From positions 1 through 45,747 of the forward strand of contig CAJXQU010000018.1 in assembly GCA_913058255.1 (NCBI GenBank): a stretch of DNA of 45,747 bases. Direction: 5' to 3'. Below the pieces are notes generated by a model. It saw only the letters and a list, made by a program, of their open reading frames with translations. It was not told the DNA's origin and made no database searches. The stretch's first letter is position 1, and the number at the start of each line of letters is the position of its first letter. The position numbers were made by a program, and so were the translations under genes. Shown here piece by piece: positions 1-45,747 of this stretch. The stretch is from an uncultured Pseudomonadota bacterium (lineage in GTDB: Bacteria > Pseudomonadota > Gammaproteobacteria > CAJXQU01).

Positions 1-50
1 AGATCTACACAGAGTAGATCGTCGGCAGCTCAGATGTGTATAAGAGACAG
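1..50 (+). other. Residual Illumina Nextera i5 adapter (not genomic)
   Basis: The first 50 bases match the Nextera read-1 adapter. Bases 1-10 are the end of the P5 primer (AGATCTACAC), 11-18 equal i5 index 504 (AGAGTAGA), 19-31 are TCGTCGGCAGCTC (standard TCGTCGGCAGCGTC minus one G), and 32-50 are the 19-bp transposon mosaic end AGATGTGTATAAGAGACAG. Genomic sequence starts at 51. This shows that the left edge is a contig end with untrimmed adapter. Confidence 0.98.
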
Positions 51-326
51 AGAAAATTCTCATCAGCTAAATTCGCAGGCAAAACTAAAATATATGGACT
101 TTATGTAAAGGCGGCTCGTCAAAATAGGTTAAGCCAAAGGGTTAGGGGATGGGAAATCTTAATCATTTAACTCGGCTACAACAGAGAACAATTAGAGGCG
201 AATGTTCAGTCACCCTATTTTGCATGATCAGAAGAATTAGTCTCTTTCTGTTCTAACAGAAGGTCCAAAAGGTAAAGTGGTAGGAACTACTATTTAAGTA
301 TAAATACAGAGGATGGATTTTGTAAT
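51..326. other. Gene-free contig-edge sequence
   Basis: No convincing gene is seen here. One frame is open from 51 to a TAA at 168-170 and could be the tail of a gene cut by the contig end, but 39 codons without a recognisable motif cannot be told from chance. The rest is AT-rich spacer up to the terminator at 327-362. Confidence 0.4.
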
Positions 327-362
327 AAAAAAAACCAGCCCTCTATAGATGTTGGAGGGCTG
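327..362 (-). terminator. Rho-independent terminator of the gene at 398-778
   Basis: Read on the minus strand, an 8-bp stem (CAGCCCTC paired with GAGGGCTG, loop of about 11 nt) is followed by a run of eight T. It lies 36 bp past the stop codon of the secreted-protein gene. Confidence 0.85.
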
Positions 363-397
363 TAATTGTCGGAAATTAGAACCGACGAGGGTCAAAT

Positions 398-778
398 TTA
401 AACTTTATCAAAAGCAACGATTAACTGGCTTCCTTCAAAGTAAGCGGATAACTTGCCTGACTCAGCATCACTATCATCACTTTCGATGTTGATTACATAC
501 TCTCCCGTTACACTCATTTTAATGATTTGCTGTGTTGCAGCCTCTTTCGAATCAGGATCTTTAGGGCCTATTGCAGTAACCAATAAACGATCGCCATTAG
601 CATCGGTGTAGTAGAAAACAATCGCAATCTTAGAACCAAGATCGATAGTTACTGGTTCTGATGCATCCAGTCTTTCAATAGTTCCTTGGTTAGTCACAGT
701 GGCTGCCGGCTCTGCATAAGCAGGGATCGCTGCCGTTACAGTCATTAAGAACAAAGGTAACAATGCTCGTAGTTTCAT
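398..778 (-). CDS. Small secreted protein of unknown function
   Basis: A 126-residue protein with a clear Sec signal peptide: residues 1-22, basic MKLR, hydrophobic core, and a likely cut after AYA. The mature part is acidic and looks like a small beta-rich domain, with no cysteine and no catalytic motif that I recognise. The start is supported by a GGAG ribosome site about 8 nt upstream of ATG, and a strong terminator follows, so it appears monocistronic. Its place is probably the periplasm. I do not recognise the family and do not propose a function. Confidence 0.7.
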   Translation of the reverse strand: MKLRALLPLFLMTVTAAIPAYAEPAATVTNQGTIERLDASEPVTIDLGSKIAIVFYYTDANGDRLLVTAIGPKDPDSKEAATQQIIKMSVTGEYVINIESDDSDAESGKLSAYFEGSQLIVAFDKV

Positions 779-1202
779 AATATTACTCCAAAAGTATTAA
801 ATTCTATTTGCTCTGAGATGTGAAAATCACGTTTGTAAATCTTCTCAGCGCTACAATGGAACACAGTATAGGTAGAAACTGAAAAGAAACAATGCCGCTA
901 ATATTGAATGATTAATTCTTAAAAGGAAATAGTCGTGTTGTTGAAAGGTGCTCTGTTTAGATCCATTACAAAACAAATCGTTAAAAGAAACCCTAATCGG
1001 AATATTTTCCCACTTTGCGTAAAGTGAATGGTCACACAACGTATCTTTGGATAAAAAGAAGTCGTTTATAATCGTGATAATAAAACTAAGTAGTATAGAA
1101 AAAACGTCAAAAAATTAAATATATCCACAGCATGTGCAGACTAATCAATTTATAGAGGTTGTAGAGCTTCGTTTATACCTGTTCAAAAATCGTTGAAATG
1201 AT
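779..1202. other. Intergenic region without a supported gene
   Basis: About 420 bp of AT-rich sequence between the secreted-protein gene and apaG, both on the minus strand. A 62-codon minus frame (851-1039) has no ribosome site, no family resemblance and an unnatural composition, so I treat it as chance. No hairpin with a T-run and no clear promoter stands out. Confidence 0.5.
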
Positions 1203-1580
1203 CTAATGAAGTTTATTGGGGACCGCTAGTGTAAAAGCTGGGATTAAAGCCATAAAGTGTTCGTTATCTTCACTCATCATAAGATATTCACCTTCCATGC
1301 AACCAGTTGCTGTTTCAAGCACAGCACCGCTGGTATATTGAAATGCATCGCCGGGCTTAAGCTTAGGTCGTTCACCAACCACACCCTCACCTCGAACTTC
1401 TTCAACCTTGCCATTCGAATCAGTAATGATCCAATGTCGGTCTAATAATGTCGCTGCATTACTGCCCGTGTTTTCAATCGTAATGGTATAGCTGAAAACA
1501 TATTGATCATTTTCAGGTATCGATTGTGATTCAAGGTAGTTCGTATCGACTTGAATATTTATGTTGTTTATTTCCGTCAT
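1203..1580 (-). CDS. apaG: ApaG family protein
   Basis: A 125-residue single-domain protein, the usual ApaG length. It shows the fibronectin-III-like ApaG pattern: early strands around YVFSYTITIENTG, then RHWIITDSNG, the glycine-rich VRGEGVVGERPKLKPG loop, and YTSGAVLETATGCMEGEY. The family is associated with Co2+/Mg2+ resistance and often lies in ksgA-apaH operons; the biochemical role is not settled. Here it stands alone, divergent from the NUDIX gene, without ksgA or apaH nearby. The assignment rests on the whole-length motif pattern. Confidence 0.93.
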   Translation of the reverse strand: MTEINNINIQVDTNYLESQSIPENDQYVFSYTITIENTGSNAATLLDRHWIITDSNGKVEEVRGEGVVGERPKLKPGDAFQYTSGAVLETATGCMEGEYLMMSEDNEHFMALIPAFTLAVPNKLH

Positions 1581-1672
1581 CTTACGTTAGATAATACCAT
1601 TGTTGTTCAACAAAAATCTTATCCATTTTTATGAGTATTATCAAAAAGACTGCACAAAATAATCAGGACTCT

Positions 1673-2200
1673 ATGAAGCAACTCATTGCAGAAGAGCTAT
1701 TGGATATTGTCGATCATAATAATAAAGTGATCGGTCAAGCTCGTCGACAAGACATCCATGCCCTAGGTCTACGCCATCGTTCGGCTCATGTACTGATTTA
1801 CAATCAACAGGGCGATTTATTCCTTCAAAAGCGTTCTAAGCACAAAGATGATTTTCCAGGCTATTGGGACTCATCTGCTGCGGGGCATGTTGATGCTGGA
1901 GAGTCCTATGATCAGTGTATCGTCAGGGAAACTAAAGAAGAACTCGGGGTAGAATTAACTCCTCCACCTATAATGCAATTTCTTCTCACAGCGCGTCCTG
2001 AAAATGGTATGGAGTTTTGCCAAGTCTACACAGCTACTCACAATGGCCCATTTGAGCTTGATCACGATGAAGTGGAAACAGGTGACTGGTTCTCACCAGA
2101 ACAAATTACAAACTGGTTAGCGTCCGGCGGAGAAGGAATGACGCCCAGTATAAAAATTATGATTTTGAAATTAAAACTAAATTTTAAAAATGACTCCTGA
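1673..2200 (+). CDS. NUDIX hydrolase (YfcD-like)
   Basis: It carries a perfect NUDIX box (G-x5-E-x7-RE-U-x-EE-x-G-U): GHVDAGES followed by RETKEELGV, which binds Mg2+ and cleaves nucleoside-diphosphate-linked substrates. The N-terminal part (ELLDIVDHNNKVIGQARR, then HRSAHVLIYN) resembles YfcD and isopentenyl-diphosphate isomerase-like NUDIX proteins; the substrate cannot be told. The frame is open from an ATG at 1631, but that codon has no ribosome site. The ATG at 1673 is preceded by AGGA at a 5-nt gap and begins MKQLIAEELL, so I prefer it (175 residues). It is divergent from apaG. Confidence 0.88.
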   Translation: MKQLIAEELLDIVDHNNKVIGQARRQDIHALGLRHRSAHVLIYNQQGDLFLQKRSKHKDDFPGYWDSSAAGHVDAGESYDQCIVRETKEELGVELTPPPIMQFLLTARPENGMEFCQVYTATHNGPFELDHDEVETGDWFSPEQITNWLASGGEGMTPSIKIMILKLKLNFKNDS

Positions 2201-2236
2201 CATAATGTTGTCAGTAGCCTTACTGTAAGCTATTAG
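2195..2236 (+). promoter_or_regulatory. Promoter of the WYL regulator gene with embedded palindrome
   Basis: The perfect inverted repeat CTGACA-N6-TGTCAG lies at 2197-2214. Its right half contains the -35 hexamer TTGTCA (2208-2213), followed by a 17-bp spacer and TATTAG (2231-2236). A second inverted repeat (AGTAGCCT at 2213-2220 with AGGCTACT at 2242-2249) overlaps the promoter. The regulator gene starts at 2261. The same palindrome and promoter layout recur at 4788-4829, so autoregulation by the WYL protein is a reasonable inference. Confidence 0.6.
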
Positions 2237-2260
2237 CTTTCAGGCTACTTCATTCACTAT

Positions 2261-2953
2261 ATGAGACGCGCAGATCGGCTTTTTCAAATTGTACAGTTCA
2301 TAAGAACGCGGCGGATTACAACCGCAAAATGGCTGTCTGAAGAGTTGCAAGTTTCTGAACGTACTATCTACCGAGATATACAAGATTTATCACTATCAGG
2401 CGTTCCCATAGAAGGTGAGGCAGGCGTTGGTTATGTGCTCAGAAAAGGTTTTGATCTGCCTCCACTGATGTTTAGTAATGAAGAGATCGCAGCACTCATT
2501 TTGGGTACCAGATTAGTTAAAAGCTGGGCAGATCCTGGGCTCGCTCGCGCCGCTAATCGGGTTGCAAATAAAATCGAGTCCGTTCTACCTAATACATTAA
2601 AGCAGCAGTTTGAAAATTCACATTTATTCGCCCCCATGACTCTAATTTCACCTGATGTTGGGATAGCCATGGCGGAGTTAAGAACTGCTATTGAGAATAA
2701 ACTAAAGACGCAGATTGACTATCAACGAAAAGATGGTGAGTATTCAACCAGAACTATCTGGCCGTTAGGGTTATTTTTTTGGGGTAGCGTTTGGACAGTG
2801 GGCACTTGGTGCGAATTACGAAATTCTTTTCGGATTTTTCGCCTTGATCGTATGCAAAAAATAACACCTTTAGAAACTAACTATCCGCAACAAGCAGGGC
2901 GAACATTAAATGATCTCATCGACTTACAAAAGAGGAATATAGACTGTGACTAA
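2261..2953 (+). CDS. YafY/WYL-family HTH transcriptional regulator
   Basis: A 230-residue protein with an N-terminal helix-turn-helix of the HTH_11 type (about residues 5-55; EELQVSERTIYRDIQDL is the recognition region) and a C-terminal WYL-type ligand domain (about 135-205; IDYQRKDGEY, then TIWPLGLFFWGSVWTVGTWCELRNSF cut here to its key residues). WYL domains sense small molecules or nucleic acids and often sit in repair or stress regulators. Its 3' end overlaps tag by 8 nt, so the two are probably co-transcribed. A palindrome lies in its promoter. The ATG has no clear ribosome site, so the message may be weakly translated or have a very short leader. Confidence 0.9.
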   Translation: MRRADRLFQIVQFIRTRRITTAKWLSEELQVSERTIYRDIQDLSLSGVPIEGEAGVGYVLRKGFDLPPLMFSNEEIAALILGTRLVKSWADPGLARAANRVANKIESVLPNTLKQQFENSHLFAPMTLISPDVGIAMAELRTAIENKLKTQIDYQRKDGEYSTRTIWPLGLFFWGSVWTVGTWCELRNSFRIFRLDRMQKITPLETNYPQQAGRTLNDLIDLQKRNIDCD

Positions 2954-3518
2954 ACATCGTTGTGAATGGGTTCCAAAAGAAGACCAGCTGTATATTGATT
3001 ACCATGATCAAGAGTGGGGAGTTCCCGTTTATGATGATCAGAAACTCTTTGAAATGTTGATCTTAGAAGGTGCTCAAGCTGGGCTCAGTTGGAGTACGGT
3101 TCTACATAAACGCCACAATTACATAGCACTTTTTGATCAGTTTGATCCAGAAAAAATAATTCATTACGATGATAAAAAAATCAGCAGCTTATTAGAAAAC
3201 TCAGGGATTATTCGTAACAAGTTAAAAGTAAATAGTGTTGTGACGAATGCTAAAGTAATGCTACAAATAAAAGCTGAAGGCCAAAGTTTTAGTGACTACA
3301 TCTGGCAGTTTGTAGGTGGTCAACCAATCATAAACCAATGGTCAACGATTAAAGATGTTCCTGTTTCGACGGCAGAGTCTGACGCCATGAGTAAAGCTTT
3401 AAAAAAACGTGGTTTTAAATTTATCGGCACTACGATCTGTTATGCTTATATGCAAGCTGTTGGCATGGTCAACGATCACACCACCGATTGCTTTTGTTAT
3501 AAAAAGTCATGTTCTTAA
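2946..3518 (+). CDS. tag: DNA-3-methyladenine glycosylase I (Tag)
   Basis: A 190-residue protein, the usual Tag length. It removes 3-methyladenine from alkylated DNA in base-excision repair. Visible signatures are CEWVPKEDQLYIDYHDQEWG at the N-terminus, the catalytic-pocket segment EGAQAGLSW, and the C-terminal MVNDHTTDCFC that supplies His and Cys to the structural zinc site together with Cys6 and His20. The start is GTG at 2946, inside the end of the regulator gene. That overlap suggests translational coupling and links the WYL regulator to DNA-alkylation repair. A 9-bp gap separates it from the convergent DUF2461 gene. Confidence 0.96.
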   Translation: MTKHRCEWVPKEDQLYIDYHDQEWGVPVYDDQKLFEMLILEGAQAGLSWSTVLHKRHNYIALFDQFDPEKIIHYDDKKISSLLENSGIIRNKLKVNSVVTNAKVMLQIKAEGQSFSDYIWQFVGGQPIINQWSTIKDVPVSTAESDAMSKALKKRGFKFIGTTICYAYMQAVGMVNDHTTDCFCYKKSCS

Positions 3519-3527
3519 CACGCCTTT

Positions 3528-4217
3528 TTAATCAAATGGTTGGCCAACAGCAAAGCAGAGGTAGCGCATCAAAGGGGTTGCTTTTGAGTAGTTTTCAAGT
3601 GTTTTTTCTAACAAATCATCCGCTGTTATTTCTGTTTTTTTCAGATCATGTAAAGCGATAAAGTCTTTACGCCGAAGATCTTCAATCAAAGGATGTTCAA
3701 TATCATAGCCACGGGGTTTCGTTGCTAATGAATCACCTCTAAAAGTAAAAAACTCTGCAAATGCTTTATCATTTTTAGCCTTAAGCCAAGTCCTAGAATT
3801 CTCATCGAGGCATTCACGTATTTTTTTTAATGTTTTACTTTCTGGCCGCCAGATCCCCGCTCCAACAAAAGACTGTTCATTAGCGATATGTAAATAAAAC
3901 CCTGGTGCATGGACATCTTTAGCAGACTCATGCCGAAAGTTGATACCAATATTGATCTTAAACGGTGTTTTGTCTTTTGAAAATCGTGCGTCGCGATACA
4001 CTCGCATCAGTGATCCACCGACTTTCTTTGGAATGGCTCGAAACCTCGGTGTTAAAGAAGGAAGTGCATCACTCATATCCTCAATGAAATTTAAAGCAGG
4101 CGTACGAACGAGATCTTCATAACGTTGCTTGTTGTCATTAAACCAAGGGCGATTATTATTATTTTCCAACTCTTTCAGAAACTTAAAGGTGTCGTTGCTA
4201 AAGTATTTTTTTTTCAC
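3528..4217 (-). CDS. DUF2461 (TIGR02453) family protein
   Basis: A 229-residue soluble protein of the DUF2461 family. The signature is near the N-terminus: FSNDTFKFLKELENNNNRPWF and the following DNKQRYEDLVR (first motif trimmed here to its idea: F..LK.L..NN...WF..NK..Y), then MRVYRDARFSKDKTPFK and a GFYLHI strand. The biochemical function of the family is unknown. It converges on tag with only 9 bp between. No conserved catalytic residue set is known to me. Confidence 0.88.
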   Translation of the reverse strand: MKKKYFSNDTFKFLKELENNNNRPWFNDNKQRYEDLVRTPALNFIEDMSDALPSLTPRFRAIPKKVGGSLMRVYRDARFSKDKTPFKINIGINFRHESAKDVHAPGFYLHIANEQSFVGAGIWRPESKTLKKIRECLDENSRTWLKAKNDKAFAEFFTFRGDSLATKPRGYDIEHPLIEDLRRKDFIALHDLKKTEITADDLLEKTLENYSKATPLMRYLCFAVGQPFD

Positions 4218-4316
4218 AATGTTTCCCGTGGCTATTGATAATAAAAATAATATCTCGATTACGGCACACTGTCAGCTAGAATCTACAAAACCATTAACCT
4301 AAAAGATCAGAACAAG

Positions 4317-4350
4317 AAAAACTGATCCCCATTACAAAGATCAGTTTTTT
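4317..4350 (-). terminator. Terminator after the VOC gene (bidirectional stem)
   Basis: An 11-bp perfect stem (AAAAACTGATC with GATCAGTTTTT, 11-nt loop) gives a T-rich arm in either direction. It lies 13 bp past the VOC stop codon and before the DUF2461 promoter region. Confidence 0.85.
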
Positions 4351-4362
4351 CTCAACAAGCTC

Positions 4363-4761
4363 CTAGAGTGAGCAATCCTCTGAGCAATAAGTGATCAATG
4401 TCAGTATTGCGCCCTGCGGATCCATAATCACACAAAAGCGTCCCACTGTTGGAATGTCCGTTGGTGGGTGCATAATCTTCCCGCCAAGCGTTTCTACTTT
4501 TTTACTGATGCTATCCACATCATCAACCGTCACATAAGATCCCCACATTGACGGCATTCCGGGAGGTGCATCATCAGGCATCGCCATCATTCCACCTGCC
4601 TTTTCTTCGCCTAACTTGAGCAGGGTATAAGGCATCGTTAAGTTCATATCTTCAAACTGCCAGTCTAGTAGATCACCATAGAATTTTTTAGCCCCAGCGA
4701 TATCTGTTGTCATCAATTCATTCCAACTAAATGCGCCATGTGTACTTGATAGATCTGTCAT
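4363..4761 (-). CDS. VOC family protein (glyoxalase/bleomycin-resistance fold)
   Basis: A 132-residue protein with two beta-alpha-beta-beta-beta halves typical of the vicinal oxygen chelate superfamily: FSWNELMTTDIAGAKKFYGD starts the first half, and MWGSYVTVDDVDSISKKVE with FCVIMDPQGAILTLIT forms the second. Members bind a divalent metal and act on varied small molecules; the substrate here cannot be named. An AAGGAA ribosome site lies 8 nt upstream of ATG. The promoter carries the same palindrome as the WYL regulator gene, so it is a likely target of that regulator. Confidence 0.88.
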   Translation of the reverse strand: MTDLSSTHGAFSWNELMTTDIAGAKKFYGDLLDWQFEDMNLTMPYTLLKLGEEKAGGMMAMPDDAPPGMPSMWGSYVTVDDVDSISKKVETLGGKIMHPPTDIPTVGRFCVIMDPQGAILTLITYCSEDCSL

Positions 4762-4787
4762 TTCTGTTTCCTTTCCGGTTAATAGAG

Positions 4788-4829
4788 TGTCTATTCTAGC
4801 GGGAGCGTACTGACAACGTGCTGTCAGTA
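4788..4829 (-). promoter_or_regulatory. VOC promoter with the WYL-associated palindrome
   Basis: The perfect 8-bp-arm inverted repeat TACTGACA-N6-TGTCAGTA covers 4808-4829. On the minus strand its half contains TTGTCA (4811-4816), then a 17-bp spacer and TAGACA (4788-4793). Palindrome, -35 placement and spacing match the promoter at 2195-2236. Confidence 0.6.
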
Positions 4830-4855
4830 GACTCTAACAAGCAGAAATTTAAGGC

Positions 4856-4891
4856 AAAAAAAAGGCGTGAGAATTAACCTCACACCTTTTT
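4856..4891 (-). terminator. Terminator of the cytochrome c gene
   Basis: On the minus strand an AAGGTGTGAG / CTCACGCCTT stem (one G-T pair) with a 7-nt loop is followed by eight T. It sits about 20 bp past the cytochrome stop codon. Confidence 0.85.
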
Positions 4892-4911
4892 AATCTTGCT
4901 GAATGCTGGTC

Positions 4912-5499
4912 TTATTTACTTTCTGAAACCATATAATCAACCGTTACTTTGATATCATCATCCGAGAGATCAGCACGACCACCTTTAGGAGGCATAATAG
5001 TACCCTTTTTGCCCACGAAACCATTAATAGCATTCTCATATAAAACTTCACTACCTTTCGCAATTCGAGCGGTCCACGCTTCTGTATCACCCACTTTCGG
5101 TGCGCTAGCTAAACCTTCCGCATGACATGCAAAGCAAGCACTATCATAAATTTCTTTACCCTTGCCTGATACTGCATCTGGAGTAATAGCAGCTATAGCC
5201 GCTTCAGCTTTATCAGTGACTGCAGCTTTAGTTTCTTCAACTACTTCAGCTGTTTTTTCTGCCACTGCTTCAGTAGCTTCAGCAGCGGTTTCTTTCACCG
5301 TCTCCGTGGCTTTTTCAACCGCTTCAGTTGTCGCTTCTTTAGCAGTACTGGCCACTTCTTTAGCTGATTCAGTTACCATATCTTTAACGTCTGCTGCTTT
5401 CTTGGCAGCTTCTTCACCCTTGTCTGATGAGCATGCAGCCATCAAAAAAGCCGAAAGGAATAATGTTGTTAGTAATGCAGGTCGTTTCATTTGGATCAT
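4912..5499 (-). CDS. Lipoprotein cytochrome c5-like with long Ala/Glu/Lys/Thr linker
   Basis: A 195-residue protein in three parts. Residues 1-23 form a lipoprotein signal with lipobox FLMAAC, so it should be anchored to a membrane on the periplasmic side. Residues about 30-105 are almost only Ala, Glu, Lys, Thr and Val in an amphipathic repeating pattern (for example TAKEATTEAVEKATETVKE), like LEA or apolipoprotein helices. Residues 110-195 are a class I cytochrome c with heme motif CFACH and likely Met ligand in GTIMPPKGG, resembling c5. The start is set by GAGGAGG 6 nt upstream. The linker may be a rod holding the heme domain away from the membrane; that is inference. Confidence 0.9.
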   Translation of the reverse strand: MIQMKRPALLTTLFLSAFLMAACSSDKGEEAAKKAADVKDMVTESAKEVASTAKEATTEAVEKATETVKETAAEATEAVAEKTAEVVEETKAAVTDKAEAAIAAITPDAVSGKGKEIYDSACFACHAEGLASAPKVGDTEAWTARIAKGSEVLYENAINGFVGKKGTIMPPKGGRADLSDDDIKVTVDYMVSESK

Positions 5500-5855
5500 G
5501 GGTAGCCTCCTCAGGTTAAAATTGTTTAACTTTTACACAGAAACTGCATTATAGCGTTTGAATGGTCTTTAAGAAACCGTGTTAATCGTAAAACTGTTTT
5601 AGATACTCTTCGAGACAGTTCCGCCAGCCTTAATATTACCGGCTACATGAGTTCACTTCTCTCTATAGTCTAGTTATAGCAATAATAATTTATACACCAA
5701 CAATCTGTTTATAAACAGTTTTATCTTAGGCTGTTATCCTTGCTTTGGGAATATGAACGATGATGGATTCATCCGTTCACAATCAAATAATACTTATGCC
5801 TTACATTCACGACAGCTTAATCGCTAACAATAGTTCTTAAGTCTAATTGAAATAA
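5500..5855. other. Intergenic region
   Basis: About 356 bp between the cytochrome gene and the DUF1801 gene, both on the minus strand. It must hold the cytochrome promoter, but no convincing hexamer pair stands out. I see no gene, RNA or strong hairpin. Confidence 0.4.
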
Positions 5856-6275
5856 TCACTGTTTGTTCCGATGATAAGTCAACGCCATTGAGATGCAGTC
5901 CCTCAAGGCTTGAACAGGCACCTCTTCGTCCAACTCAAAAACAATGCTTCTGTTACCTTCAAAATTGAATTCTTCTGCATAAATTTCTCTGAAGGTATCA
6001 ACTAAACGTGTCTGACAGTTAAAATAAATTGCGTACTTTTGTACATCTGAGCCATGCTTATCTATTCGGATGGTGCTACCACTCTTAGACTTTGTGGTTA
6101 GATAACTAACCTGCCCCCATTTTAGTGTTTCTTCTAGTTCTCCAACGCTTTCTATTTCTGACGCCGTGCTGAAAATAAGCGCTCGTAAAAACAATAATTT
6201 CTGTCTGAAGCTTTCTGGATAGGATTGAAAAACCTTTTGTACATCTACGTTATCCATCTTATTTAAGTGAGACAT
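5856..6275 (-). CDS. DUF1801 domain protein
   Basis: A protein of about 139 residues of the YdhG/DUF1801 type, a small frataxin-like-fold family of unknown function. The pattern seen is a helical N-terminus (YPESFRQKLLFLRALIF), the E-L-EETLKWGQVSYL segment with its conserved W-G-x-x-x-Y, and YAIYFNCQTRLVDTF. The frame opens at 6296, but the ATG at 6275 has AGAGGA at a good distance and begins MSHLNKMDN, so I use it. It follows dinB closely and is probably in the same transcript. Confidence 0.82.
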   Translation of the reverse strand: MSHLNKMDNVDVQKVFQSYPESFRQKLLFLRALIFSTASEIESVGELEETLKWGQVSYLTTKSKSGSTIRIDKHGSDVQKYAIYFNCQTRLVDTFREIYAEEFNFEGNRSIVFELDEEVPVQALRDCISMALTYHRNKQ

Positions 6276-6299
6276 TAGAAGTCCTCTATATGCCAAGAA

Positions 6300-7388
6300 T
6301 CATTCTGATGATACTTCTTCAACCACAAACAACTCACCCTGAGATATTGTAATTTTCGTATCCTGCTCGGATAGCTTAGAAACACTGACTCCCAGCAACC
6401 TGACCTTGCGAGAAAAAATATCCGTTTTTGATAATAACTCGGGTAATAGTGATCGCATCGCCGTTGTATTCAAACTTGTTTCTGATGTATAGCTGCGTGT
6501 CACCTGCTCAAAATTATCGTATTTGATTTTTATGGTCAACGTCTGCCCAACGAGCTTTTTTTCAATTAAATTCTCGCTCACTTTCTCAATAAGCCTTTTC
6601 AACTCTTCCTGCATGAAGTCAGCATCATCCAGATCTTGATCGTAGGTATGCTCGGTGCCCAACGATTTTCGTATTCTCGTGCTGTTAACCGAACGGTGAT
6701 CAATTCCTCGTGCGATCAAATAATAATGTGTCCCTACTTTTCCAAATCGCAACGTTAAATCTGCTTCAGACCACTGTTTCAGATCAGCTCCATTATGAAT
6801 GCCAGCGGCTTTCATTTTCGCTTCTGTCGCCTTACCAATCCCATGAAACTTTCCAATGTTTAATTGCTCAACAAATTTTTCGCCTTGTTCAGGTTTGATC
6901 AAGTACAAACCATCAGGCTTATCCATATCCGAGGCTATCTTGGCGAGAAATTTATTATAAGACACTCCGGCCGAAGCAATTAAATTTGTTGTTTTAAAAA
7001 TAGCTTGTTTTATCTCTTGCGCTATCAATGTTGCCGAGCCTTTACACAACTCGCTATCGCTCACATCAAGATAAGCCTCATCTAGTGACAGTGGCTCAAC
7101 GAGATCGGTATATTGATGAAAAATTATTCTGATCTGCTCAGAAACTTTTCGATACGCATCCATGTTTGGTCGAACAAAAATAGCATCTGGACAAAGTCGC
7201 TTCGCTCGAGAGGAAGGCATGGCTGAATGAATACCGAACTTTCTGGCTTCATAACTACAGGCCGCAACCACTCCGCGTCGTCCAGGATCACCTCCAACGA
7301 TAAGAGGCTTGTTCTGATACTCTGGATGATCGCGCTGTTCGACTGATGCAAAAAAGGCATCCATATCGATGTGAATAATTTTTCTCAT
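6300..7388 (-). CDS. dinB: DNA polymerase IV (DinB, Y family)
   Basis: A protein of about 362 residues and the usual Pol IV length. It performs error-prone translesion synthesis. Catalytic acidic motifs are HIDMDAFFASVE at the N-terminus and SLDEAYLDV near residue 105; CSYEARKFGIHSAMP is the fingers motif, and GIGKATEAKM is the helix-hairpin-helix. The C-terminal QGELF fits a beta-clamp-binding pentapeptide (Q-x-x-L-F). The family start is MRKIIHIDMD (7388); an in-frame ATG four codons upstream has no better ribosome site. A TATAAT-like -10 lies at 7400-7405. I found no CTG-N10-CAG LexA box, only the palindrome TGTTTAAACA at 7414-7423. Confidence 0.97.
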   Translation of the reverse strand: MRKIIHIDMDAFFASVEQRDHPEYQNKPLIVGGDPGRRGVVAACSYEARKFGIHSAMPSSRAKRLCPDAIFVRPNMDAYRKVSEQIRIIFHQYTDLVEPLSLDEAYLDVSDSELCKGSATLIAQEIKQAIFKTTNLIASAGVSYNKFLAKIASDMDKPDGLYLIKPEQGEKFVEQLNIGKFHGIGKATEAKMKAAGIHNGADLKQWSEADLTLRFGKVGTHYYLIARGIDHRSVNSTRIRKSLGTEHTYDQDLDDADFMQEELKRLIEKVSENLIEKKLVGQTLTIKIKYDNFEQVTRSYTSETSLNTTAMRSLLPELLSKTDIFSRKVRLLGVSVSKLSEQDTKITISQGELFVVEEVSSE

Positions 7389-7489
7389 GTGCGTGATCAT
7401 TATAAAGCAGGTATGTTTAAACAGAACAGTTTCTCAATTGCGTGTTTTACCATAAAGTAAGCACTCAACATAAACAACAATGAACCTCA

Positions 7490-7948
7490 ATGAATAGCTA
7501 CAACAAACTTAGACCACGAGTTGATATTGAAAAGTGTACGTGTAAAAGCGTATCGAGCTTAATACTGGTTGATCTACTTACTGACAACCCTATACATTGT
7601 TTCAATTGCAAGAATGAAATAGATCCAGCGATCTTAACCTTACAAAAACCCCTTGTGGATGAGATCGCAAGCTGGTTTCGATCCTACCAAGCGCTCTATG
7701 CATTGTGGCTAGATTCAGGGGAATATGAAAGCTATGCGAGGGCAAAGCTGTTCGATAAACATGGACAAGTCAACATTGAAGGGATCCGAATAGCGAAACA
7801 ATTATCCCAATATTATCCTAGCTACTACTGGTGGTTTTTTGATGTTGACGATGATGAGCCTTCTCAATGTCCAAACTGCAACAACAAGCTTGATCACAAG
7901 GTAAAGCACGGTATCGGCAAATGTGATGCTTGCCATATCCTTGTCTAA
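7490..7948 (+). CDS. Zinc-ribbon protein of unknown function (possibly DUF2310-like)
   Basis: A 152-residue protein with four cysteine pairs: CTC near residue 16, CFNC near 37, and CPNC plus CDAC near the C-terminus. The last two make a rubredoxin-like zinc ribbon. The middle segment (ALYALWLDSGEYESYARAKL, followed by a VNIEGIRIAKQL helix and a Tyr/Trp-rich YYWWFF strand) resembles the DUF2310 group of predicted nucleic-acid-binding Zn-ribbon proteins, but I am not certain. It is divergent from dinB and 71 bp upstream of an unknown membrane-protein gene. Confidence 0.65.
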   Translation: MNSYNKLRPRVDIEKCTCKSVSSLILVDLLTDNPIHCFNCKNEIDPAILTLQKPLVDEIASWFRSYQALYALWLDSGEYESYARAKLFDKHGQVNIEGIRIAKQLSQYYPSYYWWFFDVDDDEPSQCPNCNNKLDHKVKHGIGKCDACHILV

Positions 7949-8019
7949 ATGATGCTCTCCAACACGACAATTCAAGTTGTTGCCGATCTCTACGGCTTTA
8001 TCAGACGTGATACAAGCTT

Positions 8020-9084
8020 ATGAAAAAAATCGGCTTGCTTATCACCTTATCGCTCTGCCTTAGCTTACTGATCAAAACAGCATGGCCTGCCCGATCATTT
8101 GATGAGCAATTAATCAGAGTTCAAGCTCAACATCTTTTGAATGACTCCATCCCAACGATTGAACATGAAAGCATCGAGCTACAATCTGTTCTATTAGATT
8201 ATTCAGACGATCAAATCCTTCTCCTAAAAACTCAAGTTGCGTTATTAAAATTTCCCAAAAAAACACGTCAAGTCTTACTCCAATTTGGATCAGAACCTGT
8301 CTTTATAGATATATTGCGCCAATACGGTGAAACGATCATTCCAGTGATCAATTACTTTAATTCCACTGACATAATAAAAACAATTAAGCTCAGGGATGAT
8401 ACGAAACAGCTAGTTAGCCAGATAAAAAGTTGGTGGCATGAAATGGAGCAATCACCTCGTCGAGAGTTAAGCCCCGAACAACAAGCCCGATATGCAATCC
8501 AGTTTATCGAAATAGAAGGCTATGATTTTTTAGGCCAGTTTCACATCGATGCGACCAACGGTAAACTCGAATGGATCCAAACCGAACGTTTTAGTGAAAG
8601 CCTTAGTGCCTTTTTTTCTAGTGGTGTTAAAAACCTAGAAACACGCTATGTATCCGATCAAGAAATTTCAATGGACGATTTTCTCTGGGCCGGGGTCGAT
8701 GTTTTAGCGGTTGCTGGAAGTTTAAAATTATTACGCGCGAGCCGACAAGTTGCACACTCAGGTAAATCTTTAAATATTACACGGCAAACGACCCTGTTCG
8801 GTTCTCACCTTTTGAAATCAGGACTTGCCGGAAAATTGTTTAAATACAGTAGCCTCGCAGCCACAGGATTTATCATCATAAAACACCCTAGTCTCATTCC
8901 CAGTGCATTTGCTGAGATTGGAAAGTTATTCGGCATGCCACCGCTGCTCGCTCAATTTATAGGCATCACCCTCCTCTTATTCATTGTTGCTTATCCCTTA
9001 TCAACCATATTTAAATTATTTCTCCTTCCATGCATTAAATTGCTAGAATGGCTTAGCTGTCTATTAATAAAGACTACTCATTAA
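8020..9084 (+). CDS. Unknown membrane protein, first gene of the RND operon
   Basis: A 354-residue protein I do not recognise. Residues 1-24 look like a signal peptide or anchor. Residues 30-220 are soluble and mainly helical, with a predicted periplasmic location. From about 220 on there are hydrophobic segments: AGVDVLAVAGSLKLL, SSLAATGFIIIKHPSLI, and a strong helix FIGITLLLFIVAYPLSTIF near the C-terminus. The stop is 11 bp before the outer-membrane-factor gene, so it is probably co-transcribed with the RND pump genes. No ribosome site is obvious at the ATG. A link with the pump is suggested by position only. Confidence 0.7.
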   Translation: MKKIGLLITLSLCLSLLIKTAWPARSFDEQLIRVQAQHLLNDSIPTIEHESIELQSVLLDYSDDQILLLKTQVALLKFPKKTRQVLLQFGSEPVFIDILRQYGETIIPVINYFNSTDIIKTIKLRDDTKQLVSQIKSWWHEMEQSPRRELSPEQQARYAIQFIEIEGYDFLGQFHIDATNGKLEWIQTERFSESLSAFFSSGVKNLETRYVSDQEISMDDFLWAGVDVLAVAGSLKLLRASRQVAHSGKSLNITRQTTLFGSHLLKSGLAGKLFKYSSLAATGFIIIKHPSLIPSAFAEIGKLFGMPPLLAQFIGITLLLFIVAYPLSTIFKLFLLPCIKLLEWLSCLLIKTTH

Positions 9085-9095
9085 AAGGAAAGCTG

Positions 9096-10502
9096 ATGTC
9101 ACTCATTAAACAATCCGCTCTTAGCATAGCAATCATGCTCTGTTCTGGTTGCGTGACGGATAGCATTATCAAAGATAATCCCGATCAGACCTTGCTCAAA
9201 ATACCAGAAAGCTGGCAAGCCGAAAGCGCGATTATTAAACTTGATCAACCACAAAACTGGTTAGATGATTTACACGATCCCCTATTAAACCAACTCGTTG
9301 CTGAGGCCATACAAAACAACCTAACACTCAAAGCCTCGCACGCAAGGTGGCAAGCCGCACAAGCACAATCCACTATCGCGGGAGCCCCATTAAAACCCAG
9401 CGTCGCGGCTGGCACAGATGTATCCAGGCAACGCGCTAATCAAATTTCTAGGAATAATTATTCTCTAGATGTTAACGCTAGTTGGGAGGTCGATGTTTGG
9501 GGCCGCTTGTCAAACGCTGCCCAAACAGCCATTGAAAACGAACACGCTTTTGCTGCTGATGTTAATGCCGCCCAGCTTTCCTTAGCGGCCAATGTAGCGC
9601 TCAATTGGTTTGCTATTACAGAGTCGAGCCAACAAGAATCGCTTGCTCAACAAAATGCCGATACATTTAAACAAAGTTTGGAAGTCATCGAGGAACGCTA
9701 TCGACGCGGTTTAAATACGGCGCTTGATGTTCGACTGGCAAGATCCGAAGTCGCCTCGGCAGAAAACCAAATCACTAGCCGGCGCCAAACGAAAGATGGC
9801 CTTTTACGTCAGTTGGATGTTCAGCTCGGAAGATATCCTGCTGCAGAAATTCAATCAACCAACCAGCTACCCACACTTATTGAAGCCATTCCTGTCGGCC
9901 TACCAGCACAATTATTGAGCCGCCGGCCTGATCTGATCGCAGCAGAACATCGCTTGAATTCTGCTGGAGAACGTTTAGAACAAGCACGTAAAAATCGACT
10001 GCCTACTATTCGTCTCACTGCAAACGGAGGTCTTAGCAGCCCTGAGCTAAATCAACTACTCGATTGGGATAGCTTGGTTTGGACATTGCTGGCAGGAATA
10101 ACTCAACCGATCTTTGAAGGCGGTCGGCTCGATGCCGAACGTGCGTTAGCAAAAGCCCAACATAGCGAAGCATGGGCCAGTTATGCACAAACAACTCTAC
10201 AAGCCTTCCGTGAAGTCGAAACCGCGCTGGCCGCAGAGGACCAGTTTTCACAACAGTTAGAACAACTGCAACGGGCCTCTAATGAGGCACAACAAGCCGC
10301 GGAACTCGCCTTGTCTCATTATCAACGAGGCCTTGCAGATATCATCACGCTGTTACAATCTCAGCGTCGAGCATTTGATGCCAGCAGTCGTTTATTACGC
10401 ACCTCAAGGGAACGTCTCGACAATAGAGTTGCCTTATACTTAGCGTTAGGTGGTGAATTTTTATCAACACAGTCAGATTCGACAACAATCGAAAAAGACT
10501 AA
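9096..10502 (+). CDS. Outer-membrane efflux lipoprotein (NodT/OprM type)
   Basis: A 468-residue TolC-superfamily protein that forms the outer-membrane duct of a tripartite pump. A signal peptide ends in a lipobox-like CSGC (Cys19). Two OEP repeats are visible: the first half with WEVDVWGRLSNAAQTA and ERYRRGLNTALDVRLAR, the second with LLSRRPDLIAAEHRLN, TQPIFEGGRL and LALSHYQRGLADIITLL. These are the classic NodT-family landmarks. An AAGGA ribosome site lies upstream. It is followed after 27 bp by the adaptor gene, in the order OMF-MFP-RND. Confidence 0.95.
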   Translation: MSLIKQSALSIAIMLCSGCVTDSIIKDNPDQTLLKIPESWQAESAIIKLDQPQNWLDDLHDPLLNQLVAEAIQNNLTLKASHARWQAAQAQSTIAGAPLKPSVAAGTDVSRQRANQISRNNYSLDVNASWEVDVWGRLSNAAQTAIENEHAFAADVNAAQLSLAANVALNWFAITESSQQESLAQQNADTFKQSLEVIEERYRRGLNTALDVRLARSEVASAENQITSRRQTKDGLLRQLDVQLGRYPAAEIQSTNQLPTLIEAIPVGLPAQLLSRRPDLIAAEHRLNSAGERLEQARKNRLPTIRLTANGGLSSPELNQLLDWDSLVWTLLAGITQPIFEGGRLDAERALAKAQHSEAWASYAQTTLQAFREVETALAAEDQFSQQLEQLQRASNEAQQAAELALSHYQRGLADIITLLQSQRRAFDASSRLLRTSRERLDNRVALYLALGGEFLSTQSDSTTIEKD

Positions 10503-10529
10503 TTAACAACACGCAGAAATAACAAACAC

Positions 10530-11726
10530 ATGCTTAGAATATTACTTCAAATTTTTCTCACGATCGCTGTTTTGGCCGTCGGTATCTATTACGGCAGACA
10601 CCTGTTGGATACGGCACCTGAAGCCAAGCGTTATCCGTCTGAAAAACCTGTGCCGCTTGTCGAGAGCATGGAGGCTATACCGCAAACATATCAGGTTTTG
10701 CTCAAGACTCGCGGCACGATTACGCCGCGCACTGAAAGCACCTTGATCCCGCAAATTGCAGGGCAAGTTATCAGCATTAGTAATAATTTTCGAGCCGGTG
10801 GTTTTTTTGAAAAGGGAGAAGAGTTGCTACGAATTGATCCTGTTGATTATGAGCTTTCCTTAACATCAGCCAAAGCCGATCTTGCGAAAATGCGACTAGC
10901 CCTGAGTGAAGAAATCGCGCAAGCACAACAAGCCGAAAGTGATTGGGAAAAGTTGGGAATGTCAGGCAAACCCGATGCATTAGTTTTACGTAAGCCACAA
11001 CTGGTCAATGCACGTGCCTCTCTTGCCTCCGCTCAGGCTCGGGTAAAACGTGCTGAAGTGGATCTAAACCGCACAAAAATTCTCGCCCCTTATGCCGGAC
11101 GAATATTAGAACAACAAGCCGATGTCGGCCAATATGTTTCCCCTGGTTCCGTGCTCGCCAAAATTTATGCTACAGATTATGTCGAAGTGCGATTGCCACT
11201 TACAGATCGACAACAAGCCTTTATTGATCTACCAGAAAGTTATCGCGGCGAAGTTGCCAATCAAGAAGGCCCTGTTGTCAGTCTGTCATCCAAACTAGGC
11301 GGAAAGACCTACCACTGGGAAGGCCATATTGTCCGCACCGAAGGTTCCATTGACACCAGTAGCCGTCAACTTTTTGTAATCGCTCAGGTTAACGACCCGT
11401 ACCGTAAAAATGCCAATGGCCGACCTCCTCTTAAAATAGGTCAGTTTGTTCAAGCCCAAATTACTGGGCAGAATTTAGATCACGTTTTTGTTTTTCCTCG
11501 CTCAATTCTGACTGGAACAAGTAGCCTCTTAATTGCCGATCAAGATAATAAAATTCAACGTCGAACTGTCGATATACTCTGGCAAGATAAAAATAATATT
11601 ATTACTCGCACCGCTTTACAGCTTGGGGAAAAAATCATTACTACCAGTATTCCTTATGCTGTTGAAGGATCTGAAATCCGTTTAACCACCGAGAAAGATA
11701 ACTCAAACGTAGACGTTAAAGATTAA
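10530..11726 (+). CDS. RND efflux periplasmic adaptor (membrane fusion protein)
   Basis: A 398-residue HlyD/AcrA-type adaptor. An N-terminal membrane anchor (about residues 4-20) is followed by a lipoyl half-motif around PQIAGQVISISNNFRAG, a coiled-coil hairpin (about 105-180), the second lipoyl half RTKILAPYAGRILEQQADVG, and beta-barrel and membrane-proximal domains. It bridges the inner-membrane pump and the outer-membrane duct. The missing lipobox means that it is held by the N-terminal helix. The pump gene follows after 52 bp containing a small hairpin. Confidence 0.95.
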   Translation: MLRILLQIFLTIAVLAVGIYYGRHLLDTAPEAKRYPSEKPVPLVESMEAIPQTYQVLLKTRGTITPRTESTLIPQIAGQVISISNNFRAGGFFEKGEELLRIDPVDYELSLTSAKADLAKMRLALSEEIAQAQQAESDWEKLGMSGKPDALVLRKPQLVNARASLASAQARVKRAEVDLNRTKILAPYAGRILEQQADVGQYVSPGSVLAKIYATDYVEVRLPLTDRQQAFIDLPESYRGEVANQEGPVVSLSSKLGGKTYHWEGHIVRTEGSIDTSSRQLFVIAQVNDPYRKNANGRPPLKIGQFVQAQITGQNLDHVFVFPRSILTGTSSLLIADQDNKIQRRTVDILWQDKNNIITRTALQLGEKIITTSIPYAVEGSEIRLTTEKDNSNVDVKD

Positions 11727-11736
11727 TAGCGCATAG

Positions 11737-11763
11737 GATGAAACTTGACCTTTCATCTCTTTT
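11737..11763 (+). other. Hairpin with short U-run between adaptor and pump genes
   Basis: GATGAAA and TTTCATC form a perfect 7-bp stem with a 7-nt loop at 11737-11757, followed by TCTTTT. The stem is AT-rich, so it would be a weak terminator at most. It could lower expression of the pump relative to the adaptor, or protect the upstream message. Confidence 0.4.
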
Positions 11764-11778
11764 AAAAAGGATACTGAT

Positions 11779-14700
11779 ATGCATGGCATGATCGCTTGGT
11801 TTGCTCGTAACGCTGTTGCAGCCAATTTATTGATGGTTGTTATCCTTGTGCTCGGAGCTTGGAGTGCAGCCAAAAAAATCCCCTTAGAAGTTTTTCCTAC
11901 CTTTGAAAGTGACTTCGTAACTGTCGTTCTAAGTTATCGAGGCGCTTCCCCAACAGAGATCGAAGAAGCCGTTGTTATCCGGGTCGAAGAAGCTATTGCA
12001 GACTTGATCGGAATAAAAAAGCTTTATGGTAGCGCCTCTGAAGGTATTGGCCGTGTCACGATTGAGATCGACAAAGGATATGAACCTCGTGAAGTTTTGG
12101 ATGATATCAAAAACCGTGTCGATTCTATTATTGGCTTCCCAGCCGATGTTGAAAAACCGAGTTACAACGTCTTAACCAATAGCCGAGAAGTGATTGGTGT
12201 TGCACTAACAGCCAACTTGCCCGAGAAAGAGCTTCGAAAGATGGGCGAACAAATTCGCGATGATATTGCCGCATTACACGAAGTTTCACTGGTACAACTC
12301 AGTGGTGTTCGTAGCTATGAAATGGCCATTGAAGTTAGCGAGTCTACACTCGATCGGTACGGTTTAACCTTTGATCAAGTCGTTGATGCCGTGAAAAAAA
12401 GCTCGCTTGATCAACCCGCTGGCTCGATCAAAACGGATGCTGGCGAAATTTTATTACGTACTAAAGGTCAAGCTTACAATATTGATGATTTTTCCAAAAT
12501 TAGTATTTTCAGTCGTGATGATGGAACGCAGGTAACTCTCGGAGAAATAGCAACCATTCGTGATGGCTTTGAGGAAGAAGCTAAAGATACCTTATTTAAT
12601 GGGAAGCCGGCATTAATGATCGAAGTGTTCCGAACGAGTTCACAAAATGCCATCGAAGTTGCCGCAGCAGTACGTGACTACGTTGCTGAAAAAAATCATT
12701 ACTTACCACAAGGAGTAGCACTGCATTATTGGCGTGATCGTTCGCGTATTGTTAAGCAACGTCTGCAAACATTAATGAAAAGTGCTTGGCAAGGTGGGCT
12801 ACTCGTCTTTCTCTGCTTGGCGCTATTTTTACGTTTGTCGGTTGCTATATGGGTTTGTATCGGTATTCCGATCAGCTTTATGGGTGCACTGGCTTTGATG
12901 CCCATCATGGGAACAACCCTAAATATGATCAGCCTGTTTGCGTTCATCCTAGTGCTAGGTATCGTTGTCGATGACGCGATTATTACTGGTGAGAACATTT
13001 ACTCTCATATGAGGCGTGGTAAGAAAAAAGGCTTAGACGCTGCCATCACTGGCGCACAAGAAGTTTCTATTCCGGTGACCTTTGGTCTGCTCACCACTCT
13101 CGCAGCCTTTTCCCCCTTGTTTATGGTGGAAGGTTACCGTGGCCCTATTTTTGCCCAATTACCCTTGATCGTATTCCCTGTTTTAGCCTTCTCATGGATT
13201 GAGTCCAAACTAATCTTACCTACACACATGAGCCATATCAATATCAAGCCACCGGAAGAAACGGGCTTTTTAACGCGACTACAAGAATCAGTCGCAGATG
13301 GTTTAGAACGTACTATCTCGTATTTTTATCGTCCACTTTTAAACATTGCGTTGCACTACCGTTACCTAACCTTTGCACTTTTTATAGCAGTGTCATTTGT
13401 TATTCTTAGTTTTGTGATCAGTGGTCGTTATGGATACACTTTTTTCCCTCACATTCCAAGCGAAACCATTCGTGCGAGCTTGGTCATGCAGTCTGGTACA
13501 AGTGCGGAAACAACAGCTAAACATATCAACAAGATGTTGACCACAGCAGAAGAAATACAAAAAAAATATACAGACTCGAGCAGTAATATTTCTGTTGTCA
13601 GCAATATTATGGCGAGTTTTGGTTGGAGTGGATCAAGTAGTTTTGGAGGTGATAGCCGTGGTAATCCCGAGTCAGGCCAAATCCGCATGGAACTATTATC
13701 GCCTGAATACCGGCCCATTCCGATCAACACTTATAAGGTTGTTGATGAGTGGCGTGAGGCTATCGGTCCTATTCCCGGCGCCAGTTCTTTACACTTTCGA
13801 GCAGGCTTAGGTCATGAAAAATCAGCTATTGCTATCCAACTAACAGGGGCTGATTTTAAAATACTAAAAACCGTCAGTAATGAGCTTCAAGCACGGCTAG
13901 CCGGATATCCCGGTGTTACGGATATTTCGGACAACCTCGAAGATGGGAAGGCTGAAATCGAATTAAAAATCAAACCCGAAGCAGAGTTACTCGGGATCAC
14001 CGCCTCTGATCTTGGCCGCCAAGTTAGGCATGCTTTTTTTGGTGCTGAAGCACAACGAATTCAACGTGGCCGGGATGATGTTCGAGTCATGATCAAATAT
14101 CCACTTGAAGAACGAAAATCGATCGGTAATCTCGACAAAATGCGCATTCGCACCACAGATGGCAAAGAAATCCCCATCGGCAATGTCACCGATATAAATC
14201 CCAGTACAGGCTTTGCCACCATCCAACGTGTTGACCGCTATCGTGCTACTGACATCACGGCCGATTTAGACGATAAGAAAACTGATCTCAATAAAATCGC
14301 TACCGATCTAACTCTATTCCTTGATGAGATTAAGCAGCGATTTCCAGGCGTTCGTTACACTTTCCAAGGCGATCAGCGTGAACAGGAAGAGTCTTTCGGC
14401 AGCCTCGCGTATGGTAGTATTTTTGCATTATTTTGTATCTATGCTTTACTCGCCATTCCACTTCGTTCCTACCTACAACCGATCGTTGTCATGCTCGTCA
14501 TTCCATTTAGCCTCGTCGGCGCCATTCTGGGTCATATGCTAGTAGGTATAAGCCTAAGCATTATGAGCCTCATGGGTTGCTTAGCATTGGCTGGTGTCGT
14601 AGTGAATGATTCATTAATTCTGGTCGACTGGATCAACCGACGCCGCAGAGAAGGGCTAACGATTTGTGAGGCTGTTAAAACTGCAGGTAGTGCTAGGTTC

Positions 14701-14934
14701 CGTCCTATTCTGTTAACATCGCTAACAACCTTCGCGGGACTCGCACCACTCATCTGGGAAAAAAGTACGCAAGCACAATTCTTAATTCCTATGGCTGTTT
14801 CTTTAGGCTTCGGTATCCTCTATGCCACTCTGCTTAGTTTGATTTTAGTGCCTTCAGGCTATTTAATTTTAGATGATCTGAAACGCTTGCTTGGACGATC
14901 AGAAGAAAATTTAAAAGAAATAGAGTCGAAGTAG
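11779..14934 (+). CDS. RND efflux pump, AcrB/HAE1 family
   Basis: A 1051-residue inner-membrane pump with full AcrB-like layout: TM1 at residues 12-30, a large periplasmic loop, TM2-6 around 330-480, a second loop, and TM7-12 at the end. The proton-relay segment FILVLGIVVDDAI carries the Asp pair in TM4; the second half has SLMGCLALAGVVVNDSLILV and the TSLTTFAGLAPL segment. It exports small molecules by proton exchange with the two preceding gene products. The substrate (drug, detergent, fatty acid or solvent) cannot be told. Ribosome site AAAAGGA lies close upstream. No dedicated regulator is adjacent. Confidence 0.96.
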   Translation: MHGMIAWFARNAVAANLLMVVILVLGAWSAAKKIPLEVFPTFESDFVTVVLSYRGASPTEIEEAVVIRVEEAIADLIGIKKLYGSASEGIGRVTIEIDKGYEPREVLDDIKNRVDSIIGFPADVEKPSYNVLTNSREVIGVALTANLPEKELRKMGEQIRDDIAALHEVSLVQLSGVRSYEMAIEVSESTLDRYGLTFDQVVDAVKKSSLDQPAGSIKTDAGEILLRTKGQAYNIDDFSKISIFSRDDGTQVTLGEIATIRDGFEEEAKDTLFNGKPALMIEVFRTSSQNAIEVAAAVRDYVAEKNHYLPQGVALHYWRDRSRIVKQRLQTLMKSAWQGGLLVFLCLALFLRLSVAIWVCIGIPISFMGALALMPIMGTTLNMISLFAFILVLGIVVDDAIITGENIYSHMRRGKKKGLDAAITGAQEVSIPVTFGLLTTLAAFSPLFMVEGYRGPIFAQLPLIVFPVLAFSWIESKLILPTHMSHINIKPPEETGFLTRLQESVADGLERTISYFYRPLLNIALHYRYLTFALFIAVSFVILSFVISGRYGYTFFPHIPSETIRASLVMQSGTSAETTAKHINKMLTTAEEIQKKYTDSSSNISVVSNIMASFGWSGSSSFGGDSRGNPESGQIRMELLSPEYRPIPINTYKVVDEWREAIGPIPGASSLHFRAGLGHEKSAIAIQLTGADFKILKTVSNELQARLAGYPGVTDISDNLEDGKAEIELKIKPEAELLGITASDLGRQVRHAFFGAEAQRIQRGRDDVRVMIKYPLEERKSIGNLDKMRIRTTDGKEIPIGNVTDINPSTGFATIQRVDRYRATDITADLDDKKTDLNKIATDLTLFLDEIKQRFPGVRYTFQGDQREQEESFGSLAYGSIFALFCIYALLAIPLRSYLQPIVVMLVIPFSLVGAILGHMLVGISLSIMSLMGCLALAGVVVNDSLILVDWINRRRREGLTICEAVKTAGSARFRPILLTSLTTFAGLAPLIWEKSTQAQFLIPMAVSLGFGILYATLLSLILVPSGYLILDDLKRLLGRSEENLKEIESK

Positions 14935-14952
14935 ACTTTCAACTATTGGAAA

Positions 14953-14990
14953 TAAAAAAACTCACCCCCATCACGATTGATGGAGGTGAA
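14953..14990 (-). terminator. Convergent terminator between RND pump and YceI genes
   Basis: TCACC-CCATC paired with GATGG-GGTGA (one mismatch, 6-nt loop). On the minus strand it is followed by seven T, so it is a good terminator for yceI and may also slow transcription from the pump side. Confidence 0.8.
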
Positions 14991-14999
14991 GAAAATCAT

Positions 15000-15602
15000 T
15001 TATATCTTTTGAGGGCCTCCTTGACGGATACCTTCCAAAGAAAATTCTAAAAATAATTCTGCAGAGTGCGGCCCAAGTTTTTCCATACCTTTAACACCAT
15101 ACTCAGCAGGTTTAATACTTGTTGTTCCATAAAGCCCGCGACGATAACCACCCCAAGGATCCCTACCATGGCCTACATGCTCAACATCAATCATGATGTT
15201 TTTGGTGATGCCATGCAAAGTAAAATCACCTTTTAGAATAGCTTTTCCTTCACCAACTTCTTCAAATGAAGTCGAGACAAAGGTTGCTTTAGGAAACTCT
15301 TTTACATTAAGAAAATCATCATCACGGATATGCTTATCGCGTTTCACATGATTAGAATCAACACTATTCGTATCTATCTCGATAGATACTTTTGCAGCGG
15401 TAGGATTAGTCTCATCGTAGCTAAAGTTACCCGTAAATTTATTAAAGCGTCCGTAGAGCCAGCTGTAACCTAAATGTTTCACTTTAAACTGAATAAACAC
15501 ATGCGTGCCTTCAGTATCCAAAGCAAACTCTTCAGCCTGCGCTACATTCATTGTAGACACATTCATCAGACCAACTATTAAAACGACTAACAATTTCTTC
15601 AT
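15000..15602 (-). CDS. yceI: YceI family periplasmic protein
   Basis: A 200-residue protein with signal peptide (1-23, cut near AQA-E). The mature part has the YceI lipocalin-like beta-barrel pattern: VKHLGYSWLYGRFNKFTG, IDTNSVDSNHVKRDKHIRDD, FLNVKEFPKATFVS and FTLHGITKNIMIDVEH. Family members bind a polyisoprenoid chain (ubiquinone-like) in the periplasm. The neighbour upstream encodes cytochrome b561, the usual partner, with 42 bp between. The pair probably handles quinone or superoxide-related redox work in the inner membrane and periplasm. Confidence 0.95.
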   Translation of the reverse strand: MKKLLVVLIVGLMNVSTMNVAQAEEFALDTEGTHVFIQFKVKHLGYSWLYGRFNKFTGNFSYDETNPTAAKVSIEIDTNSVDSNHVKRDKHIRDDDFLNVKEFPKATFVSTSFEEVGEGKAILKGDFTLHGITKNIMIDVEHVGHGRDPWGGYRRGLYGTTSIKPAEYGVKGMEKLGPHSAELFLEFSLEGIRQGGPQKI

Positions 15603-15644
15603 ACAATACTCCCTTAATTTTTAATTAAACCATGACCTGAATAG

Positions 15645-16196
15645 TTACAGACTTAACATACGCTTTAAAGTTCGATCTTTATCCACAAAATGATGCTTAA
15701 TAGCAGCTAATGCATGCACCGCGGCAATAATGACCACAGCCCACGCTAAATAAAGATGCACCGCACCAGCCATGTCCGCTTGTGGTGACATTTTGCTTAA
15801 CGTTGCAGGCAAACTAAACCAGTCAAAAACACTCAAAGCTTCACCTTTTGCCGTGACGATTAGATAGCCGCTAATAGCGATAATTAATAATAATGTATTG
15901 AGCAAAATATGCGCGAGCTTAGCCCCCATTTTCTCCCATACTTTATGATGCTCTTCTGGCATAGGCGGCGGACTTATATGTCGCCACACAATTCTAATCA
16001 CAATACAAAAAAATAAAAAAACACCGACACCTTCATGTAGGGTAGGTCCTTTTTGATACCATGCATCATAATAGCCAAGCTCTCTCATCCAGATCCCTAG
16101 CCCAAACAAACCAAACGTGGCCAATGCAATCAACCAATGTAAAAAAATGGCGATCAGTCCATATTTTTTCTGATTATTCTTCAATATCACTTTCAA
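15645..16196 (-). CDS. Cytochrome b561
   Basis: A 183-residue four-helix membrane cytochrome b. Likely heme-ligating histidines are in IFLHWLIAL (helix 1), TLHEGVGVF (helix 2) and the late helices (AVHLYLAW and AAVHALAAIKHHF). Bacterial b561 proteins take electrons from ubiquinol; some act as superoxide:ubiquinone oxidoreductases (CybB). It is co-oriented with yceI, a very common gene pair. The next gene on the same strand (MscS) starts far upstream with a 29-bp gap from its stop, so one transcript is possible. Confidence 0.93.
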   Translation of the reverse strand: MKVILKNNQKKYGLIAIFLHWLIALATFGLFGLGIWMRELGYYDAWYQKGPTLHEGVGVFLFFCIVIRIVWRHISPPPMPEEHHKVWEKMGAKLAHILLNTLLLIIAISGYLIVTAKGEALSVFDWFSLPATLSKMSPQADMAGAVHLYLAWAVVIIAAVHALAAIKHHFVDKDRTLKRMLSL

Positions 16197-16225
16197 TAAA
16201 CCTTTCGTATTTTACAAATGCCCAC

Positions 16226-17836
16226 TTATGCCAACTGATAGCGTTTATCGAATGGGATCACGATTCCATCTTTATCAAATGCTTCTTTTATCCGCATCCT
16301 CAACTCACGTTCAATCAACTCATGGCAACCCGGATTTACTTTTGTAACCGTACGGATCAAAAGTTCTGGGCCATTAAAATCTTCGATACCTTCAATTCTT
16401 GTTAATTCCAACACTTCATCATTACTTTCAAGGATATCAGCGCCGACCTTATTCAATACTGAGTAGACCTTATTTATATCCGATTCATGATCAACCCCGA
16501 CCGTTACCACGGCATTAGAATAGCTTCGTGAATAGGTAACAACATCATTCATATCGCCATTACGCAGAATAAATAATTGTCCATCTCTACCACGAACTTT
16601 TGTGGTTCTGAGGCCTATAGACTCAACCGTACCGATCGTTTCTTGAACTTCAATGTAATCACCGACTCGTAAGGTGTTCTCAAAAATAATAAAGAATCCT
16701 GAAAAAAGATCATTCACCAACGATTGAGCGCCAAGCCCGATGACCATGCCTAAGATCCCCGCTCCAGCCAATAATGGAATGGGATCAAATCCCAAGCCAC
16801 GTAAAATTAAAACGAAAATTATAAAATAAACACCCCAGCCTACAATATTCTTGAATAATGGAAATATTGTCGCATTCCTTTGTCGTACTTCTTCTGATGC
16901 ATCATCGTCGTTTGTCATCCGATCAATGAATAGGTTGATCACTTCGATAATAACTCTGCCGATAAAAAATAATCCAATGCCTTGAATAATCCCTGGGCCA
17001 TATTCTGCTAAATGTGAAATAAAATTCAGCTGTGAAAGAACCAGCGTTGCAACCACCGCATAAAGAATATATTCCAATGTCGATCTTAAAACGGGAACCA
17101 TATGTTTTAGGCGATCATAAAAATGGATGAGATCGCTAGTCTCTGCATAACGTTTACTTACGCCATCTAGGGTATCAACGATCACAGACATCACATTAAC
17201 TAACAACAAACCAATGGAAGTAATCAAATAGACTTTCAGAGCGATCAGAATATATTCACCAACAACCGGTGGTAAACCAAAAAGTAAGCTCGCCGTATAA
17301 AAAACCAGTAACCAAACAACCACTTTTTGAATTGAGCTTAAGCGTTTAAAAAAGAATGCTACGCTATCATCATTATCTTCAACCTGATCAAAATTGACGG
17401 CTTTGTCTGAAACAAAGTTAATCCATTTAGCATTGAACCGAATAAAGTAACGTGCGCCAATAACCAGCCCTACCACCTTCACAAAACTAATCGCTAAGCC
17501 TTTCCAGAATCCTGGTGGAATTTTTTGTATCCATTCAAATGTGAATTCCTTCAGATCATGTCCTAAGTACCATTGATAACTATTTATTCCGATAACAGCC
17601 AATAATAAGAAGAAAAATAAAAGCCTAAGAATAAATCTGAAAAATTTACAAAATCCAGAAATCTTTTTTTCATATCGAGCTAAAGATACAGTGGCTTGAG
17701 TACGATTCTGTATAAAACGTATCCCCATACTCAATATAAAATACAAGATAATCAGTGCCAGCAGTTCAAGACCAATTACAGTAAAGTTTTGTAATTGCGC
17801 ACTACCGAGATCAAATCTCTCTATCCATTCTTTCAT
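16226..17836 (-). CDS. Mechanosensitive channel, MscS family (long form)
   Basis: A 536-residue protein with several N-terminal membrane helices (about 20-45, 65-90, 110-130, 175-225, 260-300) and then the conserved MscS core near residues 350-395: GAGILGMVIGLGAQSLV is the pore helix TM3, followed by GFFIIFENTLRVGDYIEV, where the beta domain starts. The C-terminal part matches the MscS cytosolic cage (VRGRDGQLFILRNGDM). It opens on membrane tension to release osmolytes. The extra N-terminal helices put it with the larger YbdG/YnaI-like forms. Confidence 0.93.
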   Translation of the reverse strand: MKEWIERFDLGSAQLQNFTVIGLELLALIILYFILSMGIRFIQNRTQATVSLARYEKKISGFCKFFRFILRLLFFFLLLAVIGINSYQWYLGHDLKEFTFEWIQKIPPGFWKGLAISFVKVVGLVIGARYFIRFNAKWINFVSDKAVNFDQVEDNDDSVAFFFKRLSSIQKVVVWLLVFYTASLLFGLPPVVGEYILIALKVYLITSIGLLLVNVMSVIVDTLDGVSKRYAETSDLIHFYDRLKHMVPVLRSTLEYILYAVVATLVLSQLNFISHLAEYGPGIIQGIGLFFIGRVIIEVINLFIDRMTNDDDASEEVRQRNATIFPLFKNIVGWGVYFIIFVLILRGLGFDPIPLLAGAGILGMVIGLGAQSLVNDLFSGFFIIFENTLRVGDYIEVQETIGTVESIGLRTTKVRGRDGQLFILRNGDMNDVVTYSRSYSNAVVTVGVDHESDINKVYSVLNKVGADILESNDEVLELTRIEGIEDFNGPELLIRTVTKVNPGCHELIERELRMRIKEAFDKDGIVIPFDKRYQLA

Positions 17837-18039
17837 TCATCAATCCCCAAAAGTTTTATTATTAAGCAGATTGTAGTGATGAATAACAAGTACAACAAGG
17901 GAAGTCTATTTTGGTTAGGTAGTTCTAGCGGTAAAATGAAGCCTGTAGAGTAAATACCCTTTATCCCAACCCCAGTTCAAGAGTGCAAATTTTTCAATCA
18001 ACTTGCCATTGGCTTGAGTTTGTCGGCAGGAACAACATA

Positions 18040-18083
18040 AAAAAGAAATGTTGGTACAGACTTTCAAACTCAGTCTGTACCAA
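18040..18083 (-). terminator. Strong terminator after the TRAP binding-protein gene
   Basis: A perfect 12-bp stem (TTGGTACAGACT with AGTCTGTACCAA, 9-nt loop) at 18051-18083. Read on the minus strand it is followed by CATTTCTTTTTT. It lies 16 bp after the stop codon. Confidence 0.85.
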
Positions 18084-18099
18084 GAATACTCAATTTCGT

Positions 18100-19188
18100 T
18101 TAATGAATACTTTCTGTTATGGCTTTCAATTCAGCATTTTTTTCACTAAATGCTTTATAGTTTTCATAGACTTTTTTGAAAGCGGGATCTTTTTCAGCTT
18201 CTTCTAACAGTGTTTCTTCAGTGAGTCGTTTGAACTCAGCAAGCACTTCCTTCGGAAATTTAAGAATTTCTATATGAGTATGCTTCTCTTTTATCTCTTG
18301 CAAGGCTTCTTGGTTTCTTGCTTCAAATTCGGCATGCATCCAAACATTGTTTGCAGCGGCGGCTACTTCGACAATCTTTTGCAGATCTGGAGACAAACTA
18401 TCCCAAGCGACTTGGTTGATCAATAGTTCTAGAGAAGTACCAGGTTCATGCCAGCCAGGATAGTAATAATACTTCGCCGCACGATGCAGGCCTAAACGTA
18501 AATCATGATATGGCCCAACCCACTCAGTCGCATCAATCGTGTTTCTTTCTAATGCCGTGTAAAGTTCGCTGGCAGCCATAAGGATAGGGTTACCGCCAGC
18601 CTTAGCTAACACCTTACCGCCTAAGCCCGGGATGCGCATTTTCAACCCTTTTAAATCTTCCGTTGATTCTATTTTCTTATTAAACCAACCTCCCATTTGC
18701 GCCCCCGTATTTCCTAATGGAAAAGCCTTCAGCTTAAATGAAGCATAATTTTCATTCCAAAGCTTGAGGCCATCACCCGCATAATGCCAAGCATCAGCAC
18801 CAGAAGCCGGCATACCAAAAGGTACGGTAGACATAAACTGTACCGCAGGAACCTTGCCTGACCAGTAGTAAGCACCACCGTGCCCCATCTCGACTTGGCC
18901 TTGTTGAACCGCATCAAATACGCCAAGTGGTGGAACCAGTTCTCCGCCCGCAAAAACGTTTATATCAAGCCGGCCATTACTCATTATTTTAACGTCTTTA
19001 GCAAAACGTTCCGCACCCGTTTGAAAGATAGGAAAGTTCGCAGGCCACGTTGTCACCATTTTCCATTTATACGTTTTATTGGCTTTCGTCGGCTCATCAC
19101 TTGAACCGGCTGTTTGCTCATTACAACCGACCAGCAAGCTCATCGCTAAAACTAATCCTACTACTGTAAATTTATTATTCTTTCTCAT
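18100..19188 (-). CDS. TRAP-type substrate-binding lipoprotein (DctP family, TakP-like)
   Basis: A protein of about 362 residues. The signal ends in the lipobox LLVGC, so it is a lipoprotein rather than a free periplasmic protein. The DctP fold is shown by GLKMRIPGLGGKVLAKAGG (the Arg binds the ligand carboxylate) and by IDATEWVGPYHDLRLGLH and YYYPGWHEPGTS, which closely resemble alpha-keto-acid-binding TakP. The open frame begins at 19239, but the ATG at 19188 has GAGGGG 6 nt upstream and starts the signal peptide. No membrane subunits (DctQ/DctM) are near, so it is an orphan. It starts 11 bp after uvrD and is probably transcribed with it. Confidence 0.92.
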   Translation of the reverse strand: MRKNNKFTVVGLVLAMSLLVGCNEQTAGSSDEPTKANKTYKWKMVTTWPANFPIFQTGAERFAKDVKIMSNGRLDINVFAGGELVPPLGVFDAVQQGQVEMGHGGAYYWSGKVPAVQFMSTVPFGMPASGADAWHYAGDGLKLWNENYASFKLKAFPLGNTGAQMGGWFNKKIESTEDLKGLKMRIPGLGGKVLAKAGGNPILMAASELYTALERNTIDATEWVGPYHDLRLGLHRAAKYYYYPGWHEPGTSLELLINQVAWDSLSPDLQKIVEVAAAANNVWMHAEFEARNQEALQEIKEKHTHIEILKFPKEVLAEFKRLTEETLLEEAEKDPAFKKVYENYKAFSEKNAELKAITESIH

Positions 19189-19199
19189 CACTTTTCCCC

Positions 19200-21368
19200 T
19201 CAAACCATTTGTAAATCGGCATAGGCTGCAACCAGCCATTTTGTACCCACTTCTTCAAAGTTCACCTGTACTCTTGTATGGCTACCACTCCCTTCAAGAT
19301 TTAAAATGACACCCTGCCCAAACGTATTGTGGGAAACACGCTGGCCAAGCCCAAGACCTTGTTTGTGAGGCTCTTCATCAAAATACTCATCTGATGAAGA
19401 AGATGATTCAGGATTTCCAAATCGTACTGAAGAAATCAATTCTCGTGGAATTTCACGAATAAACCGAGATACTTGTGGATAGGTTTCTTGGCCATATAGT
19501 CTGCGAACTTCGGCGTGGGTGAGTATTAGCTTCTTCATCGCTCGCGTCATTCCAACATAACAAAGTCGACGCTCCTCTTCGAGCTGACGGATATCATCTT
19601 TGCTCCGTTGATGTGGAAATAAGCCTTCCTCCATACCCGTTAAAAATACCAACGGATACTCTAAACCTTTCGCTGCATGTAGGGTCATTAACTGTATGCT
19701 ATCTTCATAAATATCGGCCTGCCCTTCGCCCGCTTCTAATGCCGCATGAGCAAGAAACTCAGACATCGGATCCATTCGAGGTTCATCATCGTCCGTAGGA
19801 GGTGCTTCAAATTCTTGAGCGGCGGTAACCAATTCTTCCAAATTTTCGATACGATCTTCGGCCTTGCCTGAAGTATCTTTTTTGTAATGTGCGATCAAGC
19901 CACTGCGCTTAATAATCGCGTCAAGTACTTCATGTAACTCTTCAGTATTCTCAATGTCCAAGGTCATGCTGTCGATCAGGTTGATAAAATTCTGAAAGGC
20001 ATTTAGCGCACGCCCTGTTAGCAACTTATTTTCAAGAATATCGGTCATTGCTTGCCACAGAGAAATATTATTTTCTCTAGCCTTAGCGCGAACCGCTTCG
20101 ACGCTACGGTTTCCAATACCGCGCGTTGGCGTGTTTATAATCCGCTCAAATGCAGTGTCATCACTGCGGAAAGCAGACAATCGTAAATAGGCTAATGCAT
20201 CTTTGACCTCGGCACGTTCATAAAAACGAAAACCGCCATGCACACGATACGGTACATTGTTACGTCGCAAGTGATCTTCAAACACCCGTGACTGTGCACT
20301 GGTTCGGTACAACACGGCAGCTTCATCAAAACGATGACCTTCGCGGTGCCAGTCCATTACGTTTTCAATGATAAAACGCGCTTCTTCCTGCTCGTTATAA
20401 GCCGTGTAAATCGGGATCAGCTCGCCTTCCTCACCATCCGTCCATAACTCTTTCCCGATCCGCCCAGAATTATTTGCAATCAATGCGTTAGCCGCAGCAA
20501 GAATCGTCGCGGTTGATCGATAGTTTTGTTCTAAACGCACTAGCTCAGTGTCACGAAACTCATCCTGAAAACGTTGCATGTTTTCAATCTGCGCACCACG
20601 CCAACTATAGATAGACTGATCATCATCACCAACCACGAACATATTGCCTTCATGGCCATTGAGTAATTTCAACCAGCGATATTGAATGGTATTTGTATCT
20701 TGAAATTCGTCAACCAAGACATGGCGGAAGCGATCTTGATAATGACGGCGTAAATGTTCGTTATCACGAAACAATTCGTATGCTCGTAATAATAACTCAG
20801 CAAAATCTACTAAGCCTGATCGAGCACACTGCTCTTCGTAGGCTCGATAAACATGCACCATCTGTTCAAGATGAAAATCATCATCACTACTAATATCTTT
20901 CGGTCTTAAACCTTCGTCTTTCTGACCATTAATAAACCACTGGACCTCTCGTGGCGGCCACTTTGATTCATCCAACGCCATCGCCCGCAACAGTCGTCGG
21001 ATCATGCGATATTGATCATCGCTGTCCATGATCTGAAAATTTTGAACGAGATTAGCTTCTTTCCAATGTGCACGAAGCAAACGGTGAGAGATCCCATGAA
21101 AGGTTCCTACCCACATCGCACCTGCAGAGTAGCCGAGCAATTGCTCTAAACGACCCCGCATTTCTCCGGCAGCTTTGTTGGTAAACGTGACCGAAAGAAT
21201 ACTATTTGGCCTAGCTTGATTGGTTTCTATATACCAAGCGATGCGATGAATAAGCACCCTCGTTTTACCACTACCGGCTCCCGCAAGCACCAGCAGGTTG
21301 CCAGCATCAGCAGCAACCGCTAATCGTTGAGCATCATTCAGCGGATCAAGTATATGAGAAACATCCAT
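19200..21368 (-). CDS. uvrD: DNA helicase II (UvrD)
   Basis: A 722-residue SF1A 3'-5' helicase for nucleotide-excision and mismatch repair. Motifs are in order: Walker A AGAGSGKTRV (residue ~30), VDEFQDTN (motif II), GDDDQSIYSWRGA (III), LEQNYRS (IV), LMTLHAAKGLEYP (V) and EEERRLCYVGMTRA (VI). The C-terminal LGLGQRVSHNTFGQGVILNL is the Tudor-like domain that binds RNA polymerase in UvrD/PcrA. Length is normal. gcvH lies 36 bp upstream on the same strand, and the TRAP protein gene lies directly downstream. Confidence 0.98.
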   Translation of the reverse strand: MDVSHILDPLNDAQRLAVAADAGNLLVLAGAGSGKTRVLIHRIAWYIETNQARPNSILSVTFTNKAAGEMRGRLEQLLGYSAGAMWVGTFHGISHRLLRAHWKEANLVQNFQIMDSDDQYRMIRRLLRAMALDESKWPPREVQWFINGQKDEGLRPKDISSDDDFHLEQMVHVYRAYEEQCARSGLVDFAELLLRAYELFRDNEHLRRHYQDRFRHVLVDEFQDTNTIQYRWLKLLNGHEGNMFVVGDDDQSIYSWRGAQIENMQRFQDEFRDTELVRLEQNYRSTATILAAANALIANNSGRIGKELWTDGEEGELIPIYTAYNEQEEARFIIENVMDWHREGHRFDEAAVLYRTSAQSRVFEDHLRRNNVPYRVHGGFRFYERAEVKDALAYLRLSAFRSDDTAFERIINTPTRGIGNRSVEAVRAKARENNISLWQAMTDILENKLLTGRALNAFQNFINLIDSMTLDIENTEELHEVLDAIIKRSGLIAHYKKDTSGKAEDRIENLEELVTAAQEFEAPPTDDDEPRMDPMSEFLAHAALEAGEGQADIYEDSIQLMTLHAAKGLEYPLVFLTGMEEGLFPHQRSKDDIRQLEEERRLCYVGMTRAMKKLILTHAEVRRLYGQETYPQVSRFIREIPRELISSVRFGNPESSSSSDEYFDEEPHKQGLGLGQRVSHNTFGQGVILNLEGSGSHTRVQVNFEEVGTKWLVAAYADLQMV

Positions 21369-21404
21369 GATTTAGGTTGGAACTATAAAGTGGGCTATAG
21401 ACAA

Positions 21405-21791
21405 TTACTCTTCGATAAATGCTTTGTAAGCATCAGCATCCATCAAATTTTCAATTTCACTCTCATCTTCTGGTTGTAAAGTAAAAATCCAACCTGTGTC
21501 ATAAGGTGATGTATTGATCAACTCAGGACTATCTTCTAACTCACTATTAGCCTCTGTGATCTCCCCAGATAATGGACAAATCAGATCAGAAGCTGATTTT
21601 ACCGACTCAACTAAAGAACATTCAGAATCAGTAACATAAGTAGCGCCAACTTCTGGCAACTCTACAAACACAAGATCACCCAATGCTGCTTGAGCATAAT
21701 CCGTAATACCTACTCGGACAGAACCATCTTCTTGTAACATCAACCACTCGTGGCTTTCTGAGTATCTTAAATCTTCAGGTATATCGCTCAT
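21405..21791 (-). CDS. gcvH: Glycine cleavage system H protein
   Basis: A 128-residue lipoyl-carrier protein. It shuttles the aminomethyl group between the P and T proteins of glycine cleavage. The lipoylation site is Lys65 in SLVESVKSASDL; the N-terminal RYSESHEWL and GITDYAQAALGDLVFVELP are diagnostic. Neither gcvT nor gcvP is in the window, so this gene stands apart from its system, upstream of uvrD. Confidence 0.97.
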   Translation of the reverse strand: MSDIPEDLRYSESHEWLMLQEDGSVRVGITDYAQAALGDLVFVELPEVGATYVTDSECSLVESVKSASDLICPLSGEITEANSELEDSPELINTSPYDTGWIFTLQPEDESEIENLMDADAYKAFIEE

Positions 21792-21891
21792 CCTTCTTCT
21801 CCATATGCAATTTTGTTCGGCCGGAATTATGACATTGGTTTTCTATGAAAACCATCCATGCTCATGCTAAATTGCGTTTATAATCACAATT

Positions 21892-22302
21892 ATGACTTTT
21901 AAATTACATCCTCAACTAAAAAAAGACTGTATTAACCTCGGCGAGTTCAAACTTTGCAGTGTTCTTTTAATGAACGACCGCCGCTATCCTTGGTTTATAT
22001 TAGTACCGCAATGTTCTGACACTTTAGAAATATTTCAGCTTTCAGAATCAGATCAATTACAGCTACGTAAAGAGTCGATCTACCTAACGCAAAAGCTATC
22101 CGAGCTTTTCAACGCCGATAAAATGAACACCGCCGCGCTTGGTAACATCGTCCCACAGCTGCATATTCACCATGTTGTCCGTTATAAAGATGATCCTGCT
22201 TGGCCTGCACCCATTTGGGGCATTGGTGAAGCCATTAAATATTCGACTGATGAGCTAGCAAACCTTCACATCAGGATTAAAGGCTTGATCGCCGCTTTAT
22301 AA
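21892..22302 (+). CDS. HIT-domain protein
   Basis: A 136-residue protein of the histidine-triad superfamily, whose members hydrolyse or transfer nucleotide phosphoramidates and related nucleotides. It shows MNDRRYPWFILVPQ at the substrate-binding side and the triad segment VPQLHIHHVVRY, close to the canonical H-x-H-x-H. Divergent from gcvH; its last 6 bases overlap the end of the convergent acyltransferase gene. Confidence 0.9.
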   Translation: MTFKLHPQLKKDCINLGEFKLCSVLLMNDRRYPWFILVPQCSDTLEIFQLSESDQLQLRKESIYLTQKLSELFNADKMNTAALGNIVPQLHIHHVVRYKDDPAWPAPIWGIGEAIKYSTDELANLHIRIKGLIAAL

Positions 22303-23337
22303 GGTTTCGACTTTTCGATAGTGAGAATTCTGATTGAGGAATTTCTTTTCAATAAAGTGCCATGACAGGTAGGCGGCGAACATAACGCTCAACACAAGCG
22401 CAGCAAGAGCCAAGAAAGGGTTGGAATCAAAATAACCTAGCTGAATAAAAAGTTGCGTTAAAGGAAAGTGCCAGATATAGATCCCAAATGAAAAGTCTCC
22501 AAATCTTCCCCAATTACCTACATATTTAAAAATCAGTGCGCCATAAATAACCATGACCGCTAACGATGCCGGATAAAAAAAGTACAAGCCCATCGCTTTT
22601 GAGGCCGTAAACACCAAAACTCCAACCACGAAGATCAATGTTGAATGCTTACTGAAACGATCAAAGCCATAATAGAGAAATGCCCCAGAAATAAAAAAAG
22701 ACATTTGTCCCGGTAGCTGCCTTTCCAGAATTAAATATAAACCGTTGCCTGTTTTTTGTTCAAGATAGACCATCGTCAGTGAGTAAATAGTCGCTATCAC
22801 GTAAATACTAGTCATCACTAGCCATTTATTAACCTTTGTGAATAAAAAGATAACGATGGGTACAGAAAAATAAAACATCACCTCAACCTTAATCGTCCAC
22901 AAAGCTCCATTAACTGCGGACATAAAATTTTCTTCAAAAACACCGGGCAAACTGTGCTGTAAAAAATTTAAAGTCACCATATTCATCACAATGTACTTCA
23001 ACCATGCAAAAGAAAAATAGTGATTAAAATCAAAAGAAGATATGCAGAAAAAAGCTATAGAACAGATCAAAATTACAGCGATATAGGCAGGAGCGACTCT
23101 TCGGAGCCTTTTCAAAAAGTAACTTTTAATTGATGGCGAATTTTCGTAACTCATGAAAATTAAAAATCCACTAACAACAAAAAATGCATCTACAGCAAAC
23201 TCTGCACTCAAATATATCCCCAAACCAGTCAATTCAGGAAGTTGCGTAAGGACACTCACATGATAGAAAAAGACAATAATAGCCAATGAAAATCTAACAA
23301 GATCAAAATTATTCTTTTTTATAGCAGCTGCTGTCAT
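22297..23337 (-). CDS. Acyltransferase 3 family membrane protein
   Basis: A 346-residue protein with about ten membrane helices. Signatures of the acyltransferase-3 family are FDLVRFSLAIIVFFYHVSVL (catalytic His), VSGFLIFMSY, the SYFLKRLRRVAPAYI basic motif, and FGIYIWHFPLTQLF. It probably adds an acetyl or other acyl group to a polysaccharide or lipid at the outer face of the inner membrane; there is no attached SGNH domain. It starts 24 bp after the PepSY gene, so it may be the fourth gene of that transcript. Confidence 0.93.
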   Translation of the reverse strand: MTAAAIKKNNFDLVRFSLAIIVFFYHVSVLTQLPELTGLGIYLSAEFAVDAFFVVSGFLIFMSYENSPSIKSYFLKRLRRVAPAYIAVILICSIAFFCISSFDFNHYFSFAWLKYIVMNMVTLNFLQHSLPGVFEENFMSAVNGALWTIKVEVMFYFSVPIVIFLFTKVNKWLVMTSIYVIATIYSLTMVYLEQKTGNGLYLILERQLPGQMSFFISGAFLYYGFDRFSKHSTLIFVVGVLVFTASKAMGLYFFYPASLAVMVIYGALIFKYVGNWGRFGDFSFGIYIWHFPLTQLFIQLGYFDSNPFLALAALVLSVMFAAYLSWHFIEKKFLNQNSHYRKVETL

Positions 23338-23361
23338 ATTGGCGTCAGTCGTTTGATCGGA

Positions 23362-24099
23362 TTATTGCTTTCTTGTTTTTGACCACATCCACACCCCCGT
23401 TATGGCCAAAATCAAAAAGAGTAATGCCGCAGCATCGACTAAATAAACGCCCCAACTGCCTAATATGCGACCGCTGTGTAAATCAAGCAGAACTCTCTCT
23501 AATGACAAGCCTTTACCACGATAAGCTTTCGCTAACTTGGCTTTTAGTGGCTCATTTATGATTGATTCTGTTGACCACTTAATATTCGAACTCGTACTCG
23601 GACTTTCTAACCATTCCAACGTATCCAGATCAGTTGAGTATTCACCGTGAGCTGCGTAGACGATCAACTTATTCTTAGAGCTCAGGCCGATACGCTCCAT
23701 TCCAGCTGGCACGCCTTCACTGCCTGTGAGTTTTTCGATCAGCTGTCCATCTTGCTCTAGTAATAATATTTCACCTGAAATTGCGACGATAACCGTGCCT
23801 GCTAATTCTACTGCGCCGAAGAGCTGATCTGCCTGCTCTTCTAACTCGGTAGCATTAAAGTAAAGTCGATCCGCTAACAGAGTTACCTGATGGTTTTTCG
23901 TTGCAAAACTGCTGGGGTCTTTCGGGAGAGATATGTTATACAGATCCATCCAGATGGATGAACCTACAAACCTCTGATCTAGTTTTAGTCGTTCTGTATG
24001 ATTTAAAGCGAGCCCTGTGATGGTCAGTATGACCACAAAAATCGCACTGCTAACTCCGAGTGTTCGATGCCACTTTCTTAGTTTACGATAGGTCTTCAT
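23362..24099 (-). CDS. PepSY-associated membrane protein
   Basis: A 245-residue protein with a TM helix at about 15-33 and another at 218-240, and a periplasmic part between. WHRTLGVSS and LDLHSGRILGSWGVYLVD are typical of the PepSY-TM family, whose conserved histidines (near 11, 34 and 208) may hold heme or help electron transfer. Its ATG shares one base with the stop of the FMN-binding gene, which implies translational coupling. With the flavoprotein and porin it looks like a flavin-based reductive metal-uptake module. Confidence 0.85.
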   Translation of the reverse strand: MKTYRKLRKWHRTLGVSSAIFVVILTITGLALNHTERLKLDQRFVGSSIWMDLYNISLPKDPSSFATKNHQVTLLADRLYFNATELEEQADQLFGAVELAGTVIVAISGEILLLEQDGQLIEKLTGSEGVPAGMERIGLSSKNKLIVYAAHGEYSTDLDTLEWLESPSTSSNIKWSTESIINEPLKAKLAKAYRGKGLSLERVLLDLHSGRILGSWGVYLVDAAALLFLILAITGVWMWSKTRKQ

Positions 24100-24632
24100 T
24101 ATTGCCTGCTCGGTAAATTGAGCACATGTTTATGCAAAAGGATAGAAATCCTTGCCAGCTTTTTCATCGCTCTCACCGATAAGGTCGCGCCTGAAATGCC
24201 ATCAATGGATCGATCGAGATCATTGCGTGCATCTAAACCTGCGCCTTTGAATTGATCCGTAAAAAAGGGGTAACGGATTTCGCCGCCCCGACTTTCACGA
24301 AATTTCAAAACTTTTAATTGCTCGATCTTACCCGCATTTACCACAAGTCCGGTCGTGATCGGTTTTGTTTTACCAATTTCTTCGAGGATCCAAACCGAGC
24401 GCTCGTCTTGCAACCAATATCTTAACCGGCTGCCTCGGATTTTATGTCCCAGTATTTTCTTGATCTGGGCTTTTAGATCAGCATCCAATTTCAGTCGTTG
24501 TCGATCTGGCGCTTCTCCGGCAAATACCTCACTTAAAAATAGATCAATATCTTGGCGCTGATCTAATGCCATCGCTGAATTGATCAGCAGGCAACTGAAA
24601 AGGAAGAGGGTTATTGAGAGCTGCTTTTTCAT
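24099..24632 (-). CDS. Periplasmic FMN-binding domain protein
   Basis: A 177-residue protein with signal peptide (1-22). The C-terminal half is an FMN-binding domain with the flavinylation motif DGISGAT (residues 144-150); in this family ApbE attaches FMN to the Thr. It should receive electrons in the periplasm and is likely to pass them with the PepSY protein whose start overlaps its stop. Such domains occur in extracytoplasmic metal reduction and electron-transfer systems. No apbE gene is seen in the window. Confidence 0.9.
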   Translation of the reverse strand: MKKQLSITLFLFSCLLINSAMALDQRQDIDLFLSEVFAGEAPDRQRLKLDADLKAQIKKILGHKIRGSRLRYWLQDERSVWILEEIGKTKPITTGLVVNAGKIEQLKVLKFRESRGGEIRYPFFTDQFKGAGLDARNDLDRSIDGISGATLSVRAMKKLARISILLHKHVLNLPSRQ

Positions 24633-24674
24633 TCTGTTTATTTATTTTTTGTAGCGGTATGGTCTCATACAAAA

Positions 24675-24695
24675 CGGGACACTATAAAGTGCCCG
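24675..24695 (-). terminator. Terminator or attenuator between porin and FMN genes
   Basis: On the minus strand CGGGCACT-TTAT-AGTGTCCCG (one bulged T) is followed by TTTTGT. It lies 30 bp after the porin stop codon and 42 bp before the FMN-binding gene. A partial terminator here would give much porin and less of the redox proteins. Confidence 0.55.
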
Positions 24696-24725
24696 AATCT
24701 TAGGTTAAGGATCTCAGACTTTCAA

Positions 24726-25946
24726 CTAGAACTGATAACCAATGCCTAGGTTGAAACCATCATGATCGCCAGCTTTCTCATTTTGGAACTGATAATCAAA
24801 CTTGAAGACCACATCTTCAACAGGCCAGTAGTTCAAACCAATATCAACTTGCTCGTTGTCATCAGCATTACCGCCAGCTTTATTATTCCACTCTTGGTAG
24901 CGGACAAACACACCAGCTTCACCAATCGGAGTACGGAATTTATAGGAAGGCTCGATGTAGAAACCTGTCTGACGATCAGCGCCTATTGCTGCTGGGCCTG
25001 TCAATGCAGGGCCATCATCCAACCACCAGCTTGCATACAAAGCACGTAGACCGAAACCATTACGCTCAAAATCAATATGTGCTTCTAACAGGTTTGCACT
25101 GATGTCCTCTGTTTGTGTGAGATCTTGCTGATACTGTCCGGTGACACCAATCTCTAAACCAGGAACGCCTGTGTAACGAATACGACCCGTAAGAGCGCCA
25201 TTTTCAGCCACCGCTTTCGCCACTTTTTGACGACCGTTACGAATTTTATAAGAGTTCGCAGCGGATGTTTCTAAACCAGAACTCAGCATAACGTCATACT
25301 TCCAACCCGGTGAAACTTCGCCATTCAAACCAATACCTGCTTCCCACCATGTGGCAGGAATTATATCTTTCTCTACAGAGTTACGTTCAACACCGTAAAA
25401 AGTTGGTGGCTCATGCGTTTCATTGATCAGACCAACAGGTACGAGATATAAACCTGCTTTTACGTGATTCGTTGCATTAATATCATACTCAAGATACGCC
25501 TGCTCTAACTCAACTTCACCTGGCTTATCATCACCAGCCAACGCATGTTCAACTTCTAGCTCGGAGAAAAAACGCCACTTATCAGAAAATTCATGACCAA
25601 AGAACAGAACAAAACGATGCAGATCAACTGAATCCGTTTTACCGTCAAGGTTGTTATAGTGCAGCTCACCATAACCACCAACAGTCGTATTCTCGCCTAA
25701 CAACGAACCACTAGATTCTTCGACTTCTTCAACCGCTACGGTATTAGCGGCGACTTTTTCTTCTGTCGCGACTACTTTTTGTTCCGTGTTATCCAACTTA
25801 GACTTCAGCGTTTCGATAGTTTCTTGCTGCTGTTGGATAATTTTCCACATTTCTTCAGGACTCGGTGCTGATTCGGCGATAGCGACTTCTGCTAGGCCCA
25901 TTCCTAAAGTTAGCGCGATCGCGCTGCTGATCAATTTCATTTTCAT
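24726..25946 (-). CDS. Outer-membrane porin with N-terminal coiled coil
   Basis: A 406-residue protein. Signal peptide 1-24; residues 30-75 form a coiled coil (EEMWKIIQQQQETIETLKSK), which suggests a trimeric porin; the rest has alternating beta strands and ends in phenylalanine (GIGYQF), the outer-membrane sorting signal. The start of the barrel, GGYGELHYNNLDGK, and VDLHRFVLFFGHEF are common in carbohydrate/phosphate-selective-like porins of marine gammaproteobacteria. The promoter carries a Fur box, so an iron-related substrate is likely. Two inverted repeats lie in the leader. Confidence 0.9.
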   Translation of the reverse strand: MKMKLISSAIALTLGMGLAEVAIAESAPSPEEMWKIIQQQQETIETLKSKLDNTEQKVVATEEKVAANTVAVEEVEESSGSLLGENTTVGGYGELHYNNLDGKTDSVDLHRFVLFFGHEFSDKWRFFSELEVEHALAGDDKPGEVELEQAYLEYDINATNHVKAGLYLVPVGLINETHEPPTFYGVERNSVEKDIIPATWWEAGIGLNGEVSPGWKYDVMLSSGLETSAANSYKIRNGRQKVAKAVAENGALTGRIRYTGVPGLEIGVTGQYQQDLTQTEDISANLLEAHIDFERNGFGLRALYASWWLDDGPALTGPAAIGADRQTGFYIEPSYKFRTPIGEAGVFVRYQEWNNKAGGNADDNEQVDIGLNYWPVEDVVFKFDYQFQNEKAGDHDGFNLGIGYQF

Positions 25947-26018
25947 AAAAACCTCATTGTTCCAATTATATAAAGCACATACGTAACAAATCCTAATATC
26001 CTCGATAGGATTAATAGA

Positions 26019-26048
26019 ATCTTACAGTAAATGATAAGGATTATCAAT
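26019..26048 (-). promoter_or_regulatory. Fur-box promoter of the porin-FMN-PepSY module
   Basis: On the minus strand TTGATA (26042-26047), 17-bp spacer, TAAGAT (26019-26024). A Fur-like 19-mer, AATGATAAGGATTATCAAT (26030-26048), covers the -35 and spacer. In the leader, AATCCTA/TAGGATT (25989-26012) and the nested ATCCT/AGGAT (25998-26011) inverted repeats follow. Confidence 0.75.
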
Positions 26049-26194
26049 ACGATTGTGATTTAGGGCATAAAAATACCGTGTGATGGGACTTCTGCTGTTT
26101 GACGTTTCCTTTTGTAAAACCAGCTTTACCTGCCGCAATAGTCTCCATGAAGCCAATTGTCTTTTTTTATTCTAAAGAATGCGGAGCTATTAAC

Positions 26195-26268
26195 GATAAT
26201 GCTTATCAATGCGATTGACATAAGGAGGTTTATGACCTTTAATTATTAAACGAGAATAATTCTCATTT
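26195..26268 (+). promoter_or_regulatory. Promoter with two Fur-like boxes upstream of 26295
   Basis: TTGACA (26215-26220), 17-bp spacer, TTTAAT (26238-26243). A Fur-like box GATAATGCTTATCAATGC lies just upstream (26195-26213). A second, ACGAGAATAATTCTCATTT (26250-26268), with the perfect core GAGAAT-A-ATTCTC, lies at the expected start of transcription. Confidence 0.7.
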
Positions 26269-26294
26269 ATAGATTACTTAAAATAGGAGGTTTT

Positions 26295-26645
26295 ATGCAG
26301 TACGCGGTTGATGCAAAAATAGAGAATGGCCAGCCTCGCTTACGTGTTCTTGACGCGAGAACAGGACAAGTTTATATGGAATGGTCACTAACAAGGATCA
26401 ATGAAATGCTTGAGCATGGGGAAATCGAACAACAAGATTTTCTCCACCCAGAACGTTATGGTATGAATCTATTGTTAAAGAATCTATTCCTACTTTCATG
26501 TATCGAGAGTATGAGCACTTGCAATAGTGCTCCTAAAGAACAACATTCTGATTCTGATAATATTGTTCCTTTGGAGAACATTAGACAAAAATCACAAGCT
26601 AATGATTTGGAGTGGAGTTTTGGGATCAAGATAAATCCTATATAA
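26295..26645 (+). CDS. Unknown small protein, probably Fur-regulated
   Basis: A 116-residue soluble protein I do not recognise. The first 50 residues look like a compact beta-rich domain (AKIENGQPRLRVLDARTGQV, then MEWSLTRINEM). The middle holds a short hydrophobic stretch with two cysteines (LLLKNLFLLSCIESMSTC), and the tail is polar. AGGAGG lies 4 nt upstream of ATG. Two Fur-like boxes flank a good promoter, so iron starvation should induce it. It stands between the reductive-uptake module and ferritin. No signal peptide is seen; the role is open. Confidence 0.7.
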   Translation: MQYAVDAKIENGQPRLRVLDARTGQVYMEWSLTRINEMLEHGEIEQQDFLHPERYGMNLLLKNLFLLSCIESMSTCNSAPKEQHSDSDNIVPLENIRQKSQANDLEWSFGIKINPI

Positions 26646-26735
26646 AACAGTCATATTCTGTTCTATTTCAAAGCTTGATCCAACCATGACTACATCTTAA
26701 TAGCACTTCAAGTTAAGAAAATCTGCAGATAAGCT

Positions 26736-26763
26736 TTGACCATTTATCCACAGTTAGTATCAT
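26736..26763 (+). promoter_or_regulatory. Likely ftnA promoter
   Basis: TTGACC, 16-bp spacer, TATCAT, ending 56 bp before the ferritin ATG. No Fur box overlaps it, as expected for a storage gene not repressed by iron. Confidence 0.55.
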
Positions 26764-26819
26764 CTATCGTTTACGGCTGAAGTATAGAACCAAACGCCAA
26801 TAACAAACTTGGAGCAAGC

Positions 26820-27338
26820 ATGATAAGTAAAAAACTAACGACACTTTTAAACAAGCAGATCAATCTCGAGTTTTACTCCTCTAATCTCTATCTACAAATG
26901 CGTTCGTGGTGTGATGCCAACAGCCTAGATGGTTGTGGCCGCTTCCTGCAACAGCATGCTGATGAAGAAATGCAGCACATGAACCGCTTGTTTAACTACG
27001 TCAACGAAGCGGGTTCCATGGCCTTAATCGGCGCGATAGATGAGCCTCGCTCTGACTATAAAAATGTCCAAGAAGTTTTTGAAGCGACATTTGAACATGA
27101 GTGCCAGATCACAAAAGAGATCAATATGTTAGTGAAAGCCGCTTATGACGAAGCAGATTTCTCAACCTTTAATTTTTTGCAATGGTATGTCGCGGAACAA
27201 CACGAAGAAGAACACCTTATCGGCTCAATACTCGATAAGATCAAAATGATCGGCATAGAAGGCAAAGGCTTGTACTTTATTGATAAAGAAATCGGTGGTA
27301 TCGCAGACAATCGTCCTGAGGAACCACCTGCTCCTTAA
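26820..27338 (+). CDS. ftnA: Non-heme ferritin (FtnA type)
   Basis: A 172-residue ferritin, the usual FtnA length. Ferroxidase ligands are seen at Glu17 (NLEFYSSNLYLQM), Glu50 and His53 (DEEMQHM), Glu94 (EHECQ), and Gln127/Glu130 (AEQHEEEH); Tyr24 is in place. It forms a 24-subunit shell that stores iron as ferric mineral. The preceding GGAGCAAGC supplies the ribosome site. It is next to a Fur-regulated unknown and close to the bacterioferritin pair at 31.4-32.4 kb. Confidence 0.96.
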   Translation: MISKKLTTLLNKQINLEFYSSNLYLQMRSWCDANSLDGCGRFLQQHADEEMQHMNRLFNYVNEAGSMALIGAIDEPRSDYKNVQEVFEATFEHECQITKEINMLVKAAYDEADFSTFNFLQWYVAEQHEEEHLIGSILDKIKMIGIEGKGLYFIDKEIGGIADNRPEEPPAP

Positions 27339-27406
27339 AGAGAAAAGCAAACTCAGTCAACCTTCTTGACGCTGGCGAGGTTGAACTACCCGATATCAAG
27401 ATCCTT

Positions 27407-27805
27407 ATGAACTCACGGGGGATCTTATTAAAATCTGGTTTTATTTTGAACTATAGACAAGACATTGATGGCTTAAGAGCCATCGCAGTACTCTCAGTAA
27501 TATTATTTCATTCCGGCATAAGTGTTATTTCCGGGGGCTTTGTTGGTGTTGATATCTTCTTTGTCATTAGCGGATATTTAATTACCACGCTAATCTATAG
27601 AGAGATCAAAGAAGAATCTCTTGAGTTCTTCAGTCAATATGCCCACAAAGCAATTGTTATTCATCCTTACAAGATTTTCTGTGAAAATGAATGCCTCACC
27701 AACAATGAAAATTGGTCTTATTTCAACGATGCTCATCATGTTTCAATGGCAGCAACAAGCTTTATAGTTGTACGATTAAAACCACTATTAAAACGAGCTG
27801 AATAA
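27407..27805 (+). pseudogene. OafA-type acyltransferase with large internal deletion
   Basis: The 132-codon frame joins two ends of a normally ~650-residue protein. Residues about 15-70 are the start of an acyltransferase-3 domain (YRQDIDGLRAIAVLSVILFH, then GGFVGVDIFFVISGYLIT), while residues about 75-132 are the end of the attached SGNH domain (YKIFCENECL and the Asp-His motif FNDAHHVSMAATSF). Some 500 codons between are missing, in frame. The catalytic membrane helices and the SGNH serine block are gone, so activity is not expected. The ATG has no clear ribosome site. Confidence 0.85.
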
Positions 27806-27839
27806 CGGCTCATTATAAATAATTAAAATAAGGAAAAAG

Positions 27840-28298
27840 TTGATCTATACTAGAATCTCTGCGGTACTTTTTCTTGCTATTTTTATTCTTATAGGATTCA
27901 CAGCTATGTTTCTTAGCGGACAACGTCCAGAGCATCTTGGGATTAGTAATAACCGTCTTAGTGACTGTCCTCAGTCTCCCAATTGTGTATCCAGTTTGAC
28001 AGATTCTGAAACTCACTATATCGCGCCTTTCGCTTTCAATAAGCCAATAGACATGGAGATGCAAAAGTTGCTTCAGATCTTAGAAAAACAACGTGGATTC
28101 AAAATTATCAGCTCTAACGAAAACTATCTGCATGTCGAGTGTAAGTCTTTCATATTAGGCTTTGTAGATGATCTGGAGTTTTTTTTGGATATCGATAGCA
28201 GAGCTTGTCATGTACGCTCGGCTTCACGGTTGGGCTACAGCGATCTTGGCGTAAACCGTAAACGTGTTGAAAAGATCAGGCAGTTGTTCAATGATTGA
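27840..28298 (+). CDS. DUF1499 family membrane-anchored protein
   Basis: A 152-residue protein that starts at TTG with AAGGA about 6 nt upstream. Residues 5-25 are a membrane anchor or signal. The DUF1499 signature is LSDCPQSPNCVSSLTDS, followed by the domain to the end (FILGFVDDLEFFLD, then RSASRLGYSDLGVNRKRVE). Function of the family is unknown. The frame closes 14 bp before the A-rich side of a terminator. Confidence 0.85.
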   Translation: MIYTRISAVLFLAIFILIGFTAMFLSGQRPEHLGISNNRLSDCPQSPNCVSSLTDSETHYIAPFAFNKPIDMEMQKLLQILEKQRGFKIISSNENYLHVECKSFILGFVDDLEFFLDIDSRACHVRSASRLGYSDLGVNRKRVEKIRQLFND

Positions 28299-28311
28299 TC
28301 GCCTCAAATAA

Positions 28312-28350
28312 AAAAACTCCCCGCTCATAGGTTTGAACAGGGAGCTTTCT
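28312..28350 (-). terminator. Terminator for the secreted-protein gene (also at the DUF1499 end)
   Basis: A stem of GCTCCC with GGGGAG (further pairing inside the loop) is followed on the minus strand by seven T. The plus strand has TTTCTTC after the stem, so it may work both ways. Confidence 0.7.
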
Positions 28351-28361
28351 TCTACCCACTA

Positions 28362-29102
28362 TTACTTATTAACTTGTCCCGGCAGGCTCAAGTTTCCAGA
28401 AGCAACATCCATCACATTCACCACACACAGTAGCGGCGCATGAACACTTTGATTGACGCGCAAACCGGCTGTGACCCCATCAAAGTTAATACTTTTAATA
28501 GTATCAATCTCCTCAAAAGGAACACGGACCTCAATGGTTTCATCCGAAAAAGTAGGATCCCATCCTGGGCTATCTAAAAGAATGGGTAAGCCCGGCCAAG
28601 TTTTAGGTAAACGTGGTTTGGTGTCTTTAGGAATATCAACGACTCCAAGCGCCCCTTCTCCACAACGTTCATTCGGCTGTAGTACCACCCAATGACTATG
28701 CCAGATATTGCCATCATTCGCGGTATTGCCATCTCGATTTTCATCATAAAGTGGCGTGTCATCAAAATCAGGATGCGTGGTTACTGCCAACGCTAAAATA
28801 CCAGCCCCTTTTTCAAACCCAACCTCATAACTATCGATGGATGTTGGCCATACATACGAAAACACCCTACTCCCAGCTAATTCGCCTGTAGGACTCGGTT
28901 TATTAAGACCCGCCCGACCAGATACAGCCATATGAAAAGTAGCAACATTTCCTTCTGTTGTGATCTGTGTGTGAATAATATCGAACGGCGCAAGCTTAGA
29001 ACTTCCCTTAGGTGACTTTATGCCTCCAGAGTGCTCACCATCTGCATAAGTAGAAAATGATAGCCCGCATAGGATCATAATAGTGATCAATCGTGTTTTC
29101 AT
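28362..29102 (-). CDS. Secreted protein of unknown function, part of a redox module
   Basis: A protein of about 246 residues with signal peptide (1-20, STYA-D). The mature part is beta-rich and has GNIWHSHWVVLQPNERCGE, a His-rich patch next to a cysteine, and a second cysteine in APLLCVVNV; a metal site or disulfide is possible. I do not recognise the family. The ATG at 29102 shares a base with the stop of the thioredoxin-like gene (TGATG), with GAGGAG just before, so the two are coupled. A GTG one codon earlier is a less likely start. Confidence 0.75.
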   Translation of the reverse strand: MKTRLITIMILCGLSFSTYADGEHSGGIKSPKGSSKLAPFDIIHTQITTEGNVATFHMAVSGRAGLNKPSPTGELAGSRVFSYVWPTSIDSYEVGFEKGAGILALAVTTHPDFDDTPLYDENRDGNTANDGNIWHSHWVVLQPNERCGEGALGVVDIPKDTKPRLPKTWPGLPILLDSPGWDPTFSDETIEVRVPFEEIDTIKSINFDGVTAGLRVNQSVHAPLLCVVNVMDVASGNLSLPGQVNK

Positions 29103-29344
29103 CACTCCTCACCTTTTACTGCAGCGAGCGAAGCTCCAAAATTTATATGAAATACTTGACCGTCTAACAAAAGTGCAGGAACAGACAACACCCCAGCTTG
29201 CTCTGCCGCACTGATCTTAGATGGATCTTCTCCTAGGTGAACGAGTTCGATCTCAAAACGATTTTTGTCCAACGCTTCAAGTACTTGCTGTTCTGCACTG
29301 ACGCATACTGGACAACCTGCATGGTAAAATATAGCTTTGTTCAT
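29102..29344 (-). CDS. Small thioredoxin/glutaredoxin-like protein
   Basis: An 80-residue thioredoxin-fold protein with the redox motif FYHAGCPVCVSAE near residue 11 and cis-proline SVPALLLDG. It is small enough to be glutaredoxin-like, with no signal peptide, so it should act in the cytosol. It is the first gene of a two-gene unit, divergent from the MarR regulator, and its promoter region contains the palindromic operators at 29364-29444. Confidence 0.88.
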   Translation of the reverse strand: MNKAIFYHAGCPVCVSAEQQVLEALDKNRFEIELVHLGEDPSKISAAEQAGVLSVPALLLDGQVFHINFGASLAAVKGEE

Positions 29345-29363
29345 TTTCTTCTCCTCAATGGAT

Positions 29364-29444
29364 ATATAGTATCGACTCGATACAATATAAACTTTAGCTT
29401 AATAAAATCCCTCTTGTCAAGATAGTTTTTGGTCGATACTATAT
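29364..29444. promoter_or_regulatory. Divergent operators between thioredoxin-like gene and MarR gene
   Basis: Site 1 (29364-29388) is a 25-bp palindrome: ATATAGTATCGA, one central base, TCGATACAATAT, with one mismatched pair. Site 2 (29433-29444) is TCGATACTATAT, the exact complement of the left half of site 1, with a degenerate other half upstream. They lie close to the starts of both divergent genes, the usual layout for MarR autorepression. Confidence 0.75.
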
Positions 29445-29448
29445 TCAC

Positions 29449-30027
29449 ATGAACACTTCTAACATTTATAACTCTGTTGAGCGTTTGAGCGAACTCCTTA
29501 AAGTCAGTGCCAGACAAGCTGGGGCAATTTATGGACTACAGCCTGTACAACTTGAGATCCTCCATTATCTTTCACAGTGTAATCAGTTCTCAGACACACC
29601 GATGGCGGTTACCGAATATTTAGGACAAACCAAGGGCACTGTTTCGCAGACACTCAAAGTTTTGGAAACCAAAGCACTAATAACGAAACACGCAGATGAA
29701 AATGACAAGCGTACTGCTCATTTAAAAGTAACTGCAAAGGGTAAACAGCTACTGCAAACAACCATTCCAACAGAAATGTTTGTTAACGCTTGCGAAGTAT
29801 TATCAGAGCAACAACAGATAGAGATTGAACAAGGATTACACACCTTAATTACAGGCCTAATCAAAACAAACAACATGAAGTCATTTGGCATCTGTTCCAG
29901 CTGTCGTTATAACAGCAAGCTCAGTGATGGAACTTACTTTTGTAACCTCGTTAAACAACCTTTAGAAAACACGGATATACAGCTTATTTGTCGTGAACAC
30001 GAAGTAGAAAACAAAGAACCCACCTAA
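29449..30027 (+). CDS. MarR-family regulator with C-terminal Cys4 tail
   Basis: A 192-residue protein. Residues 1-145 are a MarR winged helix-turn-helix (TEYLGQTKGTVSQTLKVLE is the recognition helix, ENDKRTAHLKVTAKGKQLL the wing). Residues 150-190 add a tail with CSSCRY, a Cys in DGTYFC, and a Cys in LICREHE, four cysteines that could bind zinc or an iron-sulfur cluster. A redox- or metal-sensing regulator is likely. It faces a CPVC protein gene across two strong operators and is 4 bp upstream of a DUF1697 gene. Confidence 0.9.
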   Translation: MNTSNIYNSVERLSELLKVSARQAGAIYGLQPVQLEILHYLSQCNQFSDTPMAVTEYLGQTKGTVSQTLKVLETKALITKHADENDKRTAHLKVTAKGKQLLQTTIPTEMFVNACEVLSEQQQIEIEQGLHTLITGLIKTNNMKSFGICSSCRYNSKLSDGTYFCNLVKQPLENTDIQLICREHEVENKEPT

Positions 30028-30031
30028 CCTA

Positions 30032-30544
30032 ATGAAAACTTACGTCGTGTTATTAAGAGGAGTTAATGTGGGAGGAAAGAACCTACTCCCGATGAGAGAA
30101 CTTAAACCTTTACTAGAAGAAAGTGGTTTTAAAAATATTAAAACCTATATACAAACAGGAAATATTGTCTTACAAGCCATTAAAGAAGAAATAAACAAAA
30201 TAGGCTTTATCATCGAAAATAATTTTGGTTTTTTACCTGAAATTATTGTATTGGAATGTTCTGAATTTGAACGCATAACAGACCAAAACCCTTTTAAGTC
30301 TGCCGAAGGAAAATCTGCACATATCTACTTTTGTCAGAAAAAACCTAATTTAGATCTCACAAAACTTGAGTCACTAATTGCGACAAGTGAAAATTTTTCT
30401 TTAAACGAAACTACTTTCTACCTATCAGCACCCGAAGGCATTGGCCGTTCTAAACTGGTCGCTAAACTAGAGCAGTGCTTAGGCACAGTAGCTACAGGTC
30501 GAAACTTAAACACCATCAATAAGATCAAGCTGATGTTGGAATAA
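30032..30544 (+). CDS. DUF1697 family protein
   Basis: A 170-residue protein with the DUF1697 opening VVLLRGVNVGGKNLLPMREL, the NIKTYIQTGNIVL strand-turn and a C-terminal VATGRNLNTINKI. The family has no established function. It lies 4 bp after the MarR gene and is probably in its transcript, so its expression may follow the redox regulator. Confidence 0.9.
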   Translation: MKTYVVLLRGVNVGGKNLLPMRELKPLLEESGFKNIKTYIQTGNIVLQAIKEEINKIGFIIENNFGFLPEIIVLECSEFERITDQNPFKSAEGKSAHIYFCQKKPNLDLTKLESLIATSENFSLNETTFYLSAPEGIGRSKLVAKLEQCLGTVATGRNLNTINKIKLMLE

Positions 30545-30895
30545 AAAAGAGTGCCCCATTTTTAAGAAGATTCGTATTATGCTGAAACGAATTCTATCCC
30601 TGCTGCTCTATATCTGAATACGGATCTCGATCAGCTGCCTTTAGATAAGTGCAAAAATTGAGCTCGTGAAATTATTGATTCAACTCACCACAAAGGTTAC
30701 CTATCAAGACTTTCCAAGCAAGCAGTAATTTCAAACAGCTTATCCAAACTGACTCAAATTCAAAAAAATTAAGCTAAAACATGACCCTTATAAACTACTC
30801 ACTAGCGAGTTTAATAAACAATATTTTTAAAGCTCTGCTCGCATCTAACGTGCTACACTTTTCAATCATTATTAATAATATAAGACACTACCCAC
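30545..30895. other. Intergenic region
   Basis: About 350 bp between the DUF1697 and DUF2721 genes. Short interrupted frames occur, but none has a recognisable motif. I see no tRNA or clear terminator; the DUF2721 promoter must lie in its second half. Confidence 0.4.
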
Positions 30896-31357
30896 ATGGA
30901 CTCATTAACCGTAATCACCGACTTATCCCACATCATCGAACTATCTGTAGCTCCGGTCTTCTTGCTAGCTGCCATTGCAGGATTTTTAGGCGTTATGTCG
31001 GGTCGATTAGGAAGAATTGTTGATCGTTCTCGCATTCTCAAATTACAACAATCTTCTTCAAATCAAACTGAGAAAGAGGCAGTATCACAAGACGAAGTAA
31101 AAGTTTTATGGAAGCGAATGGCTATTATTAATTACGCGATTGGTTTCTGTACCACAGCAGGCTTATTGATCAGCTTACTGATCATTAGCTTATTCCTAAG
31201 CAGCTTTTGGTCACAAGGAATTAGTTCACTCATTTTAACTCTGTTCATCTTCGCGATGATATCCTTAGTGATAGCCTTAATCTTATTTTTAAAAGAAGTA
31301 CAACTAACGACACGAACAATGCGTATCTTGAAAAGTCAATTTAAAAACCTTAGTTAA
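30896..31357 (+). CDS. DUF2721 membrane protein
   Basis: A 153-residue protein with three membrane segments (about 17-35, 80-105, 110-132). The family pattern is visible: SVAPVFLLAAIAGFLGVM, then LGRIVDRSRIL, and a paired hydrophobic C-terminal half. The function of DUF2721 is unknown. It ends in a terminator shared with the convergent bacterioferritin genes. Confidence 0.88.
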   Translation: MDSLTVITDLSHIIELSVAPVFLLAAIAGFLGVMSGRLGRIVDRSRILKLQQSSSNQTEKEAVSQDEVKVLWKRMAIINYAIGFCTTAGLLISLLIISLFLSSFWSQGISSLILTLFIFAMISLVIALILFLKEVQLTTRTMRILKSQFKNLS

Positions 31358-31378
31358 TAACCGAGTTACTAGCAAGAG

Positions 31379-31415
31379 TATCGAGAGCAGGTTAAAGTCT
31401 ACCCTCGATATTCTT
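31379..31415. terminator. Bidirectional terminator between DUF2721 and bfr genes
   Basis: Outer stem TATCGAG (31379-31385) with CTCGATA (31404-31410), inner GGT/ACC pairing, followed by TTCTTTC. It separates two convergent units. Confidence 0.65.
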
Positions 31416-31419
31416 TCAT

Positions 31420-31887
31420 TTATGATTTTGATTGAATGTAGTTTTCAATGCCCATTTTTTCGATCAGGCCGATTTGCGTTTCCAACATAAAGGTATGATC
31501 TTCTTCAGTATCAGTCAGTAAAACTTCCAGAATTTCTCTGGTTTGATAATCACCACAAGACTCGCAATAAGCAATAGCCTCTTTTAAATTATCAATCACT
31601 TCATATTCTAACTTCAGATCGTACTTAAGCATGTCTTCAACGTTATTCTCGTACTTTATTTCATCACGACCTGCTAGGTTAGGTACGCCCTCTAAAAAGA
31701 GAATTCGGTCAATCAACTTTTCAGCATGCCCCAGCTCATCTTCCATTTCATGCTTAAACTGAGCCTGCAGTTTATCCATTCCCCAGTCTTTAAAAATACA
31801 AGACTGTAAAAAATACAGATCTGCAGAGGTTAACTCTCCTGACAGTAAAGAATTAAGATATTTGATTACTTTTTTATCACCTTTCAT
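31420..31887 (-). CDS. bfr: Bacterioferritin subunit lacking heme-ligand Met52
   Basis: A 155-residue bacterioferritin. Ferroxidase ligands are kept (Glu18, Glu51, His54, Glu94, and the ExxH near 128-131 in TEEDH), but residue 52, the axial heme Met, is Leu (EDELGHAE). This is the pattern of the BfrA-type partner in two-subunit bacterioferritins such as that of Neisseria. It is 3 bp after the Met52-containing paralogue, so the two are co-translated and should form mixed 24-mers. It stores iron; heme would be bound only at sites made by the other subunit. Confidence 0.93.
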   Translation of the reverse strand: MKGDKKVIKYLNSLLSGELTSADLYFLQSCIFKDWGMDKLQAQFKHEMEDELGHAEKLIDRILFLEGVPNLAGRDEIKYENNVEDMLKYDLKLEYEVIDNLKEAIAYCESCGDYQTREILEVLLTDTEEDHTFMLETQIGLIEKMGIENYIQSKS

Positions 31888-31890
31888 GTC

Positions 31891-32364
31891 TTACTCTCCT
31901 CCAACCTGTGCTTGTATATAGTTCTGGATACCCATTTTTTCGACAAGTGCTAATTGAGTTTCTAACCAGTCAATGTGTTCTTCTTCGTCTTCGAGAATTT
32001 TTTCAAATAACTCGCGGCTTACATAATCTTGAGTCTTCTCGCAGTGTGCTATTGATTCAAGTAATAGCGTTCGGCTCTCCATTTCAAACTTTAGATCATT
32101 GGCCAGCATCTCTTCTACATCTTCACCTATCATCAACTTACCTAAATCTTGCAGATTTGGTAAACCTTCTAAAAATAAAATACGTTCGATCAACTGATCC
32201 GCGTGTTTCATTTCAGCGATAGACTCTTTATAAGTACGTTCGTTGAGCTCTTCTAGGCCCCAGTTCTTAAATATACGTGCATGCAAAAAATATTGGTTGA
32301 TCGCTGTTAACTCATTTTTCAATACTCTATTTAGGTATTTTGTCACTTTCGCATTATCTTTCAT
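31891..32364 (-). CDS. bfr: Bacterioferritin subunit with heme-ligand Met52
   Basis: A 157-residue bacterioferritin with all key residues: Glu18, Tyr25, Glu51, Met52 ([10 protein letters not shown]), His54, Glu94, Glu127 and His130 ([10 protein letters not shown]). [20 protein letters not shown] is typical. It forms the heme-bearing part of the iron-storage shell. GGGGA before ATG is the ribosome site. Divergent from bfd, whose product releases its iron; the intergenic region has Fur-like boxes. Confidence 0.96.
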
Positions 32365-32497
32365 CAGTAATTCCCCTGCTTAAACCAAAAATCATCCATA
32401 AACTCCGCTAAGTCATCATCAGCTTAGATGGATGAAGCTTAAGCTATATAACAATAAAAACAACACATAACTCATTGTTTTAAGGCTATAATATTAA

Positions 32498-32589
32498 TAT
32501 AAATCATTATCGTTCACACTTCTATAATTAAAGGTTCTGATACTTATGACGATAAGACTATTGACAATCATTATCATTCGCATAAAATA
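32498..32589. promoter_or_regulatory. Bfr/Bfd divergent control region with Fur boxes
   Basis: The bfd promoter is TTGACA (32561-32566), 16-bp spacer, TAAAAT (32583-32588). The Fur-like sequence ACAATCATTATCATTCGC (from 32564) covers its spacer. A second Fur-like stretch, AAATCATTATCGTTC (32500-32516), lies towards the bfr side. The Fur box on the bfd promoter fits iron-starvation induction of the ferredoxin that unloads bacterioferritin. Confidence 0.7.
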
Positions 32590-32617
32590 ATTATCATAAC
32601 CATGTAGGAGTTGAATC

Positions 32618-32788
32618 ATGTACGTATGTATTTGTAGTGCCGTCACAGAAAAGGATATCCAGGCCGAGACACAAAAACCGAATAGTTCTGTCAGCACAAT
32701 TTGTAAAAAGCTAGGTTGCGCTACTCAATGTGGAAAATGTGCGAGACACGTTCGTGAAGTGCATGCTTCAGCAGTATCAAGCCGATAG
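32618..32788 (+). CDS. bfd: Bacterioferritin-associated ferredoxin (Bfd)
   Basis: A 56-residue [2Fe-2S] protein. Ligands are Cys4 and Cys6 (MYVCICSAVTEKD) and Cys38 and Cys41 (CATQCGKCARHVREV), the Bfd pattern. It docks on bacterioferritin heme and passes electrons that release stored iron. TAGGAG lies 7 nt before ATG. It is divergent from the two bfr genes and carries a Fur box on its promoter, so it should be made when iron is short. Confidence 0.95.
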   Translation: MYVCICSAVTEKDIQAETQKPNSSVSTICKKLGCATQCGKCARHVREVHASAVSSR

Positions 32789-32961
32789 TTACTGTTTGAA
32801 GATTCTTAGCAACTGAGTTAATACGCTTTTCTTGTTCCCTTCGAAATTCATCCTTCACTATCATTTGTTACACAGTAGTCACCGGATTTTTTTTGACTCA
32901 TCTCTATTAGTGCTCTCTTTAACTTCTCAAACTAATAAGAATGAAAATAGCAACCTCAGTA

Positions 32962-33029
32962 AATAAGATTCTCATTATTAATGTGTAGGCTAGATCATAA
33001 ACATATTGCAAATGCATATCATTATCAGC
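32962..33029 (+). promoter_or_regulatory. Two Fur-like boxes upstream of fbpA
   Basis: AATAAGATTCTCATTATTA (32962-32980) and AATGCATATCATTATCAGC (33011-33029). Both match much of the Fur consensus, and they lie 100 and 52 bp before the fbpA start. Repression by iron-loaded Fur is expected. Confidence 0.75.
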
Positions 33030-33080
33030 TATGCGATAATAGATTTTCTTATTGAAAAAGATTTAAAGGATGTAAACTTT

Positions 33081-34100
33081 ATGCTTAAGTTTTCTACTGT
33101 TTTATTGTTTGGGCTTGCTTCAGTAACAGCAAGTATTACAAGCTTTGCCGAGGAAGTGAATATTTACTCGGCTCGTAAGGAAGCTCTGATTAAGCCATTG
33201 CTGGATTCTTTTACAGAACAGACTGGTATCGAGGTTAACCTTATTACAGGTAAAGCTGATGCCTTGTTAAAACGTCTTGTCGCTGAAGGTCAAAATTCAC
33301 CCGCTGATTTATTCCTAACCGTTGATGCCGGTCGCTTACACCGCGCAAAAGAAGCTCATGTTTTACAAGCTATTTCTAATCAAGAACTAGAGGCAGCCGT
33401 GCCTGTAACCTATCGTGATTCAGAAGGGTTTTGGTATGGCCTTTCATTAAGAGCAAGAGTGTTCGCTTACTCCAACGAACGTGTTCAGGCTTCTGAGCTT
33501 ACAAGCTATGAAGATTTGGCCAACTCTAAATGGGGAAAGCGTATTTGTATTCGATCATCTGACAATGTCTATAACCAGTCTTTAGTGGCATCAATGATCG
33601 AAGCCAATGGTGAAGAAGCCACTGAAAAATGGGCTGAAAGTTTGGTTGCTAATATGGCACGAAAACCGAAAGGTGGTGATCGTGACCAAATAAAAGCGGT
33701 CGCTGCAGGTCAATGTGATCTAGCCGTGATCAATACCTATTACTATGATCAAATGTTGGCTTCACCTGATGAGTCAGAAGCTCAGGCAGCAAAGAAAACA
33801 AGCCTATTCTGGCCGAACCAAGATGATCGTGGAACCCATATAAATGTCAGTGGTGCAGGTGTTACAGCACATGCAAAAAATAAGGCGGCAGCCGTTAAGT
33901 TGCTACAACACTTGTTGAGTGCTGAGTCACAAAAATGGTATGGCGAGGTTAACTTCGAGTATCCTGTGCAAACATCGGTAGAGTCCAGCGAAACGTTGAA
34001 AGGCTGGGGTGACTTTAAAGCTGATAACCTGAATATCGATAAACTTGGCAGCAACAATGCCGCAGCCGTTATGTTAATGGATCGAGCTGGCTGGAAATAA
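33081..34100 (+). CDS. fbpA: Periplasmic ferric-iron-binding protein (FbpA/FutA)
   Basis: A protein of about 339 residues. Signal peptide 1-23 (TSFA-EE), then VNIYSARKEALIKPLLDSF, typical of iron-binding class periplasmic proteins. AVINTYYYDQML carries the tyrosine pair that grips Fe3+. The frame opens at 33006, but the Met at 33081 starts the signal peptide and has AAAGGA 10 nt before; the upstream part contains the Fur box. It delivers iron to FbpBC encoded 13 bp downstream. Confidence 0.96.
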   Translation: MLKFSTVLLFGLASVTASITSFAEEVNIYSARKEALIKPLLDSFTEQTGIEVNLITGKADALLKRLVAEGQNSPADLFLTVDAGRLHRAKEAHVLQAISNQELEAAVPVTYRDSEGFWYGLSLRARVFAYSNERVQASELTSYEDLANSKWGKRICIRSSDNVYNQSLVASMIEANGEEATEKWAESLVANMARKPKGGDRDQIKAVAAGQCDLAVINTYYYDQMLASPDESEAQAAKKTSLFWPNQDDRGTHINVSGAGVTAHAKNKAAAVKLLQHLLSAESQKWYGEVNFEYPVQTSVESSETLKGWGDFKADNLNIDKLGSNNAAAVMLMDRAGWK

Positions 34101-34113
34101 GCTACGGTAATTT

Positions 34114-35763
34114 ATGCGAGGAAAATTATTAGATCCATGGCAATCAGGCATTTTACTGCTAGCCGTCATCCTCGCTATCCCTGCGCTGGCCGTCATCAGC
34201 TTTATATTTGCCCCATCCACTAGCGATATCTGGCAACATCTTCGCGCAACGGTCTTACAAGATTACATTCTCAATTCACTGACCCTTGTGATCGGTGTTG
34301 GTCTTGGAACGCTTTTATTGGGCGTATCCACTGCATGGCTGACAAGCTTATGCGACTTTCCTGGTCGTAAATTTTTTAGCTGGGCCTTATTATTACCCAT
34401 GGCTATCCCCGCTTATATTTTGGCTTATACATACACGGGTATGTTTGATGTCGCTGGGCCTGTGCAAAACTGGATACGTGACACCTTTGATCTTGGATAT
34501 AGAGATTATTGGTTTCCAGAAATTCGTTCCATGGGTGGTGCGATCAGTATGTTGTCACTGGTTTTATATCCATACGTTTACCTACTCACCCGTACTGCTT
34601 TTCTCAGCCAATCGGTGTGTGTGTTAGAAGCTAGTCGAACATTAGGTTGCGGTGTTTGGCGTAGTTTTTTTACGGTCGCCCTACCCCTTGCTCGCCCGGC
34701 TATCGTTGCAGGTATTTCATTAGCGATGATGGAAACATTGGCTGATTACGGTACCGTCAAATACTTTGGTATCAACACATTCACGACGGGTATTTTTAGA
34801 ACCTGGTTTGGCCTGGATAGTACTGCCGCCGCAGCACAATTAGCGACCTTCTTATTAGGTATGGTCATTATATTAGTTGTCATAGAACAATTATCTCGAC
34901 ACCAAGCTCGTTTTCATCACACCACTGGTCGTTATAAACGTTTACCGCGCTATCAGTTGAAAGGCTTTTCTGCTTTCTTTGCATTCCTTGCCTGCCTACT
35001 TCCCTTATTCGCTGGTTTTATATTACCCGCAGGTCAGCTCCTACAATGGGCGATAAGTACATCCGAAAAAATGCTCAATGCCCAGTTCGGAACCCTCGCG
35101 CTTAATAGTTTTTTACTGGCTGCTATTGCTGCCGTTGTGACACTTTTACTAGCCTTGTTCCTAGCTTATGGACAACGTCTACGCCCATCCAAACTTACGT
35201 TCTCTGCAGTCCGTTTTGCGAGCATGGGTTATGCTATCCCCGGAGCCGTCATCGCCGTTGGCGTTATGATCCCATTTGCATTATTTGATAATAGCGTTGA
35301 TACATGGATGCGTGAACATTTTAATTATTCAACCGGTCTACTCTTGAGCGGCACCTTATTCGCTGTCCTATTTGCTTATATTGTTCGTTTTCTTGCGATT
35401 TCTTTGCATGCTGTAGAGACCGGCTTAGGCAAAATAAAACCTTCCATCGACGAAGCGGGACGACTCCTCGGCTGTGGTCCTGTTGAGTTATTACGTCGAG
35501 TTCATATTCCGGTCATGCGGGGCGCTGTTCTAACGGCTTTGTTATTAGTTTTTGTCGATGTATTAAAAGAATTACCTGCAACCATGATCTTACGTCCATT
35601 TAACTTTAATACGCTTGCGGTTAGAGCATTTGAACTTGCCTCTGATGAACGCCTAGCTGATTCATCAACAGCCGCGCTTGCCATCGTCGTAGCAGGTATA
35701 ATCCCTGTTATCTTATTAAGTCGATCAATCAGTCAATCTCGGCCCGGACATGAAACAACTTGA
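34114..35763 (+). CDS. fbpB: Ferric-iron ABC transporter permease (FbpB)
   Basis: A 549-residue permease with about 12 membrane helices in two homologous halves, the normal FbpB build. Each half has the EAA loop that meets the ATPase: VLEASRTLGCGVWRSFFTVALP in the first (key residues E-A-G-P) and IDEAGRLLGCGPVELLRRVHIP in the second (key residues E-A-G-P). It moves Fe3+ across the inner membrane. Its stop overlaps fbpC by 14 bp. No separate Fur box; transcribed from the fbpA promoter. Confidence 0.96.
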   Translation: MRGKLLDPWQSGILLLAVILAIPALAVISFIFAPSTSDIWQHLRATVLQDYILNSLTLVIGVGLGTLLLGVSTAWLTSLCDFPGRKFFSWALLLPMAIPAYILAYTYTGMFDVAGPVQNWIRDTFDLGYRDYWFPEIRSMGGAISMLSLVLYPYVYLLTRTAFLSQSVCVLEASRTLGCGVWRSFFTVALPLARPAIVAGISLAMMETLADYGTVKYFGINTFTTGIFRTWFGLDSTAAAAQLATFLLGMVIILVVIEQLSRHQARFHHTTGRYKRLPRYQLKGFSAFFAFLACLLPLFAGFILPAGQLLQWAISTSEKMLNAQFGTLALNSFLLAAIAAVVTLLLALFLAYGQRLRPSKLTFSAVRFASMGYAIPGAVIAVGVMIPFALFDNSVDTWMREHFNYSTGLLLSGTLFAVLFAYIVRFLAISLHAVETGLGKIKPSIDEAGRLLGCGPVELLRRVHIPVMRGAVLTALLLVFVDVLKELPATMILRPFNFNTLAVRAFELASDERLADSSTAALAIVVAGIIPVILLSRSISQSRPGHETT

Positions 35764-36802
35764 ACTAAAAAATATTGCCGTCAGCTTTTCGGGCAAAACT
35801 ATTATTAAGGACATCAGCTTAAGCCTTGATCGTGGCCAAATTGGTTGTCTTTTAGGTCCCAGTGGTTGTGGCAAAACAACATTGCTACGAACGATTGCTG
35901 GTTTCGAATTACCAACAACCGGTCAAATTTATATTGGTGGCAAAGAAGTCAGCCATGAAGGCTGGGCGAAAGCGCCAGAGCAACGACGAGTTGGTATGGT
36001 CTTTCAGGATTTTGCGTTGTTCCCTCACCTAAACGTTAATGACAACATAGCCTTTGGTTTAAAAGGTATGAGTCGTGATGAGAAAAATGGTCGAGTAAAT
36101 AGCTTATTACAAATGGTAGGCTTGCCCGACTCAGGAAACGTATTTCCACATCAACTCTCTGGGGGTCAACAACAACGCGTTGCCTTAGCTCGCGCACTTG
36201 CCCCCAAACCAGAAGTTTTATTACTCGACGAACCTTTTTCAAGCATGGATTCAGAACTCCGCCAACAGGTTGCGTTCGACGTTTTGGAGATTCTTAGACA
36301 TGCAGATATCACCACCATATTCGTCACCCATGATCAATCCGAAGCATTCACCCTAGCCGATGAAATCGGTGTAATGCACTCTGGACAATTGCAACAATGG
36401 GATAGTGCTTATGAACTTTACTATAAACCAAGTAACCATTTTGTTGCTGATTTCATAGGTAGTGGTGAGTTTATTTCAGGAATTGTGGTCGATAAAGATC
36501 GAGTAGCTACTGGACTAGGCGTTATACATTGCACATCTGCTGAAAGCTTCAAAATAAATGATAACGTCGAAATTCTGATCCGTCCTAACGACATCACCTT
36601 CGATCAATCTGCAGAAATACGTGCCAGAGTACTCACTAAAAAGTTTCGAGGTGAAACATTTAATTATGATCTCCAGCTACCAGATGGCAGTATTATTCTA
36701 TGCACTAGCCCGAGTCGAAGTAATTACGCGATCAATGATGAGTTAGGAATAAAACTAGAAACTAAAAACCTGGTTGCTTTCGCCCGAAAAACAAGCATTT
36801 GA
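35750..36802 (+). CDS. fbpC: Ferric-iron ABC transporter ATP-binding protein (FbpC)
   Basis: A 350-residue ATPase. Walker A GPSGCGKTT, Q-loop VFQDFALFPHL, signature LSGGQQQRVALARAL, Walker B VLLLDEPFS and H-loop FVTHDQSEAF are all present. The C-terminal ~110 residues form the TOBE-like regulatory domain (NVEILIRPNDITF). The gene starts inside the end of fbpB, so the subunits are made in coupling. It powers uptake of Fe3+ from FbpA. Confidence 0.97.
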   Translation: MKQLELKNIAVSFSGKTIIKDISLSLDRGQIGCLLGPSGCGKTTLLRTIAGFELPTTGQIYIGGKEVSHEGWAKAPEQRRVGMVFQDFALFPHLNVNDNIAFGLKGMSRDEKNGRVNSLLQMVGLPDSGNVFPHQLSGGQQQRVALARALAPKPEVLLLDEPFSSMDSELRQQVAFDVLEILRHADITTIFVTHDQSEAFTLADEIGVMHSGQLQQWDSAYELYYKPSNHFVADFIGSGEFISGIVVDKDRVATGLGVIHCTSAESFKINDNVEILIRPNDITFDQSAEIRARVLTKKFRGETFNYDLQLPDGSIILCTSPSRSNYAINDELGIKLETKNLVAFARKTSI

Positions 36803-37054
36803 TCATCATTAATAGTCCCACAAATACTAATTATAACTAACACTGCTCACTGAAATTATTAGCTTTCATATTTAACCCGTTAATACCCTGTTACAAAATC
36901 TATTTTGTATTGCCTGTCTCTGAATAGAATACCAATTCAATTTTATTCTTCACTTTCAATGTCCTAAACTTGATGACTTGCTGGATTAATAATCACGTTT
37001 CATTAACAGCTTAATCTTTTTAAGATTTTCTCAGCTATTCATTTGAACTTAAGG

Positions 37055-37216
37055 TTACTTTGTTAGAATTAACTTTCCATTCCTTGTAATACGTAACTGA
37101 TAGTACTCACCGTGATGTTCAATGAGCACTTCTTTTCCACCCTGAAAAATATCTGATGTAGAAAAATATCGTTTATTTTGTTCAACACTTGAAGCTGACA
37201 ATGGTTGTGTTTTCAT
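37055..37216 (-). CDS. hemP: Hemin uptake protein HemP
   Basis: A 53-residue protein with the HemP family signature: [20 protein letters not shown], then [16 protein letters not shown] at the very C-terminus. HemP/HmuP proteins are small and often act with Fur to switch on heme-receptor genes. AAAGGA lies 8 nt before ATG. No heme receptor is in the window, so it stands apart. A Fur-box promoter is found nearly 285 bp upstream, with a structured leader between. Confidence 0.93.
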
Positions 37217-37312
37217 TATTTTTTCCTTTTAATAATTTAAAAAGTGCTCCACTCACTCTCTGATAAACGGCATAAAATTCATTTCAAATTATTTTAAAAA
37301 AATATTTAATAG

Positions 37313-37370
37313 CCAGAGCTTAAAGTTCAAAAAGGTGGATCATCCGACCGATGATCCACAAGAGCTCTGG
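37313..37370 (-). terminator. Nested hairpin with T-run in the hemP leader
   Basis: A perfect 10-bp stem (GTGGATCATC with GATGATCCAC, 5-nt loop; 37335-37359) is followed on the minus strand by CTTTTT, so it could stop transcription about 110 bp before hemP. An outer perfect 8-bp pair (CCAGAGCT with AGCTCTGG; 37313-37320 and 37363-37370) encloses the stem and the T-run, a feature not usual for simple terminators. Confidence 0.65.
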
Positions 37371-37490
37371 AGAAAGACAGAAGAGAAGAGAGAGTGATCT
37401 CTACTGTCACATTAGCTACTACGTCTGTTTTACGAGACTTCGTCATAGAGAATCTAATTCGGTTAAATAATTCATCTTGACTTAGCAGCT
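37325..37490 (-). ncRNA. Candidate Fur-controlled small RNA or hemP leader RNA
   Basis: From the promoter at 37498-37526 to the hairpin T-run at about 37330 would be a transcript of roughly 160 nt, starved-for-iron induced, of RyhB/PrrF size. It might instead be only the leader of hemP, with partial termination. I cannot show complementarity to a target by eye. Confidence 0.4.
37327..37446 (-). CDS. Possible 39-codon leader ORF
   Basis: It begins ATG ACG AAG at 37446, encodes MTKSRKTDVVANVTVEITLS followed by a hydrophobic segment and the end VDHRSDDPPF, and its last codons cover the hairpin. Its ribosome site is weak. If translated, ribosomes would disrupt the terminator stem, as in attenuation. 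I do not recognise the peptide. Confidence 0.25.
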   Translation of the reverse strand: MTKSRKTDVVANVTVEITLSSLLSFSRALVDHRSDDPPF

Positions 37491-37497
37491 ATTAATA

Positions 37498-37526
37498 ATG
37501 ATAATGATTCTCATTGCATTAGTCAA
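37498..37526 (-). promoter_or_regulatory. Fur-box promoter of the hemP leader
   Basis: On the minus strand TTGACT (37521-37526), 17-bp spacer, TATCAT (37498-37503). The Fur box GATAATGATTCTCATTGCA (37500-37518) overlaps spacer and -10; it is the best Fur match in the window. Confidence 0.8.
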
Positions 37527-37645
37527 GCATAAATATTTATGAATTTTGGCTATAAACAGAGTACTTACGCTTACACGTCCAACACTCTTTAACTTAGGGT
37601 ATGACTAACAGCTCACTCTTTAGTTACTGACAGTAGGATTCACTC

Positions 37646-37738
37646 ATGGTTTATGTGACAAACAACAATCTATTTATACAAAAACAACATTACGATAATG
37701 ACTTATTGGACTATTACAAGAAACTCAAAAAATGTTGA
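37646..37738 (+). CDS. Possible 30-codon ORF upstream of the NiSOD genes
   Basis: ATG at 37646 with TAGGA 7 nt before; the peptide is MVYVTNNNLF followed by a polar tail ending KKLKKC. No family known. A chance frame is possible; conservation alone could settle it. The rest of 37527-37805 holds no other gene that I can support. Confidence 0.25.
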   Translation: MVYVTNNNLFIQKQHYDNDLLDYYKKLKKC

Positions 37739-37805
37739 TCTTAACTATGTCACTTGATTTAACCCTTAGAAAAACTTTCTTTTATATAACGCTTATAGAT
37801 ATCTC

Positions 37806-38030
37806 TTGAAAAATTTTTCCCTTATATATAGCAGCTTGTGCACTATTCTTTTTGCGACAACTGCTTCAGCGCGCCCAGAACTTGAGACAAACCTCTGGAT
37901 AAGTCCATTTATTCACTCTATTATCTTAGCCCTTATGGCCGTACTATTAGCAGTTGGTATCGACTGGTTAATAAACCGACTGTCCTTAAGTAACCACACT
38001 AAAAATAGGAAAAAGAATCATGCTACATAA
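37806..38030 (+). CDS. Small membrane protein overlapping the NiSOD gene
   Basis: A 74-residue protein that starts at TTG. Residues 1-22 look like a signal peptide (cut near ASA-R), and residues 31-53 are a strong membrane helix (SIILALMAVLLAVGIDWLI); a basic tail ends it. It overlaps sodN by 11 bp, so translation is likely coupled. I know of no standard NiSOD partner of this type; a role in nickel entry or membrane tethering of SodX is speculation. AT-rich upstream sequence has no clear ribosome site. Confidence 0.6.
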   Translation: MKNFSLIYSSLCTILFATTASARPELETNLWISPFIHSIILALMAVLLAVGIDWLINRLSLSNHTKNRKKNHAT

Positions 38031-38520
38031 AATATTAGCCACGCTAGATAAATCTATAAATTTTGAAACTGCCTCTGCGCATTGCGATGTCCCTTGTGGT
38101 ATTTACGACCCAAGTACAGCTCAAATCGCTGCTTTGACTGTTATCCGTATGCTTGATCAAATTAAAGAACTTGCTGATAAAGATTCTTTAACAATTGCAG
38201 ATCACGCTAAACTTTCTCGCTTAGTGGCTCAAAAAGAAGAGCATGCTGAAGTTGTTAAAAAAGAAGTTCGCATCACCTGGGGTGATTACTTCAAACAACC
38301 ACAATTTGATCAAGTTCCAGGCATTCATGAACTTGTACACAACATTATGCTAACTGGTTCTAAATGTCGCCAAACCATTGATCAAGAAAATGGTCTAGCA
38401 CTATTGAAATTGGTTAATGAGTTTGCAGAAGCATTCTGGAAAACTAAAGGTGTAGAAACTTACACAGCAACTTGCCCATATCCACCAGCACAACAAGTTG
38501 TATATCCTAAGTTAGGATAA
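38020..38520 (+). CDS. sodN: Nickel superoxide dismutase
   Basis: A 166-residue NiSOD precursor. The nickel hook HCDVPCGIY lies at residues 21-29: after removal of a 20-residue leader (cut TASA-H), His1, Cys2 and Cys6 of the mature form bind Ni, with Pro5 and Tyr9 conserved. The rest is the four-helix bundle (EEHAEVVKKEVRITWGDYF, then PGIHELVHNIMLTGSKCR). It turns superoxide into O2 and H2O2 in the cytosol without iron or manganese, which suits an iron-starved cell. The protease SodX is encoded 9 bp downstream. Confidence 0.97.
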   Translation: MLHKILATLDKSINFETASAHCDVPCGIYDPSTAQIAALTVIRMLDQIKELADKDSLTIADHAKLSRLVAQKEEHAEVVKKEVRITWGDYFKQPQFDQVPGIHELVHNIMLTGSKCRQTIDQENGLALLKLVNEFAEAFWKTKGVETYTATCPYPPAQQVVYPKLG

Positions 38521-38529
38521 GATCAGTTC

Positions 38530-38835
38530 ATGATCGGTATTGTAAAAATACATGGGCAAAGCATGGCTCCAGCCCTATCGGGGGGTGACTTTGTTGTCAC
38601 CTCTCGTTATTACCGCAAACTATCCACCAACGATCTTATAATTTTTAAGCATCCAATCTATGGCCGTTTGATCAAACGGATTAAAAAAATAGATCGACTC
38701 GGTAATATTTGGGTTCGTGGTGAAAATAAATACAGCCTCTCCTCAGAACAAATGGGCATCGTCGCGCCTAGTATGGTTCAAGCTAAGGTTCTTTTCCCCA
38801 TCAGACAAAGACAGTCATTACGCTTAAAAATCTGA
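38530..38835 (+). CDS. sodX: NiSOD maturation protease SodX (S26 family)
   Basis: A 101-residue signal-peptidase-like enzyme. The catalytic serine is in IHGQSMAPALSGGDFV (Ser11) and the lysine in YGRLIKRIKKID; NIWVRGENKYSLSSEQMG is the family's C-terminal box. It trims the SodN leader so that the histidine that binds nickel becomes the N-terminus. It lacks a membrane anchor, as usual for SodX, and follows sodN directly. Confidence 0.95.
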   Translation: MIGIVKIHGQSMAPALSGGDFVVTSRYYRKLSTNDLIIFKHPIYGRLIKRIKKIDRLGNIWVRGENKYSLSSEQMGIVAPSMVQAKVLFPIRQRQSLRLKI

Positions 38836-39081
38836 TCAGGTTCATTCCTTCTCGTTCAAAACTTCTTTTCTAAATAAACTGCACCGCTAGAAAACACTGC
38901 AGCAATCTCACTACAAGTAGTCACTTGTACGCTCTAACCTTAGTTATGTCAGTCCATTAAAGACATGATGAGATCATGAAAGTTAACATGAAATGGTTCA
39001 AATATTTTTGAACTATATTTGTTCTCAGAAATAACCCCTAACCTCATGATTTTTTAAAGATTAATACCGAAAAATACTCAC
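38836..39081 (+). promoter_or_regulatory. Upstream region of the giant surface gene: three palindromes
   Basis: No gene is seen here. Three inverted repeats occur: TACAAGT-AGTC-ACTTGTA (38912-38929), CATGAT-GAG-ATCATG (38964-38978) and GTTCAAA-TATT-TTTGAAC (38996-39013). They lie about 70-195 bp upstream of a sigma-54 promoter, where enhancer-binding activators usually bind. Confidence 0.5.
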
Positions 39082-39097
39082 TGGCATCATCCTTGCT
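39082..39097 (+). promoter_or_regulatory. Sigma-54 promoter of the giant surface gene
   Basis: TGGCATCATCCTTGCT matches the -24/-12 consensus TGGCAC-N5-TTGCW, with GG and GC separated by exactly 10 bases and only one deviation (T for C). Transcription would begin near 39107, 30 bp before the ATG. GAAAGGGAAA supplies the ribosome site. Confidence 0.8.
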
Positions 39098-39139
39098 TAA
39101 GCCTACCCCAGTCTAAATTTTTTAAGAAAGGGAAACTAC

Positions 39140-42100
39140 ATGTTTAAACATCTTCAACATCTTGCTAAAGCAACGCTCACTTCAATTCTGCTGGTAACAC
39201 CACTCGCCGCACAAGCCGTAGTGGACATGAATATTTCGAGTTTTACGGCCAACCCAAACCCAGTCACATCAGGTGGTGAGTTTCACTATCTGTTATCCGT
39301 GGAGAACAGCGGTAATGAAGATGCACCTGACGCTAACTTGACTATTACGATCCCATCAGGCGCCACCGTCACTAATCTGTCTCCAGGTGTTTGTACAGGA
39401 ACTAGCCCCGTACTTTGTGACTTTGGCACGTTAACCGGAACGCTTGCTGGCGGCTCTCCGATCAACGTTGATATTACGATGACTGCAACGAGTGCTGGTC
39501 CTGCATCGCTCAGCTCAACAGCAACGGTTTCGACGTCGGCCACGGATGGCAATAACGGGAATGACTCTCTTACACAAGGAACCACGGTCAACCGAGGTTC
39601 TGATCTGTCCATTTCTTTCAATGCTTCATCCGCAACAACAGCCAGCGGTGGTTCTACTTTCGCATATGTAGTTGATGTTGCTAATGGTGGGCCGAATGAT
39701 ACTGATGATGAAAAAGTAATTCTTACTCTACCTCCACAGGTGAGCTATACGACAAGTAGTGGTTCTGGCTGGAGTTGTAGTGCTGCAGGTCAAATAATCA
39801 CTTGTAATCGATCAGCGACCTTAGTTAATGGTTCAACAGCTCCTCCTCTGACAGTTAATGCACAAGTGACTGGAAGCTCACTTGGGACTTTTACTGCGCT
39901 TGCAACTGTCAGTTCTACTACCGCTGATGGTGATGCAAATAACAATTCAGCAACGCATGACGTTCAAGTCTCTGCTGGAGCGGATATGGCCATCAATAAA
40001 TCTGTCTTACCTATACCTGTTGTCGCTGAGCAACCCGTCACTTTTACTTTAAGCGTGACTAATAATGGTCCAATGTCTTCAGACGCTGTTGTGGTAACTG
40101 ATACTTTGCCAGCTAATTACACGGCGATCAGTGCTTCAGGTTCAGGCTGGACCTGTAATGTAGTCGGTCAGACAGTTACCTGTGATGCAGATGCTTCATT
40201 GGCTCAAGGTTCGGCACCAGCGATCACAATCAATGCTACCGCTCCGTCAAATGCAAACATACCAGCAGCGGGAACCTCTCATTCAAATACTGCAAGCTTG
40301 GTAAGCTCCACTCAGGATCCAATTCCTGAAAATGATTCAAAAACAATCAACTATAACATTGGTAGATACCATGCTGATCTGTCGATCACAAAATCTAAAA
40401 CACCCAACCCCGTGGCCCAAGGTAGCACGATGTCATCGTCTATCCGTGTCAAAAACAATGGACCCAGAAACGCTACAAATATTATTAAAGTCGAAGATAC
40501 ACTTGCAGCTGGTGAATCTTATAGCAGTGCATCACCAGGCACAGGAACTGGTTGGACTTGTAGCTACAACCAGGCAAACGATACCACCGGTGGTATCGTA
40601 ACTTGTACACATGCTGGCCCTCTTGCACTAAATGCCCAAACCCCTGTTTTGACCATTCCAACAAAAGCTGTTGCAACGGGCGCAATGCAAAATACAGCTT
40701 GTACTAGTACATCTGCAGGACAAGCTCCAAATGAATTTGATTTTAATGCTGCTAATGATTGTGTTACTGCTGGTGGTACGACTTCTACTAGTGGCACCGC
40801 GGATCTGGATCTCCTCAAAGTAGTTCAGGATCTTGCTCCCGGTAATAATGATGGCACTTTGCAAGATGATGAAAATACTCTCACATACACGCTGACAGTA
40901 ACAAACCGTAATGACACAGGTGACACAGGTGCAGATGCAACCAATGTTGTATTGAGTGATCCAATTCCGATGTATGCACCCAGCAATCCTAATTATGGAG
41001 TAACGGCCATCACAGCTACGCCGAGCCAGGGAGCAGCTTGTTCAATCGGTGCAACTATCACTTGTAACCTGGGCACAATTATAAATGGCGCCTCAGCCAA
41101 TGTAGTCATTACTGTTGCTCGCCCTATAAAAGATGGTCCATGGACGAACACTGCCACTGCATTTTCACAAAATGTTGGTGATCCAAATCGTGCAAATAAT
41201 ACAGCTTCTGCTTCAATAACAATTGAACCAGTTGCCGATGTTGCGGTAGAAAGCAAAGTTCAATCAGGTCCGATCAAAGCAGGTGTCGAAGCAACATATA
41301 TTATTAGCTTCAAGAACAGAGGTGTATCTAAGGCAGACAACATAGAAATAGTTGACACTTTCACCAATCTTAACGGCATGACTTATACCTTCATCAGTGC
41401 GAGCTCAACCTTGTCAGGTTCTGTCTGCACACATGATGTTCCGACGAGAAAAGTTACATGTACTGGAGGATCGCTTAACTCCGGTGAGTCAAAATCCCTC
41501 ACGGTCAAAATCCGACCTGATTACGGCACGAGCCTGATCTATCCATTAAATCTGGAAAATACGGCGACAATAACAACATCAACACTTGAGTCTGATGGTC
41601 TAGCAGGTGTGGTTAACCCGAATAACAGCCAGTCAGCAACATTGGTCGTTAACCCTCCTGAAGTTGACATTCTAGTGCAGAAAAAGGACTTAGTTGATCC
41701 TTTATTCTATGACTCTGCAACGGCATCAAATAATATCATTACTTATGAGATCAAGGTCACTAATCAAGGCCCATCTTATGGCACAGGTATTCAATTTATT
41801 GATACCTTAACACCTGCTACCGGTCAGACATTAACCTTTCTTTGCGATAAGGCTTTGCAGGGTGATAGCTGCACACCAGCGACTCCGGGGCAAGCCTGCA
41901 ACAATCAAAGCACAGTTATAAGCAGCCCAACAAGCATGACTTGTAATCTGCCCGATATGGAGACAGGCGCAACCACTTATCGTTATTTGGATTTTCGGGT
42001 GGACTCAGTTCCAACGGCCACTGGCTCTACTGTAAAAAACAATGTTACCGTTTCTTCTAACGAGGCCGAATCACTCGCTGGTAATAACACTGCCAGTGAC

Positions 42101-45100
42101 CAGACTACTGTTCGGATTCGTGCGGATGTTGAAGTCACGAGTAAAACTCCTGAGTTTGCAACTGTTAATGTTAATCAAACTTTCAATTGGACGATTGTTG
42201 TCACCAACAATGGTCCAGATATTTCTGAAGAAACAACACTTGGCGACACCCTGCCTGTTGGCATGATTCTGACTGGGCCTGCTGTCCCTGCACAAGGCAC
42301 CTGCCCTACGGGTATCGCTGGTGAAAGGGTGATCAGTTGTGATCTTGGGCTACTGAATGATGGTGCTTCTACGTCAATCACTGTGCCAGTTAAGATTACC
42401 AGCTTTGCAGCTTCATACAATAACACCGCAAGTGTAACGACATCTACGGTTGATCAGGTTTCTACCAATAACAGTAAAACCAACTCTGTTGCTGTACGAA
42501 AATCATCACTCGCAGGCTTCGTATATGAAGACAACAATAATGATGGCTCTAAAGGTGGCGGCGAAGCGGGTATCAACAACGTTTCACTTACGTTAAGCGG
42601 CACAGATCTTTATGGAAATGTTGTCTCAGGATCAGCGACTACTGATGGTACTGGTGCTTATAAATTCGACAATCTGCCTCCAAGTGATTCGACTGGTTAT
42701 ACCGTAACCGAAACACATCCGACTACCTATTTTGATGGCCTGGACAACAGTGCGGGAACGATTGTTGCGAACAGTAAAACTACTGATGTTATCAGTGCTA
42801 TTGCCGTTCCGGCTGGCTCTGATGTAACGGGTTACCTCTTTGGTGAATTGAAAAAATCATCTCTGACAGGTTTTGTCTTTAATGATATTGCCACTCCTGA
42901 TAACAATATTAAGGATGCTGGTGAACCAGGCATTCCGAATATTCCAGTAACGCTGACAGGTACAGATGACCTAGGCAATACGATTACACCTATCGTTGTT
43001 AACACAACTTCAACAGGTCAATTTATATTCCCTGATCTACGTCCGGGAACTTACACAATTACAGAAACAACACAGCCCCCGACCTTCACAGATGGCACAG
43101 ATACTGCCGGTGATCTGGGCGGCACAGTCGGCGCTGATGTGATCACGGCTATTCCTCTGCTTGCAGGTCAGGGTGGTGTGAATTATCTGTTTGCTGAAAC
43201 GGGTGTAGGTGGAAGTGTCCTGACTGGTATTGTTTATATCGATGTAAATGATAATGGCGTTCAAGATAGCGGCGAAACTGGTATTCCTGGTGTTAACGTC
43301 ACACTGTCCGGAACGGATATAGATGCCAACCCTGTCAATCTAACGCTTCCTACTGACAGTACTGGCGCTTTCACTTTCAGTGCTCTTGCTCCTAGCAACG
43401 GTGCAGGATACACCCTAACTGAAACACCTCCCGCGACTTACTTTGATGGACAGGAAAACTCCAGTGGTGTGATCATTCCAAATAGTAAAATCACTGATGT
43501 AATTACTAATATTAATGTTCCGTTAAACACGATCGTCACAGGCTACCTGTTTGGTGAACTGACAGGACGAGCAATCTCCGGTTTCGTTTATAACGATGGC
43601 AGTAATGATGGAACAAAAGATCCTGAAAACCCAGGCATAGAAAATGTCACGATTACGCTAACAGGAACAGATGATCTGGGTAATCCTGTGAATGAAGTAA
43701 CCACGACTGATGCCAATGGTGCTTATAGTTTTGCCGATTTACGTCCGGGTACTTATGCATTGCAGGAAACTCAGCCTGCTGGCTATCAGGATCATATCGA
43801 TACGGTTGGTCTGATCGATGCTGCGCCTGTGGGCACGCTACCGAGTAATACTGCCGATGATGTGATCAACGATATTATTTTGCCTGCTGATGGTGATGCT
43901 ACTGAATACAACTTTGCAGATTCTAATACTGCTATCTCAGGATTTGTTTATGTCGATGCCAATAACGATGGTGTTAAAGATGCTGGCGAAGCTGTTATTC
44001 AGGGCGTCACGCTGACACTGTCAGGCAACGACTCTAACAACAACCCTGTCAATCAAACTACAACGACTAATGCCACTGGTGCTTATAGCTTTACAGGCAT
44101 GCTCGCTAGTGATGCCAATGGTTATACAGTCACTGAAACACATCCGACAGCTTGGGCTGATGGTAAAGATACTGCAGGTAATGTTGGCGGTTCAACAGCC
44201 AGCAATGATCAAGTCAGCGGCATCATAATGACATCATCTACACGCGCGTCAGACTATAATTTTGGTGAGCTTGGTGCTTCATTATCCGGCATTGTCTACA
44301 ACGATAATGATGATAATGGCCAACAAGATCCTTCCGAACCGGGTATAGCCGGTGTCACAATTACACTGACAGGAACTGATCTAAACGGTTTTCCCGTCAG
44401 CTTCACAGCAGTAACTGGTGACAATGGTCTTTATCGTTTTAATAACTTACCACTTCCAAATAGTTCGGGGTACACGATCACAGAAACGCAACCTCCGGGC
44501 GTTGCGAATGGTAAAGAAAATCCTAGTAATGTGATTGCGGGGGTTCAAATAACAACACCGGACGTGGAAGGAACCGGTTTCAACTTTGGTGAAATCGTAC
44601 CTTCCGCCCAAACAGCTAGCATTTCAGGTAAGGTGCATGATCGTGATGATCCAAGCATTAGCTATGAGGGTTGGACAGTTGAAATCGTCAAAAACGGTAT
44701 TGTCATAGCAACGACCATTACTGATGCAAACAGTGATTATTTATTTGAAGGTTTGACGCCTGGGACTGGCTACACCATCCGTTTCCGTCATCCTGAAAGT
44801 AATACGATCTTTGGTGTGATTGAAAATGTCAGCCTAACAGCAAACACCCTGCTACCTGATCAAAACTTACCACTTGACCCTTCTGGTGTCGTTTATGACT
44901 CTGTCACTCGGCTACCAGTTCCGGGAGCAATCGTTACATTCTCAGGCCCTCCTGGGTTTAATCCAGCGGTCGATCTGATTGGTGGAGCAGCGAATGTTAA
45001 CCAAGTTGTTGGAGCAGATGGTTTATATAAATACCTATTAAACCCATCAGCGCCAGCGGGCGTATATAGCTTGTCCGTTACTCAACCAGCAGGTTATTTA

Positions 45101-45747
45101 CCACCGAACTCGCTGAATATTCCATCACCTTGTACAGGCACATTAACGGTAGGTGGGGTTCCCGCTCCAGCAGAAGTCCAACCACAGAACACAGCACCAA
45201 CAGGAACAGCTCCTTTTCATAGTCCTGCCAGCTGTCCTGCGCTGGGAGCTGCAGGCACTCAGTATTACTTGAGCTTCAACCTCAGTCCGGCATCGGCTGA
45301 TGTGATCAACAATCACATCCCTCTCGATCCAACGGGCCCGATTTCAGGCCTTACTGTTGTTAAATCGACTCCTAAAACTAATGTCATCCGTGGTGAACTT
45401 ATTCCTTACAGCATAAAAGTGACGAACAACCTTGCAACTCCAATCACCAATATCCGTATTCGCGATCAGATCCCTGCAGGGTTCAAATATGTAACTAACT
45501 CAGCAACACTTGATGGAACGCGTAGCGAACCTCAGATCAACACCCGTGAATTGACATGGCCAGTGCAAAACTATGCGGTTGGTGAGTCACACGAAGCGAA
45601 ATTGCTTTTAGTGGTCGGTGCTGGTGTAGGCGAAGGTGAATACGCCAACCAGGCTTGGGGCATTAACGGACTGACAGGAGCAACAGCGACAGCTATTGCA
45701 AATGCAACTGTCCGAATCATTCCTGATCCGACGTTTGATTGCTCTGA
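39140..45747 (+). CDS. Giant secreted surface protein with DUF11 and SdrD-B repeats (3' partial)
   Basis: Open for 2202 codons to the window edge with no stop. Signal peptide 1-26 (LAAQA-V). Eight DUF11 domains start near residues 27, 152, 282, 412, 553, 698, 841 and 994, with the usual VTNNGP and TC pairs. Six SdrD-B/Cna-B-like repeats (about 1122-1800) open with GFVY-D-NNDG-KD-GE-GI calcium-loop motifs; a divergent seventh starts near 1826. Another DUF11 domain starts near 2068. Such proteins are exported and often sit beside a large OmpA-type partner; the missing end prevents a check. It is probably an adhesin or cell-surface fibre. Minus-strand frames inside it are shadows. Confidence 0.95.
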   Translation, partial: MFKHLQHLAKATLTSILLVTPLAAQAVVDMNISSFTANPNPVTSGGEFHYLLSVENSGNEDAPDANLTITIPSGATVTNLSPGVCTGTSPVLCDFGTLTGTLAGGSPINVDITMTATSAGPASLSSTATVSTSATDGNNGNDSLTQGTTVNRGSDLSISFNASSATTASGGSTFAYVVDVANGGPNDTDDEKVILTLPPQVSYTTSSGSGWSCSAAGQIITCNRSATLVNGSTAPPLTVNAQVTGSSLGTFTALATVSSTTADGDANNNSATHDVQVSAGADMAINKSVLPIPVVAEQPVTFTLSVTNNGPMSSDAVVVTDTLPANYTAISASGSGWTCNVVGQTVTCDADASLAQGSAPAITINATAPSNANIPAAGTSHSNTASLVSSTQDPIPENDSKTINYNIGRYHADLSITKSKTPNPVAQGSTMSSSIRVKNNGPRNATNIIKVEDTLAAGESYSSASPGTGTGWTCSYNQANDTTGGIVTCTHAGPLALNAQTPVLTIPTKAVATGAMQNTACTSTSAGQAPNEFDFNAANDCVTAGGTTSTSGTADLDLLKVVQDLAPGNNDGTLQDDENTLTYTLTVTNRNDTGDTGADATNVVLSDPIPMYAPSNPNYGVTAITATPSQGAACSIGATITCNLGTIINGASANVVITVARPIKDGPWTNTATAFSQNVGDPNRANNTASASITIEPVADVAVESKVQSGPIKAGVEATYIISFKNRGVSKADNIEIVDTFTNLNGMTYTFISASSTLSGSVCTHDVPTRKVTCTGGSLNSGESKSLTVKIRPDYGTSLIYPLNLENTATITTSTLESDGLAGVVNPNNSQSATLVVNPPEVDILVQKKDLVDPLFYDSATASNNIITYEIKVTNQGPSYGTGIQFIDTLTPATGQTLTFLCDKALQGDSCTPATPGQACNNQSTVISSPTSMTCNLPDMETGATTYRYLDFRVDSVPTATGSTVKNNVTVSSNEAESLAGNNTASDQTTVRIRADVEVTSKTPEFATVNVNQTFNWTIVVTNNGPDISEETTLGDTLPVGMILTGPAVPAQGTCPTGIAGERVISCDLGLLNDGASTSITVPVKITSFAASYNNTASVTTSTVDQVSTNNSKTNSVAVRKSSLAGFVYEDNNNDGSKGGGEAGINNVSLTLSGTDLYGNVVSGSATTDGTGAYKFDNLPPSDSTGYTVTETHPTTYFDGLDNSAGTIVANSKTTDVISAIAVPAGSDVTGYLFGELKKSSLTGFVFNDIATPDNNIKDAGEPGIPNIPVTLTGTDDLGNTITPIVVNTTSTGQFIFPDLRPGTYTITETTQPPTFTDGTDTAGDLGGTVGADVITAIPLLAGQGGVNYLFAETGVGGSVLTGIVYIDVNDNGVQDSGETGIPGVNVTLSGTDIDANPVNLTLPTDSTGAFTFSALAPSNGAGYTLTETPPATYFDGQENSSGVIIPNSKITDVITNINVPLNTIVTGYLFGELTGRAISGFVYNDGSNDGTKDPENPGIENVTITLTGTDDLGNPVNEVTTTDANGAYSFADLRPGTYALQETQPAGYQDHIDTVGLIDAAPVGTLPSNTADDVINDIILPADGDATEYNFADSNTAISGFVYVDANNDGVKDAGEAVIQGVTLTLSGNDSNNNPVNQTTTTNATGAYSFTGMLASDANGYTVTETHPTAWADGKDTAGNVGGSTASNDQVSGIIMTSSTRASDYNFGELGASLSGIVYNDNDDNGQQDPSEPGIAGVTITLTGTDLNGFPVSFTAVTGDNGLYRFNNLPLPNSSGYTITETQPPGVANGKENPSNVIAGVQITTPDVEGTGFNFGEIVPSAQTASISGKVHDRDDPSISYEGWTVEIVKNGIVIATTITDANSDYLFEGLTPGTGYTIRFRHPESNTIFGVIENVSLTANTLLPDQNLPLDPSGVVYDSVTRLPVPGAIVTFSGPPGFNPAVDLIGGAANVNQVVGADGLYKYLLNPSAPAGVYSLSVTQPAGYLPPNSLNIPSPCTGTLTVGGVPAPAEVQPQNTAPTGTAPFHSPASCPALGAAGTQYYLSFNLSPASADVINNHIPLDPTGPISGLTVVKSTPKTNVIRGELIPYSIKVTNNLATPITNIRIRDQIPAGFKYVTNSATLDGTRSEPQINTRELTWPVQNYAVGESHEAKLLLVVGAGVGEGEYANQAWGINGLTGATATAIANATVRIIPDPTFDCS
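42506..44617 (+). repeat. Six tandem SdrD-B-like coding repeats (~355 bp period)
   Basis: Repeat starts are near 42506, 42857, 43214, 43569, 43931 and 44279, so periods are 351, 357, 355, 362 and 348 bp (about 118 residues). Each unit has an LxGxVYxDxNxDG opening, an LTGTD strand, GAYxFxxLxPG and a GYTVTET segment. The units are diverged, so recent duplication is not suggested. Confidence 0.9.

Follow-up and report, generated by a model that had tools for sequence, protein, structure and literature searches.

The window, by which we mean the whole 45,747-nucleotide stretch of DNA that was analysed, is contig C18 of an assembly from an uncultured gammaproteobacterium (GCA_913058255.1; 2.78 Mb in 33 contigs, 96% complete), for which genus, family and order hold the identical set of three genomes at each rank. 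On its minus strand lies hemP (37216-37055), which encodes a 53-aa protein of the haem uptake and regulator family (Pfam PF10636, 8.8e-18). The stretch around this gene is an iron cluster, consisting of two ferritin-fold genes (31420-32364, minus strand), Fur-box-like sites, a small frame (32618-32788) that by eye resembles the bacterioferritin-associated ferredoxin gene bfd, an FbpABC-like transporter (33006-36802, plus strand) and hemP itself. The part from 31420 to 33020, with the ferritin-fold pair, the Fur-box-like sites and the bfd-like frame, has the same gene order in Gammaproteobacteria bacterium NORP146. There hemP directly follows bfd, whereas in the window fbpABC takes that place and hemP has a promoter of its own.

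The divergent neighbor of hemP encodes a nickel superoxide dismutase (NiSOD; 38020-38520, plus strand; PF09055, 8.8e-47). It is followed on the same strand by a signal-peptidase-like protein (38530-38835; PF10502, 3.2e-06), which we take to be SodX-like. A 74-codon frame (37806-38030, plus strand) sits just before the NiSOD start and overlaps it; this frame has no Pfam match and a low codon score. Farther along, an open frame of at least 2202 codons (39140-45745, plus strand) runs off the contig and carries seven DUF11 stretches in its first 1000 residues.

The promoter region and the leader hairpin

Ahead of hemP is a Fur box made of two overlapping 19-bp matches (37494-37518; 16/19 at 37494-37512 and 15/19 at 37500-37518), scored against a 19-bp consensus. 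No site in the window scores higher than the 16/19 match, and only two sites in 400 kb of contig C1 reach 16 or more. The box overlaps a sigma-70-like promoter on the minus strand (TTGACT-17-TATCAT, 37498-37526, 10/12) that faces the leader and hemP, in the order and with the spacing that are right for a Fur-controlled hemP leader. Judging from the -10 box, transcription would start near 37491, giving a leader of 275 nt. An earlier note on this DNA had described the strongest Fur-box promoter of the window as pointing at a leader of about 270 nt to hemP, and our analysis agrees on both points. A second promoter-like site, on the plus strand and directed toward NiSOD (TTGACT-17-GATAAT, 37477-37505, 10/12), is a consensus match only, in a region where 5 promoter-like sites were found and 5.1 are expected. 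Because this site overlaps the same Fur box, Fur may also control NiSOD.

The same note had reported a 10-bp hairpin and T-run after about 160 nt of leader, and this too is borne out. The terminator-like hairpin (about 37359-37328, minus strand) has a 10-bp stem, a loop of 5 and a dG of -15.8; it reads GTGGATCATC/GGTCG/GATGATCCAC, then CTTTTTG, so that a C precedes five T. Hairpin and T-run end about 163 nt into the leader and 118 nt before hemP. Between 36800 and 38000 this is the sole terminator-like site, with a mean of 0.4 for the region in shuffles. Of 300 dinucleotide-shuffled leader sequences, only 2 contained a perfect stem of 10 bp or more with a loop no larger than 8, which places the hairpin beyond chance. 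To calibrate its quality, we used 400 kb from this genome, 356 kb of it occupied by ORFs of at least 120 codons, and collected the sites that combine a dG no higher than -14 with 5 or more T in 8 bases. Of the 24 sites obtained, 16 follow a same-strand ORF at a distance of up to 200 nt, 3 lie inside ORFs and 5 elsewhere; a stricter pass, in which the stem may run into the T-run, left 2 sites at least as good in both measures, both of them behind ORFs. With its dG of -15.8 the leader hairpin therefore has the quality of a terminator, despite a short T-run of five. Between the hairpin and hemP no minus-strand promoter-like site was found, and expression of hemP would therefore depend on read-through.

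The predicted structure of the leader is concentrated in its first 162 nt, which fold with a z of -3.85 (1 of 200 shuffles as stable; z of -3.1 in a second calculation), and the stretch before hemP is ordinary (z of 0.04 and 0.37). Among 400 intergenic control windows from the same genome, drawn out of 630 made, 23 reach a z of -3 or lower and 8 a z of -3.85 or lower, so the leader fold belongs to about the top 5% and is not unique. The terminator accounts for part of this, as the 162 nt without it are unremarkable (z of -1.6). The first 80 nt alone have a z of -3.2, with none of 200 shuffles as stable, and are predicted to form a folded 5' domain (37413-37491, minus strand) closed by the 9-bp stem UAGCUGCUA/UAGUAGCUA, which includes one G-U pair. 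Next come a predicted hairpin with the pyrimidine-rich loop CUCUCUCU and a pyrimidine-rich stretch that the unpaired probabilities leave open (together 37360-37408, minus strand); this could be a pairing surface. The terminator stem then follows with a probability of 0.98-1.0 in the predicted fold.

Two further pairings proved to be at chance level. The earlier note had an outer 8-bp pair enclosing hairpin and T-run, and such a pair does exist (CCAGAGCT/AGCTCTGG, with arms at 37370-37363 and 37320-37313 on the minus strand), but 98 of 300 shuffles hold an equally long pair within 60 nt; its predicted probability falls from about 1 in the first 200 nt to about 0.2 when the whole leader is folded. 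Likewise, 76 of 300 shuffles matched a 9-bp pair that joins the leader with the hemP-proximal part.

Relatives and other hemP loci

The two congeners (93% and 97% complete) contain no hemP, leader DNA, hairpin or NiSOD, and no close FbpC was found in them (best 41-42% identity). A search with the leader DNA over genus, family and order (three genomes) returned the window itself only, the hairpin pattern is present in the genus only at this locus, and a plasmid collection gave no match to the leader. Elsewhere in its own genome the leader has a 26-base match with an E of 0.03. On a wider scale, 73 of the 369 genomes in the class contain hemP, and 47 loci came from a named genome collection. For comparison we assembled 76 other hemP loci, 47 from the named collection and 29 of the 30 places for which the class search gave loci, the thirtieth being the window's own; two of them (L029 and L073) appear to come from one and the same contig, and for two others (L018 and L045) the upstream sequence is shorter than 500 nt. 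No similar leader was found by blastn upstream of the 76 (best E 0.33, 13 bases). Given its absence from both the congeners and these loci, we regard the leader as a singleton.

A Fur box of at least 14/19 is present in the up to 500 nt upstream of hemP at 20 of the 76 loci, and at 17 of these 20 it lies within 114 nt of the hemP start. At none of the 20 does a terminator-like site separate the Fur box from hemP. The three with a similarly long leader hold an open frame in it, namely bfd (L034), a frame of 86 codons (L025) and one of 61 codons (L026). The nearest HemP, at 67% identity, is that of NORP146 (L034), where it is encoded behind a Fur-box-like site and the bfd-like gene.

The relatives also differ in their superoxide dismutases. 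Both congeners lack NiSOD and have an Fe/Mn-type SOD between parC-like and argD-like genes (identified by eye), with a sequence motif that presumably marks the iron form. The genome of the window has no match to PF02777 at 96% completeness, has NiSOD, and shows a 412-nt gap without a SOD remnant between its parC-like and argD-like genes (loci compared: L120, 1085-1498; L115, 1489-2067; L116, 1234-1812). It appears from these sequences that an iron SOD was exchanged for a nickel SOD in this genome.

Readings of the leader

The DNA carries a Fur box, a promoter, and a hairpin with a T-run, with no further promoter-like site between hairpin and hemP and no antiterminator. The most likely reading, to which we give about an even chance, is that this is a Fur-controlled hemP leader which is partly terminated, yielding an RNA of about 160 nt together with a read-through hemP mRNA. 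When iron is plentiful, the Fur-box promoter would be shut. Under iron starvation Fur would be released and the leader RNA made; its first 160 or so nucleotides would fold up and close with an intrinsic terminator of intermediate strength. A share of transcripts would stop near 37330 as a Fur-controlled RNA of about 160 nt, and the remainder would continue for another 118 nt and enter hemP, a gene without an evident promoter of its own. We infer the termination itself and, with it, two products in some ratio; the short RNA may in addition act in trans through its exposed pyrimidine-rich stretch. The earlier proposal of a Fur-controlled transcript that ends before hemP, with read-through, is thus well supported by the DNA layout; no homologous leader was found in the two congeners or at the 76 other hemP loci.

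Ranked second, and possible rather than probable, is a plain long untranslated leader: a single Fur-controlled hemP message on which termination is negligible and the hairpin at most stabilises the RNA. A T-run of only 5 T after a C would suit this reading, as would the apparent lack of any other promoter for hemP, which makes read-through necessary. Other hemP genes are also Fur-controlled, and where a Fur box was found (20/76) no terminator-like site intervenes. However, hairpins this strong with T-rich sequence after them lie mostly behind genes in the same genome, and the leader would be longer than those at 17 of the 20 Fur-box hemP loci, the other three of which hold an open frame.

A stronger form of the partly terminated leader, compatible with it, is that the 160-nt RNA is an iron-sparing sRNA of the RyhB/PrrF kind that acts on iron-enzyme messages. 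We consider this doubtful. It would draw on the Fur promoter, the terminator and the exposed pyrimidine-rich stretch, and hfq is encoded in the genome. BrrF of Burkholderia cenocepacia is described as a Fur-controlled sRNA tied to hemP (PMC7377471), which provides a precedent. Yet the whole window gave nothing in Rfam at the gathering score. With permissive settings at the locus, PrrF matched essentially at the promoter (E 1.4-4.7), and the other matches are chance; the PrrF match reaches 17.1 bits against a gathering score of 90, the alignment being essentially promoter and Fur box. The genes of Hfq-binding sRNAs are described as having a terminator with seven or more T (PMC5558911), and the present terminator, CTTTTTGAAC, has five. 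Nor was the leader conserved, being found in 0 of 2 congeners and upstream of 0 of the 76 other hemP genes. Membership in the RyhB/PrrF group, which the earlier note had raised, is therefore not supported by the PrrF score, the T count or conservation.

In a target search, we scanned the exposed stretch for duplexes with 388 gene starts, taken from 400 kb of contig C1 and the window out of the 2.78-Mb genome. Mean pairing was weaker than that of shuffled queries (-18.8 vs -19.4), which leaves no overall excess, although the fifth-best energy (-35.7) is below those of all 40 shuffles (lowest -34.9). The ten best matches include one iron-related gene, for a NifU_N/IscU-like iron-sulphur scaffold, and one without a Pfam family; nine of the ten are not recognisably iron proteins, and hemP itself ranks 211th of 388. 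The classic target of iron-sparing sRNAs of this kind is an Fe/Mn SOD, and no Fe/Mn SOD was found in this genome, which also counts against the reading.

Quite unlikely, in our estimation, is an attenuator in which ribosomes on a 39-codon frame, or else a ligand or protein, choose between termination and read-through to hemP. The 39-codon frame (37327-37446, minus strand) extends across the hairpin as far as the T-run, and its start shares an ATGA with a 10-codon frame (by eye); attenuators are usually laid out with a terminator ahead of the gene, and haem-responsive read-through has been described for PrrH (PMC2851614). Against this, no Shine-Dalgarno motif was seen by eye before either frame. 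The longer frame is probably no gene: its codon score of -0.04 bits per codon falls between genes and chance, with 6.6% of 2512 genuine gene segments as low and 18.75% of 144 intergenic frames as high. In addition, blocking the 3' arm of the hairpin costs 13 kcal/mol, so there is no competing antiterminator, and the 5' arm finds just a weak partner. Of what the earlier note had said here, the frame over the hairpin exists and lacks coding support beyond its intermediate score; the translation-controlled attenuator is weakly supported.

A direct RNA link between iron starvation and NiSOD, which the earlier note had found attractive, gained no support: perfect complementarity to the region upstream of NiSOD extends over 8 nt at most, a length reached by 156 of 200 shuffles, and NiSOD ranks 371st of 388 in the duplex scan.

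Comparable RNAs and implications

Among known RNAs BrrF comes closest, being controlled by Fur and connected with the hemP message. Like the RNA proposed here, it is described as folded, of similar size (126 nt) and associated with iron starvation, but cleavage releases it from the 3' end of hemP mRNA, whereas ours would be a 5' leader with its own hairpin (PMC7377471). BrrF is reported not to reach into the terminator downstream of hemP and to have no similar sequence outside Burkholderiales (PMC7377471). At the 3' end of hemP in the window we found neither a terminator-like site nor an unusual fold that would indicate a BrrF-like RNA.

PrrF1/PrrH of Pseudomonas aeruginosa (RF00444) has a promoter layout that is closely alike in alignment, with no convincing match in the RNA body. 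There, a Fur-controlled terminator is described as being read through into a longer RNA, as we propose, but read-through leads into a second sRNA, PrrF2, and here it would lead into hemP (PMC2851614). RhlS of P. aeruginosa is likewise reported to be an sRNA that arises when transcription of a gene terminates within its 5' UTR; it differs in belonging to quorum sensing and an unrelated gene, and Hfq dependence is reported for it (PMC6786874). In Streptomyces coelicolor, s-SodF is described as linking a Fur-family regulator with the nickel SOD gene, but it derives from the sodF 3' UTR and has a 19-nt match to sodN, compared with a longest complement of 8 nt here (PMC3919588). The present case combines the layouts of BrrF, PrrF1/PrrH and RhlS at the other end of hemP, and is a member of none of these groups. 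In a search of one open-access library, no earlier example turned up of a hemP 5' leader that gives rise to a Fur-controlled sRNA.

In its fullest form, the idea would be of a Fur-controlled iron-sparing sRNA that is the prematurely ended leader of hemP, with read-through controlled by haem or translation, in an organism that appears to have given up its iron SOD for the neighboring NiSOD. We hold this to be unlikely. If it were true, one promoter would give rise to both an iron-sparing RNA and a haem-uptake protein. If, instead, there is only a long leader, the locus is an ordinary case. Since Fur-controlled sRNAs have little sequence in common, tracing them from one lineage to another is difficult. 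Should the leader prove real, such an RNA would belong to the 5' end of hemP in this organism and to the 3' end in Burkholderia (BrrF), and hemP transcripts would be a place to seek iron-sparing RNAs that have gone unrecognised.

Follow-up and report, generated by a model that had tools for sequence, protein, structure and literature searches.

A predicted sigma-54 promoter before a giant surface protein gene in a little-known gammaproteobacterial genus

How is a very large surface protein switched on in an uncultured gammaproteobacterium? The stretch of DNA analyzed here, the window, is 45,747 nucleotides long and ends inside a giant gene, which is separated from its upstream neighbor by 304 bp containing a sigma-54-like element and three palindromes. 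A sigma-54 promoter acts as a switch that is off until an activator protein fires. The locus raises three questions: whether the giant gene is transcribed from such a promoter, which activator would fire it, and whether the palindromes take part.

The giant gene and the element before it

The N-terminus of the giant protein has, by eye, a Sec-type signal sequence, and its repeat arrays (DUF11 x9, SdrD_B x7) score above the cut-offs. The natural reading of such a sequence is a fibrillar surface protein, whose function would be surface attachment. The sequence-only reading had called it an adhesin of more than 2200 residues. The length is borne out by the open reading frame, which runs off the contig end (Table 1). 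A surface location is suggested by the signal and repeats, and adhesion is plausible from the repeat domains. The complete homologue in G001, which with G002 makes up the other two genomes of the genus (the genome containing the window is G000), has ~2160 aa, and its gene overlaps the next one, encoding a 1393-aa OmpA-domain protein. A search for solved-structure relatives of this downstream partner returned the OmpA domain only. The complete G001 homologue gave no match to a CTERM tail; the C-terminus of the window copy lies beyond the contig end.

SdrD-B and DUF11 repeats are also found in the staphylococcal MSCRAMM SdrD/SdrC and DUF11 fibrillar proteins. The giant protein, however, is that of a Gram-negative bacterium, and a further difference lies in G001, where the giant gene overlaps that of the following OmpA-domain protein. 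MSCRAMM (SdrC/SdrD) membership was rejected, the full-length family score being 178.9 bits against a curated cut-off of 2500.

The -24/-12 element before the gene is TGGCATCATCCTTGCT, with GG at 39083-39084 and GC at 39095-39096. No other GG-N10-GC occurs on the + strand within the 304 bp between the genes, and 42 nt separate the element from the ATG at 39140; an exact GG-N10-GC had been noticed there from the sequence alone, with the gap given as 43. The exact spacing is set in a TGGCA and TTGCT context, and of the 12 positions fixed in the consensus TGGCACG-N4-TTGCW the element matches 10. The loose consensus with two mismatches has three matches in the window against seven expected. As such matches are expected several times per window, the match by itself is weak proof. 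The strict pattern TGGCAYN5TTGCW occurs 17 times in the 2.78-Mb genome, compared to once for the reversed pattern used as a control. No intrinsic-terminator-like site was found in 38700-39200, and no Rfam element in 36800-39400.

Table 1. Features of the window around the start of the giant gene
Feature	Position	Strand	Remarks
Nickel superoxide dismutase SodN, upstream neighbor	38020..38520	+	above NCBIfam cut-off
SodX-like nickel-SOD maturation protease, upstream neighbor	38530..38835	+	below curated cut-off
Inverted repeat TACAAGT-AGTC-ACTTGTA (7-4-7)	38912..38929		centre ~-187 from predicted start; putative function
Inverted repeat CATGAT-GAG-ATCATG (6-3-6)	38964..38978		centre ~-137; putative function
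Inverted repeat GTTCAAA-TATT-TTTGAAC (7-4-7)	38996..39013		centre ~-103; putative function
Short stretch 5' of the promoter, roughly alignable to relatives	39053..39081	+	homology ends near left edge (approximate)
Sigma-54 -24/-12 element	39082..39097	+	predicted transcription start near 39108
AAAGGG, ribosome-binding-site-like	39127..39132	+	from sequence; 7 nt before ATG
Giant surface protein gene (A-type)	39140..45745	+	at least 2202 aa, open at contig end; signal peptide, DUF11 and SdrD-B repeats

The element has the spacing and context of a sigma-54 promoter, the right orientation and distance to the gene, a genome that encodes RpoN, and counterparts in the congeners. From these features we infer, with a probability of about 0.86, that sigma-54 RNA polymerase transcribes the giant gene from 39082-39097, starting near 39108. 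Well-placed sigma-54 sites in RpoN-bearing genomes are highly likely to be genuine (PMC3162934). That the GG-N10-GC is a chance match in a gene using an ordinary promoter is very improbable: sites with two mismatches to the consensus are expected in a window of this size, but the strict form is rare, is correctly placed and oriented and is kept in both congeners, and no sigma-70-like promoter was found in 38700-39200.

In the proposed mechanism, the sigma-54 RNA polymerase would wait at the element as a closed complex. An AAA+ enhancer-binding protein, encoded elsewhere and bound upstream, would hydrolyze ATP and so open the complex. Because the closed complex needs an activator, the giant gene would be off by default and made on signal.

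Conservation in the genus and a paralogue that differs

A homologous giant gene is present in both congeners. The G002 homologue is A-type and 73% identical over 907 aa; that of G001 is B-type and 41% identical. A sigma-54 element lies 48 nt before the start in both (TGGCATATTTCTTGCT in G001, TGGCATAACTCTTGCC in G002), the chance of such a site in 250 nt upstream being ~0.001 per gene as calculated from the measured site density. The element has been kept despite an old duplication into A and B forms and a difference in upstream neighbor. In G001 and G002 the giant gene does not follow sodN-sodX; it lies head to head with a gene whose product is, by eye, a von Willebrand A-type membrane protein, and sodN was not found in either genome. 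With only two congeners to compare, the conservation rests on three genes; upstream of the more distant homologue in genome G021 no such sigma-54 site was found.

Homology between the window copy and G002 extends only ~30 nt upstream of the element. Further upstream, at 48-49 nt from the sigma-54 element, TGGCGGCCA is common to the promoters of G001 and G002. This is a palindromic box between the von Willebrand-type and giant genes (loci L064 and L065), and it is missing from the window copy.

A second giant gene copy, of the B type, is found in the same genome on contig C23. As in the congeners, it is head to head with a von Willebrand-type gene, and cheR-, cheV-, flgA- and PilZ-like genes (by eye) lie beside it. 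At the place aligned with the element it reads TTCTCTTAAAACTTCC, in which the GG and the G of the GC are both missing. Since this same-genome paralogue lacks the site, the family can do without sigma-54 control, and the C23 copy provides a natural control that lacks the promoter element in the same genome. Its locus (L066) reads TAGCGGCAG at the place equivalent to TGGCGGCCA.

Window positions 45693-45747 are identical to positions 1-55 of C23 in G000 (L066), so that both contigs end in the same 55 nt, which lie within coding sequence. The assembly yielded no gene for the OmpA-domain partner that comes after the giant gene in G001. The shared ends and the missing partner are likely explained by a two-copy repeat that collapsed at the assembly word length.

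In evolutionary terms, the -24/-12 element is common to the A and B forms of the giant gene in the genus. It would have travelled with the A gene to its place behind sodN-sodX, or stayed while the neighbors changed, and in the B paralogue on C23 it would have been lost.

Sigma-54 machinery, regulon and candidate activators

The genome was surveyed by pattern and family searches plus selected stretches. It has a single rpoN, whose RpoN box (ARRTVAKYRE) is intact, and ten strong Sigma54_activat proteins, eight of which carry the GxFTG[A/G] loop. All ten are encoded on other contigs and none on the contig of the giant gene, in line with the earlier suggestion that the activator lies elsewhere.

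About 10 of the 17 strict sites are intergenic and face a start codon within ~200 nt. Flagellar genes form the biggest group behind strict sites, which precede flrB-, flgE-, fliL- and fliK-like genes (flrB, flgE and fliL named by eye). The giant gene, an aldehyde dehydrogenase gene, two genes for VPLPA-CTERM-tailed surface proteins and a PilZ-like gene (by eye) also have strict sites before them, as does a short ORF with a second PilZ-like gene after it. A related variant of the site precedes glnA, which is in the same cluster as ntrC. The regulon as a whole tends toward flagella, pili, chemotaxis and surface proteins. The assignment of a sigma-54 promoter, made initially from the sequence by itself, is thus supported by RpoN, conservation in the congeners, enrichment of sites, the content of the regulon and the finding of no sigma-70-like site. 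In all three genomes of the genus, strict sites precede genes with VPLPA-CTERM-like tails (L002 and L004 in G000, L092 in G001, L107 in G002).

The lean of the regulon makes a surface or motility regulator a better candidate for the activator than NtrC. A flagellar regulator of the FlrA or FlrC type, which would link the giant protein to motility, is a possible but tentative choice: it agrees with the prevalence of flagellar genes behind strict sites and with the chemotaxis and flagellar neighbors of the C23 paralogue, but the G001 giant-gene locus does not adjoin flagellar genes and no upstream motif common to the giant and flagellar promoters was found. A search for such a motif across the giant, VPLPA, flagellar and PAS/PilZ promoters gave nothing convincing beyond shuffles. 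NtrC, which would tie the giant protein to nitrogen supply, is improbable; the genome encodes a true NtrC, and its gene clusters with a glnA bearing a sigma-54-like site, but nothing links the giant-gene locus to nitrogen genes. PrsR was rejected as the activator, the best TIGR02915 score among the ten activators being 380 bits against a cut-off of 502.6. The inducing condition, for which the sequence-only reading had offered attachment, nitrogen or flagellar state, would depend on which of the activators acts here.

Control of a large surface protein by RpoN is already known, and what is new is an additional conserved case. RpoN control of the large surface protein BapA has been reported in Burkholderia cenocepacia (PMC5552954). 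Like the giant gene, bapA encodes a large surface protein under RpoN control, and it is linked to biofilm; its RpoN dependence is experimental, whereas that of the giant gene is predicted from sequence. RpoN-dependent PEP-CTERM surface genes with a mapped start are also known (PMC9850573), as are PEP-CTERM genes with a sigma-54 promoter and PrsK/PrsR (PMC1569441, PMC9850573). That system resembles the present one in having a sigma-54 element shortly before genes for surface or exported proteins, and the VPLPA-CTERM genes behind sigma-54 sites and the two exosortases encoded in this genome add to the likeness. It differs in that the giant homologue of G001 has no CTERM tail and no activator here reaches the PrsR cut-off. 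A broader theme, also established, is that sigma-54 controls the exterior of the bacterial cell (PMC3162934). The present regulon of flagella, pili, surface proteins and glnA is of that kind, though the theme is a general one and not a family. The finding leaves the understanding of sigma-54 regulation unchanged; what it adds, from a gammaproteobacterial genus about which little is known, is a conserved case in which a very large surface protein is predicted to be under enhancer-dependent control.

The palindromes upstream of the promoter

The sequence-only reading had pointed out three perfect inverted repeats upstream of the promoter and taken them for enhancers. The repeats are exact, and their positions were right to within a base. 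By dinucleotide shuffles, the occurrence of three repeats of this kind within 304 bp has a P of 0.002 when the loop is limited to 3-4 nt, and of 0.04-0.06 when loops of 0-8 or 0-10 are allowed.

The palindromes probably belong to the sodN-sodX side of the region or are incidental, being transcript-end hairpins, sites of unrelated regulators or products of chance in AT-rich DNA. They lie just 3' of sodX and upstream of the boundary where homology with the relatives ends. Other 304-bp stretches of the window also contain three or more inverted repeats, and the gap 5' of sodN (36975-37300) is equally rich in perfect ones. Against hairpins at a transcript end speaks the terminator search, which found no intrinsic-terminator-like site in the region.

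It is unlikely that the palindromes instead serve as enhancers to which the activator of the giant-gene promoter binds. Their centers fall within the usual range for activator sites, and their symmetry is exact and significant with short loops. But the three sequences differ, so that a single activator would need to recognize all of them, and with free loops the significance becomes marginal. The promoters of G001 and G002 have none of the three. Near-copies (at most two mismatches) of the two longer palindromes occur genome-wide at or below the control level, 31 against 28 for the control and 12 against 24, and none of these copies lies beside another strict sigma-54 site; the proposed search for palindrome copies near other sigma-54 promoters was thus negative. 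The enhancer claim is left unsupported by the lack of conservation, the position beyond the homology boundary and the control-level near-copies. The palindromes may be sites for some regulator, with nothing connecting them to the giant-gene promoter.

In a further scenario, one ancestral sigma-54 core promoter would have been rewired in this species. The A gene would have kept the element and swapped its upstream region, losing TGGCGGCCA and gaining the three palindromes, the B paralogue would have lost the element, and the two giant proteins would be made under different conditions. This scenario is speculative and rather doubtful.

A copy of the TACAAGT palindrome with one mismatch is found at G000:C1:250902-250919 (L079:5903-5920), in a short gap within an MSHA-pilus-like cluster and one gene away from a sigma-54 activator gene.
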